Virus record (IMG/VR): IMGVR_UViG_3300018080_000309
Coordinates: 1-40,420 of that record
Length of the DNA: 40,420 nt
Direction: 5' to 3' (one strand)
From: a virus
In this document: positions 1-40,420 of the stretch, piece by piece
How positions within the stretch are numbered: position 1 is the stretch's first letter
Layout of the letters: each line of letters starts with the position of its first letter
The notes under the pieces: generated by a model
What the model was told of the DNA's origin: nothing
Seen by the model: only the letters and a program-made list of their open reading frames with translations
Database searches by the model: none
Program-made: the position numbers and the translations under genes

Positions 1-123
1 CTTGCTGGCCCTCAACTTCTGAGAATGTAAGCCCTAATGTCTCGGCTCTTTCCTGGAGTAGCTTTATCGCACCGCTGCCCTGGGAAAGCATGGGAACCAG
101 CTCAAGGCCGGAGCGCCCAAATA
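1..123. repeat. Terminal direct repeat, left copy (circular closure)
   Basis: These 123 bases are identical to 40298-40420, as read base by base. The tape-measure reading frame continues in phase when the ends are joined. The contig is therefore circular, or represents a circularly permuted or terminally redundant molecule, with a unique length of 40297 bp. A short exact overlap inside a gene is typical of a circular assembly rather than of a biological terminus. Confidence 0.95.
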
Positions 124-685
124 TCTCTTGCGCTAACGCCGCCTTCTCGGTGTCATTGGTCATACCTGACATAGCATCAGCAACGTCAAGCATTACTTGT
201 TCAGCAGGGCGCAGCGCTCCTGTACTATCAAGGACATCAACACCTAACTGGTTGAACGCCCGCTTAGATGTTGCGAGCCCTTCCTGGACATCCCCCATAC
301 GCATTATAAGCGTCCGCAACCCCTTGCTAAACCCTTCGGCAGACGAACCGCCTATTTCAGCGGCGTACCTAAATCCAGAAAGTGCCTCGGTCGATAATCC
401 CGTCGCCTTTGATAGCTTCGCAACCTCATCACGATAATCGGCAGTACTTGTAACGGCCTTACCAATAGCAGCGCCTACAGCCGCCACTCCGGCAGCCACA
501 GCAAAGTACGCCTTTTTCAGCTTATCCAGGCTTGACTTAACCCTGTCCGCAGCTCTCTCTTGCTTACCGGCTGATTCTTTAGCAGTACGGCCTACCTTAT
601 CATGCGCCTGAGTCGTTGAGTCCTTCCAGCGTTTTATCTTAGCCGTAGCATCGTCACGGACTTCAATTTCTAAAATTAAACTCAA
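1..685 (-). CDS. Tail tape-measure protein, N-terminal part (continues at 40297)
   Basis: This is the N-terminal part of the tape-measure protein, which sets tail length and is threaded through the tail tube. Joined to 38940-40297 it gives 2043 nt, 680 aa. I place the start at TTG (685): it overlaps the upstream stop as TTGA, and a GAGGAGG site lies at 693-699, about 7 nt upstream; the codons before it run into a TGA at 691. The N-terminus is charged, then comes an Ala/Gly-rich stretch (KKAYFAVAAGVAAVGAAIGK) and a TP901-type region with 'ATGLSTEALSGFRYAAEIGG' and 'EIFGRSGLELVPML'. It directly follows the tail chaperone genes, the usual position in siphophages. The 3' part is annotated at the right end. 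Confidence 0.92.
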   Translation of the reverse strand, partial: MSLILEIEVRDDATAKIKRWKDSTTQAHDKVGRTAKESAGKQERAADRVKSSLDKLKKAYFAVAAGVAAVGAAIGKAVTSTADYRDEVAKLSKATGLSTEALSGFRYAAEIGGSSAEGFSKGLRTLIMRMGDVQEGLATSKRAFNQLGVDVLDSTGALRPAEQVMLDVADAMSGMTNDTEKAALAQEIFGRSGLELVPMLSQGSGAIKLLQERAETLGLTFSEVEGQQ

Positions 686-1352
686 GACTCATCCTCCTCG
701 TAAGACTTAAAACCGTCTTGCTGCTTGGGCTTAGTCTGTCGCCTGTCTATTTCGCTCTTGATAACCATAAGCCTTTTCAATACAAAGTACCTCTCAACCG
801 TGTTTAGCTCAAGCCCCATGTAGCCAATAGCCTCTGAAATGCTAAGTCCTAACCCATTCACTACTTGCCAAATGTCTAAAGCTAAGAGATCGTACCCGCT
901 TATTTCCGGGATATCCGGCAAGTTTACTTCGCCTACCTCCCGCCTGTATTCCGGCGAGTCAAACGGGTAATCTATTTTGTGGCGGACGAAGCCTGCGAGT
1001 TTTTTGACGGCTCACCCATGAACAGTTTCTCAGAGCGGCACTGGCCCAGAACAAACATCGCCCTGAGCCTGAACTCCTTAAATACAAGGTCTCTATTCGC
1101 TTCGTTGCAGGGCAAGGGCTTTCCTTCGCTTTTATATATGCCTTTCCAGTCCTGTACGGCCTCATGGATCAAAAGCATATATACGTCAGGATCGTCAATC
1201 TTTTCTAAAACCTTGTCAGGCTCTATACCATTCTTTGATAATATTTGCCTTGCCCGCTCATCGGAAACAAACTTGACAAGGTACGCTTCCTCGTCCTTGT
1301 CTTGGCCGTACTGCGCCCATTTCGCCTCGCCTAATTTCTCTAAATCAAGCAT
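682..1352 (-). CDS. Tail assembly chaperone, long frameshift product (lambda GT-like)
   Basis: This is the extended chaperone made by -1 ribosomal slippage on the heptamer at 999-1005. The first 118 codons are those of the short chaperone; reading then continues in the -1 frame from 999 to the stop at 682, giving about 223 aa. The -1 frame is open without interruption from the slip site through 'VRHKIDYPFDSPEYRREVG' into the segment ending EEDES. In lambda the T extension of GT binds the tape measure and tube protein during tail assembly. Its place between tail tube and tape measure, and the TTGA overlap with the tape-measure start, fit this. The 682-921 stretch could be read as a separate TTG-started gene, but the slip signal makes fusion the better explanation. 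Confidence 0.8.
972..1352 (-). CDS. Tail assembly chaperone, short product (lambda G-like)
   Basis: This 126-aa protein follows the tail tube gene and precedes the tape measure, the position of tail chaperone G. It starts at ATG 1352 with GGGAG just upstream. The body is acidic and helical, ending GEPSKNSQASSATK. The zero-frame stop (TAG, 972-974) lies only about 25 nt beyond a classical slippery heptamer, so most ribosomes should make this short form and a minority the long one. Function is assigned by position and frameshift architecture rather than by recognisable sequence. Confidence 0.82.
   Translation of the reverse strand: MLDLEKLGEAKWAQYGQDKDEEAYLVKFVSDERARQILSKNGIEPDKVLEKIDDPDVYMLLIHEAVQDWKGIYKSEGKPLPCNEANRDLVFKEFRLRAMFVLGQCRSEKLFMGEPSKNSQASSATK
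999..1005 (-). promoter_or_regulatory. -1 programmed frameshift site, A AAA AAC
   Basis: Read on the minus strand in the chaperone frame, the codons are TCA AAA AAC, which contain the X XXY YYZ heptamer A AAA AAC. Slippage by -1 enters the open frame that runs to 682. This is among the most efficient slippery sequences in bacteria. I did not identify a convincing stimulatory stem-loop downstream by eye. Confidence 0.85.
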
Positions 1353-1372
1353 ATCTCCCGTTCCTTTCTTGT

Positions 1373-2413
1373 TTATTCATAAGCAGCAGTCTGTTCGTCC
1401 TGCAGCACCATATAAAGCAGAGTGTTGCTCATGCCTGTCGGGTTAGAGCTTGCCTTCATCATTTGCCCCTGGATATTCTGAGGCATCCGGTTCGGACCGC
1501 TTACTGATACATCTGAATCCACTACTTTCATCGAGGGTATACTTATGGTCAAATTCTCTGTAGCGGTATACTGGAAGTAAAGCTCAGCCTTGAATGTAGT
1601 TTCATCCTGCAGCATGTCTATATAGGTCTGTGCGTTATAATCGCCCAACTCGAAGTTAAACGTGCATACAGGGATACCGTCCTCAATCGGCTCCGCGGTT
1701 TTCCAGGCATCAGCTAAAGCCTCACGGTTGACCCACTCCTGCGAAAGCTGCCTGTCAAAGGTTAGGTTGAAAGACTTGATATTCAGGTCATCATCCCCAT
1801 CCAACGCTCCCGCGTCCGTATTCAACCGGAACCTCAAAGCACCGAAGGGAATTTTCTTTGACAAAGCTGAGTCAATTTGCATATAAGTGACAGCGTCGAA
1901 ATCGCCGGCGGCTGATGTCGCATCCGCACCCTGTAGGTGACAGTCTGCGATAGTCCTGACTGTCAAGTCAAGATACCCTTCGCCGTTCGGGCCTTCGATC
2001 GTAAACCCGACGGGCTTAACAGAGGGCCATTCATGGATTAAAGACCCGCCGACCTCTGCGGCCAGCGTCCCGAAATTGTCAGAACCGTCAATCGCATCAA
2101 TACAAGTCATGGTGTGCGTGTCTGTATCTGACACCGTATCCAGCCCTAAACACTGAGCAATAAACGACCACTGCCTGTTAGACCACCGAAGGTCCATCAT
2201 AACTTCAGGAGCAGTTGTAATACGGCATTTGTCGATGTTCTCATGCCACTGATAACCCGCCGCCGCTTCAGGGTGCATCTCAGCAGGCTCTTTTAGTGGC
2301 GATAAGTTTTTCACAATCAAGCCATCCAGAGCGCCAGGGGCAACAGCCGTTCCCCACGTGGAAGCGGACGGCTCATAAGCGGCTATTACTGATCTACCTG
2401 TTTTAGCTGCCAT
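1373..2413 (-). CDS. Major tail tube protein
   Basis: A 346-aa protein, predicted subunit of the tail tube through which DNA leaves the head. Composition is beta-rich and acidic, with 'DLRWSNRQWSFIAQCLGL' near residue 75, as in phage tail tube proteins where an early helix docks on the tube wall. The length is generous and suggests an extra domain in the middle. Start ATG 2413 has GGAGGTAAAAG upstream, inside the preceding gene. It lies between the tail completion genes and the chaperone pair, the normal siphophage order. The family assignment rests mainly on position, size and fold character. Confidence 0.78.
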   Translation of the reverse strand: MAAKTGRSVIAAYEPSASTWGTAVAPGALDGLIVKNLSPLKEPAEMHPEAAAGYQWHENIDKCRITTAPEVMMDLRWSNRQWSFIAQCLGLDTVSDTDTHTMTCIDAIDGSDNFGTLAAEVGGSLIHEWPSVKPVGFTIEGPNGEGYLDLTVRTIADCHLQGADATSAAGDFDAVTYMQIDSALSKKIPFGALRFRLNTDAGALDGDDDLNIKSFNLTFDRQLSQEWVNREALADAWKTAEPIEDGIPVCTFNFELGDYNAQTYIDMLQDETTFKAELYFQYTATENLTISIPSMKVVDSDVSVSGPNRMPQNIQGQMMKASSNPTGMSNTLLYMVLQDEQTAAYE

Positions 2414-2606
2414 CTTTTACCTCCGGCTTTTTGGTTTTCTTTTCATCATAAGGTTCAAGCCATGCCTGCTTGTGTTTGAAGTCGTAGTCATCAGGCACTT
2501 CATAAATACGACCTTTTTCAATCGCACGGGGGCCGCCGTCATGAGGGTTTATTTCATTGACAGCAGGCGGCACACCCGCATCTATTTTTGCTTTTCCGAG
2601 TTTCAT
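2403..2606 (-). CDS. Small late structural-operon protein, 67 aa
   Basis: Starts at ATG 2606 (ATGA overlap with the preceding stop) after a GAGGAGAC site; the open frame extends further upstream, but only into the neighbour's coding sequence. The protein is charged and Lys/Pro-rich towards its C-terminus (KKTKKPEVKDGS), with a central 'GRIYEVPDDYDF' that resembles small phage neck or tail-accessory proteins. No family is firmly recognised. It overlaps the tail tube start by 11 nt, so it is translated with the tail genes. Confidence 0.65.
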   Translation of the reverse strand: MKLGKAKIDAGVPPAVNEINPHDGGPRAIEKGRIYEVPDDYDFKHKQAWLEPYDEKKTKKPEVKDGS

Positions 2607-3112
2607 ACTGTCTCCTCGTGTTCGATTTCGAATACTACGCCACCATGATTGACGTATGAGTTTTCTTCTAATATCCAGGGACTTCCAAACACCAACCCTG
2701 CATAATGGCACATATCCACCGTCCCGCCTAAGTTATGAGTCGCCTTAATAGTCTGAATGACTGCCCGTTGATACCGGTAAACCGCCCGCCACTTATCTTG
2801 CGGATCGTCTGTTCCCTCTTGCCCGTATACCGAGACATAAACCACCACTCTGTAGCGTGTCCGCATTACTTCATCAGAGGCAGCCCCTGCGCCTGAATCC
2901 TCGCCCGGAGCATCCTCCGGCCAGATAACCAAAGTTACCGTCCCATCAGGCGCCACCACATGGACTTTACCGACATACACATCAGACGTGTTTACATTGG
3001 CAATGTCGAAGTCAACATAATCGGCGTTGACCAGTGCAACCTGTGCATCTAAATTAGTCGTTAGTAAAGTCTTGAATTTATCAAGCACAGGTTCTATAAA
3101 CTTAGCAGCCAT
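2603..3112 (-). CDS. Putative tail terminator / tail completion protein, 169 aa
   Basis: Lies between the virion-morphogenesis protein (3112-3648) and the tail tube, where siphophages encode the tail terminator (lambda U-like). The N-terminus is helical ('PVLDKFKTLLTTNLDAQVAL'), followed by strands such as 'TRYRVVVYVSVYGQEG', then a helix with 'YRYQRAVIQTIKA', a layout compatible with a terminator fold. An Ala/Gly/Asp-rich loop sits near residue 70. Start ATG 3112 overlaps the preceding stop as TAATG. Function is inferred from position and secondary-structure pattern. Confidence 0.6.
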   Translation of the reverse strand: MAAKFIEPVLDKFKTLLTTNLDAQVALVNADYVDFDIANVNTSDVYVGKVHVVAPDGTVTLVIWPEDAPGEDSGAGAASDEVMRTRYRVVVYVSVYGQEGTDDPQDKWRAVYRYQRAVIQTIKATHNLGGTVDMCHYAGLVFGSPWILEENSYVNHGGVVFEIEHEETV

Positions 3113-3648
3113 TATTTCCTCATCGTTGCACGGGGCAGATTAACAACCTCGAAAAGTCCCGTCTGTCTCACGCTTTGCTCTACGCCGTTTTTTAAGACTT
3201 CGGCGAACTTATTAGCCTGATCTGCAGTCAGGTCAATCGGCCTGCGTTTTTTTCTGGCCTTTGATTGGTGATAATCAGGATAATCGAAGCCATCAGCAGT
3301 GACATCTGTCCCCAACTTGATATAATACTTATTACCCGCCTTTGACAATATCCTAATAGCGCCCGTACCTTCACGGGCTAAAGACGCTTGTAATGCGCCT
3401 TCAAGCACCATTATCGGTTTGCCTGGATAGTGCTTTGACTTATAGGCTTTATAAGCCTTCGAAAGTGCGGGCCACTTGCCATGCTCACCTGAACCGCCTT
3501 CTGTCTGGAATAACTGCCGCTCAAACTTATGAAACAGTGACTTTATTACAGTGAACGAATCTTTAATAGTCTCTGGCATAGCCCCTGCAAAGTTTCGGGA
3601 TTCCCGTTCAAACTTAGGGCCATTAACTACCCTTACCGTTGCCTTCAT
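3112..3648 (-). CDS. Phage virion morphogenesis / tail completion protein (Mu G or HK97 gp10-like)
   Basis: 178 aa. It contains the signature 'WPALSKAYKAYKSKHYPGK', then 'VLEGALQASL', then 'YPDYHQ' and 'RRPIDLT', which matches the W...L...T...K...IL..TG.L..S...YA..HQ...P.R pattern of the virion-morphogenesis family that joins head and tail. ATG 3648 directly abuts the stop of the upstream gene (TAG-ATG). It probably acts in the neck with its neighbours. Confidence 0.75.
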   Translation of the reverse strand: MKATVRVVNGPKFERESRNFAGAMPETIKDSFTVIKSLFHKFERQLFQTEGGSGEHGKWPALSKAYKAYKSKHYPGKPIMVLEGALQASLAREGTGAIRILSKAGNKYYIKLGTDVTADGFDYPDYHQSKARKKRRPIDLTADQANKFAEVLKNGVEQSVRQTGLFEVVNLPRATMRK

Positions 3649-4362
3649 CTAAAAATCCGTATCAATCTCAAACCGAGGCTCTACGTCCGCATCGGTTGAG
3701 TTCTCAGACCCGTAGGACTTCATGTACGCCTTCTCAACAGCGGCGCCGGTTACAGTAGCTCCTACTAAGTAGCCCTCGATATTGGCGATAGCCCAGAGCC
3801 CGTCCATGGTTTCTTCGGACCCGTAGTATTGCGCCCATAGCTTTTCAGCGTGGTCGGACTCATTAGGAGCAACACCCATGTGAGCGGATTGTTCAGCCAT
3901 GGCGGCCGCCCCAATAGCGTTGAGCTTGCGCAAGGTATCCCACGCACGGCTTACCAGATAAAGATATACCGAACTGGCGGCGTAATTAGAATCAACCGTA
4001 TCAAGAGTTACGGTATCAGTAGACACTGACTTGACAATAGCGTATTCCTTTTGCCGTGCAGCCGCAGAAGACAAGCCCGCTATCATAACCCTGTCGCCGG
4101 TTGAAAACTGCGAGCCGTCACCCGTTGTAACAGCAACGGCCACATCATCACCGGCTGTAATTGCTAAAGCAACCTGTGAATAGTCAGTAAAGTTGTCCGT
4201 ATCATAGCCGGCATCTGATGAGACCGCTACTAATTGAGCAGCGATCTCATCCATGAACTCATTGACCTGCGTAGACGTAGGTTTAGTCGATGCACTGTAA
4301 GTTGATCGGTGCGGGTTATATTTCTGTACGTCATCAATTACACAAAATGGATAAGTAGGCAT
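3649..4362 (-). CDS. Putative head-tail connector/adaptor, 237 aa
   Basis: The N-terminal 60 residues and the C-terminal half are helical ('RAWDTLRKLNAIGAAAMAEQ', then 'AEKLWAQYYGSEETMDGL'), interrupted at about residues 70-130 by a small beta segment ('GDGSQFSTGDRVMIAGLSS'). Helical gp6/gp15-like adaptors occupy this spot after the capsid gene; the beta insert is an unusual addition resembling a short ubiquitin-activating-like or Ig-like phage domain. Start ATG 4362 has TAAGGAGTAGGG upstream. Assignment is by position and composition. Confidence 0.55.
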   Translation of the reverse strand: MPTYPFCVIDDVQKYNPHRSTYSASTKPTSTQVNEFMDEIAAQLVAVSSDAGYDTDNFTDYSQVALAITAGDDVAVAVTTGDGSQFSTGDRVMIAGLSSAAARQKEYAIVKSVSTDTVTLDTVDSNYAASSVYLYLVSRAWDTLRKLNAIGAAAMAEQSAHMGVAPNESDHAEKLWAQYYGSEETMDGLWAIANIEGYLVGATVTGAAVEKAYMKSYGSENSTDADVEPRFEIDTDF

Positions 4363-4372
4363 TCCCTACTCC

Positions 4373-5113
4373 TTAGTCGCAGGTAGTCGCCGGATTCAAC
4401 AACACCCAGTTAGTGCCATCATAAACAAGGAGCGATATACCAGATGCTACGATATCACTGTTAGCCGGATCAGCACCGGAAGCGGTCTTGATATTCTTTA
4501 CGGTAAGGCCGTTGAATGCCAACGTAGCCGCGCCTGTATTCGCCGTTGCCGTCTGCATGAAAACAAACATCCCTTCAGTCAGAGCAGCGGGCGCCGGGGT
4601 GATCGTCCCACCGTATGTATCATTCGCACTGGATGTGTCGGCCAAGTAATTAATGGTCCTGGCCATGACACCATCGCCATCAAGAGCAAGTGCGGTCCCT
4701 GCCGTGCCGCCGGTCCATGCTTTGAAATGGATCTCAGAGTCCTCTGACTCATCGGATACATCAGTGGCCTTGACTTCTACTTCGCCCCAATCAGTGGCAC
4801 CGAGCGAATCATCGTAGAACCTGAAAAGCATCTCAAGTAAGTCATTGTCGGCAATATTCGCAGAGTCGTTAGTCGATATAAATATCACCTGACCCAGCGT
4901 AGCGGCGTCATCATCGAAAGTAAGCGTAAGATCCGCGTCCGTGGAATTAGAGAGGATCTCACCGCTACCCATTTGAATATCGCCACCTTGATACAGCTTG
5001 CCATCAATCCTTGCAGCGCCTCTTGACAATAGCTCTACACGTGGTATAGTATAAGCCATTGTGCCAATAAACACCAACGCCAGAAGAACAACAAGCAACT
5101 TATTCTTTTTCAT
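4373..5113 (-). CDS. Signal-peptide protein with fibre-type C-terminal domain, in the head gene cluster
   Basis: 246 aa. It begins with a typical Sec signal: MKKNK, a hydrophobic core to about residue 19, and a likely cleavage after GTMA. The mature part is Asp/Ser/Thr/Gly-rich and beta-like. The last 70 residues (ending 'LVYDGTNWVLLNPATTCD') resemble the C-terminus of the 798-aa fibre protein at 32931-35327, sharing the pattern TATANTxxATL...VYDGTNW. Such domains decorate capsids or fibres. A Sec signal on a gene between the major capsid protein and the connector is unexpected. It overlaps the preceding small gene by 14 nt, with AAAGAGGTC upstream of the ATG. It could be a decoration protein or a secreted factor. 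Confidence 0.7.
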   Translation of the reverse strand: MKKNKLLVVLLALVFIGTMAYTIPRVELLSRGAARIDGKLYQGGDIQMGSGEILSNSTDADLTLTFDDDAATLGQVIFISTNDSANIADNDLLEMLFRFYDDSLGATDWGEVEVKATDVSDESEDSEIHFKAWTGGTAGTALALDGDGVMARTINYLADTSSANDTYGGTITPAPAALTEGMFVFMQTATANTGAATLAFNGLTVKNIKTASGADPANSDIVASGISLLVYDGTNWVLLNPATTCD

Positions 5114-5246
5114 CTTTGACCTCTTTCTTTACGGTCTTTTTCTCAACCTTCGGAGGCGGCTTCGGTACGGCCACCTTATCCTCTTTGAAGCCTCTGCGAG
5201 AATCCGGATAGCCACCTCTCGGATTGTGTATTTCTTTCCTTTTCAT
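5100..5246 (-). CDS. Small basic protein after the major capsid gene, 48 aa
   Basis: Starts at ATG 5246, preceded by GGAGG; a longer frame reaches back into the capsid gene but has no ribosome site. It contains 'NPRGGYPDSRRGF' and a Lys/Glu/Pro-rich tail (PKPPPKVEKKTVKK). No family recognised. Small Lys-rich proteins just downstream of capsid genes are often head accessory proteins. Confidence 0.6.
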   Translation of the reverse strand: MKRKEIHNPRGGYPDSRRGFKEDKVAVPKPPPKVEKKTVKKEVKDEKE

Positions 5247-5261
5247 AAAACCTCCAATAAC

Positions 5262-5281
5262 GGGCGGGCCGAAACCCGCCC
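5262..5281 (-). terminator. GC-rich hairpin just after the major capsid gene
   Basis: Seven perfect base pairs (GGGCGGG with CCCGCCC) close a six-base loop reading TTTCGG on the transcribed strand. It begins 10 nt past the capsid stop codon. No T-tract follows, so it is more likely an mRNA-stabilising or attenuating hairpin than a full terminator; it could raise the ratio of capsid mRNA to downstream mRNA. Confidence 0.6.
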
Positions 5282-5290
5282 TATATGGAT

Positions 5291-6235
5291 TTAGCTGACA
5301 ACCGTTGTGAAGTAATAACCACAAGCGGCTGCGATAATCTTTTCATCATCAACGATTGAGACTTCAATCGCGTCGCCCTTACGCCTGTCTTCACGCCAGC
5401 GAGAAACGCTAAACGGCTGCGCTCTGAAAGTAGCGCCAAGCGTCAGGCCTTTTCTCGGAGGGGTAGGAGCGATATAAGCAATCATAACGCTTTTGCCCCA
5501 GTTGAAGGCGTAAGAAGCGGTTGCGCCTTCGTCGGCAGAGTTGTAAGAACTCCGGCCAACCAGGACCTGCTCCACACCGAAGGCCTCTGCAAGGGTAGTC
5601 TCGTTAACGGTCGCGGGCTTCGATGAAGTACCCGTATACTTGATAATATCAAGCACGTTCGGGTGGAGGATAAGATCCTCAAAAACCTCATAGCCCATGA
5701 TAACGGTATTGGCCATTTTGCCCGTGTTGAGAAGCACCGAGTTCTTGCCTGTCTGGACATCAGCCTGCGGGTCAGAATCCGCATCGGTGTAAACGTCCCA
5801 TCGGTCATTCCCGCTCAGTGCGGCGGTATAGCTTGAAAAGGTAGACCCGTTAAACACAGCGGCTGCAACCCTGCGCTCTCTGTCAAGCATGATCAGCTCG
5901 GTCAGGAAGCGGGTGGTATCACCTTCCATGTCAAGCGGGCTATCCGCGTTCTTCCTGGCTCTGTCCGTCACGATGTCTTTCAGTGCATACTCTTCGCACT
6001 GGTAAGTATCAGTCGAAACATCCCAGCTGGTCTCAGGAGCTTCTGCTCCGTCGGCTCTCTGGGTAAACGGCAGAGTCGTAGTATCTGTTCTGTCAAAAGT
6101 ATAAAACTTATCGCTTTCCTTTGCCACGTTAAGAACGGGCAGAACTTTATCAGCGATAAATGTGCCTTCCTGTGAATAGGCTACAGCCATATTCGACAGG
6201 ACGGCATCCTGATGTACGGCATATGCGTCAGGCAT
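5291..6235 (-). CDS. Major capsid protein (HK97-fold)
   Basis: 314 aa, the usual size for a major capsid protein made without an N-terminal delta domain (a separate scaffold is encoded at 6649-7221). Features include 'FIADKVLPVLNVAKESDKFY' near residue 26, which resembles the N-terminal arm of this capsid family, 'FLTELIMLDRERRVAAAVFN' as a spine-helix candidate, and a C-terminal strand region. Start ATG 6235 has AGGAGGTAAAA upstream. It follows the decoration protein and is followed by a strong hairpin, as expected for a highly expressed gene. Confidence 0.88.
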   Translation of the reverse strand: MPDAYAVHQDAVLSNMAVAYSQEGTFIADKVLPVLNVAKESDKFYTFDRTDTTTLPFTQRADGAEAPETSWDVSTDTYQCEEYALKDIVTDRARKNADSPLDMEGDTTRFLTELIMLDRERRVAAAVFNGSTFSSYTAALSGNDRWDVYTDADSDPQADVQTGKNSVLLNTGKMANTVIMGYEVFEDLILHPNVLDIIKYTGTSSKPATVNETTLAEAFGVEQVLVGRSSYNSADEGATASYAFNWGKSVMIAYIAPTPPRKGLTLGATFRAQPFSVSRWREDRRKGDAIEVSIVDDEKIIAAACGYYFTTVVS

Positions 6236-6252
6236 TTTTACCTCCTATCGAA

Positions 6253-6645
6253 TTAAGCGTCACTCTCGTACGCATCGAAATGCGTTACAAGAACTTCAAT
6301 GATGTCCCCGGAATCCGAGGCAGCTTTAAGAGCAAGTGCACCTACCCATTCAGAAGCGGCATCAGCCACCTCACCATGTCCGTCACTCTTACTCGTGATC
6401 ATTTTACCGACTGCAATGCCCTCTCCGGCCACCAGTTTAGATACGCCCAGCACCCGCACAGTAGCGGATTCATTGGCCGCATCAGGCTCGTTCTGCAAAA
6501 TCCCGATAGCCCTTTCATTCGCACCACAAAGGTTTACAGTGTGATCCGCTGAGATTTTGACAAAATGAAACTGGTAATCGGACAGGTCAGCAGCAGCCTT
6601 GAACGTAAGGTCAAGGACTGCGTTTCCAAATGCGCCTGTTGCCAT
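6253..6645 (-). CDS. Capsid decoration/stabilisation protein (DUF2190-like)
   Basis: 130 aa, beta-rich. 'AIGILQNEPDAANESATVRV' followed by 'GVSKLVAGEGIAVGKMITSK' is the recurrent pattern of DUF2190-like head decoration proteins, which trimerise on the capsid surface. It sits directly upstream of the major capsid gene and downstream of protease/scaffold, the typical Mu-like head order. Confidence 0.78.
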   Translation of the reverse strand: MATGAFGNAVLDLTFKAAADLSDYQFHFVKISADHTVNLCGANERAIGILQNEPDAANESATVRVLGVSKLVAGEGIAVGKMITSKSDGHGEVADAASEWVGALALKAASDSGDIIEVLVTHFDAYESDA

Positions 6646-6648
6646 GTG

Positions 6649-7221
6649 TTATTCTCCTATGGATTTACGATATTTCTTGAACAATTCAGGCTTGTCTTTG
6701 CTAATCACCTTCACAGCTTCGTTAAACGAAACCTTGTTAGCGGTTGCATATTCCTTGCAAGCCTTTTCGAATGTTTCCGGTTCAGGTTCGTTACCGCTTG
6801 ATCCAACCTCTTCATCGTCGATGACTTCCGTAGCATTACCTACGATTTCATCAAACATTACCGAATCATTAAGTGCCAGCTTCTTAAAAGCCTCAACCTG
6901 CGCCGGTGTGATCTTCTTGTCCTCAAGGGCTTTCTGCACCCTGCTGTCAGCTTCCTTTTCCTTGAGTTCAATCTGTGCTTTTTTGCCCAATTCGGCCAGC
7001 TCCTTCAAGGCCTCGATCTTCTCATTAAGGGCTTTTTCGGTTTCTTCAAACTTTGCCACCTTCACCTCAAGCTTTTCAGCCGTCAACTGATAGGCTTTAA
7101 GCTCTTCCACTTCCTCGCTCAACTCCTTCACTTTTGCGTCACTCTCAAGCAGACCATCGACAAACTCAAGCACGTTGTCATCTTCTGAGAGGCTCAGCTT
7201 TTCTCGCAATTCCTTTTCCAT
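6649..7221 (-). CDS. Nested scaffold protein (internal start within the protease gene)
   Basis: ATG at 7221 (Met175 of the protease) is preceded by AAAAGGAG seven bases upstream, as strong as any gene start here. It would yield a 190-aa scaffold sharing the C-terminus of the protease, as in Mu I/Z and lambda C/Nu3. The product is almost entirely coiled coil (for example 'LSEEVEELKAYQLTAEKLEV') with a helical C-terminal tail for capsid binding. The strong site implies scaffold in excess over protease. Confidence 0.75.
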   Translation of the reverse strand: MEKELREKLSLSEDDNVLEFVDGLLESDAKVKELSEEVEELKAYQLTAEKLEVKVAKFEETEKALNEKIEALKELAELGKKAQIELKEKEADSRVQKALEDKKITPAQVEAFKKLALNDSVMFDEIVGNATEVIDDEEVGSSGNEPEPETFEKACKEYATANKVSFNEAVKVISKDKPELFKKYRKSIGE

Positions 7222-7743
7222 TGCGTTCTCCTTTTGTTTTTGTTTACTTTCCTTTGGCATGGTCAATATAAGCCGGTCCTCGTCAGAAAGTGCTATTGCC
7301 ATTTGGTTCTTTTTTAAAAATGGGTAATTAGTTAATGCCAGCCCCAGTACGGTAAAACCGTGCCTTGCCCCGTTCTCATCCTGGTAATCCTCGGAAAACT
7401 CAGGGCTTATCCATCCGTACTTACGCTCCCTTATCATGTCAGCTGCATCCGTGGTAAACCATACATTGGCCCACAGTTCTTCATTAGCCAGATACAACCC
7501 CTTGATCAGTCCGGCATTCTCACCGCCTGCGTGGTCAAAGTTGACAGGCAGAACAGGCTCTCCGTTCACATCCGCTCTGGTGCCTATTTGACTATAAAAA
7601 TTCTCAACCGCATGAGCCAGGTCCGTCCCGTCACATTCAAACTTACCGAACAGCCCGTGGTTGAACTTCCCCTCATAGAGTATTTTAATATCTTTCAACT
7701 CTCCTGCAATATCTTTCAGCGGTATAAATATTCTGCCGTCCAT
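6649..7743 (-). CDS. Mu I-like capsid maturation protease with scaffold domain
   Basis: 364 aa. Residues 1-165 form the protease part, with 'PVNFDHAGG' around 66-74, 'YGWISPEFS' around 109-117 and 'GLALTNYPFL' at 134-143, all typical of the Mu-like I protease family. Residues 165-340 are a Lys/Glu-rich coiled coil, the scaffold, and the C-terminus is helical. The protease cuts scaffold and capsid arms during prohead maturation. An in-frame ribosome site and ATG at 7221 allow the scaffold alone to be made. The gene start has GGAGA upstream and lies 10 nt from the preceding 41-aa gene. Confidence 0.85.
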   Translation of the reverse strand: MDGRIFIPLKDIAGELKDIKILYEGKFNHGLFGKFECDGTDLAHAVENFYSQIGTRADVNGEPVLPVNFDHAGGENAGLIKGLYLANEELWANVWFTTDAADMIRERKYGWISPEFSEDYQDENGARHGFTVLGLALTNYPFLKKNQMAIALSDEDRLILTMPKESKQKQKENAMEKELREKLSLSEDDNVLEFVDGLLESDAKVKELSEEVEELKAYQLTAEKLEVKVAKFEETEKALNEKIEALKELAELGKKAQIELKEKEADSRVQKALEDKKITPAQVEAFKKLALNDSVMFDEIVGNATEVIDDEEVGSSGNEPEPETFEKACKEYATANKVSFNEAVKVISKDKPELFKKYRKSIGE

Positions 7744-7753
7744 AGGGTCTCCG

Positions 7754-7879
7754 TCAGCTTTTCTGTTTTTTAAGTGCGGTTAATATCTTACCAAGCGTTT
7801 TTTCTATTTGGTCCAGCTTCTTGACTACTCCCCTGGTCTCCGCTGATTTATACTCTCTAACCTTTTTCTTTTCTGGCAT
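7754..7879 (-). CDS. Small basic helical protein, 41 aa
   Basis: ATG at 7879 follows the portal stop almost directly (TAG then TAATG), with AAGGG as a weak ribosome site. The translation starts MPEKKKVREYKSAETRG and ends in 'LGKILTALKKQKS', a Lys-rich amphipathic helix. The TGA at 7754 sits within the ribosome site of the next gene. The tight packing supports a real gene; function unknown. Confidence 0.6.
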   Translation of the reverse strand: MPEKKKVREYKSAETRGVVKKLDQIEKTLGKILTALKKQKS

Positions 7880-7881
7880 TA

Positions 7882-10026
7882 CTAACCCTTCATATAAAAA
7901 TGAGTACCCCTGCATCTGTCAGCCGTTCCTTCGCAGTTCACATAGCCTTCATTACGGAACAGCTTGGAAAATGCGGAGTCTGCTGTAAATTCTTCGCCGT
8001 CAATAGCCACACACTCATTACAGATATTCTCGTCCATGATCTCAGAGCGTATAATCTTCGTTATCTTGTCTTTATGCTTCCGAGCCTCCACCATCCGGCC
8101 AAGCCCGTAATTCTGGTTGACCTGCTTACGCATTTCATCCTTGAACGTCCTAAGACTTAGCTTATCCAAAACTTCATAAAGTCTCTGTGAGTTAATCTCA
8201 TTATCAGCCTTCTGTGCCAGGATCTCCCGCTTCCACTCAGTCAACAAGGTCATGGCCAGGAGTCCTATCGCCATTTCCACTTTAGGCCGGACCGCCTTAC
8301 GAGCCTCACTCTCATCCTCGTATAGCTCATCCTGCAGCTTAATGTCCTGAGCTACCAACTCCTGCTTTATCTTCCCCTTGCCGTAGTCAAAAGTCTCACG
8401 CAACGGCTTGATCAGCTCTGAGGCAAACTTACCCTGCAATGGTACGTTGTACTTATCCATTTTAGCGGCAGTGTCTTTAACGCCTGCATGGGAGGCTAAA
8501 AGGCTTTTGCCCTTCTCTGTCATAGCCTTGATAATCTGTATGCGGTATGAGTCTCCGATATCAAATGCTTTCTCTCTAAAGTCGTTAAGCCTGTCTCTGA
8601 CTGCGTCCATACCAAACTGCTTTTCCAGCTTATTCATGGGCCGCCAGAACGTGAACGGTCTGTCCGGATCCGCCAGGTGTATCTCTCCACAACCGCAAGC
8701 CTCTACGTCCTTCGGCTCTTCTTCCTCTTCCTTATCCTCTTTAGGTGTCAAATCTAAAGGCATGGGCTTACGTTCTTGTATGCTTTCTTCGTTACGCTCC
8801 GGCAGGTCCAGCTTTTCACGTATAAAATCTTCCAGGTCATTGTCCGGCTGGACTATCTTCTTATCAACCAGAGTCGCCAACGTCTGGGCCACTACATCGT
8901 AATTGACGTCCTGCAGGTTAGAGCAGCGTAGCTTAGGGTATTGGGTCACATTGGCATAGTTCAGATGGACATACTCCGGTATAAACGTGCGCCCTTCGAA
9001 GCCTACGTTGAATACATCCTCGATATAATTTACAATAGACTGCAAGGATAGCAGAAACACATCACGCAACGACTCAGTCACCGCCCTTGCGCCTGTCTCT
9101 GTCTTACCCATCTGCAGGAACTGGGCCAGGATATTCGAGACTATCTCAGTATCATGGTATTTGATAGAGCGCATCAGATCAGAACCGGCCTTGCCCTTCA
9201 TGTCCAGGATCTCAAACTGCTGCTCTCCTACTGTAATGATATAGCCCTTTTCATGCGTCCTGAATGTCTCGCCCACCGATTCAGCGGCGTCAATGTCATC
9301 ATTGGTCGCCTGTTCAGGTAGGTGTATATGCGGCATTCCCGTACCAAGCCTGTCATGCTTGATAGCGTCTATCTTGAGCAAGGTGTCCTTTAAGAACCAG
9401 TTACGATATGCAGACCGCAACAGGGACGTACCCATATAATTATCGCCTTCCTGGTCATGCGTGAACAGCAATATCTTTTCAGCCGGAATACGCACGGTCT
9501 TATAAGTCCCACCAGGAAAGTACGCCCACTGCTCAACAGACTCTAAGTCGCCGGAATCATCTTGATAAAACCGCTGTATAGTCTTTGGCTTACGCGGCGC
9601 CAGCTTCTTCAAGGTATACCGCGAATCCTCCAAAGCATAGACTTTCTCGAACGGATAGAACCCGTATTGCAAATAGCGGAGGATCTCGGCCAGCTTATGG
9701 TTCCAGCTGAACGCGCCGTCGAATAATTGGCTTTCTACGTCTTCGGCGATAAGTATATCCTGATTGTCTTGAGATGCCGGTTCTACAACCCATGTAGCAG
9801 ACCTGACAGGCAGCCACACGGCCAGCATAGAGGCTTTAACTTGTGCATCCGTCCGTACCATCTTATCGTATATATCAAACATCTTAGTACCGGATAGATC
9901 AGCGTTGTACTCCTCACCAGATATGGTGCCGTAGTATATCTGTGTCCCCGTAGTCCCTAACTCACTTTTAGCCTTCTCTGCAAGCTTCTTCTCAACAGCT
10001 TTATTGATATACTTATCAAGTATCAT
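7882..10026 (-). CDS. Portal protein (DUF935, Mu gp29-like) fused to a MuF-type head domain
   Basis: 714 aa, much longer than a portal alone. Residues 1-420 are the portal: 'KMVRTDAQVKASMLAVWLPV' near the start, 'WNHKLAEILRYLQYGFYPFE', and a helical clip-to-crown region. After an acidic Glu/Asp/Lys linker (about 420-445) comes a helical segment and then a C-terminal MuF-like domain with 'IIRSEIMDENICNECVAIDG' and cysteines at 669, 672, 698 and 705. MuF-type minor head proteins are normally a separate gene next to the portal. Here the dodecameric portal would carry this domain into the head. The ATG overlaps the terminase stop (TAATG). Confidence 0.85.
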   Translation of the reverse strand: MILDKYINKAVEKKLAEKAKSELGTTGTQIYYGTISGEEYNADLSGTKMFDIYDKMVRTDAQVKASMLAVWLPVRSATWVVEPASQDNQDILIAEDVESQLFDGAFSWNHKLAEILRYLQYGFYPFEKVYALEDSRYTLKKLAPRKPKTIQRFYQDDSGDLESVEQWAYFPGGTYKTVRIPAEKILLFTHDQEGDNYMGTSLLRSAYRNWFLKDTLLKIDAIKHDRLGTGMPHIHLPEQATNDDIDAAESVGETFRTHEKGYIITVGEQQFEILDMKGKAGSDLMRSIKYHDTEIVSNILAQFLQMGKTETGARAVTESLRDVFLLSLQSIVNYIEDVFNVGFEGRTFIPEYVHLNYANVTQYPKLRCSNLQDVNYDVVAQTLATLVDKKIVQPDNDLEDFIREKLDLPERNEESIQERKPMPLDLTPKEDKEEEEEPKDVEACGCGEIHLADPDRPFTFWRPMNKLEKQFGMDAVRDRLNDFREKAFDIGDSYRIQIIKAMTEKGKSLLASHAGVKDTAAKMDKYNVPLQGKFASELIKPLRETFDYGKGKIKQELVAQDIKLQDELYEDESEARKAVRPKVEMAIGLLAMTLLTEWKREILAQKADNEINSQRLYEVLDKLSLRTFKDEMRKQVNQNYGLGRMVEARKHKDKITKIIRSEIMDENICNECVAIDGEEFTADSAFSKLFRNEGYVNCEGTADRCRGTHFYMKG

Positions 10027-11321
10027 TAAAAACTCCTGCTGCGCATCCCAGCTGCAAGCGGTCTGTGTTTTGGTTTATGCTTATCAGGTGCCCATCTCTC
10101 GCCTGCTCCATACTCCATTTTGTCTATAACCCTTTCAAGCGCCTCAATAGCATGGTCAGCCGCGGTATTCTGGTTCTCCCAAGTCAAGCCCTGCAGTTCC
10201 GATATAAGGTTGGGGCAGTTCTCAGACACAAACAGGCCACCCGTATCAAACGCCTTAAATACTTTAGGGAACCGTACCTCAAAGCGCACCGGATTAGGCC
10301 TAACATGGATTTTCCACTTTTCCTTGAACAGATCAGCCGGCGTCTTGCCGTCCTTTTCCTTCTGGAAAGTCCTGGGGCAGCCGTATGTCCCTTTGATATA
10401 ATTGTCAATCCCTAAGACGCTTCTTTTAGCGAGTACCGCACTTGCAGCGGCGTCTGGTAAACACTTGGTGCGGTAAAATTCGTCCAGTACATATATGGCA
10501 CCTGACGGGGCTTTCCATAGCCAGAGCCATACCATAGGATTGCTGTCTGATACTCCGTAGTCCTGTCCTTCATAGTATTCGCCCTCCCATACTTCATGTT
10601 TCGGCGCCTCTCTCACATGATCCCGTTCTGTAAAGCAGGAATAAATTAATCCCTCGTAGCCCTCATGCTTCCCGTTCAAATAACGATCGACCAGCTGTGA
10701 CGGCCAGTTTTCCTCCTTCTCCTCGTAGTATCTCTCCGGCAGGTTCTTAGCGTTCCAACGCGCAGGCGGCTGGAAGTATTTGTACAGATCATTCTTAGAA
10801 GGAGCTACAAACTTTTTCCAGCACCAATTATGTCCGGCAGGATTAGCCGTTAAAAATCCGGACAAGGGAACCGTAGTCGCCTTCAAGCGCCCTTCCAAGA
10901 TATTCCATACCATTGAGTCCAGCTCTTCAGCCTGTTCAAGCCAGAACCAGCCCAGGTTATAGTTGTTAAGCTGCTGTATGCGGCCCACCCTATCCATACC
11001 ACGCCAAAATATAGTTGACCCATTCGGGAATACATGGACCTTTTGAGAGTGTTTGTAATACGCTTCATACTGTGGAAAGTACTCATGAAACTGCTTGAGC
11101 GTAGTATCCCGATTATCAGACCAGACCTTACGCAGGACCATGCCTACGTTCCCAGGATACTCAACCGTCAACCGCTCAGACCTTAAAATAGCGCAGGTCG
11201 TTTTCCCGTTCCCGAACTCTCCGAAGAAGCCGCCGTACTTCCAATCACCGAAGACGAACTCGTCCTGCTCTTTGCAGAGCTTGAGGCGTTGTCTAATGTT
11301 TTCCGTTGCCGTCTTTTCCAT
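10026..11321 (-). CDS. Terminase large subunit
   Basis: 431 aa from ATG 11321 (a GTG two codons earlier is the alternative). This is the motor that packages DNA and cuts it. The Walker A motif 'GEFGNGKT' lies near residues 34-41, Walker B in 'LGWFWLEQAEEL' near 123-134, the coupling motif 'LTANPAG' near 157-163, and the RNase H-type nuclease begins with 'GQDYG' near 252-256, then 'LDEFYR' near 279-284. All core motifs are intact. It overlaps the small subunit by 29 nt and the portal by 3 nt. Confidence 0.93.
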   Translation of the reverse strand: MEKTATENIRQRLKLCKEQDEFVFGDWKYGGFFGEFGNGKTTCAILRSERLTVEYPGNVGMVLRKVWSDNRDTTLKQFHEYFPQYEAYYKHSQKVHVFPNGSTIFWRGMDRVGRIQQLNNYNLGWFWLEQAEELDSMVWNILEGRLKATTVPLSGFLTANPAGHNWCWKKFVAPSKNDLYKYFQPPARWNAKNLPERYYEEKEENWPSQLVDRYLNGKHEGYEGLIYSCFTERDHVREAPKHEVWEGEYYEGQDYGVSDSNPMVWLWLWKAPSGAIYVLDEFYRTKCLPDAAASAVLAKRSVLGIDNYIKGTYGCPRTFQKEKDGKTPADLFKEKWKIHVRPNPVRFEVRFPKVFKAFDTGGLFVSENCPNLISELQGLTWENQNTAADHAIEALERVIDKMEYGAGERWAPDKHKPKHRPLAAGMRSRSF

Positions 11322-11607
11322 TCCCACCTTCGGTAAAGCGTTCGACTAACAGTAAGCCCCGCTCTATGGCGGGTATGTCAATAGAGAGTTCTTTAGGTGC
11401 GAAAGGCACTACAAATTTATTAAACCAGCCTATAGGGTCTTTAGCAAGCATCTTTCTAAGTGCGCCCTCGAACAGAGCTTGAGTTTCGCTTTCCCTGCAA
11501 ATTTTATCAAGCAGAGCAAGCGCAGCAGTCCGGCCACTTGAACCCTTCGGCCTGCCTGGACCGCCTTTCTTCGCATACTCACCAAGATTTTTAGTAACAT
11601 CAGCCAT
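11293..11607 (-). CDS. Terminase small subunit, putative
   Basis: 104 aa from ATG 11607. The N-terminal 'GGPGRPKGSSGRTAALALLD' is typical of small terminase subunits and other phage DNA-binding proteins with a Gly/Arg/Pro N-arm. The middle ('EGALRKMLAKDPIGWFNKFV') is helical and the C-terminus is Gly/Asn/Lys-rich. It would recognise the packaging site and hand DNA to the large subunit. No clear Shine-Dalgarno site precedes it. It is the first gene after the terminator at 11640-11676 and thus opens the late operon. Confidence 0.75.
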   Translation of the reverse strand: MADVTKNLGEYAKKGGPGRPKGSSGRTAALALLDKICRESETQALFEGALRKMLAKDPIGWFNKFVVPFAPKELSIDIPAIERGLLLVERFTEGGNGKDGNGKH

Positions 11608-11639
11608 AGGTTTATCAGGTTTTTGAAACCAGCTCAAAT

Positions 11640-11676
11640 AAAAAACGCCTGTCGAGGTTTGACCCAAAAACAGGCG
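11640..11676 (-). terminator. Rho-independent terminator between the middle and late regions
   Basis: On the minus strand a CGCCTGT/ACAGGCG stem (7 bp, arms 11670-11676 and 11646-11652) is followed at once by TTTTTTATTT. The loop is 17 nt and may hold a further short GGT/ACC pairing. It lies 33 nt before the small terminase gene, so late genes need read-through, anti-termination, or a promoter I cannot see in the 33 nt between. Confidence 0.8.
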
Positions 11677-11677
11677 C

Positions 11678-11775
11678 AAGTCCTGGATATACCAGGGGGA
11701 TGTTTGCCTTGCCCTCCAACAGCTTCGGTAATCTCCGTTACTGTCGAGGGTATGTCTGGGTCACCAGACTTGTAC
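11678..11775 (-). ncRNA. Structured gene-free RNA segment upstream of the late operon
   Basis: About 100 nt without an ORF but dense in pairing. Hairpin A is GTCTGG-TGAC-CCAGAC (11754-11769). Hairpin B has arms 11741-11750 and 11712-11722 (CCCTC then GACAG against CTGTT, GGAGGG, about 10 bp with one bulge). Hairpin C is CCTGG-TATAT-CCAGG (11682-11696). The outer CAAGTC (11767-11772) and GACTTG (11678-11683) can also pair and close the whole element, in competition with A and C. The terminator follows. A cis-acting anti-termination RNA (HK022 put-like), a conditional terminator or part of a packaging site are all possible; no known family is recognised. Confidence 0.55.
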
Positions 11776-11778
11776 TGC

Positions 11779-11961
11779 TTAATCTCTTAACATTCCAAAA
11801 CCCGCTTTTAGCCTATACCCTACGCTACTTTGCATATAGGTATAGCAATCATGTGATTCAGCGGGGTGATCTCTCCTGATCCTGCAATATAGACAATACC
11901 GCTGTCCTTGATTCCCCTCAAGTTTATCTCCACACCCTCGGCATTTTCTATTTTTGCTCAC
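11779..11961 (-). CDS. Small zinc-ribbon protein, 60 aa
   Basis: Starts at GTG 11961. Cysteines form C-x2-C-x12-C-x2-C in the first half ('KCRGCGDKL' and 'RYCLYCRIRR'), a zinc-ribbon that usually binds nucleic acid or protein. The C-terminal part is not recognised. No strong ribosome site is seen, and a short AT-rich stretch (11962-11991) precedes it. It is the last gene before the structured region and terminator; a role in late gene control is possible by position only. Confidence 0.6.
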   Translation of the reverse strand: MSKNRKCRGCGDKLEGNQGQRYCLYCRIRRDHPAESHDCYTYMQSSVGYRLKAGFGMLRD

Positions 11962-11991
11962 TCTATAAGTTAATAATAATTTAACACACTT

Positions 11992-12237
11992 TCAAGACAA
12001 AAAACTTTTTTCTATACTGAATAGCTTTTTTCTGATCTTGCAGGCGATCCCATGCGGTACGTTATGAACGAACCAATCACAGAACCGTTCCGCTTGTTGC
12101 TCTTGGAACGCATCGCTTGCTAAAGTCTCCGCACTGGTTGAAACCATCTTGATTCTAAGGCTATCGCTGCCGTTATCTCTGTATTCCTTCTGTTTGTCCT
12201 GTATTGCAAACATACCAGCAAGTGAAAGCGGTCTCAT
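11992..12237 (-). CDS. Hypothetical protein, 81 aa
   Basis: ATG 12237 overlaps the preceding stop (TAATG) with GGAGGAC upstream. The protein is polar and mostly helical, with 'ETLASDAFQEQQAERFCDWF' in the middle and a basic C-terminus ('CKIRKKLFSIEKSF'). No family recognised. Last link of the coupled gene chain that begins near 17.2 kb. Confidence 0.6.
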   Translation of the reverse strand: MRPLSLAGMFAIQDKQKEYRDNGSDSLRIKMVSTSAETLASDAFQEQQAERFCDWFVHNVPHGIACKIRKKLFSIEKSFLS

Positions 12238-12407
12238 TAGTCCTCCTGTTTTACCATAGCCGTTATACCGTCTTTTCTCATGCGTGCCATCTTGTGCATC
12301 ATTTCGTTGTAAGTCCCGGTCTGTGCGTTCTGTTTTTCGCTTGACCAGCCACAGCCGGTCCAGTGCCGCTTACGCCCTTCTACAAAGGCTTCTATGCGGT
12401 GTCTCAT
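12237..12407 (-). CDS. Hypothetical basic protein, 56 aa
   Basis: ATG 12407 overlaps the stop of the upstream gene as ATGA, and its TAA overlaps the next ATG. The sequence has 'EGRKRHWTGCGWSSEKQ' and 'NEMMHKMARMRKDG', a pattern of small phage proteins of unknown function. The double translational coupling is the main support. Confidence 0.65.
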   Translation of the reverse strand: MRHRIEAFVEGRKRHWTGCGWSSEKQNAQTGTYNEMMHKMARMRKDGITAMVKQED

Positions 12408-12691
12408 TTATCCCACCCATCATTGTTAATTTTCACTCTATACGGCAATATTCCAGGCAACCCCAAATTTATACCATCATCAATATGCCTGCGTATTTTT
12501 TTTAATTGCTTTGACACTGCACCCTTTGTGAAATATTTAGATAAAAACCTTTTTGCATTGTATTCGTTATAATCAAATACTTCCAAAAATTCGGGAAGCC
12601 CCACAACAGCAATCCAATGCGCAAAAGCATATTTGCCTTTTTCCTTAATACAATAATCCATATACTTATAAATATCCGATTGATCTTTCAT
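12404..12691 (-). CDS. Hypothetical protein, 95 aa
   Basis: ATG 12691 with AAGGAG upstream. Helical, aromatic-rich, basic in the second half ('SKYFTKGAVSKQLKKIRRHI'). No recognised domain. The coding stretch is AT-richer than its neighbours, which may mark a separate origin. It overlaps the following gene as ATGA. Confidence 0.65.
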   Translation of the reverse strand: MKDQSDIYKYMDYCIKEKGKYAFAHWIAVVGLPEFLEVFDYNEYNAKRFLSKYFTKGAVSKQLKKIRRHIDDGINLGLPGILPYRVKINNDGWDK

Positions 12692-12710
12692 AGCGCACTC
12701 CTTTCCATCC

Positions 12711-12824
12711 TCATTTGACCTCCCATTTATCGCCTTGACTGAGTATGGCTATAACAATTAAGAATAGCCAAAAGATAGCCCCGGTAAACGCTAAAAAGCC
12801 GTATAAAATCTGTAATAGTATCAT
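12711..12824 (-). CDS. Small single-pass membrane protein, 37 aa
   Basis: ATG 12824 overlaps the formyltransferase stop as ATGA and has GGAGGG upstream. About 28 hydrophobic residues ('ILYGFLAFTGAIFWLFLIVI' and on) are followed by a short charged tail ending GDKWEVK. It is very likely a membrane peptide. Function unknown; such peptides in early phage operons can be exclusion or host-takeover factors. Confidence 0.7.
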   Translation of the reverse strand: MILLQILYGFLAFTGAIFWLFLIVIAILSQGDKWEVK

Positions 12825-13507
12825 AGACCCTCCATTCCTGTATGCCAGCTAATAACACCAAGTTGTTTTAGTTTATACCGATCCATCATTACCACTTCCT
12901 CGGCGTGCTTCATTCTGCGGTGCGGTTTATATTGTGCGGTCAATTCCTGCCGGCTGGCCAGATGCCTGCCTGCTTCGATCGAATCAATCAATAGCTTGAT
13001 CTCAAGCTCATACACTCGCATAGCCAGGTGGTAAAAATCCTCAAGCAGCTTCGGCTCGATAATCTGCCTTGATATCACGTGGCCTGTATCCGCTTCCTCA
13101 CCTACCTGATGCACCGTTACGCCTATGAGTTGATCCTCATAGATTGACCACTTCAGCGCATCCAATCCCCTGACTTCCGGCAATAGCCCTGGGTGTGCAT
13201 TGATAAACGGGCAGAGACTAATAACTTCCTTCGGCAAGATGCCTGCCCCGCCGATCAAAACTCGATCCAGCTCTTCATACTTGAATTGATTAACGTGGGC
13301 CAGGTGGGTAATCGGCAGCCCTAAGTTCTTAGCCATGACTGATGGATCAATCCCACCCGTTGGTCTGTGTGGATACAGGGGGATATGGTTCTTGCGCTCT
13401 TCCCATAGGGTAGTAATTATATGAGGCTTAATACCTCTTGCTACTAACCCCAATACTAAGTCGGTTGTTTTTCTGTGCGGCTTTCCGTAAGTGAGTACGC
13501 CTATCAT
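12821..13507 (-). CDS. Formyltransferase-family enzyme
   Basis: 228 aa of the GART/methionyl-tRNA formyltransferase fold. The catalytic Asn-His-Asp triad is present: Asn103 and His105 in 'FINAHPGLLP', Asp140 in 'EADTGHVI'. The folate-binding and core region 'RGLDALKWSIYEDQLIGVTV' is also typical. It lacks the C-terminal OB domain that methionyl-tRNA formyltransferase uses to hold tRNA, so the substrate may be a nucleotide, amino sugar or small amine instead. The N-terminus ('IGVLTYGKPHRKTTDLVLGL') departs from host versions. It overlaps the methyltransferase stop as ATGA and is therefore co-translated. Formyl transfer from 10-formyltetrahydrofolate is the family reaction; the acceptor is unknown. 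Confidence 0.8.
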   Translation of the reverse strand: MIGVLTYGKPHRKTTDLVLGLVARGIKPHIITTLWEERKNHIPLYPHRPTGGIDPSVMAKNLGLPITHLAHVNQFKYEELDRVLIGGAGILPKEVISLCPFINAHPGLLPEVRGLDALKWSIYEDQLIGVTVHQVGEEADTGHVISRQIIEPKLLEDFYHLAMRVYELEIKLLIDSIEAGRHLASRQELTAQYKPHRRMKHAEEVVMMDRYKLKQLGVISWHTGMEGL

Positions 13508-14070
13508 GTTTTCCTCCTCTGGACTCGTAACATAAACCGATAATTTAACCCCCTTACAAGCTGGCAGTTCTTAACATATACCTGATCGTAACAGTTGAAT
13601 ACCTTTTCATAGTTTCTCGGAAAATGTCGGGGAGATTTGTACAATTCATCTTCAAGGGTTATAACATACTCCGGTTTGATCCAATTCTCTATCGCCCAAA
13701 ATACGCCCTCAGACTCTGGGTGCAGATGCTCAAAAAAAGCGCAGGTAAACACGACATCAGCCTTAACATGAAACACCGCCAACTCCACCGTAGTGTTTAA
13801 TATATTTGGATAGACCCTGTGTTGATAAGCGGCTTTGTTGATCTCTACACCCATCAAGTTGTTATACCCCCGCTGGCTCAAATACTCCAAGTTGCGCCCG
13901 ATATTACACCCCAGCTCAACGATAGAATAATCCTTTGGTATAAATTCATTGAATACATCAGCAATCATATAAGTCCGCCCCGACGTATTTTTGTTGAATT
14001 TATAATTTGACCAATGATTAGTCTCTGACGGACTCACCCAATAATCCCATATCTGCCTGCAAGTTTTCAT
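13504..14070 (-). CDS. Class I SAM-dependent methyltransferase
   Basis: 188 aa. The SAM-binding motif I is 'VELGCNIGRNLEYL' at residues 51-64, with the acidic ribose-binding residue in 'GVEIN' (74-78). Motif IV-like 'VVFTCAFFEHLHPE' lies near 105-118. The pattern matches the small-molecule/RNA/sugar methyltransferases rather than DNA methylases, since there is no (D/N/S)PP(Y/F). ATGA overlaps on both sides couple it to the 113-aa gene and the formyltransferase. Substrate unknown. Confidence 0.82.
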   Translation of the reverse strand: MKTCRQIWDYWVSPSETNHWSNYKFNKNTSGRTYMIADVFNEFIPKDYSIVELGCNIGRNLEYLSQRGYNNLMGVEINKAAYQHRVYPNILNTTVELAVFHVKADVVFTCAFFEHLHPESEGVFWAIENWIKPEYVITLEDELYKSPRHFPRNYEKVFNCYDQVYVKNCQLVRGLNYRFMLRVQRRKT

Positions 14071-14408
14071 GTTTTCACCTTCCCTTCAAGATGCCGGAAT
14101 ATAGACTGCCATCCGTTCAAGATTGCCTCGAACGCCTCAAGTCCCTTGATAGCGTTCCGATAATAGCTTTCGGCCTTGTCCGCTTCTAACTTCTGCTTCC
14201 AGCAGTCACCTCTTGCCAACCTGTCTATCACGCTGACATACTCGCCTTCAGTTTTCAAACGCAGAACGGCGATAGACAGGGCCTTTTCATACTCGGCAAT
14301 AGTGGTGGCCTTCTTGTCTGCGTATTCCTTGATGGTGTCAAGGGTCTTTTCTATCTTGCCGATAGTTAGCTGTATCTCGGCTGCTACGCTTTCCACGCTG
14401 TTTTTCAT
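14067..14408 (-). CDS. Coiled-coil protein, 113 aa
   Basis: ATG 14408 has AAGGAGTGAGAG upstream, starting only about 6 nt after the end of the tRNA-like element. The N-terminal 60 residues form a heptad-rich helix ('TIGKIEKTLDTIKEYADKKA'); the rest is also helical. No catalytic motif and no recognised family. Position between an RNA ligase/tRNA-like RNA and a methyltransferase hints at an RNA-related accessory role, but that is inference. Confidence 0.65.
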   Translation of the reverse strand: MKNSVESVAAEIQLTIGKIEKTLDTIKEYADKKATTIAEYEKALSIAVLRLKTEGEYVSVIDRLARGDCWKQKLEADKAESYYRNAIKGLEAFEAILNGWQSIFRHLEGKVKT

Positions 14409-14425
14409 CTCTCACTCCTTATTAG

Positions 14426-14495
14426 TGGAGGCGGCCGGAATCGCACCGGCGTGGGAAGTCGCAATTTGCGACCACCTCGAAACTATTTCGCCCCC
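14426..14495 (-). ncRNA. Miniature tmRNA-like (tRNA-like domain) RNA
   Basis: A 70-nt element in the gap between the RNA ligase stop and the next ribosome site. The 5' end GGGGGCG (14489-14495) pairs with 3' CGCCTCC (14427-14433) to give a 7-bp acceptor stem with G3.U70 and discriminator A (14426). The T arm is GCCGG-TGCGATT-CCGGC. After the acceptor stem comes AAATAGTTTCGAGG, matching the stemless D-loop of tmRNA (consensus ...GGUUUCGAC...). In place of the mRNA-like domain there is one hairpin, GTCGC-AAATT-GCGAC, with flanking GTG/CAC pairs. No canonical D stem and no proper 7-nt anticodon loop with U33, so it is not an ordinary tRNA. CCA is not encoded. G3.U70 is the alanyl-tRNA synthetase identity element. 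Confidence 0.72.
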
Positions 14496-14496
14496 G

Positions 14497-15522
14497 TTAA
14501 ATTTCAGCCTTAAATACTGCGTCCGCTTTCGGCTTAATTTGCTTCCATATTAAATCAGCATAATCTTTGCCGTCCAACATCTTAAACAGTATTGATGGGA
14601 ATGAGCATTTCTGATAATACAGGGCGTTTGTCTTTCTATTCCCGTAGTCCTTAAAGTCTTGCTTACACTCGCAATCAACCACATCGTAATCATGCCGAAG
14701 TCCGGCTTCAATGTCCCGTACCCATGTGTAAAACTCATCCGGTACATTCTCGATCAGTTGTTTCACATCCCCATGCTCCCGTAAATGCTCCCATATATGG
14801 CGGGGATTCATGTGGGTTATTAATCTGTGAAGCCGTTTGTATTCCTCATATTTCAACTTTATCCGCAACCCACTTTGGAACCTCACAACAAAACCTTCTC
14901 TGTTGGCTCCGTCCAAATCGCGCAGCTTTGTAATATCTTTTATCCCATCATACCTTTTTGCCATCGGGAACGGTATGGTGTGTGGGTTAACAACATCCAC
15001 ATCATTGCCTGTTTCTGGGTCAATGACTGCAAGTAAATGCAATAGTCGCTCGTTTCCGTAGTCTATCACAATTCTATTCTGTGGGTAAATAATCTCGAAT
15101 AGATATGTATATTTCCTCAATAAAAACCAATCTGCTTCTCTTTCTCTGAACATCTTTGTTCCCTCAATGGCCTGTTCGCTTGTAAAGCTCCCTCTGGTTG
15201 CTATGAATGGTTCGCCGTCCAACCAATACAATATTCCAAGTGATCCATCCAGCTTTTCGTACACTTCAAAAGGTTCGTTTGGTATCTGCCAATGCTCTTC
15301 TCTTTGCAGTTCTTCAAGGTTAAAGAATTTCGGGAACGGACGAGCTATTATATTCCAATCTCCATCAACGATAAGCCCTCGGCACATCAAGGTTGCTTCA
15401 TTCCAATTCCACTCAAACTGCGTTTTTTGCGTATAGTTTAGAATGAACAAATCAGCGTCAGGGTGCTTCTGCATAGATACATACTTCTCAGCTATCATCT
15501 GTTTTATTAGGTCAACATTCAT
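14497..15522 (-). CDS. RNA ligase (T4 Rnl1-like)
   Basis: 341 aa. ATP-dependent RNA ligase joining 5'-phosphate and 3'-hydroxyl ends through a lysyl-AMP intermediate. Motif I is 'EKLDG' with Lys90; motif III-like 'YLFEIIYPQNRIVIDY' near 140-155; motif IV 'EGFVVRF' at 209-215; motif V 'IKLKYEEY' at 221-228. The N-terminal 'EATLMCRGLIVDGDWNIIAR' is the typical segment before the active site in the Rnl1 family, which repairs cleaved tRNA anticodon loops in T4. The gene ends one base before the tRNA-like RNA and overlaps the phosphoesterase as ATGA. Confidence 0.9.
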   Translation of the reverse strand: MNVDLIKQMIAEKYVSMQKHPDADLFILNYTQKTQFEWNWNEATLMCRGLIVDGDWNIIARPFPKFFNLEELQREEHWQIPNEPFEVYEKLDGSLGILYWLDGEPFIATRGSFTSEQAIEGTKMFREREADWFLLRKYTYLFEIIYPQNRIVIDYGNERLLHLLAVIDPETGNDVDVVNPHTIPFPMAKRYDGIKDITKLRDLDGANREGFVVRFQSGLRIKLKYEEYKRLHRLITHMNPRHIWEHLREHGDVKQLIENVPDEFYTWVRDIEAGLRHDYDVVDCECKQDFKDYGNRKTNALYYQKCSFPSILFKMLDGKDYADLIWKQIKPKADAVFKAEI

Positions 15523-16529
15523 CTCACCAATCCTTTCACTATACGCTTGTTCTCTATTTCGAAGTCATCTCCGTTCACTTCCAGCCCTGCAAACCCATGG
15601 TTCCAACGGTTGATCCTTGCATACTCCGGCCATAGGCAGCACAGGCAACCCAGGCTCCAAGCTGTATCAAGCCGTCTGTTTAGAGACGTTTCCGAGTGGG
15701 TGCTTGAACGGTGATAGTGTCCCATCAATACGCACTCATGTGCTTTCAGGTACGCCCCTCTTGCCGGATTAACGGTTGCGCTTGCCCCGTTCAACTCATG
15801 CCCGTGCATGATGGAGAGCTTGCCGACTCGCATATAAACATCGTGATCGACCGGAATGATGCCACGCTCCTTAATCCTTAACTGCATCTTCCAGATAAAA
15901 TCAGTCAGGTCAAATATTTCAGGGGCCTTAGCCTGCAGGTAGCGGTGGAGGCGCCACTCATGATTGCCCAGCTTGTAAATGATCTGCGCCTTCGGAAACT
16001 GCTTTTCCAGAACATCTAAAAACTTGTTTACGTCCTCGGTTTCCTCTTTGTATCTCCGCTTGCGCGGGTCTTTTTGGAATCTTGAAAGGGAATAGTGATC
16101 CTGAATGTCGCCCAATAGCAGTACAAAGTCGGTGTACTTTTCCTTTTTCGCCCATTTCAAAGCCAAGGTAATCGCGTCGTTGTCATGGTAGGGGATATGC
16201 AAGTCCGGCAAAATAACACCTCTGCCTTTAGTTATCGGGAACTTTATGGGCTTCCAATCATCCGCTTGAGACTCCGGCAAACCAAAGGGGTTCTGCCTTT
16301 TCGCTTCCGCTTCCTTGAGTGGTCTCACAAATTCCTCCGATATTTTTTCACGGTGACTCTTCCCCAGTGCACCCCGCCAATAACGCAACACGGTTCTCGC
16401 CTGCTCAACACTGTTAAACATCAACGGGTTTTCATGGTATAGCTTGCGGGCTAAACATTTAGTAGTCGCCCTGGGGAACCTTGCAAGCATGGCCTTGACA
16501 GTCTGTGTTTTGGGTGAGGTGTTATTCAC
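15519..16529 (-). CDS. Calcineurin-like metallophosphoesterase with N-terminal helical domain
   Basis: 336 aa from GTG 16529, chosen because CGAGG lies at the right distance; a TTG at 16550 is an alternative. All metal-binding motifs are present: 'LPDLHIP' (D109/H111), 'LLLGDIQDH', 'KLGNHEWRL', 'IMHGHEL' and 'MGHYHRSS'. The first 80 residues are a basic helical segment ('MLARFPRATTKCLARKLYHE') that may bind nucleic acid. Substrate could be RNA termini, cyclic phosphates or nucleotides; pairing with the next gene, an RNA ligase, suggests end processing. It is translationally coupled to that ligase. Confidence 0.87.
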   Translation of the reverse strand: MNNTSPKTQTVKAMLARFPRATTKCLARKLYHENPLMFNSVEQARTVLRYWRGALGKSHREKISEEFVRPLKEAEAKRQNPFGLPESQADDWKPIKFPITKGRGVILPDLHIPYHDNDAITLALKWAKKEKYTDFVLLLGDIQDHYSLSRFQKDPRKRRYKEETEDVNKFLDVLEKQFPKAQIIYKLGNHEWRLHRYLQAKAPEIFDLTDFIWKMQLRIKERGIIPVDHDVYMRVGKLSIMHGHELNGASATVNPARGAYLKAHECVLMGHYHRSSTHSETSLNRRLDTAWSLGCLCCLWPEYARINRWNHGFAGLEVNGDDFEIENKRIVKGLVR

Positions 16530-17181
16530 TTTGCCTCGGCTCGTTTTCAAACCACTTTGCTATTAGTGCCATAGCTATCAAATGTGACAAGGGGTGTAGT
16601 CCGCTATCCTTGTCTACCTTGCGTCCGTCTTGGTACTGCTTTAAATGGCGCATCATTTTATCAAACAGTATCGCCCGTTGATCGACATACATTTGTTTCC
16701 AATCGTCTACACAACGCCCATCACGTTTTGCACCATCCTGAAATGCCCTAACAACTCCTTCAAGTTCACGCCAGGGTAATAGGCTCCACCGTAATTTTTT
16801 AGGGTCTGCATCGGGTTGGCGGTCGGGTTTGGTTAGGATGGATTCCTTGTTAGTAGGGTTAGGTGTATAGAACTCATAACATTTTGGACAAAGGTTTGTA
16901 TCATAATTGGTAGTAAATACTTTGCCACAGTTTTGGCAAGTGAGCTGTTTTATTATTCCAGGCTCCCTCGCATGGCAGTTACAGTCTGTAAGATGCTTGC
17001 TTACATTGTCATAGTTTCCTTCATCAAGTTCTGTATCGTCCGGAACGGGTTCGCAGTGCTTTACTCTGATGCTTCTTGATGACCCATCTTTTAAATGATA
17101 TTGTAGGTCATCCCATACATCATAAACTTCGCCTGTTTTATACCATCGAACTCCATCTTCATTTGTTATCTGTACTTTCAT
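16522..17181 (-). CDS. Zinc-ribbon protein with dGTP-diphosphohydrolase N-domain-like region
   Basis: 219 aa. Residues 1-50 form a small beta segment ('ITNEDGVRWYKTGEVYDVWD'). Residues 75-105 hold a zinc ribbon (C-x2-C ... C-x2-C in 'LTCQNCGKVF' and 'NLCPKCYEF'). Residues 125-215 match the phage domain found at the N-terminus of dATP/dGTP diphosphohydrolases: 'LRWSLLPWRELEGVVRAFQD' and 'GLHPLSHLIAMALIAKWFEN'. The HD hydrolase domain itself is absent, so enzymatic activity is uncertain. First large gene after the regulatory island; it overlaps the following gene by a few nt. Confidence 0.7.
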   Translation of the reverse strand: MKVQITNEDGVRWYKTGEVYDVWDDLQYHLKDGSSRSIRVKHCEPVPDDTELDEGNYDNVSKHLTDCNCHAREPGIIKQLTCQNCGKVFTTNYDTNLCPKCYEFYTPNPTNKESILTKPDRQPDADPKKLRWSLLPWRELEGVVRAFQDGAKRDGRCVDDWKQMYVDQRAILFDKMMRHLKQYQDGRKVDKDSGLHPLSHLIAMALIAKWFENEPRQSE

Positions 17182-17278
17182 TCTGTGTCCTCCTTTTCCG
17201 CTCGTGCCATTTCCAAATCTGTGCAGTTACGCACATTCCCAAACCGAATCCCATTAAAAAAGCAAAAACTGCATCCAT
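17159..17278 (-). CDS. Small membrane protein, 39 aa
   Basis: ATG 17278 with AAAGGAGAG upstream, itself just after a hairpin (17291-17308). The N-terminal 20 residues are a Gly/Phe-rich hydrophobic helix ('MDAVFAFLMGFGLGMCVTAQ'), then a basic tail (WKWHERKRRTQ). It overlaps the start of the next gene by 23 nt. Likely a membrane peptide; function unknown. Confidence 0.65.
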   Translation of the reverse strand: MDAVFAFLMGFGLGMCVTAQIWKWHERKRRTQNESTDNK

Positions 17279-17290
17279 TATTTTCTCTCC

Positions 17291-17308
17291 TTTCAGCGTT
17301 TGCTGAAA
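17291..17308 (-). promoter_or_regulatory. Hairpin directly upstream of a ribosome-binding site
   Basis: TTTCAGC and GCTGAAA pair over seven bases around a four-base loop; on the minus strand the hairpin ends immediately before the GGAGAG of the 39-aa gene. It could be a translational control element or a transcript 5' end stabiliser. Confidence 0.5.
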
Positions 17309-17363
17309 TGATTGGTAAAAGTGAAAGATCAGTCAGACCGATAGTTTAAAAATACTGATCATG

Positions 17364-17380
17364 GTTCACTATTGGTGAAC
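17364..17380. promoter_or_regulatory. Perfect palindrome, candidate operator
   Basis: GTTCAC-TATTG-GTGAAC: six-base perfect arms with a five-base spacer, centred about 20 bp downstream of the TATAAT hexamer read on the minus strand. Position and symmetry fit a dimeric repressor site. It is present once as far as I can see. Confidence 0.5.
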
Positions 17381-17445
17381 GTTTGCGCATTATAATGAAC
17401 TCCGTTATATTCTGCATACAATTATCAATTAACTATATGAGCCAT

Positions 17446-17622
17446 TTATGAGCCGTTTGAAACGGGTTTAATTGGTCTTACAACAAATATTTCTGCTATA
17501 AACTCAACAAACCAATCATCAGAACAATATGGGCAATATGGCATAGATTTAGATTGCTTACTTTCAAGGATGAAAAATTTACTACAATTCTCACATCTAT
17601 ATTCTGAATATTTTTCGTTCAT
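17446..17622 (-). CDS. Small zinc-ribbon protein, 58 aa
   Basis: ATG 17622 is preferred over an upstream TTG (17640) because GTGAGG lies just before it. Two CxxC pairs ('RCENCSKFF' and 'PYCPYCSDD') make a rubredoxin-type zinc ribbon; the C-terminal half is hydrophobic ('WFVEFIAEIFVVRPI'). Likely a small nucleic-acid or protein-binding factor. Last gene before the regulatory island. Confidence 0.65.
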   Translation of the reverse strand: MNEKYSEYRCENCSKFFILESKQSKSMPYCPYCSDDWFVEFIAEIFVVRPIKPVSNGS

Positions 17623-17629
17623 TTCATCC

Positions 17630-17770
17630 TCACTTGTCAATAAGTGTAGAAAAACAGAACGGAGCGGACACCTTGCAGGTTACTCTCAACCCGCCGAAGT
17701 CATGGCTCATGTTGAGGCATTCGCCGTATGCCTTGATAGCAGTTCGTCCGCATTGGCTGTCAGGTTTCAT
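17630..17770 (-). CDS. Cys-containing small protein, 46 aa
   Basis: ATG 17770 overlaps the stop of the upstream gene as ATGA, and its TGA (17630) lies 7 nt before the next ATG, so it fills what looked like an empty 125-nt gap. Four cysteines (7, 18, 32, 39) may bind a metal. Begins MKPDSQCGRTAIKAYGECLN. No family recognised. Confidence 0.6.
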   Translation of the reverse strand: MKPDSQCGRTAIKAYGECLNMSHDFGGLRVTCKVSAPFCFSTLIDK

Positions 17771-18135
17771 CCGTTCCCATCCCTTACAGGTTTAAAATGC
17801 TCTACAACGTCCTCAAGCCTATAAAAGACGGGTATGCCCAGCTTCTCGGCAAGGACTTTTTCGGCAAGCGCGCCCTTTGAGTTTTCCCAGCCCTCGATTA
17901 ACAGTATACCGTCTGATACTTCAAGCCATGCGTTTGAGTAACCGTAATAATCCGGCACGGTCAGACTCTCGCCCTCTCGGAGCATGAGCGTATACTGATA
18001 ATCCAACCAGGGACAGAACGGGGCAAATCCTGCAAGAAAAGCCTCTGTCGATATCCGCATACCCTTCCGCATATTATTAAGGACGGTAATAACGTTATCC
18101 GCAGAGTACGGGCCTGCTATGTAGAGCCTACGCAT
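17767..18135 (-). CDS. DUF4406-like (nucleoside deoxyribosyltransferase fold) protein
   Basis: 122 aa. 'LYIAGPYSADNVITVLNNMR' at the N-terminus and 'AGFAPFCPWLDYQYTLMLRE' follow the YIAGPY...N...G..PF.P pattern of DUF4406, related to nucleoside 2-deoxyribosyltransferases. The later 'WLEVSDGILLIEGWENSKGA' fits the same fold (acidic active-site loop, 'GWENSKGA'). Probable role in nucleotide metabolism during infection. It overlaps the DNA methyltransferase by 8 nt. Confidence 0.78.
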   Translation of the reverse strand: MRRLYIAGPYSADNVITVLNNMRKGMRISTEAFLAGFAPFCPWLDYQYTLMLREGESLTVPDYYGYSNAWLEVSDGILLIEGWENSKGALAEKVLAEKLGIPVFYRLEDVVEHFKPVRDGNG

Positions 18136-19111
18136 TAGCTGACTCGCTTTCTACGGCGGAAAATAAGTTGTTTTGATCTTCTTTATCCGTTCCATTAACT
18201 GATTGATAAATATTATTCAATGCCTGGCGGTAATAGGTTTCTTTTAGTTCAATACCAACAGCCTTCCGGCCATACCTCAAGGCAGAATAAACCTCTGAAC
18301 CAACGCCCATAAATGGAGTCAACACAACATCGCCAGAATTACTCCAAAGAACAAGGCAGCGCTCTATAACATCAAGTTGTAGTGGGCATACGTGCTTTTC
18401 ATCCTGCTCTTCCTTGGCTTCACGATACGGCAAAAGCCTCCCCGATCTAATGTCAGTCCAGACAGGAGAGGCATAGCGACGCCAAATCCAGTGACTTAAT
18501 TTGTTCAGTTTTTGATCACCCTTAAAATTATAGTATTTTACTATAAGGTGTTCTGGCACCGGAAGCTCACCGATGTATTGCTTAAATCCATGCTCATGTA
18601 TGATTGGCACTTCGTTTTCACCACCCTTTTTAAATACAAGTATATAATCAGGCCCAGCAACCCTACACCTACTTGAATCCTCAACTATTGTTTTGTGCAT
18701 CAGACTACGCATCCTTGTCCGCCTTGCAATTAACCAAGGGTCCTTCCATATCGTTATCCTGCAAAAAAAATTAAATTGATTGTTTTCGTGGACTTTAATA
18801 ATGTCACCAGGAAAATCTTTCTGATAAACGTTACCACGCTTTAAGTCCATGCAATGCACGGCGGTCAATCTTCCCGGCTTTGTTAGTTTTGATATTTCAT
18901 TAACAATAAAATCGAATTGCTCAATTCCCTCGTCATAATCTTTGCAGTTTGACATATCACGCGGGTCGTTGCTATACTGATACAGTTCCGGGAACGGCGG
19001 TGAATATATAGAAAAATCAACCGAATCTTTTTTAAGGGTCGGCAGAACTTCCATACAATCAGCGTTATATGCTGCATACTTTTCTGTAATTTCCTGATTT
19101 ATTATAGCCAT
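18128..19111 (-). CDS. DNA methyltransferase (beta-class N4-cytosine/N6-adenine type)
   Basis: 327 aa. The catalytic motif IV is 'FSIYSPPF' (SPPF at 37-40), followed by the target-recognition region and then the SAM-binding motif I 'DVVLTPFMGVGSEVYSAL' and 'AVGIEL' near the C-terminus: the beta order. SPPF/Y suggests N4-cytosine or N6-adenine. The RBS (GGAGG) lies in the end of the helicase gene. No cognate restriction endonuclease beyond the nearby HNH protein is seen, so it more likely protects phage DNA or regulates it. Confidence 0.88.
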   Translation of the reverse strand: MAIINQEITEKYAAYNADCMEVLPTLKKDSVDFSIYSPPFPELYQYSNDPRDMSNCKDYDEGIEQFDFIVNEISKLTKPGRLTAVHCMDLKRGNVYQKDFPGDIIKVHENNQFNFFCRITIWKDPWLIARRTRMRSLMHKTIVEDSSRCRVAGPDYILVFKKGGENEVPIIHEHGFKQYIGELPVPEHLIVKYYNFKGDQKLNKLSHWIWRRYASPVWTDIRSGRLLPYREAKEEQDEKHVCPLQLDVIERCLVLWSNSGDVVLTPFMGVGSEVYSALRYGRKAVGIELKETYYRQALNNIYQSVNGTDKEDQNNLFSAVESESANA

Positions 19112-20472
19112 GCCGGAACCTCCATTTCTTTTTTATGTTTATCCTCAATTTTCAGATTTATAACATTGTTCATCTCTTGGACAATAAAAGTAAATAAACC
19201 ATCAGCTCGTTTTTGCTTTCCCTGCAAGTTTGCAAGCACACCTCTTTCTCCATCAGTCGTTACAATGTCCACAACAACGGGATCGACCCTGCCAAACCGC
19301 AAAGACCTTCGCACAGCTTGATAATACTGCTCAAAAGAATGCGACGGGAAAAATGTGTGATGTCCGCAATGCTGCCAATTAAGGCCCCATGCGCCTATTT
19401 TCGGCTTGGTTATCAATATCGGAATTTCCCCGTCCGTAAACGCAAGCAGTTTTTCCTCTTTTTCATCATCCGGTGTACACCCAGCAACCTGAACTCCATT
19501 AGGTATAAGGCCTTCCAACAAATCGCCCTCATAGTTGTATTGGCACCATACAACAGCGGGGAAGTTGTCCTTCACAAGATCAGCAACTTTTTCACATCTT
19601 TCATTCATCGTTAATTTACGCTCTTCTCGCTGTTCCTTAAATGTTACTGCGATTTTAGGGAATAATTCGCCATTAAAAGGGCGGTTGCATTCAACAATAT
19701 GTTGGACTTCTTTCAACTCCGGCAAGATAAAACCATTATCATTAAATCCATAATCAGAAGGTTTTTTCATGGCGCGCGCCCACGAACATACCCAGCGCCA
19801 AAAAGGCAACTCACCATGTGGCTTCAATGCATATTTTGCACGATTCCAAAAATCACCATCCTTAAATAAAGTATGCCTCATATTATCCAAAGACCTAAAA
19901 AACATTTCCAACATATCAGATTGAACCATATACCCCAAAGCCTCCGAAGCCGTACCAAGCTCTATGTAATCATTTGGCGCCGCCGTTGCCGTACATAAAA
20001 GCCTATATTGCATTTTAGACAGAAACCGCGTAACCTCTTTGCGGCGTTTTCCGTCAAAGGCCTTTATAGCGCTCGACTCATCACAAACTACACCAACAAA
20101 ATCTTGCGGATCAAAATAATGCAATCGCTCGTAATTAGTCACTGTTATTTTATTGGTCACCTTCCCGTCAATAGACCTCACGACTTTTATCCCAAATTTT
20201 TCCCCCTCTCTAATAGTCTGGTAAGAAACCGCAAGGGGCGTAATTATAAGAACATTTTTATTAAATTTCCTCGCAAGGTTTTCAGCCCAAACAAGTTGCA
20301 TCGGAGTTTTTCCAAGCCCGCAATCAGCAAATAAAGCAGCGCGCCCCTTCTTAATAGCCCACTCCGTAAGCATCTGTTGAAACGGGAAAAGAAAGTCTGG
20401 TATCCATACAGGTTTAAATCCGGAATCCTCATCACATTGCAACTTCCTTTTTAAAAACTCATTATAATCCAT
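19102..20472 (-). CDS. SF2 (SNF2-like) DNA helicase
   Basis: 456 aa from ATG 20472 with GGAGGG upstream; the frame extends further upstream but lacks a ribosome site there. Walker A is 'ADCGLGKT' (49-56), motif II is 'CDESS' (DESS at 131-134), motif III 'TATAAP' (161-166). The C-terminal RecA domain has 'VVWCQYNYEGDLLEGL' and the arginine-finger motif VI region 'QYYQAVRRSLRFGR'. SNF2-type phage helicases remodel or unwind DNA in replication and recombination. Gene overlaps with the methyltransferase on its 3' side. Confidence 0.88.
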   Translation of the reverse strand: MDYNEFLKRKLQCDEDSGFKPVWIPDFLFPFQQMLTEWAIKKGRAALFADCGLGKTPMQLVWAENLARKFNKNVLIITPLAVSYQTIREGEKFGIKVVRSIDGKVTNKITVTNYERLHYFDPQDFVGVVCDESSAIKAFDGKRRKEVTRFLSKMQYRLLCTATAAPNDYIELGTASEALGYMVQSDMLEMFFRSLDNMRHTLFKDGDFWNRAKYALKPHGELPFWRWVCSWARAMKKPSDYGFNDNGFILPELKEVQHIVECNRPFNGELFPKIAVTFKEQREERKLTMNERCEKVADLVKDNFPAVVWCQYNYEGDLLEGLIPNGVQVAGCTPDDEKEEKLLAFTDGEIPILITKPKIGAWGLNWQHCGHHTFFPSHSFEQYYQAVRRSLRFGRVDPVVVDIVTTDGERGVLANLQGKQKRADGLFTFIVQEMNNVINLKIEDKHKKEMEVPAWL

Positions 20473-20473
20473 T

Positions 20474-20770
20474 TCACCCTCCTTTGACCTGTTCGAAATA
20501 CGCTTTAGCCACGTTCGGATATTGGTGCGCCCGCCGATGGCAAGCATCACAAAGGGCGGCGAAGTTCCGTTCGCTATGTTTCCAATGGTCAGCCGGAACA
20601 CCGCCCATGCCTACGGTGTGTATGTGATGAGTTAAAACACTTCTCTTGATACCGCACCATTCGCATACAGGGTGCGCCTCTCGATATAGGTTCATCCGCC
20701 TCTGGACTCCACCAGGTCTTGACCGCTTTTTACGCTTGTGTTTTGGCTTAGGAACCTTCAAAATATCCAC
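20474..20770 (-). CDS. HNH endonuclease
   Basis: 98 aa. The HNH core is intact: C-x2-C in 'PVCEWCGIKR', 'LTHHIHTVGMGG' with the catalytic His pair, and 'LCDACHRRAHQ'. Very basic N-terminus (KPKHKRKKRSRPGG). Start GTG 20770 lies inside the previous gene; no strong ribosome site. Small phage HNH proteins may act in packaging when beside terminase, but this one sits with helicase and methyltransferase genes, so a role in DNA processing or mobility is more likely. Confidence 0.85.
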   Translation of the reverse strand: MDILKVPKPKHKRKKRSRPGGVQRRMNLYREAHPVCEWCGIKRSVLTHHIHTVGMGGVPADHWKHSERNFAALCDACHRRAHQYPNVAKAYFEQVKGG

Positions 20771-20970
20771 CCGTTATAATCATAGCCGTTGTAAATGGCA
20801 CGGAGCCTATATTTCAGCGGAAACGTCTTGTCATTGTGCCACCGCTTGTACTCTCGCTTTGCCGGGATCAGATACGCTTTCAGCCATAGCCCGCACTCAT
20901 CCTTTTTCAAGGCGACTACATGGTTATGAACTCGGTAACCCTCTCGCACGTATTTTATTTTTCGCCTCAT
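20758..20970 (-). CDS. Hypothetical basic protein, 70 aa
   Basis: ATG 20970 overlaps the preceding stop as ATGA. Very basic and aromatic: 'MRRKIKYVREGYRVHNHVVA' and 'AKREYKRWHNDKTFPLKYRL'. Possibly a nucleic-acid binder; no family recognised. Confidence 0.6.
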   Translation of the reverse strand: MRRKIKYVREGYRVHNHVVALKKDECGLWLKAYLIPAKREYKRWHNDKTFPLKYRLRAIYNGYDYNGWIF

Positions 20971-21527
20971 TTCAACACCTCCGCTCTAACCCGTTCGCTT
21001 TCGTTGCCTACTACGTCAACCGCCGATATGTCATACACTCCTGCTTCGACAGGTTTGTAAAACGTGTCGGGAACTTCGACATGAAACACGCCGTCCCTGT
21101 AAACGCGATACCCTGCAAGGTCGGGTTCGGTGCTCCTATCCCATGTAATCGTAAGGCTCTGGCCTGAAATATTTTTACAGAGCGTAAGGGCAGAGTCTAA
21201 AAAACTCACTAATAATGTAGCACTGTACAACTCAGAACGTAACCACTCCGACATTAGCATGAGGCTATCTGAAAGCATTTCCAGGTCGGCAATATGTAAC
21301 AACTGAGCCTCGGCGGTTGTTACAAGTGAGTCAATCGTTATCTCGTTCTGTCCGATAATATCAGACAAAGCCATACACCGGAAAGCCAGTGAATCCCTCT
21401 CGGTTTCAAGTCTGTCAATCTTGACCAGCAGTGTGTCGGTGTTCCCGTCAGGGATGCAGCGGAGAAAGATCACGCCTGCTATGATCAGCAGGGCGAGTAT
21501 GCCTGCTTGTATTGTGCCTCTTTTCAT
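20967..21527 (-). CDS. Membrane-anchored coiled-coil protein with C-terminal fibronectin III-like domain
   Basis: 186 aa. N-terminal membrane anchor ('AGILALLIIAGVIFLRCIPD', residues 8-27; a cysteine follows, but the context is not a clean lipobox). Residues 35-120 form a long coiled coil. Residues 120-185 look like an FN3 domain: 'LTITWDRSTEPDLAGYRVYR' and 'AGVYDISAVDVVGNESERV'. AAGGAGGAGAG precedes the ATG. An early-region, surface-facing rod with an FN3 head is unusual; possible superinfection-exclusion or adhesion factor, or a spanin-like structure in an unexpected place. Confidence 0.72.
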   Translation of the reverse strand: MKRGTIQAGILALLIIAGVIFLRCIPDGNTDTLLVKIDRLETERDSLAFRCMALSDIIGQNEITIDSLVTTAEAQLLHIADLEMLSDSLMLMSEWLRSELYSATLLVSFLDSALTLCKNISGQSLTITWDRSTEPDLAGYRVYRDGVFHVEVPDTFYKPVEAGVYDISAVDVVGNESERVRAEVLK

Positions 21528-21575
21528 CTCTCCTCCTTTACGCTTTCTGCGTTACGCTGTTTGGGTAACCTCTTA

Positions 21576-21692
21576 TCATCTTCTCTTTTTCACGGGGCAC
21601 GGCCTTCCGCTTGCTTGTCTGCGGCCGACTTTGCGAGGGCTGTTTTTATGCGGACCCGTACCGTCACGCTTACCTCTGGCTGTTTTTCCCAT
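21576..21692 (-). CDS. Very basic small protein with GKRDGTGPHK motif, 38 aa
   Basis: ATG 21692 with AAAGGA upstream. Translation MGKTARGKRDGTGPHK, ending in SGRPCPVKKRR. Small proteins with the 'RDGTGP...' pattern recur in environmental phages and bacteria, without known function; this one is Arg/Lys-rich and may bind nucleic acid. Stretch 21528-21575 holds only a leader. Confidence 0.6.
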   Translation of the reverse strand: MGKTARGKRDGTGPHKNSPRKVGRRQASGRPCPVKKRR

Positions 21693-21694
21693 TG

Positions 21695-21907
21695 TTAATT
21701 CCTTTCTGTTCTTTGGTTAATTTCCTCAACGATTTCAATGTCACCCCTTATAGAATATCCACACGCTTGAAGGAACTGCTTGAAGTGATTAAGAGTCTCT
21801 TTTAAGGTATCGTTTGAATGTCTGTACGTGACCTTGTAGTCTTTATCTTCCCGAATAATAAATGGCTCGCCATCTTGCCACATTCTATACTCAAGTATAG
21901 TTTTCAT
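21695..21907 (-). CDS. Hypothetical protein, 70 aa
   Basis: ATG 21907 with AAGGAG upstream. Mixed alpha/beta; 'LEYRMWQDGEPFIIREDKDY' then 'HFKQFLQACGYSIRGDIEIV'. This pattern occurs in small phage proteins that follow the 'DGTGP' basic proteins; function unknown. Confidence 0.6.
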   Translation of the reverse strand: MKTILEYRMWQDGEPFIIREDKDYKVTYRHSNDTLKETLNHFKQFLQACGYSIRGDIEIVEEINQRTERN

Positions 21908-21910
21908 CAC

Positions 21911-22057
21911 TCACTCCTTTGAAAGTTCACGCTCTTGTTGATCTTGGTAAGACTGAATATGCCCAACAAAAAACTCAAGCAGTTGTGGGTTATCTTTGAA
22001 TATTTTATCATACCGCCAATAGAATAGACGGTATATAAGCCTGTCAAATAGATTCAT
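21911..22057 (-). CDS. Hypothetical protein, 48 aa
   Basis: ATG 22057 lies within the end of the upstream gene, with GAGGGAATGAAAG before it. Aromatic and basic N-terminus ('FDRLIYRLFYWRYDKIF'), then an acidic/Gln-rich helix ('HIQSYQDQQERELSKE'). The TGA sits in the ribosome site of the next gene. No family recognised. Confidence 0.6.
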   Translation of the reverse strand: MNLFDRLIYRLFYWRYDKIFKDNPQLLEFFVGHIQSYQDQQERELSKE

Positions 22058-22397
22058 CTTTCATTCCCTCTATCTGCTTTTTGAGTGAGGCAAGGTCAAG
22101 ACCGGAAAGTGCCGTTGTAAATGCAGCTTGTTCGCGTATCATCCAATGACCCTTTTTAGTAATGCTGAAATAATGCTTTTCCGGCAAAGTCTCCACTATT
22201 TCCTCAACGGATAGGACGCTCTCTTTCCATTTCTTGTGAGCCATACACGGTTTAAGTATTGTCTCACCGTCCTCATGAAATTTACAAGCGCACGGGTCGT
22301 ATGGGACGCTCTGTTGTCCGGCCTCAAAGCCTCTGTCGTAGCCCTTCCAATACATATCTTTCATACCGCCTTCAAGAATATCTCTCGGCTTTTCCAT
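22044..22397 (-). CDS. Hypothetical protein, 117 aa
   Basis: ATG 22397. The N-terminus is 'GGMKDMYWKGYDRGFEAGQQ', followed by a Cys/His cluster ('DPCACKFHEDGE', 'LKPCMAHKKW') that may bind metal, and a helical C-terminus. No known family; position in the nucleotide/DNA metabolism block. Confidence 0.6.
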   Translation of the reverse strand: MEKPRDILEGGMKDMYWKGYDRGFEAGQQSVPYDPCACKFHEDGETILKPCMAHKKWKESVLSVEEIVETLPEKHYFSITKKGHWMIREQAAFTTALSGLDLASLKKQIEGMKDESI

Positions 22398-22400
22398 AAC

Positions 22401-22598
22401 TCAACCCTCCTTTAGCCAAAGTTCAGCCCGCTTTTCCGCATCCGGTCTGCCTGCCTGATCAGCGTATAGCAGGCTGTTGATTATCATTCGGGCTTCTGCT
22501 TCTCGGTTCCAAGCGGAAGTAAAGCCTGGCAACTGAGCAAATAACAAACAGCCCATGCCCGCGAAAAATGCCAATAGTAACCATGCCCAGTGTATCAT
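22401..22598 (-). CDS. Small membrane protein, 65 aa
   Basis: ATG 22598 with GGAGGAC upstream. Residues 3-24 are a clear membrane helix ('HWAWLLLAFFAGMGCLLFAQ'), followed by a charged helix ('EAEARMIINSLLYADQAG'). One of several small membrane proteins in the early region. Function unknown. Confidence 0.65.
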   Translation of the reverse strand: MIHWAWLLLAFFAGMGCLLFAQLPGFTSAWNREAEARMIINSLLYADQAGRPDAEKRAELWLKEG

Positions 22599-22609
22599 GT
22601 TAGTCCTCC

Positions 22610-23386
22610 TTAGTCAAATATTCTAACTTGTGATTTGTCCTCTTTTTTGACTCGGCTTACCAACCACCAATCAAACATAGCCTTACCACTCTCCCACCGG
22701 TCAACCGATTTTAACCCCTTTGCTTTTCTATCTTCCCATAATAATTGGAACGCTCTCTCAAAACATTTAGCGAACTTCGGGTATCGTATAGCGTGTAATT
22801 GCTTCTCTTTATTTGTCGCATTTGGGCAAAATAAACAGCCAATCCGTTGCCAATTTTCATCGTAGAGCCTACAATAAGGCAAGTTCTGTTTTCTAATAAA
22901 TTCCCATACATCAGTGTCAGCCCAATCTATAATTGGGTGTAAAAACTTTCTCGTCACATCATTATAACACGCCTCTAACATTTTGCGGTTCGCTCGTTTC
23001 GCTGACTCAGCCCAACGTACACCCGTCACTACCAACCGTCCCGACCCTCCACCCTCTTTGTATTCTTTACAGCACCAGCGCCTCTGCCTTTGGGGGAAAC
23101 CCCGCTTGACCATCATTTTCAAAAACGGCATTTTTGGCTTATCCCAAATCACATCTTTATGGTGTTCACGCATAAAGTAGATAAGCTCTGGCGGGTCTAT
23201 CGTGGTTACTGAATAGTGGGCATCATACTTTACCCCTGCCATGTCTGCTAACTTCTTAATCACTATCGAGTCCTTACCACCGGAGAACGCAAGGTAGTAA
23301 CCTTCAGGCGGTTCAAACATCTGCAACCGTTTGATAGCAATAGCAACCTTGTCAACCTCGCCGAATAATGTATTTTCAACTAACAT
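22610..23386 (-). CDS. PAPS reductase / ATP pyrophosphatase family protein
   Basis: 258 aa from ATG 23386 with AGAGGTGG upstream. The PP-loop 'AFSGGKDS' (33-40) activates a substrate by adenylation. Other family marks: 'RQRRWCCKEYK' with Cys105-Cys106, 'HPIIDWADTDVWEFIRKQNL' and 'IGCLFCPNA' with Cys184/Cys187, probably a metal or Fe-S site. Phage members are frequent; proposed roles include sulfur modification of nucleic acids or cysteine/sulfate metabolism. No dnd-type partners are seen here. Confidence 0.85.
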   Translation of the reverse strand: MLVENTLFGEVDKVAIAIKRLQMFEPPEGYYLAFSGGKDSIVIKKLADMAGVKYDAHYSVTTIDPPELIYFMREHHKDVIWDKPKMPFLKMMVKRGFPQRQRRWCCKEYKEGGGSGRLVVTGVRWAESAKRANRKMLEACYNDVTRKFLHPIIDWADTDVWEFIRKQNLPYCRLYDENWQRIGCLFCPNATNKEKQLHAIRYPKFAKCFERAFQLLWEDRKAKGLKSVDRWESGKAMFDWWLVSRVKKEDKSQVRIFD

Positions 23387-23387
23387 T

Positions 23388-23507
23388 CTAAAACCACCTC
23401 TTATCACCACATTTTGTACAAACATATTCTATCAATAATTCCATATACACATCAACCCCTACCCGTGTCTGTCTACCAGTTGCCTCCCACTTATGTTTGC
23501 ATTTCAT
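23388..23507 (-). CDS. Small CxC/CxxC zinc protein, 39 aa
   Basis: ATG 23507 with GGAGGGTTAAC upstream; the TAG ends one base before the next ATG. 'MKCKHKWEATGRQ' and 'YVCTKCGDKRWF' form a C-x-C-x-H/C-x2-C type metal site. Too short for most gene finders. Likely a zinc-ribbon peptide. Confidence 0.68.
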   Translation of the reverse strand: MKCKHKWEATGRQTRVGVDVYMELLIEYVCTKCGDKRWF

Positions 23508-23508
23508 G

Positions 23509-23859
23509 TTAACCCTCCAATCCTTTTAAACAGTTTCTAAGTGACCCATGCCACGCTTGCCCACCATCCTCTAACCGCCATATATCCGGCTTCTCATCCG
23601 TACCAAACCAACGCAGGACAAGATACTTGCAACCCGCCTCTCGCAGACGCTTTTCCGCTGCCCGCTCGGTATTTGTCAATCCAGCGTTTGCCATTTTCAC
23701 CTCTACGCAATAAGCATTGTTCCCTTTGAGTAAAAGCCCGTCATATCCATTGGTATGTCTGCGCTTATTGTCAACATCGAATATGCGCTCCCAATGGTAT
23801 AAGGGCGGTAGGTGCTTCTGGATAGTGCCGGATTGGGCTGTTAATTGGCGTTCTAAAAT
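23509..23859 (-). CDS. Small PD-(D/E)XK nuclease, probable ATT start codon
   Basis: 116 aa. The catalytic pattern is Asp40 in 'GYDG', then Glu53-x-Lys55 in 'CVEVKM', followed by a helix ('NTERAAEKRLREAG') and a terminal strand 'KYLVLRW': the VRR-NUC/Holliday-resolvase-like PD-(D/E)XK core. The frame opens after a TAA and contains no ATG, GTG or TTG before the catalytic residues. AGGAG lies 7 nt upstream of an ATT at 23859, so initiation there is the most economical reading. An ATG at 23700 or the one two codons before would delete the active site. It overlaps the helicase end by 7 nt. Confidence 0.68.
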   Translation of the reverse strand: MLERQLTAQSGTIQKHLPPLYHWERIFDVDNKRRHTNGYDGLLLKGNNAYCVEVKMANAGLTNTERAAEKRLREAGCKYLVLRWFGTDEKPDIWRLEDGGQAWHGSLRNCLKGLEG

Positions 23860-25067
23860 GGCGACTCTCCTATCTGTTCTTTAAAAGTCATTGACTCCAA
23901 CTTAAACAGTACATTTCTGATCCCTGTCGGACCGTTCCGGTTCTTGCCGACTATCAGCTCCGCTTCCTCTTCCGGCTCGTTACTGCCTTTGTTATAATTC
24001 GGGCGGTATACAAATATCACCTTGTCCGCATCTTGCTCTATCGCTCCTGAATCCCGCAAGTCTGAAAGCCTCGGTCTCCGGTTTTCCCGCTCTGAATCAC
24101 GATTAAGCTGTGACAGGCAAATAACCGGTATCTCCAATTCGCCGGCTAACTTTTTCAGCTCCCTTGATATTTCGGCCAAGACATAGTTACGCTTATCGCC
24201 AGAACCCTGCATGAGTTGAATGTAATCAATGATCAGCACGTCTATCCCTTCTTTGCGGAACCACTTACGGGCATGGGCTTTGATCTGCATGGCCGTATCT
24301 GTAGTGGTATTAATAAACACTTTCGTTTTGCCGATTTCGCCCATTTTCTGGCTGATATTCAGCCACTCGTTATTGTCTAATCTCGCCGTCTCATACTTCC
24401 AGTACGGTACGTCTGCAACCTGAGCAACCATACGTCCGGCAATTTCCCGGCGTGTCATTTCAAGGCTGATAATCCCGACCGCTTTCCCGGCAAGCGCAAA
24501 ACGCCCGGCAAGCTGGGTCGCTAAAGACGTTTTACCATGTGAGGTGCGTCCGGCTATGTAAATAAGCTGACCCTTCTGGATTTCGCCTATCCCTAACCCA
24601 CAATCCAGCCCGATTATCTCACCGGCTTTCCGGCGGTCCACTTCGTCTATAAACTCATGCAAAGCCGTTGCGAATGTCTCATCCTGTTCCGCTCGGTTTT
24701 CCGTAATCGCAGTCAGCGCCTTTTCAGTATACTCGACCGCTTTTTCGAAGTCCTGCATAGCGTATAAAGTCTTACCCAAAGCCTGAATTTTGCGGAGCCT
24801 GCTATGTTTTAAAACCAGCTCGATATATTCAGCCACCGGAACGGCTGAGGGGATATAGTTTGCTATTTCGCCTAACAGTTCAGCGTTACAACCTGCCTCG
24901 CCTAAAGTCACCTTGTCAACGGCGCCATCCGCCTCAGCAATCGTTTGAAATATTTGGCGGTGCTTCGGGCATTCGAAGTCGTTTGGCTGCAGCGCCTCGG
25001 TTGCCTGGGGGATAACCTCGGCATCAAGCAGGCAGCAGGCAAGGACGGCTGTTTCAGGGTTAGTCAC
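23853..25067 (-). CDS. Replicative DNA helicase, DnaB-like
   Basis: 404 aa from GTG 25067 (GAGG six bases upstream; a TTG lies one codon before). An N-terminal DnaB domain (residues 1-110) is followed by the RecA-type core: Walker A 'GRTSHGKT' (173-180), Walker B 'LIIDYIQLMQ' (278-287), 'ICLSQLNRDSERENRRP' and arginine-finger region 'VGKNRNGPTG' (373-382). The order matches hexameric replicative helicases loaded at the fork. The neighbour 25124-25813 is the likely loader/organiser. Confidence 0.92.
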   Translation of the reverse strand: MTNPETAVLACCLLDAEVIPQATEALQPNDFECPKHRQIFQTIAEADGAVDKVTLGEAGCNAELLGEIANYIPSAVPVAEYIELVLKHSRLRKIQALGKTLYAMQDFEKAVEYTEKALTAITENRAEQDETFATALHEFIDEVDRRKAGEIIGLDCGLGIGEIQKGQLIYIAGRTSHGKTSLATQLAGRFALAGKAVGIISLEMTRREIAGRMVAQVADVPYWKYETARLDNNEWLNISQKMGEIGKTKVFINTTTDTAMQIKAHARKWFRKEGIDVLIIDYIQLMQGSGDKRNYVLAEISRELKKLAGELEIPVICLSQLNRDSERENRRPRLSDLRDSGAIEQDADKVIFVYRPNYNKGSNEPEEEAELIVGKNRNGPTGIRNVLFKLESMTFKEQIGESPF

Positions 25068-25131
25068 CAAACACCTCGCTCACCTTTTGCATGGCTTCAC
25101 GCTTGGTGGCTGACCATTTGACGCTACTCAC
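25060..25131 (-). CDS. Possible 23-aa peptide repeating the end of the replisome organiser
   Basis: GTG at 25131 has AGAGGGGG at good distance, inside the end of the upstream gene. Its last 15 codons (TKREAMQKVSEVFGD) mirror the last 15 of that gene (MKREVMTKVEGVFGE). It may be a leftover from replacement of one organiser gene by a relative, or a true coupled peptide. Evidence is weak. Confidence 0.35.
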   Translation of the reverse strand: MSSVKWSATKREAMQKVSEVFGD

Positions 25132-25813
25132 CGAATACCCCCTCTACTTTTGTCATTACCTCACGTTTCATTTTTTCCAAATCCTCCGGCTTCATGTTTT
25201 TTTGGACTGCACCAAACACCCACCTTCGCAACGTCAGATTATCGGACTTAGTTTTATACCCCTTCTCGATTTTGTAATTACTCAAATAATCAATAGCAAG
25301 GAGTGTCACCGTTTCGGTATGGTCTTTCTTTAATCGCTCAAGTTCCCGATCAGTCAGTAAAACATTTTTATTAACACCGTATTTATGTTTCTTTTCTTTT
25401 TCTTTTTCCTTGTCCTTGTCCTTACCTTTATCCTGTTCTTTATCCTTATCCTTTTCTTTGAGGGTATATATACCCTTTGCATACTCTTTAAAAAGACCAT
25501 GATTCTTTAAAAGAGAGATAACTTGTAAATGAGGTTTACAAGATTCTGAAAGACTACCATACTGATATTTAATAAAGTCTACTATCCACCATTTATTGCC
25601 ATTCACTCTCTTGATTTGTTTGTTTAGATGTTGTTCCGCTTCGTCTATCGTGATTTGCGCACCTATCATAAAACTGGCAGCATCAATGTCTAATTCGATA
25701 ACTCCGGCATTATCGCACTTGTCAAGTATGTAATACCATAGGCATTTCATTTTCGGTGGCAAGGTGCGGAACCAGGGCTTGTCCCATTTTTTAGCGTCTG
25801 TAAATCTTTTCAA
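25124..25813 (-). CDS. Replisome organiser / replication initiation protein
   Basis: 229 aa from TTG 25813 with AAGGAG upstream. Residues 1-100 resemble the winged-helix N-domain of phage replisome organisers ('KKWDKPWFRTLPPKMKCLWY', 'IELDIDAASFMIGAQI'). A Lys/Glu/Asp repeat linker spans about 120-145. The C-terminal domain ('DNLTLRRWVFGAVQKNMK') resembles helicase-loader tails. Sits directly upstream of the DnaB-like helicase. The DNA linker is low-complexity and prone to slippage. The origin may lie in or near this gene, but no iterons were seen by eye. Confidence 0.8.
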   Translation of the reverse strand: MKRFTDAKKWDKPWFRTLPPKMKCLWYYILDKCDNAGVIELDIDAASFMIGAQITIDEAEQHLNKQIKRVNGNKWWIVDFIKYQYGSLSESCKPHLQVISLLKNHGLFKEYAKGIYTLKEKDKDKEQDKGKDKDKEKEKEKKHKYGVNKNVLLTDRELERLKKDHTETVTLLAIDYLSNYKIEKGYKTKSDNLTLRRWVFGAVQKNMKPEDLEKMKREVMTKVEGVFGE

Positions 25814-25815
25814 TC

Positions 25816-26277
25816 CTATTTCTCCTTATGCCTAAAAAAGTTAGCCAACCTCGGATCAGCCGCCTCGATCAACCTTGCTAAATGCGGACGCAGGTTGTTG
25901 TTTAAAGATACGTCTTTTCCGTCTCTAATGCAAGCGCAAATATATTCACCTGTCAATGCGTCTATCTTATAATAGCGATAGCCCTGTTCGTACTTGGCAA
26001 GAGCAAGGGCGATTAAGTCTGGCAGATATTTACAAGTCTCGGCTTCCGCTTTCCAGAAGTCTCGACGCTCTTGCCGCCTGGCTGCCCGCTTTTCATCCTT
26101 GCGATAACGGTATTCGGCAACTCTGCAAGCGTCTGAACAGTAAGTAGCCGTATTACGCCTGGCATGAAAATAGTTTTTGCAGTCACGGTTTCCGCACTGT
26201 ATTATGGAATTAAGCGTACTGTTACGGGTAGACTGTACGTTCTCTTTAGTAGGCATATCGAGTACCGCCTGTGTCAT
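25816..26277 (-). CDS. Zinc-finger protein, 153 aa
   Basis: ATG 26277 with AAAGGAGGGG upstream and ATGA coupling to the gene before. Near residue 28 is 'IQCGNRDCKNYFHARRNTAT' continuing to 'YCSDACRVAEYR', a zinc finger of the kind found in small phage and bacterial DNA-associated proteins. The rest is helical and basic. Possibly a transcription or replication factor. Confidence 0.7.
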   Translation of the reverse strand: MTQAVLDMPTKENVQSTRNSTLNSIIQCGNRDCKNYFHARRNTATYCSDACRVAEYRYRKDEKRAARRQERRDFWKAEAETCKYLPDLIALALAKYEQGYRYYKIDALTGEYICACIRDGKDVSLNNNLRPHLARLIEAADPRLANFFRHKEK

Positions 26278-26420
26278 TTTCCCCTCCTTTTCGCCGGACA
26301 TTTCAGCATTAGCTTGGTGATATTTGTCCCCTTGCAACGCCTGCTGCAACAGTAGACTACGCCCTCTCGTTCAACGGCGTGCTGGCAAGGCTGGTTATCG
26401 TTTAGTCGGCAGGGATGCAT
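26274..26420 (-). CDS. Cys-rich small protein, 48 aa
   Basis: ATG 26420 (AAGGG upstream), TGA overlapping the next ATG as ATGA. Cysteines at 4, 12, 24, 25, 29 and 41, for example 'VVYCCSRRCKGTN', suggest a metal-binding knuckle. The start 'MHPCRLNDNQPCQHAVER' has the look of a phage zinc finger. Well supported by coupling. Confidence 0.62.
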   Translation of the reverse strand: MHPCRLNDNQPCQHAVEREGVVYCCSRRCKGTNITKLMLKCPAKRRGK

Positions 26421-26577
26421 GGTAGCCCTTTGTGATTAAGTATATTCTAAACATACGTAAAGCATACTTTATATGTATAAGGCATCTTGGCCATATAAAT
26501 GTTATCTTAACCCACCATGCCCATAGCCTGACGGTGAGCAGGGTGTGTAGCGGTGTGTTGTAGGCGGTTATTTTCAA
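26395..26577 (-). CDS. Possible small hydrophobic/basic protein, 60 aa
   Basis: TTG 26577 overlaps the preceding stop as TTGA, the same arrangement as at the tape-measure start, with GTAAGG about 8 nt before. 'YNTPLHTLLTVRLWAWWVKI' and 'WPRCLIHIKYALRMFRIYLI' suggest a membrane-seeking amphipathic protein. If it is not coding, 26421-26573 is an AT-rich gap with no other feature. Evidence is modest. Confidence 0.42.
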   Translation of the reverse strand: MKITAYNTPLHTLLTVRLWAWWVKITFIWPRCLIHIKYALRMFRIYLITKGYHASLPTKR

Positions 26578-26744
26578 CGTGGCAACCTTACAAAAGCAGG
26601 GCTGTCGTCATCTTTTCTATATACCTCAACAAGTTCCCGTTGCACAAGTAATTCTAATTCAACATCATCTACGAACCCGCCAGAATAACGTCCATCCACA
26701 AGCCGTATATCTTCGTGTTTAAGTATATCCATTATATATTCCAT
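26574..26744 (-). CDS. Hypothetical acidic protein, 56 aa
   Basis: ATG 26744 is preceded by GAGGAGG seven bases upstream, one of the best ribosome sites here. The protein begins MEYIMDILKHEDIRLVDGRY and ends SPAFVRLPR; compact alpha/beta, possibly an anti-host or regulatory factor. No family recognised. Confidence 0.68.
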   Translation of the reverse strand: MEYIMDILKHEDIRLVDGRYSGGFVDDVELELLVQRELVEVYRKDDDSPAFVRLPR

Positions 26745-26833
26745 CCGTCAACCTCCTCTGGGGCAACCCGTGTCTCATTTTCCAACCCTATGCCGTTATT
26801 AGTTATTGTGTGCGTACAGGTTGCCCCAGTCAT
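26732..26833 (-). CDS. Possible 33-aa peptide
   Basis: ATG 26833 opens a 33-codon frame that reaches past the next gene's start. Thr/Asn-rich (MTGATCTHTITNNGIGLENE). Its ribosome site is weak. The region also holds an inverted repeat, so it may be a leader rather than a gene. Confidence 0.3.
   Translation of the reverse strand: MTGATCTHTITNNGIGLENETRVAPEEVDGWNI
26760..26827. repeat. Inverted repeat in the leader of the 56-aa gene
   Basis: GGGGCAACC (26760-26768) and GGTTGCCCC (26819-26827) are perfect nine-base arms separated by 50 bases. Transcribed, they could form a long stem whose base lies next to the strong GAGGAGG site at 26751-26757, so it may control that gene's translation. Confidence 0.5.
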
Positions 26834-26835
26834 TG

Positions 26836-27018
26836 TTAGTCATTCCCGTATGGTTTCAAGCAACTATATATCCCGTCACCTTCAAGCATCCGGTTTTGGC
26901 GTTCAAGCGTCGCTATCTCGGACTCAAGCATTTTGACCTTTGCCATAATGCTTTCGATTTCCCCGGCCTTTTCCTGGATGCGTTTTAAATTTTCCTTGAC
27001 TTGTTCTTCAGTGGTCAT
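26836..27018 (-). CDS. Coiled-coil protein, 60 aa
   Basis: ATG 27018 with GAGGGC upstream; the longer upstream frame only overlaps the SSB gene. The sequence is one long heptad helix ('MAKVKMLESEIATLERQNRM'), ending SCLKPYGND. Follows SSB; may be an SSB or recombination accessory protein. Confidence 0.6.
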   Translation of the reverse strand: MTTEEQVKENLKRIQEKAGEIESIMAKVKMLESEIATLERQNRMLEGDGIYSCLKPYGND

Positions 27019-27025
27019 GATGCCC

Positions 27026-27436
27026 TCAAAATGGAAGGTCTGAGTCTTTAGGTGGTGATGCTTTTTCAAAACCAGGCGGCAAGTCATCTTCTGTGTATGT
27101 TTTAGGTTTTGCCTCGCCCTTGCTTGATAACATCTGCATCTTATCGGCGACTACCTTAACACCCCTATGCTTCTGCCCGTCTTTCTCCCATTCATCATAT
27201 TGGAGCTTGCCCTGGACATAGACAAGCGTTCCCTTCTTTAAATACTCACCTGCTATTTCTGCCAGATTGCCCCAGAATGTAACGTTATGCCATTCAGTCC
27301 GTTCTTTGGCTTGTCCGTCCTTTTTCCACTTTTCAGTAGTGGCCACGGACACATTGGCAACCGCCGTACCGCTTGCAATATACTTTACTTCAGCGTCTTT
27401 GCCCGTGCGTCCCACCAGAGTTACTTGGTTTATCAT
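27026..27436 (-). CDS. ssb: Single-stranded DNA-binding protein
   Basis: 136 aa from ATG 27436 with GGGAG upstream. OB-fold sequence 'MINQVTLVGRTGKDAEVKYI', 'TEWHNVTFWGNLAEIAGEYL', 'GTLVYVQGKLQYDEWEKDGQ' is classical bacterial-type SSB. The C-terminus ends with the acidic tip DSDLPF used to recruit partner proteins. ATGA overlap with the ERF gene couples annealing protein and SSB. Confidence 0.95.
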   Translation of the reverse strand: MINQVTLVGRTGKDAEVKYIASGTAVANVSVATTEKWKKDGQAKERTEWHNVTFWGNLAEIAGEYLKKGTLVYVQGKLQYDEWEKDGQKHRGVKVVADKMQMLSSKGEAKPKTYTEDDLPPGFEKASPPKDSDLPF

Positions 27437-28158
27437 TTTGCACTCCCTTCGAATTCTATAACTTCCTTGCCCCAGACTTTCCAAAGGTGCGTGATCGCAT
27501 CATTAGTCATTTTGCCGAACTTAGCCACAACGGGCAGTCCCTCATCCTTACAGGTCTGCTTAATTTCAGCTTGAACACCCTCAACTTTCCCGTTGTATTT
27601 AGCACAGAGAAAGTCATACATACGGGAAGCTAACGCCCTTGATGCTTCCGAAAGCTGATCGCCGCTTTTAGTTCTTCCCATAGCTTTTTCGCCGTCATCG
27701 TCATCACCCTCTGGCGCAACCCCGACCATAGAGGCAAGTCCGTATCGTCTGGCATACGTAATAGCAGATCCTAAACTCTGGGGGTCTTTTGATAATTCAA
27801 AGCTTTGCCCTTTCATTTTTCCAGGCGTGACTCTTAAAGTACCCTTGACCCACTGTCCGCTTGAATGAATAATAAACGTCACCAGTTCCACTTCGCCGTT
27901 GATGGCCGTTGTAGTGGGCTGCAGAACAGCAAGCCCATTCTTTGAAAGCGGTCCGCGGCAAGCATCCCACACCGAAGTCAAGTCGGCATAGCTGCTTTTG
28001 TAAAAAGGGTTCTTTGAGTCTTTTACAGCCGTGCGTATTTCACTTTGAGCCTTTGCCATAGCTTCCGCAAGTTTTCCAATGTCACCCGAAAACGAGAACC
28101 CCGTGGGTTCTATATCGAGAGCTTTTTCGATACCAATGACGTCTGTTCCTGTTTCCAT
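27433..28158 (-). CDS. ERF-family single-strand annealing protein
   Basis: 241 aa. The ERF signature 'NPFYKSSYADLTSVWDACRG', 'NGLAVLQPTT' and 'SAITYARRYGLASMVGVAPE' is clear; the family (P22 Erf) forms rings that anneal complementary strands in recombination and genome circularisation. The C-terminal 70 residues form a separate helical domain. ATG 28158 has GAGAGGGAC upstream. Confidence 0.93.
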   Translation of the reverse strand: METGTDVIGIEKALDIEPTGFSFSGDIGKLAEAMAKAQSEIRTAVKDSKNPFYKSSYADLTSVWDACRGPLSKNGLAVLQPTTTAINGEVELVTFIIHSSGQWVKGTLRVTPGKMKGQSFELSKDPQSLGSAITYARRYGLASMVGVAPEGDDDDGEKAMGRTKSGDQLSEASRALASRMYDFLCAKYNGKVEGVQAEIKQTCKDEGLPVVAKFGKMTNDAITHLWKVWGKEVIEFEGSAK

Positions 28159-28194
28159 TATGTCCCTCTCTTTCTATCCTTCCCCTTTAGAAGT

Positions 28195-28231
28195 GGCGGG
28201 CAGGCCGAAGCCATAGAAAGACCTGCCCGCC
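28195..28231 (-). terminator. Strong GC hairpin upstream of the ERF gene (not a classical terminator)
   Basis: GGCGGGCAGG and CCTGCCCGCC pair over ten bases with a 17-base loop; inside the loop side lies GGC-TTCG-GCC, a competing UUCG hairpin on the transcript. No T-tract follows, so it probably protects or processes mRNA, or attenuates transcription before the ERF/SSB genes. 28159-28251 holds nothing else. Confidence 0.6.
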
Positions 28232-28251
28232 GTTCGGAGGGAAAGGAGTGG

Positions 28252-28506
28252 TTATTCCATTGCCATGCGTTCAATAATTGTCAAGCTATCATTGCAGCCC
28301 GTGCAAAATGAACCCATTCTGTCCGGCTCAAACTCTCCGCAGCTCTTGCACACCACACCATCTTCAAAACATCTATCACACACCCAAACCGCTTCATCTT
28401 CCCAAGTCACTTCGTTCTGTTCAAGGTAGCAGTCAAAGTCGCCACCACATACCGGGCATTCTGCTTTCCAGTTTTCCGGCGGGTTTAACGGTCTTGTTTC
28501 TCGCAT
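28252..28506 (-). CDS. Zinc-ribbon protein, 84 aa
   Basis: Three CxxC knuckles and further cysteines ('AECPVCGGDFDC', 'WVCDRCFEDG', 'VCKSCGEF', 'SFCTGCNDS') form probably two zinc ribbons. Such small proteins in early operons often bind DNA, RNA polymerase or other proteins. Start ATG 28506 with GGAGGGG upstream. Confidence 0.75.
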   Translation of the reverse strand: MRETRPLNPPENWKAECPVCGGDFDCYLEQNEVTWEDEAVWVCDRCFEDGVVCKSCGEFEPDRMGSFCTGCNDSLTIIERMAME

Positions 28507-28518
28507 GGTTTCCCCTCC

Positions 28519-28716
28519 TTAATACTGATATGAGTTAATGGTTTTCTGCAAGTCAAGATCGGCTCTGTTAATCGCTTGCATCCGCTGACCGGCTTCGCTA
28601 TTCGGGTCAATGGCAAGCAACTCAAGCAATTTATCCAGAGCGTCAATGGCTTTAGATAAACTCTCGGCCCGTTCCCGCAACTCTTTGTAATACCGCACTT
28701 TTTTGTCGAGTGTCAT
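28519..28716 (-). CDS. Coiled-coil protein, 65 aa
   Basis: ATG 28716 with GGAGGGG upstream, overlapping the previous gene's stop. Heptad helices ('YYKELRERAESLSKAIDALD', 'LLELLAIDPNSEAGQRM'). No family recognised. Confidence 0.65.
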   Translation of the reverse strand: MTLDKKVRYYKELRERAESLSKAIDALDKLLELLAIDPNSEAGQRMQAINRADLDLQKTINSYQY

Positions 28717-28943
28717 GATCCCCTCCTGATTCGCTTTGTACCAGTCGCATTAAGATAATCCGAAATTACTTGCTGAGCATCTCCATCATAATACCAACCA
28801 TGCATTTTTTTTAATTCATCGTCTATTGATATTTCAACGCTCAACGAATCCCAATCTGATAATTTTAATCCCGCATCATTCATCGCACGGATAACGTCTA
28901 ATGCAATGTTAATATCTCGCGGACTAAACTTTTTGAAAATCAT
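28713..28943 (-). CDS. Hypothetical acidic protein, 76 aa
   Basis: ATG 28943 with GGAGGGG upstream. 'FSPRDINIALDVIRAMNDAG' then 'ISIDDELKKMHGWYYDGDAQ'. It overlaps the neighbours on both sides, as is usual in this operon. Function unknown. Confidence 0.62.
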   Translation of the reverse strand: MIFKKFSPRDINIALDVIRAMNDAGLKLSDWDSLSVEISIDDELKKMHGWYYDGDAQQVISDYLNATGTKRIRRGS

Positions 28944-29148
28944 GATCCCCTCCTTGTTTAACAGATATATTTATATATGTTTCATTAATAAAATCTTTAG
29001 CATATTGCTCGCCATCTTTTCCAAAATCTCTCGATATTTCGTCTACAATTTCAAAGGCGACATTCTGCTTGTCTGACCTACTATCAGGGTTTGTAAGCAC
29101 CTCTGCAATGATGTCTTTGATGTTCCATTTGTCTGTAAGCGTCAACAT
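28924..29148 (-). CDS. Hypothetical protein, 74 aa
   Basis: ATG 29148 with CAGGAGGGG upstream. Acidic, helical ('MLTLTDKWNIKDIIAEVLTN', 'EIVDEISRDFGKDGEQYAKD'). It overlaps the 76-aa gene by 20 nt. Function unknown. Confidence 0.62.
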   Translation of the reverse strand: MLTLTDKWNIKDIIAEVLTNPDSRSDKQNVAFEIVDEISRDFGKDGEQYAKDFINETYINISVKQGGDHDFQKV

Positions 29149-29150
29149 GA

Positions 29151-29423
29151 TTATCCCCTCCTGTTGTTAGGTACTTCAACGTATCCAAAAATACCACACA
29201 CCACATAGCCAAGCGTAAGCGTAGAATGGCAGGAATCACAAGTGCCGAAAACAAGATGCGAAGGCAAGGAGGTGTAAGTCTGTTGATAGGCACGGGTCTG
29301 CTCATGCCGGACTATGTGGGCGTGGTTACAGTTAGGGCGGGCAACGGAGGGGGTTCCGGGGGGTATTTGAGCAATACAAGCCCGCCCTTTAATTTCGTTA
29401 TTATTTGTTTTTGTGAGTTTCAA
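29151..29423 (-). CDS. First early gene, Cys/His-containing protein, 90 aa
   Basis: I choose TTG 29423 as start because GGAGG lies five bases before it; a GTG at 29447 would fall at the predicted transcription start of the promoter at 29452-29480. Begins LKLTKTNNNEIKGRACIAQI; contains 'ARPNCNHAHIVRHEQTRAYQ' and 'FGTCDSCHSTL', a possible zinc site, and a hydrophobic C-terminal stretch. The stop lies in the ribosome site of the next gene. Base composition is plain and the family unknown, so confidence is limited. Confidence 0.5.
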   Translation of the reverse strand: MKLTKTNNNEIKGRACIAQIPPGTPSVARPNCNHAHIVRHEQTRAYQQTYTSLPSHLVFGTCDSCHSTLTLGYVVCGIFGYVEVPNNRRG

Positions 29424-29451
29424 TGTCGCCTCCGCTTTATTGCTCACCTAT

Positions 29452-29480
29452 ATGTTAATCAAACAGATCATAAAAGTCAA
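29452..29480 (-). promoter_or_regulatory. Early promoter, sigma70-type
   Basis: On the minus strand TTGACT (29475-29480) and TAACAT (29452-29457) are separated by exactly 17 bases. The -35 matches the consensus at five of six positions, the -10 at four of six. It lies between the late terminator and the first early gene, the ideal place for the main early promoter. It has the best -35/-10 match I found in the window. Confidence 0.75.
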
Positions 29481-29505
29481 GGCTTTTTTTATTTATTTTT
29501 AAAAT

Positions 29506-29536
29506 AAAAACACGGGCTAACCGAAGCCAGCCCGTG
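29506..29536 (-). terminator. Rho-independent terminator ending the late operon
   Basis: CACGGGCT and AGCCCGTG form an eight-base stem with loop GGCTTCGGTT (29511-29536), followed on the minus strand by TTTTTATTTT. It lies about 30 nt after the last lysis-region gene and insulates late transcription from the early promoter 26 bases further on. Confidence 0.9.
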
Positions 29537-29567
29537 CGAGAAAGGAGGGAGAGAGGGAGAGGGGGAA

Positions 29568-29885
29568 TTACAATTTACTTACTGCGTCACGCACACCCAC
29601 TATGCCGAGGGCTGCCAGTATGCCGTAAATCACATCAAACGGCAAAGCCAGGCCCAGCGCATTGCAAACCGATATTGCTACTACGCAAACAGCGGCGACG
29701 TATGTTTTCCATCCGGCGTTACCGGATATTTCGGAGATGGCAGCCCGGAATGTAGCAAGGCCAAGCCCGCCTAAAACACCAAACACCCATTCGGGGACCA
29801 CTATACCGACTGCGAACAACACGACAAGGACTAAAAATATCCCTGCCACTATAAAAGTCTTTTTACCTTTCAACCATTCAATCAT
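29568..29885 (-). CDS. Membrane protein, putative holin, 105 aa
   Basis: Two or three hydrophobic helices: residues 10-45 ('TFIVAGIFLVLVVLFAVGIV') and 65-98 ('YVAAVCVVAISVCNALGLAL', 'VIYGILAALGIVGV'). Starts MIEWLKGKK. Size, topology and position beside the M15 endopeptidase make it a holin candidate, the pore that releases the endolysin. It overlaps the upstream gene as ATGA and is the last gene before the late terminator. Confidence 0.68.
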   Translation of the reverse strand: MIEWLKGKKTFIVAGIFLVLVVLFAVGIVVPEWVFGVLGGLGLATFRAAISEISGNAGWKTYVAAVCVVAISVCNALGLALPFDVIYGILAALGIVGVRDAVSKL

Positions 29886-30232
29886 TTTTTAACTCCTTTC
29901 AGGTATTCAATAATTAAATTAACAATCTCCAGCACCCTGTCCCATATTGTATTGTCTCCGTCCTTTTTTTTCTTAACTTGATCGTGTATAACGCCTACGC
30001 CTGTAAGTATACCGCCGATAGCCACAAGGCCCCAACCTGCAGGCATCCATATTGTTAATATATATCCTACCCCTTGCATGGCGAAACCTATATTGCGCTT
30101 ATTCCCGTTTAGTTTCCACCAAAGCCACTCTAAACCCTTGACTTTTTTTATTTCGGGCAAATCGGGTACCGGCAATTTATCTACTGGCAGCTGTAAGGGC
30201 TTCCCGCTCGGCTTCCTTCTTTTGATATTCAA
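29882..30232 (-). CDS. Membrane-associated lysis-module protein, 116 aa
   Basis: I set the start at TTG 30232, with AGAGG seven bases before; the frame is open further upstream inside the endolysin gene but without a ribosome site. N-terminus basic and Pro-rich ('KLPVPDLPEIKKVKGLEW'), then two hydrophobic segments ('GFAMQGVGYILTIWMPAGWG', 'GLVAIGGILTGVGVIHD'), a charged loop and an amphipathic C-terminal helix. Could be a holin or antiholin. Start is uncertain by some 20 codons. Confidence 0.6.
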   Translation of the reverse strand: MNIKRRKPSGKPLQLPVDKLPVPDLPEIKKVKGLEWLWWKLNGNKRNIGFAMQGVGYILTIWMPAGWGLVAIGGILTGVGVIHDQVKKKKDGDNTIWDRVLEIVNLIIEYLKGVKK

Positions 30233-30581
30233 GACGCTTCCTCTCGTTGTATTCAAAGTGGTACGGATCGTGAAAGCTCCAATCACCGCCCCATACCCCA
30301 CCCATTGCTTTCCACTTCATACCCATTATATTATATAGGGGATTGTCGATTAAAAACTTGCCATCTTTAAAGAGTGCAAAGTCTACAGCCAACCCCAACA
30401 AGTGCTTAGACTTCATGGTTTTAGATTTGCCGGACTTGTAAAGCATCAGCTGCTGTTGTATTGTCCGAGTCCAGGAAGTTACCTTGATAAAAGTTTCATC
30501 AACCTCTAATGCCACTTTTACATACTGCAGAAGCTCTACAACCATCCAAAGAAAATCTGCTTGTTTTTCTGAGAGTTTCAT
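30177..30581 (-). CDS. Endolysin, peptidase M15 (L-Ala-D-Glu / D-Ala endopeptidase type)
   Basis: 134 aa. The zinc-site motif S-x-H-x2-G-x-A-x-D is present in 'SKHLLGLAVDF' (His60, Asp67), and 'DPYHFE' supplies the third ligand His108; 'GGVWGGDW' is the family's typical turn. It cuts peptidoglycan stem peptides at the end of infection. No signal peptide, so a holin is needed. The C-terminus is a Lys/Glu-rich extension (KRLEYQKKEAEREA). Confidence 0.9.
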   Translation of the reverse strand: MKLSEKQADFLWMVVELLQYVKVALEVDETFIKVTSWTRTIQQQLMLYKSGKSKTMKSKHLLGLAVDFALFKDGKFLIDNPLYNIMGMKWKAMGGVWGGDWSFHDPYHFEYNERKRLEYQKKEAEREALTAASR

Positions 30582-30584
30582 GGC

Positions 30585-30923
30585 TTATTCGTTATATTTC
30601 CTGTCAATCGTTTTTCTTATCCAATCGACATCATTGGCTGTTATCGACATTTTTTCGTTGAGCTGACCCATTAGTGCCTCGGTACCTCGTAATCGTGAAG
30701 TAAGCGATACAATAGCGGCGCTATTAGCTTCTATTGCTTCCTTGTGTTGAGATTGTGCATAAACCAGCCCGCCTGCCTTGTATACCCAGCCTGATATTGC
30801 TATGATCAGTGTGACAATGATACCAAGTGTCAGTGTGAGCTTCGCTGTTTTCGGTTTAAGATTCGGCAGTCCAATATTAACAACTGTTCCACCATTGCCA
30901 TCGGATTTAAAAGCAGACGCCAT
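30585..30923 (-). CDS. Membrane-anchored coiled-coil protein, spanin- or holin-like, 112 aa
   Basis: ATG 30923 with AAGGAG upstream. One membrane helix ('LTLGIIVTLIIAISGWVYKA', residues 32-51) followed by a long coiled coil ('AIEANSAAIVSLTSRLRGTE'). Located directly upstream of the endolysin. This architecture fits an inner-membrane spanin or a phage hemolysin XhlA-like protein. No outer-membrane partner is recognised with confidence. Confidence 0.65.
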   Translation of the reverse strand: MASAFKSDGNGGTVVNIGLPNLKPKTAKLTLTLGIIVTLIIAISGWVYKAGGLVYAQSQHKEAIEANSAAIVSLTSRLRGTEALMGQLNEKMSITANDVDWIRKTIDRKYNE

Positions 30924-30947
30924 GCGATACTTCTCCTTGTTTGTAAA

Positions 30948-31349
30948 TCATAATGATATTGCCAGTCCAAATCTCCCACCGTAAGCGTATAAGTCTATTC
31001 TCTTGTCAATGCGTAACAACACCTCAATCCCGCATACTATAATAGCCCCCAAACAATCAGCGGCTAAGTCGCCTACAAAGTCAGCCCCGGACGGGTCAGA
31101 CCTGTAGCCTATTCCAAGCCCGTCATGGAACAGCTCGTAGTTAAATGCCATGAATGCCGAAAGCAGAACGGACTGTGTTTTGTTTAAGCCGATCGCACGG
31201 CCAGCCCCGTAGACTAAAGCGCCTTTTGCCATATGTCCCAAGGTCCAGCCGTCAAGCTGGGGCGATGAGATTTTCACACCAGCGATATGGCTTTGTGCGT
31301 GTACTGACATTGTCAATACAAGACATAGTACAATGATTATCTTTTTCAT
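30948..31349 (-). CDS. Signal-peptide protein, membrane-associated, 133 aa
   Basis: Sec signal MKKIIIVLCLVLTMSVHAQ (cleavage after HAQ or SVHA). The mature part has 'LDGWTLGHMAKGALVYGAGR', 'QSVLLSAFMAFNYELFHDGL' and 'VGDLAADCLGAIIVCGIEVL', a pattern resembling periplasmic/outer-membrane YfiM/DUF2279-like proteins. Within the lysis region; possibly an outer-membrane-facing lysis factor or cargo acquired from a host. Confidence 0.6.
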   Translation of the reverse strand: MKKIIIVLCLVLTMSVHAQSHIAGVKISSPQLDGWTLGHMAKGALVYGAGRAIGLNKTQSVLLSAFMAFNYELFHDGLGIGYRSDPSGADFVGDLAADCLGAIIVCGIEVLLRIDKRIDLYAYGGRFGLAISL

Positions 31350-31414
31350 TAGAGCCTCCTGTTTTGGGATTCTCTAAAAGTTAATCATTTTGGGGTGTAT
31401 TGTCAATAGATATT

Positions 31415-32122
31415 CTATTCAATAATAATTCCATCCATCAATGTCTTGCGCTGGTTCTCGATATGGTCAGCCGGATACAACGGGATATAATAGAATCTAT
31501 CCTCCTCCACATGATACAGGCCGAGCTTGCCGCCTTCATTCCAAAATAGCATCACCGCCTGATCCGGCATTAACCCCTTTGAGCGTTTGCGAATACTGGC
31601 CTCTGTCTCTGCATTGAAGGATATATAAGGCGGATCAACTCCACCCGTTGCCGTGATCTTGCCGCCAACTTTTAAGTTGCCTGAGAATGCGCCAGAGCCG
31701 GTAACGTCAAGTGTGCTGTCCGGTGATGCATCGTTTATGCCAAGCTTGCCGGATGTGTTAATGTAGCTATCTGCACCGCTTGCCGCATTGAAACTGATCA
31801 CCTTTGAATTGTTTTGGTATACCTGTACTTCGCCGTCGTCTGATGCGCCACTTAATCCAGTCAAAACATCTGCGCCTGCGGCTTCATAGGTGAACAAGTA
31901 TGCGCTCTTTACATTAATCACATCCTCAAGTTGATCCTTAAATTCTAATCTACCTTTAGATGAACCTAAACCGATCCAATCATCAGCACCTACTTTAATC
32001 GAGTCATCAATAGATATACCTGCATCAAACGTGATTAATTCGCTGAACGTTTTAAAAAATTGGCCCCATTGCGCAAACGCCAATGCCGGAAACAGAAGCA
32101 ATACAAATATCAGCTTTTTCAT
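31415..32122 (-). CDS. Signal-peptide protein with fibre-like repeats, 235 aa
   Basis: Begins with a Sec signal ('MKKLIFVLLLFPALAFAQ', cleavage after AFA). Mature part is beta-rich with a fibre repeat ('GKLGINDASPDSTLDVTGSG' followed by 'AFSGNLKVGGKI'), the same GxxGI...SPxxxLxV type as in the 798-aa protein. The C-terminus ('VMLFWNEGGKLGLYHVEEDR') is aromatic. 31350-31414 has only a short leader. Likely a tail-fibre or tip component, yet it carries an export signal. Confidence 0.7.
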   Translation of the reverse strand: MKKLIFVLLLFPALAFAQWGQFFKTFSELITFDAGISIDDSIKVGADDWIGLGSSKGRLEFKDQLEDVINVKSAYLFTYEAAGADVLTGLSGASDDGEVQVYQNNSKVISFNAASGADSYINTSGKLGINDASPDSTLDVTGSGAFSGNLKVGGKITATGGVDPPYISFNAETEASIRKRSKGLMPDQAVMLFWNEGGKLGLYHVEEDRFYYIPLYPADHIENQRKTLMDGIIIE

Positions 32123-32123
32123 G

Positions 32124-32570
32124 TTATCGCCTCCTTGATTCTATCCAACCGAACCGGCAAACTTCAAGCGTTACGCCTGTGTTAAGCGTCCGATTGTCCG
32201 AGCCGCCCGTTGCCCTGAAACGCCCGTGCTTGTAATTCTGAATAGCCGCATCAGTTATAATGTCACTTGCAACGGTTGAATCCGCTGAGATAGTATAGGT
32301 TACTAATGTTTCCCATTGAACCGCACTAAGCAGGGTAACATTTTCATCGCCGGTCACTTCAAAGACAAGCGTAATGTCAACCGAATCCTGTGCGATTGAA
32401 TCAGCGGCGGCATAGCGTACCGTCATATACGGGTATAGTTCAAACGTTGCCGTGGTATCCGGCGTTGTTCCAATGCATGACATATCATAGTCTGCCGCAT
32501 CGAAAAGCCCCTGACTATGCACCATTAAAGGCATTGCCAGAATGAACAGTAAAATGATTATTTTCTTCAT
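32124..32570 (-). CDS. Signal-peptide beta-sandwich protein, 148 aa
   Basis: Sec signal 'MKKIIILLFILAMPLMVHSQ'. Mature part is rich in Thr/Asp/Val strands ('VDITLVFEVTGDENVTLLSA', 'TLNTGVTLEVCRFGWIESRR'), a small beta-sandwich of unknown family. It lies one base from the next gene's start and may be an accessory surface or fibre protein. Confidence 0.65.
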   Translation of the reverse strand: MKKIIILLFILAMPLMVHSQGLFDAADYDMSCIGTTPDTTATFELYPYMTVRYAAADSIAQDSVDITLVFEVTGDENVTLLSAVQWETLVTYTISADSTVASDIITDAAIQNYKHGRFRATGGSDNRTLNTGVTLEVCRFGWIESRRR

Positions 32571-32809
32571 AGAGTTTTCTCCTGTGTTTCAGGTAACAAT
32601 TCCACGTTATAGCCTAATTGTCTCATTACTTTCCGTAAGTCTTGATCCGCCTTTGCGTTCATAAAGTTGACGGTGTTTGCCGCCCTGTTTTCATACTGCT
32701 TGATTGTATTGTTCATCCGTGAAACATAAAGCTGTGTAAAACCGGATGACAAGCACCAGGTCACGGCGATTAAAAGCAGAACCATTAAAACCTCTCTCCA
32801 ATACTTCAT
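32567..32809 (-). CDS. Small membrane-anchored coiled-coil protein, 80 aa
   Basis: ATG 32809 with GAGGAGG upstream. N-terminal membrane helix ('EVLMVLLLIAVTWCLSSGFT') then a charged helix ('NNTIKQYENRAANTVNFMNA'). Overlaps the next start as ATGA. Could be a spanin-like or fibre-region accessory protein. Confidence 0.62.
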   Translation of the reverse strand: MKYWREVLMVLLLIAVTWCLSSGFTQLYVSRMNNTIKQYENRAANTVNFMNAKADQDLRKVMRQLGYNVELLPETQEKTL

Positions 32810-32819
32810 TGTGTCCTCC

Positions 32820-32912
32820 TCATTTGTGTTTAATCATTAAGCCTGTCCGGTAATTGTGTGTACCGGCCGTTGCAAGGAAGCAGAGCAGCAGGGCTGTGAG
32901 CAAGTGTTTCAT
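32820..32912 (-). CDS. Signal-like micropeptide, 30 aa
   Basis: ATG 32912 with GGAGG upstream; the TGA at 32820 precedes the next ribosome site. 'MKHLLTALLLCFLATAGTHN' is a signal/membrane segment followed by a short basic tail. It fills the gap between two fibre-region genes. Confidence 0.55.
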   Translation of the reverse strand: MKHLLTALLLCFLATAGTHNYRTGLMIKHK

Positions 32913-32930
32913 TGGGCTTCCTCCAACACT

Positions 32931-35327
32931 TTAATTTCTATCGTTGGCTAATCGACTCGTTACCTGCCAATTAGTACCATCAAATACAGCAGTCACAACT
33001 TGACCTGCAAGGATTTCCCCCGTAGCCAAAGCAGTTGAGACTGATGCAGCGTCAGCAATAACAAGGGCATCCACATCGCCGACCTCTGTGATCTCAAGTG
33101 TTGCCCCGTCTGTGTTGGCAGTAGTAGCAATAAAGGTAACGGTCAATCCCGCAGTAAGGGCGGTGACACCTGGAAGTGATATTTCATAGTCATCATCTGC
33201 CTGTGCATCTGCAGCATAGTTAACAGTACCGCCAACAGTCAAATCTCCTGCTACATAACCACTACCCACTACGTACAACTCTTCTTGAGGATTCGTAACA
33301 GCAGCACCGCTCACAGTGCCATCTAAAGCATTTCCACTTGCATCATGCCATGTAGTGGCTGTGATACCATCGGGTTCGTATTGGGCTACACAGCCGATTT
33401 GCCTAACCTTATCGTTAGCATCGAGGGTCACATTTGTTCCGGTAGCGGTAAACTCGGTTCCTACATCATTACTTGCAGCACCATCAGCCGTAAAATCTTC
33501 GCCGTCTTGGGCTGTAATCCTGTATCGTTTTCCAACCGTTAAGCTGCCCGATGCAATTTCAGTCTGACTCGCCCCTATATACTTGTAAGGGACAGGTGCA
33601 CCACTTGATAAAGCCTGAATTTCGGACTCTGTAAGTTCTAAGTTAAAGAATAAAGCTCTGGAAACTTCACCATCAAAAGTGAAATTTCCGCTTGAAAAGT
33701 TGCCTATATACATATCAGAACCATTGTCCGACACCCTTGCTCCTTCAGGTGCCACGTTTTCCACAAAATCTATCGTTTCGCCGTTCACCCACATAGCCGG
33801 GTCATTAGAGGTTGCACCATTATTATAATTTACCGCAACCGAGTTCCAACTATTAATTGCTATATCTCGCACTGATGATGTCCAATAGCCATCCGTAGTG
33901 CTAAAATTCTGAAGTAGGCGAATATAACAGACACCCCCTGACTCACCAGTAACATTTAGATAACCAGTATTCTTTTCAAACAACATACCAGCATCATTTT
34001 CACCGTCTGAATTTGGGTGCATTGTAAAAAATACCGCACCCCCGTTATCAAATATATCATCAATAGTCGCATTATCAGAAACTTGTATATAATCATCCGT
34101 CCCATCAAACCGATACGCTGTCTTTCCAGCACCCGCTACAAGGTCAGGAATGTTCTGTGTGGATACAAGATATGCACCGTTCAGGTCTATGATGTTATCC
34201 ACCGCTGATATGCTTAATCCACCGCTTGAAGTCGTTGAAAAGTCAGTATAATACGTTGCACTTCCATCCGCATCGTTATAGGTAAGACGGAGATTGGCTC
34301 CTGTAGCTGAGTTGATTTCAAGGGCTTTGTCGGGGGCTGTAGTCCCTATTCCTACGTTGCCATCAGGCATCAATATAATATCGCCTTCTGCTGCATCTGC
34401 ATCCACAGTAGTTATTGTCAATGCTCCATCAGCAGCTACAGCAAAAGTAGCATAGTCAGCAGCTCCACCTGAAAGTTTTAATTGTGTTCCTACCTTATAC
34501 AATTCTAACAATTCATCGGGGTCTGTAACACCTATTCCTACGTTGCCAGAGTTGTCAATCCGCATCGTTTCTGATGTGTTAACGGTGAACCGCATGGAAT
34601 TAGTTGTATGGTCATAATTAATCGCACCCACATCATCATCTGCCGCATCGCCGAATAGAAGGTAAGAATCGCCTGTATTGCCGCCTTGGATATAAATGCT
34701 TGCATTAGTCGTGCCTTGAAACCGGCCGATAACCGCGCCGCTTGCTTCGTTTACGTGAAGCTTATTAGAAGATGAGGCCGTACCGATTCCCACGTTGCCC
34801 GATGCATCGACTTTCATAAAATCGCCGTCACCGCTTGCGCCGTTCGAAATCATAAAAGGCACATCTCCTGCCTCTGCAATTTCAAGCATAGCGTCCGGCC
34901 CTGTATCACCTATGCCGATATATCCATCATTGGTATCAACCGTTAGCCGTGTAGAGCCTTTAGTCTGCAAGGCGATTTGACCGGAATTGTCTGAATCAGA
35001 ATCAGCCTCTATAGTCGTTGATCCAGTATTAGTTATGCCGCCCGTGCCTGATGCAATACCCGTCAAAGCCGAACCGTCACCCGCAATAGAATTAACGGCA
35101 ATATCCTCATCGGTCAAAAGGCTGTCACGCATTGCCGTTACCAAATCATCCCAATGGCCTTTTTTGGCCGCCCACGATCCGCTTGATTTGTCAAACACGA
35201 TAAACATAACCGAGTCAGAAGGCGCAGACAAAAAGGATGTTAGCTCGGTTAAATTGTGACCTCGCGTCTGCGCAAACACCGGCGCAACCAACAGAAACGC
35301 CAGAAAAATAACAAATAGCTTTTTCAT
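32931..35327 (-). CDS. Large tail-fibre-type protein with signal peptide, GNVGIG repeats and LamG domain
   Basis: 798 aa. Residues 1-19 are a Sec signal ('MKKLFVIFLAFLLVAPVFAQ'). Residues about 20-130 are head-type sequence; 130-400 contain four GNVGIG-type repeats (e.g. 'GNVGIGTASSSNKLHVNEAS', 'GNVGIGTTAPDKALEINSAT') typical of trimeric phage fibres. Residues about 395-590 are a LamG/concanavalin-like lectin domain ('YRFDGTDDYIQVSDNATIDD', 'MYIGNFSSGNFTFDGEVS'). The C-terminus shares the VFDGTNW module with the 246-aa protein at 4373-5113. Probable receptor-binding fibre; the signal peptide is unexplained. ATGA overlap with the 547-aa gene. Confidence 0.82.
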   Translation of the reverse strand: MKKLFVIFLAFLLVAPVFAQTRGHNLTELTSFLSAPSDSVMFIVFDKSSGSWAAKKGHWDDLVTAMRDSLLTDEDIAVNSIAGDGSALTGIASGTGGITNTGSTTIEADSDSDNSGQIALQTKGSTRLTVDTNDGYIGIGDTGPDAMLEIAEAGDVPFMISNGASGDGDFMKVDASGNVGIGTASSSNKLHVNEASGAVIGRFQGTTNASIYIQGGNTGDSYLLFGDAADDDVGAINYDHTTNSMRFTVNTSETMRIDNSGNVGIGVTDPDELLELYKVGTQLKLSGGAADYATFAVAADGALTITTVDADAAEGDIILMPDGNVGIGTTAPDKALEINSATGANLRLTYNDADGSATYYTDFSTTSSGGLSISAVDNIIDLNGAYLVSTQNIPDLVAGAGKTAYRFDGTDDYIQVSDNATIDDIFDNGGAVFFTMHPNSDGENDAGMLFEKNTGYLNVTGESGGVCYIRLLQNFSTTDGYWTSSVRDIAINSWNSVAVNYNNGATSNDPAMWVNGETIDFVENVAPEGARVSDNGSDMYIGNFSSGNFTFDGEVSRALFFNLELTESEIQALSSGAPVPYKYIGASQTEIASGSLTVGKRYRITAQDGEDFTADGAASNDVGTEFTATGTNVTLDANDKVRQIGCVAQYEPDGITATTWHDASGNALDGTVSGAAVTNPQEELYVVGSGYVAGDLTVGGTVNYAADAQADDDYEISLPGVTALTAGLTVTFIATTANTDGATLEITEVGDVDALVIADAASVSTALATGEILAGQVVTAVFDGTNWQVTSRLANDRN

Positions 35328-36967
35328 GTTAAAACCTCTCTTGCAGTAAATTCAAAGTTATAGACATTCCCGCCTGTGAGTAGCTCAGGTGTAAATTCAG
35401 CATCGACCAGCTCTACGGAACTCCAATAATTCCGGCGGTATCCAAAATCGTGCGCTTGTGCATAATGTTTCGCGGCCCAATTAGATGACTTTACGTCCAA
35501 ATCAAACAGAACAGAATCTATTAAGCAATCACTTGGTTGCGAGCCACTGGAATCATTGCCTAAATAAAAATGATCCGGCTTGTTCGGTAATATTGAGTTT
35601 TCCGAAAATTCCGTGCGCTCTAAGTATATCACGTTATCATCAGCGTCATATATTGGCAACCCATCATGATCCGCAAGCCAATTTTGATTATACGATTCAA
35701 CTCCATTTATATACCAATTCACTGAAGCGGCTGCAGCGGTCAGGTCATACATAAGTACGCATAGATTCCAATCGTTTTGTACTAAATTCCCAGTTGCCGC
35801 TTGCGCAATCATTGTGTTGCTATCCGCATCCTCAAACTTCGCTTTTATTTTTGTATCGGTATCTCTGTATATTTCAAGACACCGGTTGTTGCCGGAATCC
35901 CTAACCATCAAAAAAGTACGCACCGGCATATCTTCTGGCTCCTCGAAAAAATTCCACGGAGGCTTAAACCAAAATGCGATAGTACCTTTCAGGCGGCCAA
36001 TATCTTCACCGGAAGTAATCGGCCAATACACCGTTTCTGCGTTCCGATTTGCCGTCGAGCCGTCAGTACTTATGTAGCTTGACGCAAATGTTCTGGTTTC
36101 GAATTGCGCGCCCCAGCCATATATTACGTCAGCGTTGTTCACAATTTTAATCCGGAAACGCCAGTTATTAGATATTGAGCCGGATGATACATAAGTGACC
36201 TCGTACCGCGTCCACGACGGATTCACGCTCAACGATTCAGTCGCCAATGACGTACCCGCCGTATCCAATAATTCGATTATCACATTATCTGTGCCACCAG
36301 ATTGCGCACGCAAATATACGCTAAACGTGCCGGACGTATCTGTTATAGCCGTAGATGTGTCGTATGATAGCGTGCCATTAGCCGCAGATGCCGTTAATTT
36401 ATCCGCATCCGTACCGCCTGAAGGGTCAAGTATATCAGACGTATCGGCTGAAACGGTAATGCTTGATGCCGTCCAGGTTGTACTAAAATCTTCCGACTCT
36501 GCGCATAAATTGGTTTGAGCGCCTTCAACCCTCAATGCGAGCCCAAATTTCCCGGTTTCATACCGTGGCGATCCAGCAGCGATATTCTCAACCAATCCCG
36601 TATACGGATTAATACGATGGTCGTTGCTGGATGTCCGCGCAAACGCGGTGTGTGACACTTCGTTAGCAGTTTTCAGGCTTTCGCCCTCGAACGCCACGTA
36701 TGCGCCACGGTCCCGGTCAAGCCATAGCTTAAACGCTGACCCATCGCGCACGTACCGATACCATTCACGTAACTGCATTATAAAATGGTTTTGCAACCGC
36801 TTAAAGCCAGCCTCAATATATTCTCTGCCGTAAAAATGCAAATGCTCAGATACGCCTGATGATGCCTCATTAGTCGATCGCTTATCCACGATATGAGGCC
36901 TGAACACATTAAAACCACGGTCAAAATCTATGTTGATACTGTTATATTGTATTCGCGGATTACCCAT
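35324..36967 (-). CDS. Tail protein with carbohydrate-binding domains (receptor-binding candidate)
   Basis: 547 aa. Residues 1-110 form a tail-attachment region ('NPRIQYNSINIDFDRGFNVF'). About 150-310 is the common phage tail lectin-like module ('GAQTNLCAESEDFSTTWTAS', 'GTFSVYLRAQSGGTDNVIIE', 'ETRTFASSYISTDGSTANRN'), and about 320-510 a LamG-like domain ('GTIAFWFKPPWNFFEEPEDM', 'WNLCVLMYDLTAAAASVNWY'). No signal peptide. It is coupled to the tail hub by TAATG and to the fibre gene by ATGA. Probably binds cell-surface glycans at the tail tip. Confidence 0.8.
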   Translation of the reverse strand: MGNPRIQYNSINIDFDRGFNVFRPHIVDKRSTNEASSGVSEHLHFYGREYIEAGFKRLQNHFIMQLREWYRYVRDGSAFKLWLDRDRGAYVAFEGESLKTANEVSHTAFARTSSNDHRINPYTGLVENIAAGSPRYETGKFGLALRVEGAQTNLCAESEDFSTTWTASSITVSADTSDILDPSGGTDADKLTASAANGTLSYDTSTAITDTSGTFSVYLRAQSGGTDNVIIELLDTAGTSLATESLSVNPSWTRYEVTYVSSGSISNNWRFRIKIVNNADVIYGWGAQFETRTFASSYISTDGSTANRNAETVYWPITSGEDIGRLKGTIAFWFKPPWNFFEEPEDMPVRTFLMVRDSGNNRCLEIYRDTDTKIKAKFEDADSNTMIAQAATGNLVQNDWNLCVLMYDLTAAAASVNWYINGVESYNQNWLADHDGLPIYDADDNVIYLERTEFSENSILPNKPDHFYLGNDSSGSQPSDCLIDSVLFDLDVKSSNWAAKHYAQAHDFGYRRNYWSSVELVDAEFTPELLTGGNVYNFEFTAREVLT

Positions 36968-38940
36968 TATAATCCCGTTTCTGTTATTGAGCTATTAAAC
37001 CTCAACATTTTAACTTTAGTCATTTTCACCGTCGGATCAGTGCCTCCAGATGTGGCCGTCCAATGTGCGCGCAACTCAGCTACATAATTACTGCCTTTCA
37101 TGTAATAACCCACTTCAGCGGTAAATTCATCGCTTGACCGCTCATCATAATAAACGCGCCTTTCAATCTCCCAATCGTTTGTATCTGTGAGTTGTTGGCC
37201 TTGCAAGTAAATCGTAATATATCTGCCATCGGAACCGGCCTCGTCGTCCCCTGGCGGCGTTATGGTAAATTCCACAACAAGCCAGCCGATATAATAAAGT
37301 GGTGAATTGCCAATATCCAAATAAGCATCGGCGGCCTGTAAATTGTCTTCTGCCTTATCCGCGTCCCGCGTTAGCGTGGTGTCATCAATATCGGCTTCAT
37401 TCCAGATAGCCATTGTTAAGGCCATGCTACCATTATCAACCGAATTTGGCCACTCGCAAACAACTTTCGGCGATATTTTACCATCCTGGTATGTAATTAT
37501 AGACTCGGTTACTTCCATGCCCTTATTGGTTATTCCAAGACTGCCAGCTTGAATATCGGGTATTTTAGCGTGTGTAAGTTTTAACTGATCACCAGGTCTC
37601 AATACTTGATGCTCCAATTTAGTTTGCAGCGTGATCAATGCCATAGGGTCACCATACATACCAAAAAACCGCTCAAGCAAACAACCCGTATCATCTATGT
37701 CATCCCACGGGAAAAAAGTAAATAGATTTGGGAGCTTTATCATCATCATATTGCGGGACTTTCCGTATACCGAATATGATGCCGCTTGGTATTCATACTT
37801 ATAAACCTCTTGCCCGGTACCATAAATCACATTCATTATCCTGGCGTGTGTAATATTTTTGTCAAACTGTTGCTCGTATACCGGAAGCTCGTTAATGTCA
37901 TCAGCAGTTAGCGCATAATCCGGATAGTTGTCGCCTACCATATCGCCCAACTTTACACCAAGTTTATTTTCAGGCGTAATAATAAAATACCCGTGCATCA
38001 CATTCAATATATTTTTTTCAATCCAATCAAGCCCGTTTTCAATGGTTTCATCAGGATTGACGTAACCGCCGCGATTGGTTGCACCTTCTAATTTCCCGTA
38101 TGGGCCAACTTCATTAAGTATCTGATTTGTATCCACCTCGCTCACATCAATACCAAGACCGTAATCGGCTATACCGAGGTCGTAACTACCATTAGTGCCA
38201 GCTGAAGTTGTAGTCAATAGCCGCATTAATGTTTTAGCGTAATGGTGGAAGTATACCGTTTCATACACCGTTGCGCCTTGATTGTGTTTTTGTTGTTTGC
38301 CGTAACTGCCGCGCGTCACCGTAAATGTTGTCCCAGACGGCTTCGCCGTATATTCCATCAACTCATCATCAATAGAAATAAATGTGATGCCAGTTTCATT
38401 CCAGGTAGCAGAACCGGCAGCGGTAAAGGATGCGGTTGCATCAACTGTAACCGTAGTGCCAGCATATGTCAGGTCAGCGCCAAGCGTTGCTGTGGCCATA
38501 CCACCGAATATGGGATGTTTTAAACCAGCCAATCGGTGCTGCGCATTGATTTCAAGATATTGGTAATCATCTATAAACCGCACTTCCTTGATATAACATG
38601 GCACCAAGTCCGCGAAATCAGCAATATTTAATTCCTGGAAACCGATCTTAGCTGTGATCTTTTTACCTATAAAGGCGTTGGCATTCATTAAATCAAGCAA
38701 TGTTTCGTCTTGCTCGAGAATGGTGAAATTGATATTCGGGAAAGTTATGTGATGTTTCAGCCGATCCAGTTGCCCGTTATTCACCACCATCTTCTTTAAT
38801 AGCTTTTTATAATTCGCATCAATATCACCAAAAGTACCCGATGCGAACTTAGTTGCAATGCCATCGATTTCAATAACCCATACCGGCTTTTTGTTGGCCG
38901 CCTGGTTATAGGTATCAAAATTTGTAGAAGTCCGCAACAT
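36967..38940 (-). CDS. Tail hub / baseplate-like protein, 657 aa
   Basis: Follows the tape measure directly (TAATG). N-terminal 'NKKPVWVIEIDGIATKFASG' and 'IGFQELNIADFADLVPCYIK' resemble distal-tail/hub proteins; a beta insert at about 160-210 ('GITFISIDDELMEYTAKPSG') is a small Ig- or OB-like domain; the middle ('KNITHARIMNVIYGTGQEVY') resembles the gp27-like hub fold; the C-terminal 100 residues are a separate beta domain. It would close the tail tip and hold the fibres. Confidence 0.76.
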   Translation of the reverse strand: MLRTSTNFDTYNQAANKKPVWVIEIDGIATKFASGTFGDIDANYKKLLKKMVVNNGQLDRLKHHITFPNINFTILEQDETLLDLMNANAFIGKKITAKIGFQELNIADFADLVPCYIKEVRFIDDYQYLEINAQHRLAGLKHPIFGGMATATLGADLTYAGTTVTVDATASFTAAGSATWNETGITFISIDDELMEYTAKPSGTTFTVTRGSYGKQQKHNQGATVYETVYFHHYAKTLMRLLTTTSAGTNGSYDLGIADYGLGIDVSEVDTNQILNEVGPYGKLEGATNRGGYVNPDETIENGLDWIEKNILNVMHGYFIITPENKLGVKLGDMVGDNYPDYALTADDINELPVYEQQFDKNITHARIMNVIYGTGQEVYKYEYQAASYSVYGKSRNMMMIKLPNLFTFFPWDDIDDTGCLLERFFGMYGDPMALITLQTKLEHQVLRPGDQLKLTHAKIPDIQAGSLGITNKGMEVTESIITYQDGKISPKVVCEWPNSVDNGSMALTMAIWNEADIDDTTLTRDADKAEDNLQAADAYLDIGNSPLYYIGWLVVEFTITPPGDDEAGSDGRYITIYLQGQQLTDTNDWEIERRVYYDERSSDEFTAEVGYYMKGSNYVAELRAHWTATSGGTDPTVKMTKVKMLRFNSSITETGL

Positions 38941-40420
38941 TATGCGCCAGCCCTCGCTAATATCCGCCTTAACCGCGGTGCCAAGCTATATTCTATATAT
39001 TCATCAGAAATTTCGCGCGTTACCACGTTTAAAGTAACATTATTTGTTAATGACCGACCACGGTTTAACGCTTCGAGACCATCAGCTCCTAATCGTTCCA
39101 TACCCCTACGGTTGACAATCCCCTCACCAGGAGTCGCCCCGATCATTACTTCGCCCGTACCGCTTAGCATCGGACCGCCCTCAACTATACCGCCTTGCCG
39201 GAACTGCTGGGCCTTGATCTGGCCGACTCTTGCTAATCCGGAGGCTACGGCAGCAGCAGCCGCCGCAATACCCAGTGCAGGCCCGACATAAGGTATATTC
39301 GCAAGTGCTGCGTGTGACCCTTGAGCCGCCCTATAGGTGTCGGCAACTGTTTGAGCGATAGCAAAGGCTTTGTACTTAGCCCCCTGCTCCTTTCTTTGTT
39401 TTTCTTCGTTTTTTGTCAACTTATTCATCTGCGCTTCATAATCTCTTGCAGATATTTTTCCAGCTTCAAACCTATCCTTTAAAGACTGTTTTGCCGCAGC
39501 GTTAGTCTGGAGTGCTATTTGCAAATCAGTCAGCTGCATGGTAGCCAATGAGCCGAAAAACTCAGAAGCTACGCCAGCTGCGTTATAGAGACCCGTCTGC
39601 CAGAGTGCAAGCATAACCATGCGGTTATCATGTAATGCCGATTCTCTGTCATAGGTATCTATCATTTTCATTTGATAGCCATTCATAAAGCTATCAACCG
39701 CATCCGTTCTCACGTTAAGCTGGTCTAAAAACATATCAGTAGAGCTTGAGTCAAGGCTCGCCATTTGCAAGGCCATTGAGGATAAAACACCGGAAACCGT
39801 TATGCCATAATTACGCCAGGACTGCTCTGACTCGGCAAGTGTGTCTATTGTGTCTTCCAGCCCCTCGTTTATATTTTCTAAACCACCATCGGAGAGTGAT
39901 TCTATAGACGATCCGACCGTTTCGAATTGAGTATTTAGCTCTTCAAGGATACTACCAAACGACTTAAACCGACCTTCTGCTGTTTCGGCTTCCCGCCCTG
40001 ACCCCTTTATGGCTTTACCGATTCGCCTACCAAGGTCGATAAAAACTAACTGAGGATTTGCAAGATAGTCAAAGGCGGTGGCGTACTTCTTTAGCGCCTT
40101 CTCGTTATTTTTTATTTCTTCTTCTGTTTTCCCGTAAGCCTCAACCTGTTCAGCCATGAACTGTTGGGTATAAATTATACCCGCCGCCATATGCGTGAAC
40201 ATTTTGGTCAAGTGAGGGATTAAAATACTGCCAATAGCCTGAGCCAGCCCCATAGTTGCGCCCTTAAGATTAGTCAGCGAGTCATTAAAATCTTCTGCTT
40301 GCTGGCCCTCAACTTCTGAGAATGTAAGCCCTAATGTCTCGGCTCTTTCCTGGAGTAGCTTTATCGCACCGCTGCCCTGGGAAAGCATGGGAACCAGCTC
40401 AAGGCCGGAGCGCCCAAATA
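38940..40420 (-). CDS. Tail tape-measure protein, C-terminal part (continues from position 1)
   Basis: This is the C-terminal part of the 680-aa tape measure starting at 685 of the left end; the Met at 40388 is internal. The long coiled coils, hydrophobic segments (e.g. 'LTKMFTHMAAGIIYTQQF'), the Ala-rich 'GPALGIAAAAAAVASGLARV' and the C-terminal 'FRQGGIVEGGPMLSGTGEVM' with 'GEGIVNRRGMERLGADGLEA' are typical of tape-measure ends. The TAA at 38940 overlaps the next ATG. At about 0.15 nm per residue the tail would be roughly 100 nm (inference). Confidence 0.93.
   Translation of the reverse strand, partial: FGRSGLELVPMLSQGSGAIKLLQERAETLGLTFSEVEGQQAEDFNDSLTNLKGATMGLAQAIGSILIPHLTKMFTHMAAGIIYTQQFMAEQVEAYGKTEEEIKNNEKALKKYATAFDYLANPQLVFIDLGRRIGKAIKGSGREAETAEGRFKSFGSILEELNTQFETVGSSIESLSDGGLENINEGLEDTIDTLAESEQSWRNYGITVSGVLSSMALQMASLDSSSTDMFLDQLNVRTDAVDSFMNGYQMKMIDTYDRESALHDNRMVMLALWQTGLYNAAGVASEFFGSLATMQLTDLQIALQTNAAAKQSLKDRFEAGKISARDYEAQMNKLTKNEEKQRKEQGAKYKAFAIAQTVADTYRAAQGSHAALANIPYVGPALGIAAAAAAVASGLARVGQIKAQQFRQGGIVEGGPMLSGTGEVMIGATPGEGIVNRRGMERLGADGLEALNRGRSLTNNVTLNVVTREISDEYIEYSLAPRLRRILARAGA
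40298..40420. repeat. Terminal direct repeat, right copy
   Basis: Identical to 1-123. The right copy should be removed for a circular map of 40297 bp. The repeat lies inside the tape-measure gene, where no packaging signal would be expected. Confidence 0.95.

Follow-up and report, generated by a model that had tools for sequence, protein, structure and literature searches.

The window, a 40,420-nt stretch of viral DNA analysed here over its whole length, is a tailed-phage contig that encodes a Mu-like portal, a terminase, a Mu-like protease, a tape measure protein and a DnaB-like helicase. The terminase has distant relatives only, at no more than ~25% identity among the matches listed from the phage collection. 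On the minus strand, the genes for a T4 Rnl1-type RNA ligase and a 113-aa protein are separated by a gap filled by a 70-nt RNA gene (70 nt before CCA completion), which is read from 14495 to 14426, begins 1 nt past the RNA-ligase stop codon and gives way at once to the AAGGAG and ATG of the next gene. An earlier interpretation made from the letters of the window (the sequence-only reading) had placed 70 nt between the RNA-ligase stop and the next ribosome site without giving a strand; the fit is exact, on the minus strand. We note that formyltransferase, methyltransferase and PAPS reductase-like genes lie at 12821-14070 and 22610-23425 of the window; the former two closely follow the RNA on its downstream side.

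A tmRNA reduced to its tRNA-like domain

From 5′ to 3′ the window RNA reads GGGGGCG AAATAGTTTCGA GGTGGTCGCA AAT TGCGACTTCC CAC GCCGG TGCGATT CCGGC CGCCTCC A. Its acceptor stem of 7 bp is fully paired (7/7) with G3.U70 and A73 present, and the T stem is paired at 5/5 positions around a 7-nt loop, TGCGATT, whose G at position 55 had been pointed out before. The predicted fold has an energy of -33.8 kcal/mol (z = -2.45), a stability equalled in 4 of 200 shuffles. A hairpin in the middle of the RNA had been anticipated and is present; the earlier drawing of it as GTCGC-AAATT-GCGAC gives way to a better one with two base pairs and a seven-pair stem closed by an AAU loop. This P2 hairpin of ~23 nt contains no tag ORF with resume or stop codons, and neither sequence nor fold reveals pseudoknots PK1-PK4, for which there is no sequence to form them. 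Across both strands of the 40-kb window, a fully paired acceptor with G3.U70, A73 and a 5/5 T stem occurs at two loci, of which only 14426-14495 has the TTCGA loop.

Table 1. Positions of the RNA gene, its parts and its neighbours in the window, and of two copies in cultured phages
Feature	Position	Strand	Evidence or remark
Upstream gene, T4 Rnl1-type RNA ligase	14497..15522	(-)	PF09511, E 4e-19
TLD-only tmRNA gene	14426..14495	(-)	Rfam RF00023 match, 304 model positions skipped
Acceptor stem 5′ strand GGGGGCG, G3 at 14493	14489..14495	(-)	sequence; 7/7 pairs
Stemless D loop AAATAGTTTCGA, tmRNA-type	14477..14488	(-)	alignment to tmRNA consensus
P2 helix 5′ strand GGTGGTCGCA	14467..14476	(-)	fold
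P2 apical loop AAT, in place of the whole mRNA domain	14464..14466	(-)	fold
P2 helix 3′ strand TGCGACTTCC	14454..14463	(-)	fold
T arm GCCGG-TGCGATT-CCGGC, G at position 55	14434..14450	(-)	sequence
Acceptor stem 3′ strand CGCCTCC, U70 at 14429	14427..14433	(-)	sequence
Discriminator A73; CCA not encoded (next bases CTA)	14426..14426	(-)	sequence
Downstream gene, 113 aa, phrog_1389, function not known	14067..14408	(-)	Shine-Dalgarno AAGGAG at 14415-14420
Mini-tmRNA, Streptomyces phage Tomas (L205)	2001-2078		
Mini-tmRNA, Streptomyces phage Riptide (L209)	1501-1577		

The Rfam tmRNA model RF00023 matches the window RNA with 34.2 bits (E = 9.6e-13, 141 nt searched) and in a second run with 42.8 bits, both below the Rfam gathering score of 47 bits; it is the best match in its clan, to which tRNA also belongs. 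The alignment spans model positions 1-374 with both ends matched and 304 positions skipped, and it places the stemless D loop, the TTCGA motif and the T arm. We therefore find, as the sequence-only reading held, the two ends of tmRNA back to back, in standard order and joined without a CDS. The comparison of tmRNA and tRNA models proposed with that reading comes out for tmRNA on the window RNA, in which ARAGORN detects 0 genes. A tRNA-Ala was considered and rejected, since the fold has no D stem and no 7-nt anticodon loop and ARAGORN reports none; a permuted tmRNA (RF04321) was rejected because the ends are in standard order, not 3′ piece first. The mitochondrial model RF02544 is unlisted for the window RNA in an output that suppresses lower-scoring clan members. 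In sum, the window RNA is the tRNA-like domain (TLD) of tmRNA without tag ORF or pseudoknots.

One phage, some mitochondria and two plastid sequences had already supplied examples of this TLD-only kind. The supposition that no tag-less phage tmRNA had been described does not hold: PMC4131195 and PMC11915505 record a TLD-only tmRNA in mycobacteriophage DS6A (tmID 11587; Mao et al. 2009). Like the window RNA, it is a phage gene for barely more than a tRNA-like domain without tag CDS; unlike the mini-tmRNAs described below, it is reported for one phage, and the likeness drawn here is to its published description. The tmRNA database, with 97,179 sequences, holds nine labelled "standard, no CDS" (PMC11915505), and the open-access literature, outside which most subscription journals fall, yielded no further phage tag-less tmRNAs. 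Standard bacterial and phage tmRNA (RF00023) shares with the window RNA the G3.U70 and A73 acceptor, stemless D loop, T arm, base of P2 and 5′-to-3′ order, but has ~300-400 nt against 70 nt without tag ORF and pseudoknots. Jakobid and oomycete mitochondrial tmRNA (RF02544), for which tag-less rescue has been proposed, likewise lacks the tag frame but is usually permuted, organellar and retained with imported SmpB (PMC4131195, PMC11915505). The CDS-less tmRNA of Mallomonadaceae plastids (~65 bp; PMC11915505) has the size of the window RNA and no CDS, but belongs to a plastid lineage without phage context. Permuted two-piece tmRNA (RF04321) has the same end sequences in the opposite order, and an mRNA domain.

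Mini-tmRNAs in unrelated phages

Relatives, here called mini-tmRNAs, were collected with sequence patterns. Pattern 1, which asks for both tmRNA ends at a spacing of 25-55 nt, is present in 41 viral contigs against ~0.003 or fewer expected by chance. Pattern 2, consisting only of GGTTTCG, the T loop and a terminal CCA, with acceptor positions 1-7 and 66-70 unconstrained, matched at least 120 viral contigs, and pattern 3, built on the apical hairpin and T arm with D loop and 5′ acceptor strand unfixed, matched 53 contigs. A covariance model trained on pattern matches (R1) verifies as mini-tmRNAs ~97 of the pattern-2 contigs among the matches listed; its score of 68.2 bits for the window RNA is high by construction because the training set includes it. 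Another 22 pattern-2 matches that failed R1 were inspected and set aside as tRNAs or unrelated sequences.

Patterns 1 and 2, pooled with a single scan of bacterial genome contigs that brought up mainly MAG contigs and also Cellulosimicrobium, give at least 100 non-redundant RNAs; their lengths run from 62 to 94 nt, with a median of 78. Sorting 127 loci by the proteins encoded within 5 kb yields 34 groups without a common protein. The RF00023 cut-off is passed by 30 of 37 relative records, those of Streptomyces phages Tomas and Riptide through a full-length tmRNA, and mini relatives reach up to 77 bits. The RNA nearest to that of the window by its T arm, L037, has an identical T arm with the unusual TGCGATT loop and differs by a compensated acceptor change from C-G to U-A at 6-67; its P2 is wholly different in sequence, yet forms a hairpin too.

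Base pairs were counted from fixed offsets, and a MAFFT alignment (A5) was kept out of the statistics, as the variable length of the D loop makes it misplace the 5′ acceptor strand. Across 100 non-redundant RNAs, acceptor pairs 4-69, 5-68 and 6-67 are paired in 99-100% of cases versus 54, 44 and 66% after shuffling, and each shows four to five of the standard pair types. In the T stem, 49-65 and 50-64 are paired in 99% versus ~40% (41% for 49-65), and the first five P2 pairs in 87-95% (89% overall) versus 34-51% when slid by 1-2 positions. An independent counter found 365 double-sided changes versus 113 shuffled, and a covariation score of 0.80 versus 0.15. Relatedness inflates double-change counts; the slid control retains relatedness, and the signal collapses when the partner strand is slid. 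Acceptor, T and P2 stems thus all covary strongly across the mini-tmRNAs, which bears out the covariation check suggested with the sequence-only reading.

In the main ~78-nt class (L066, L104, L128, L204 and others) the apical motif AAAGCCGCANGCGGA is near-invariant while the P2 stem below it varies, so that AAAGCCGCANGCGGA is possibly a binding site or a 3D motif. Separately, two contigs of Microvirga lenta (L179, L181) carry an 88-nt tmRNA-like RNA with equal model scores and acceptor mismatches. Synechococcus and other cyanobacterial contigs (L180, L185, L191, L192) match a pattern through a conserved GGTTTCGAC...GGTTCGATTCCGCTCAGCTCCA, without a mini-tmRNA fold.

At least nine cultured phages have a mini-tmRNA. 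Among Streptomyces phages, BLAST reveals full copies in LuckySocke, GiJojo, pSt2308, BRock, Naboo, Tomas and Riptide, while a partial match in Alone3 was brought to full length by R1; Stenotrophomonas phage Jojan60 has a copy as well. RF00023 scores above the gathering score were obtained for BRock (64.5 bits), Jojan60 (61.8), pSt2308 (61.0) and LuckySocke (57.1); the cultured-phage records checked carry no tmRNA annotation of the mini copies. Tomas and Riptide encode, besides the mini-tmRNA, a full tag-encoding tmRNA (L249 and L250) with the tags DNSNVAFALAA and ANSKFAFALAA. Not all mini copies are pristine, since those of Tomas and Riptide score low with the tmRNA model and have D loops that have diverged, and that of Alone3 (L210, 1487-1563), with mispaired T-stem bases and an altered D loop, is possibly decaying.

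The gene contexts are equally diverse. In ~20 marine contigs the mini-tmRNA comes after terminase and portal and separates the prohead protease gene from that for the major capsid protein; elsewhere it stands beside replication genes or in tRNA arrays, as do the Streptomyces phage copies examined. In one contig (L113), HAD phosphatase, ferritin-like and prohead protease (S78) domains are joined in a single 685-aa ORF at 1916-3970, upstream of mini-tmRNA and capsid gene. A functional tie to the RNA ligase was pursued and dropped: 3 of 13 contigs gathered by RNA-ligase homology have a mini-tmRNA, and in a controlled comparison a ligase is present in 3 of 44 mini-tmRNA records versus 1 of 22 controls. 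Given this lack of enrichment, the ligase beside the window RNA is incidental.

Retention of the alanine identity pair

G3.U70 is the classical identity element for alanyl-tRNA synthetase (AlaRS). Because pattern 1 fixed GGGG and the genome-contig pattern fixed U70, the argument for this pair rests on patterns 2 and 3. In the pattern-2 alignment of the matches listed, where neither base was fixed, 57 of the 58 distinct RNAs have G.U at 3-70; R1 contains the 3-70 pair, and the pattern-2 matches that it rejected are visibly tRNAs. The sole exception (L176) belongs to a permuted full tmRNA of a cultured phage. All 39 pattern-3 RNAs with a paired acceptor have G.U as well, and the three found only through RNA-ligase homology (L051, L053, L055) have other acceptor sequences and still G3.U70 and A73. 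Both elements, whose presence in the window RNA had been remarked from its sequence, are thus kept essentially without exception, while adjacent acceptor pairs vary freely.

The 3′ end matters too, since CCA is encoded in 38 of 114 RNAs versus ~2 expected by chance; at least 99 of the 114 have a C at position 74. Retention of G3.U70 and the encoded CCA argue for a trans-acting, presumably charged RNA rather than an mRNA element, and the strictness of G3.U70 and A73 suggests selection for charging, beyond SmpB binding. The proposal that the window RNA is a TLD that should be alanylatable is thus strongly supported by covariation, the tmRNA model and retention of the identity pair. Some 100 distinct RNAs with a near-perfect alanine identity pair point to a phage RNA that is under selection, has been put to use repeatedly and escapes gene finders. 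The breadth of the family and the conservation of this pair appear to be unreported before; new are the breadth, the apparent selection for alanylation, the conserved apical hairpin of the main class and the two Streptomyces phages with both tmRNA types.

Possible roles in ribosome rescue

Trans-translation is near-universal in bacteria, and to our knowledge little has been established about how phages cope with it. Before tmRNA serves as a message it is processed, alanylated and bound by EF-Tu and SmpB. Mini-tmRNAs keep the parts for these steps and lose those for message switching and tagging, and the simplest outcome would be competition with host tmRNA. We accordingly lean, with modest confidence, towards the window RNA being an alanylated, SmpB-binding competitor of host trans-translation. 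The phage operon transcript would include the reduced tmRNA, tRNA-processing enzymes would excise it and CCA would be added. Host AlaRS would then charge it with alanine through G3.U70 and A73, and host SmpB and EF-Tu would bind the charged RNA. No SmpB gene was detected in the 54 records tested, many of them fragments, so any SmpB used would be the host's. The charged complex would vie with host tmRNA for SmpB and stalled ribosomes; because the mini-tmRNA brings no tag message, proteolytic tagging and the normal completion of trans-translation would be blocked during infection.

According to PMC4131195 and PMC11915505, which both cite Mao et al. 2009, a TLD-only RNA like that of DS6A acts in E. 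coli as an inhibitor of the cell's own tmRNA, perhaps because it titrates SmpB, and PMC4131195 has it do so whether chargeable or not. An SmpB sink needs no G3.U70, and as the published inhibition is irrespective of charging, the strictness of the pair hints at a step beyond titration and favours an alanylated competitor at stalled ribosomes over a passive SmpB sponge. Against the competitor, the window RNA has no encoded CCA and a G55 in its T loop, and the coexistence of full and mini-tmRNA in two Streptomyces phages is odd for a simple anti-tagging device.

This coexistence sits better with the main rival, which we consider possible though somewhat unlikely: that alanyl-mini-tmRNA and SmpB enter the stalled ribosome, the nascent chain moves to the alanine and the ribosome is cleared with another release activity, so that the phage retains usable ribosomes without tagging. 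Conserved G3.U70 and A73, which imply that charging and not SmpB binding alone is selected, would fit such a role, and mitochondrial tag-less tmRNAs persist with imported SmpB (PMC4131195, PMC11915505). However, an RNA with neither resume nor stop codon has no known means of completing the reaction, the neighbourhood of the window RNA shows no phage release factor, and the test of a similar RNA described in PMC4131195 and PMC11915505 gave inhibition. The mechanistic question is thereby sharpened to what an alanylated TLD-SmpB does on a stalled ribosome without a message to switch to.

An SmpB-independent charged mimic or decoy of tRNA-Ala/EF-Tu, acting for example as a sink for AlaRS or EF-Tu or as bait for tRNA-cutting defence nucleases, is improbable: it would account for the alanine identity, for the several copies within phage tRNA arrays and for the ligase adjoining the window copy, but the tmRNA-specific D loop (GG-N-TCGAC-like) recurs although pattern 3 left it free, the ligase is not enriched and an anticodon loop is absent. 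Less probable still is a cis-acting element, in which the tRNA-like fold would do no more than direct processing or regulate the mRNA downstream of it; the tight intergenic fit in the window and the protease/capsid gap of ~20 contigs speak for it, but the contexts (capsid cassettes, tRNA arrays, early genes) are unrelated, and processing needs no G3.U70, A73 or CCA. Since ssrA is a frequent phage integration site and a few members such as Alone3 look decayed, a degenerate relic of a captured ssrA, one option of the sequence-only reading, or an att-site remnant might be considered, but it is scarcely credible, as an att site would not copy the 5′ end and compensatory changes in all three stems across unrelated phages make a relic untenable for the class.

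These data suggest that phages use mini-tmRNAs to interfere with, or to bypass, the host's rescue of stalled ribosomes. Beyond the competitor proposed for the window, it seems to us rather probable that this large, almost wholly unannotated family of alanylatable tag-less tmRNAs, found in many unrelated tailed phages and sometimes beside a full tmRNA, is a general tool for reprogramming host ribosome rescue, and that the near-invariant apical AAAGCCGCANGCGGA hairpin of the main class points to an additional partner. The function is directly testable because cultured Streptomyces and Stenotrophomonas phages carry mini-tmRNAs.

The searches also brought up two cultured phages with permuted or beta-type tmRNAs that lack annotation, Alcaligenes phage QDWS595 (L176, 1435-1782) and Stenotrophomonas phage DLP_6 (L178, 1429-1702). 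In Tunturiibacter phage Tunturi_4 (L177, 1118-1879), a gene with an RF-1 domain (ArfB-like) is followed directly by a permuted tmRNA, and the two are possibly a phage ribosome-rescue cassette.
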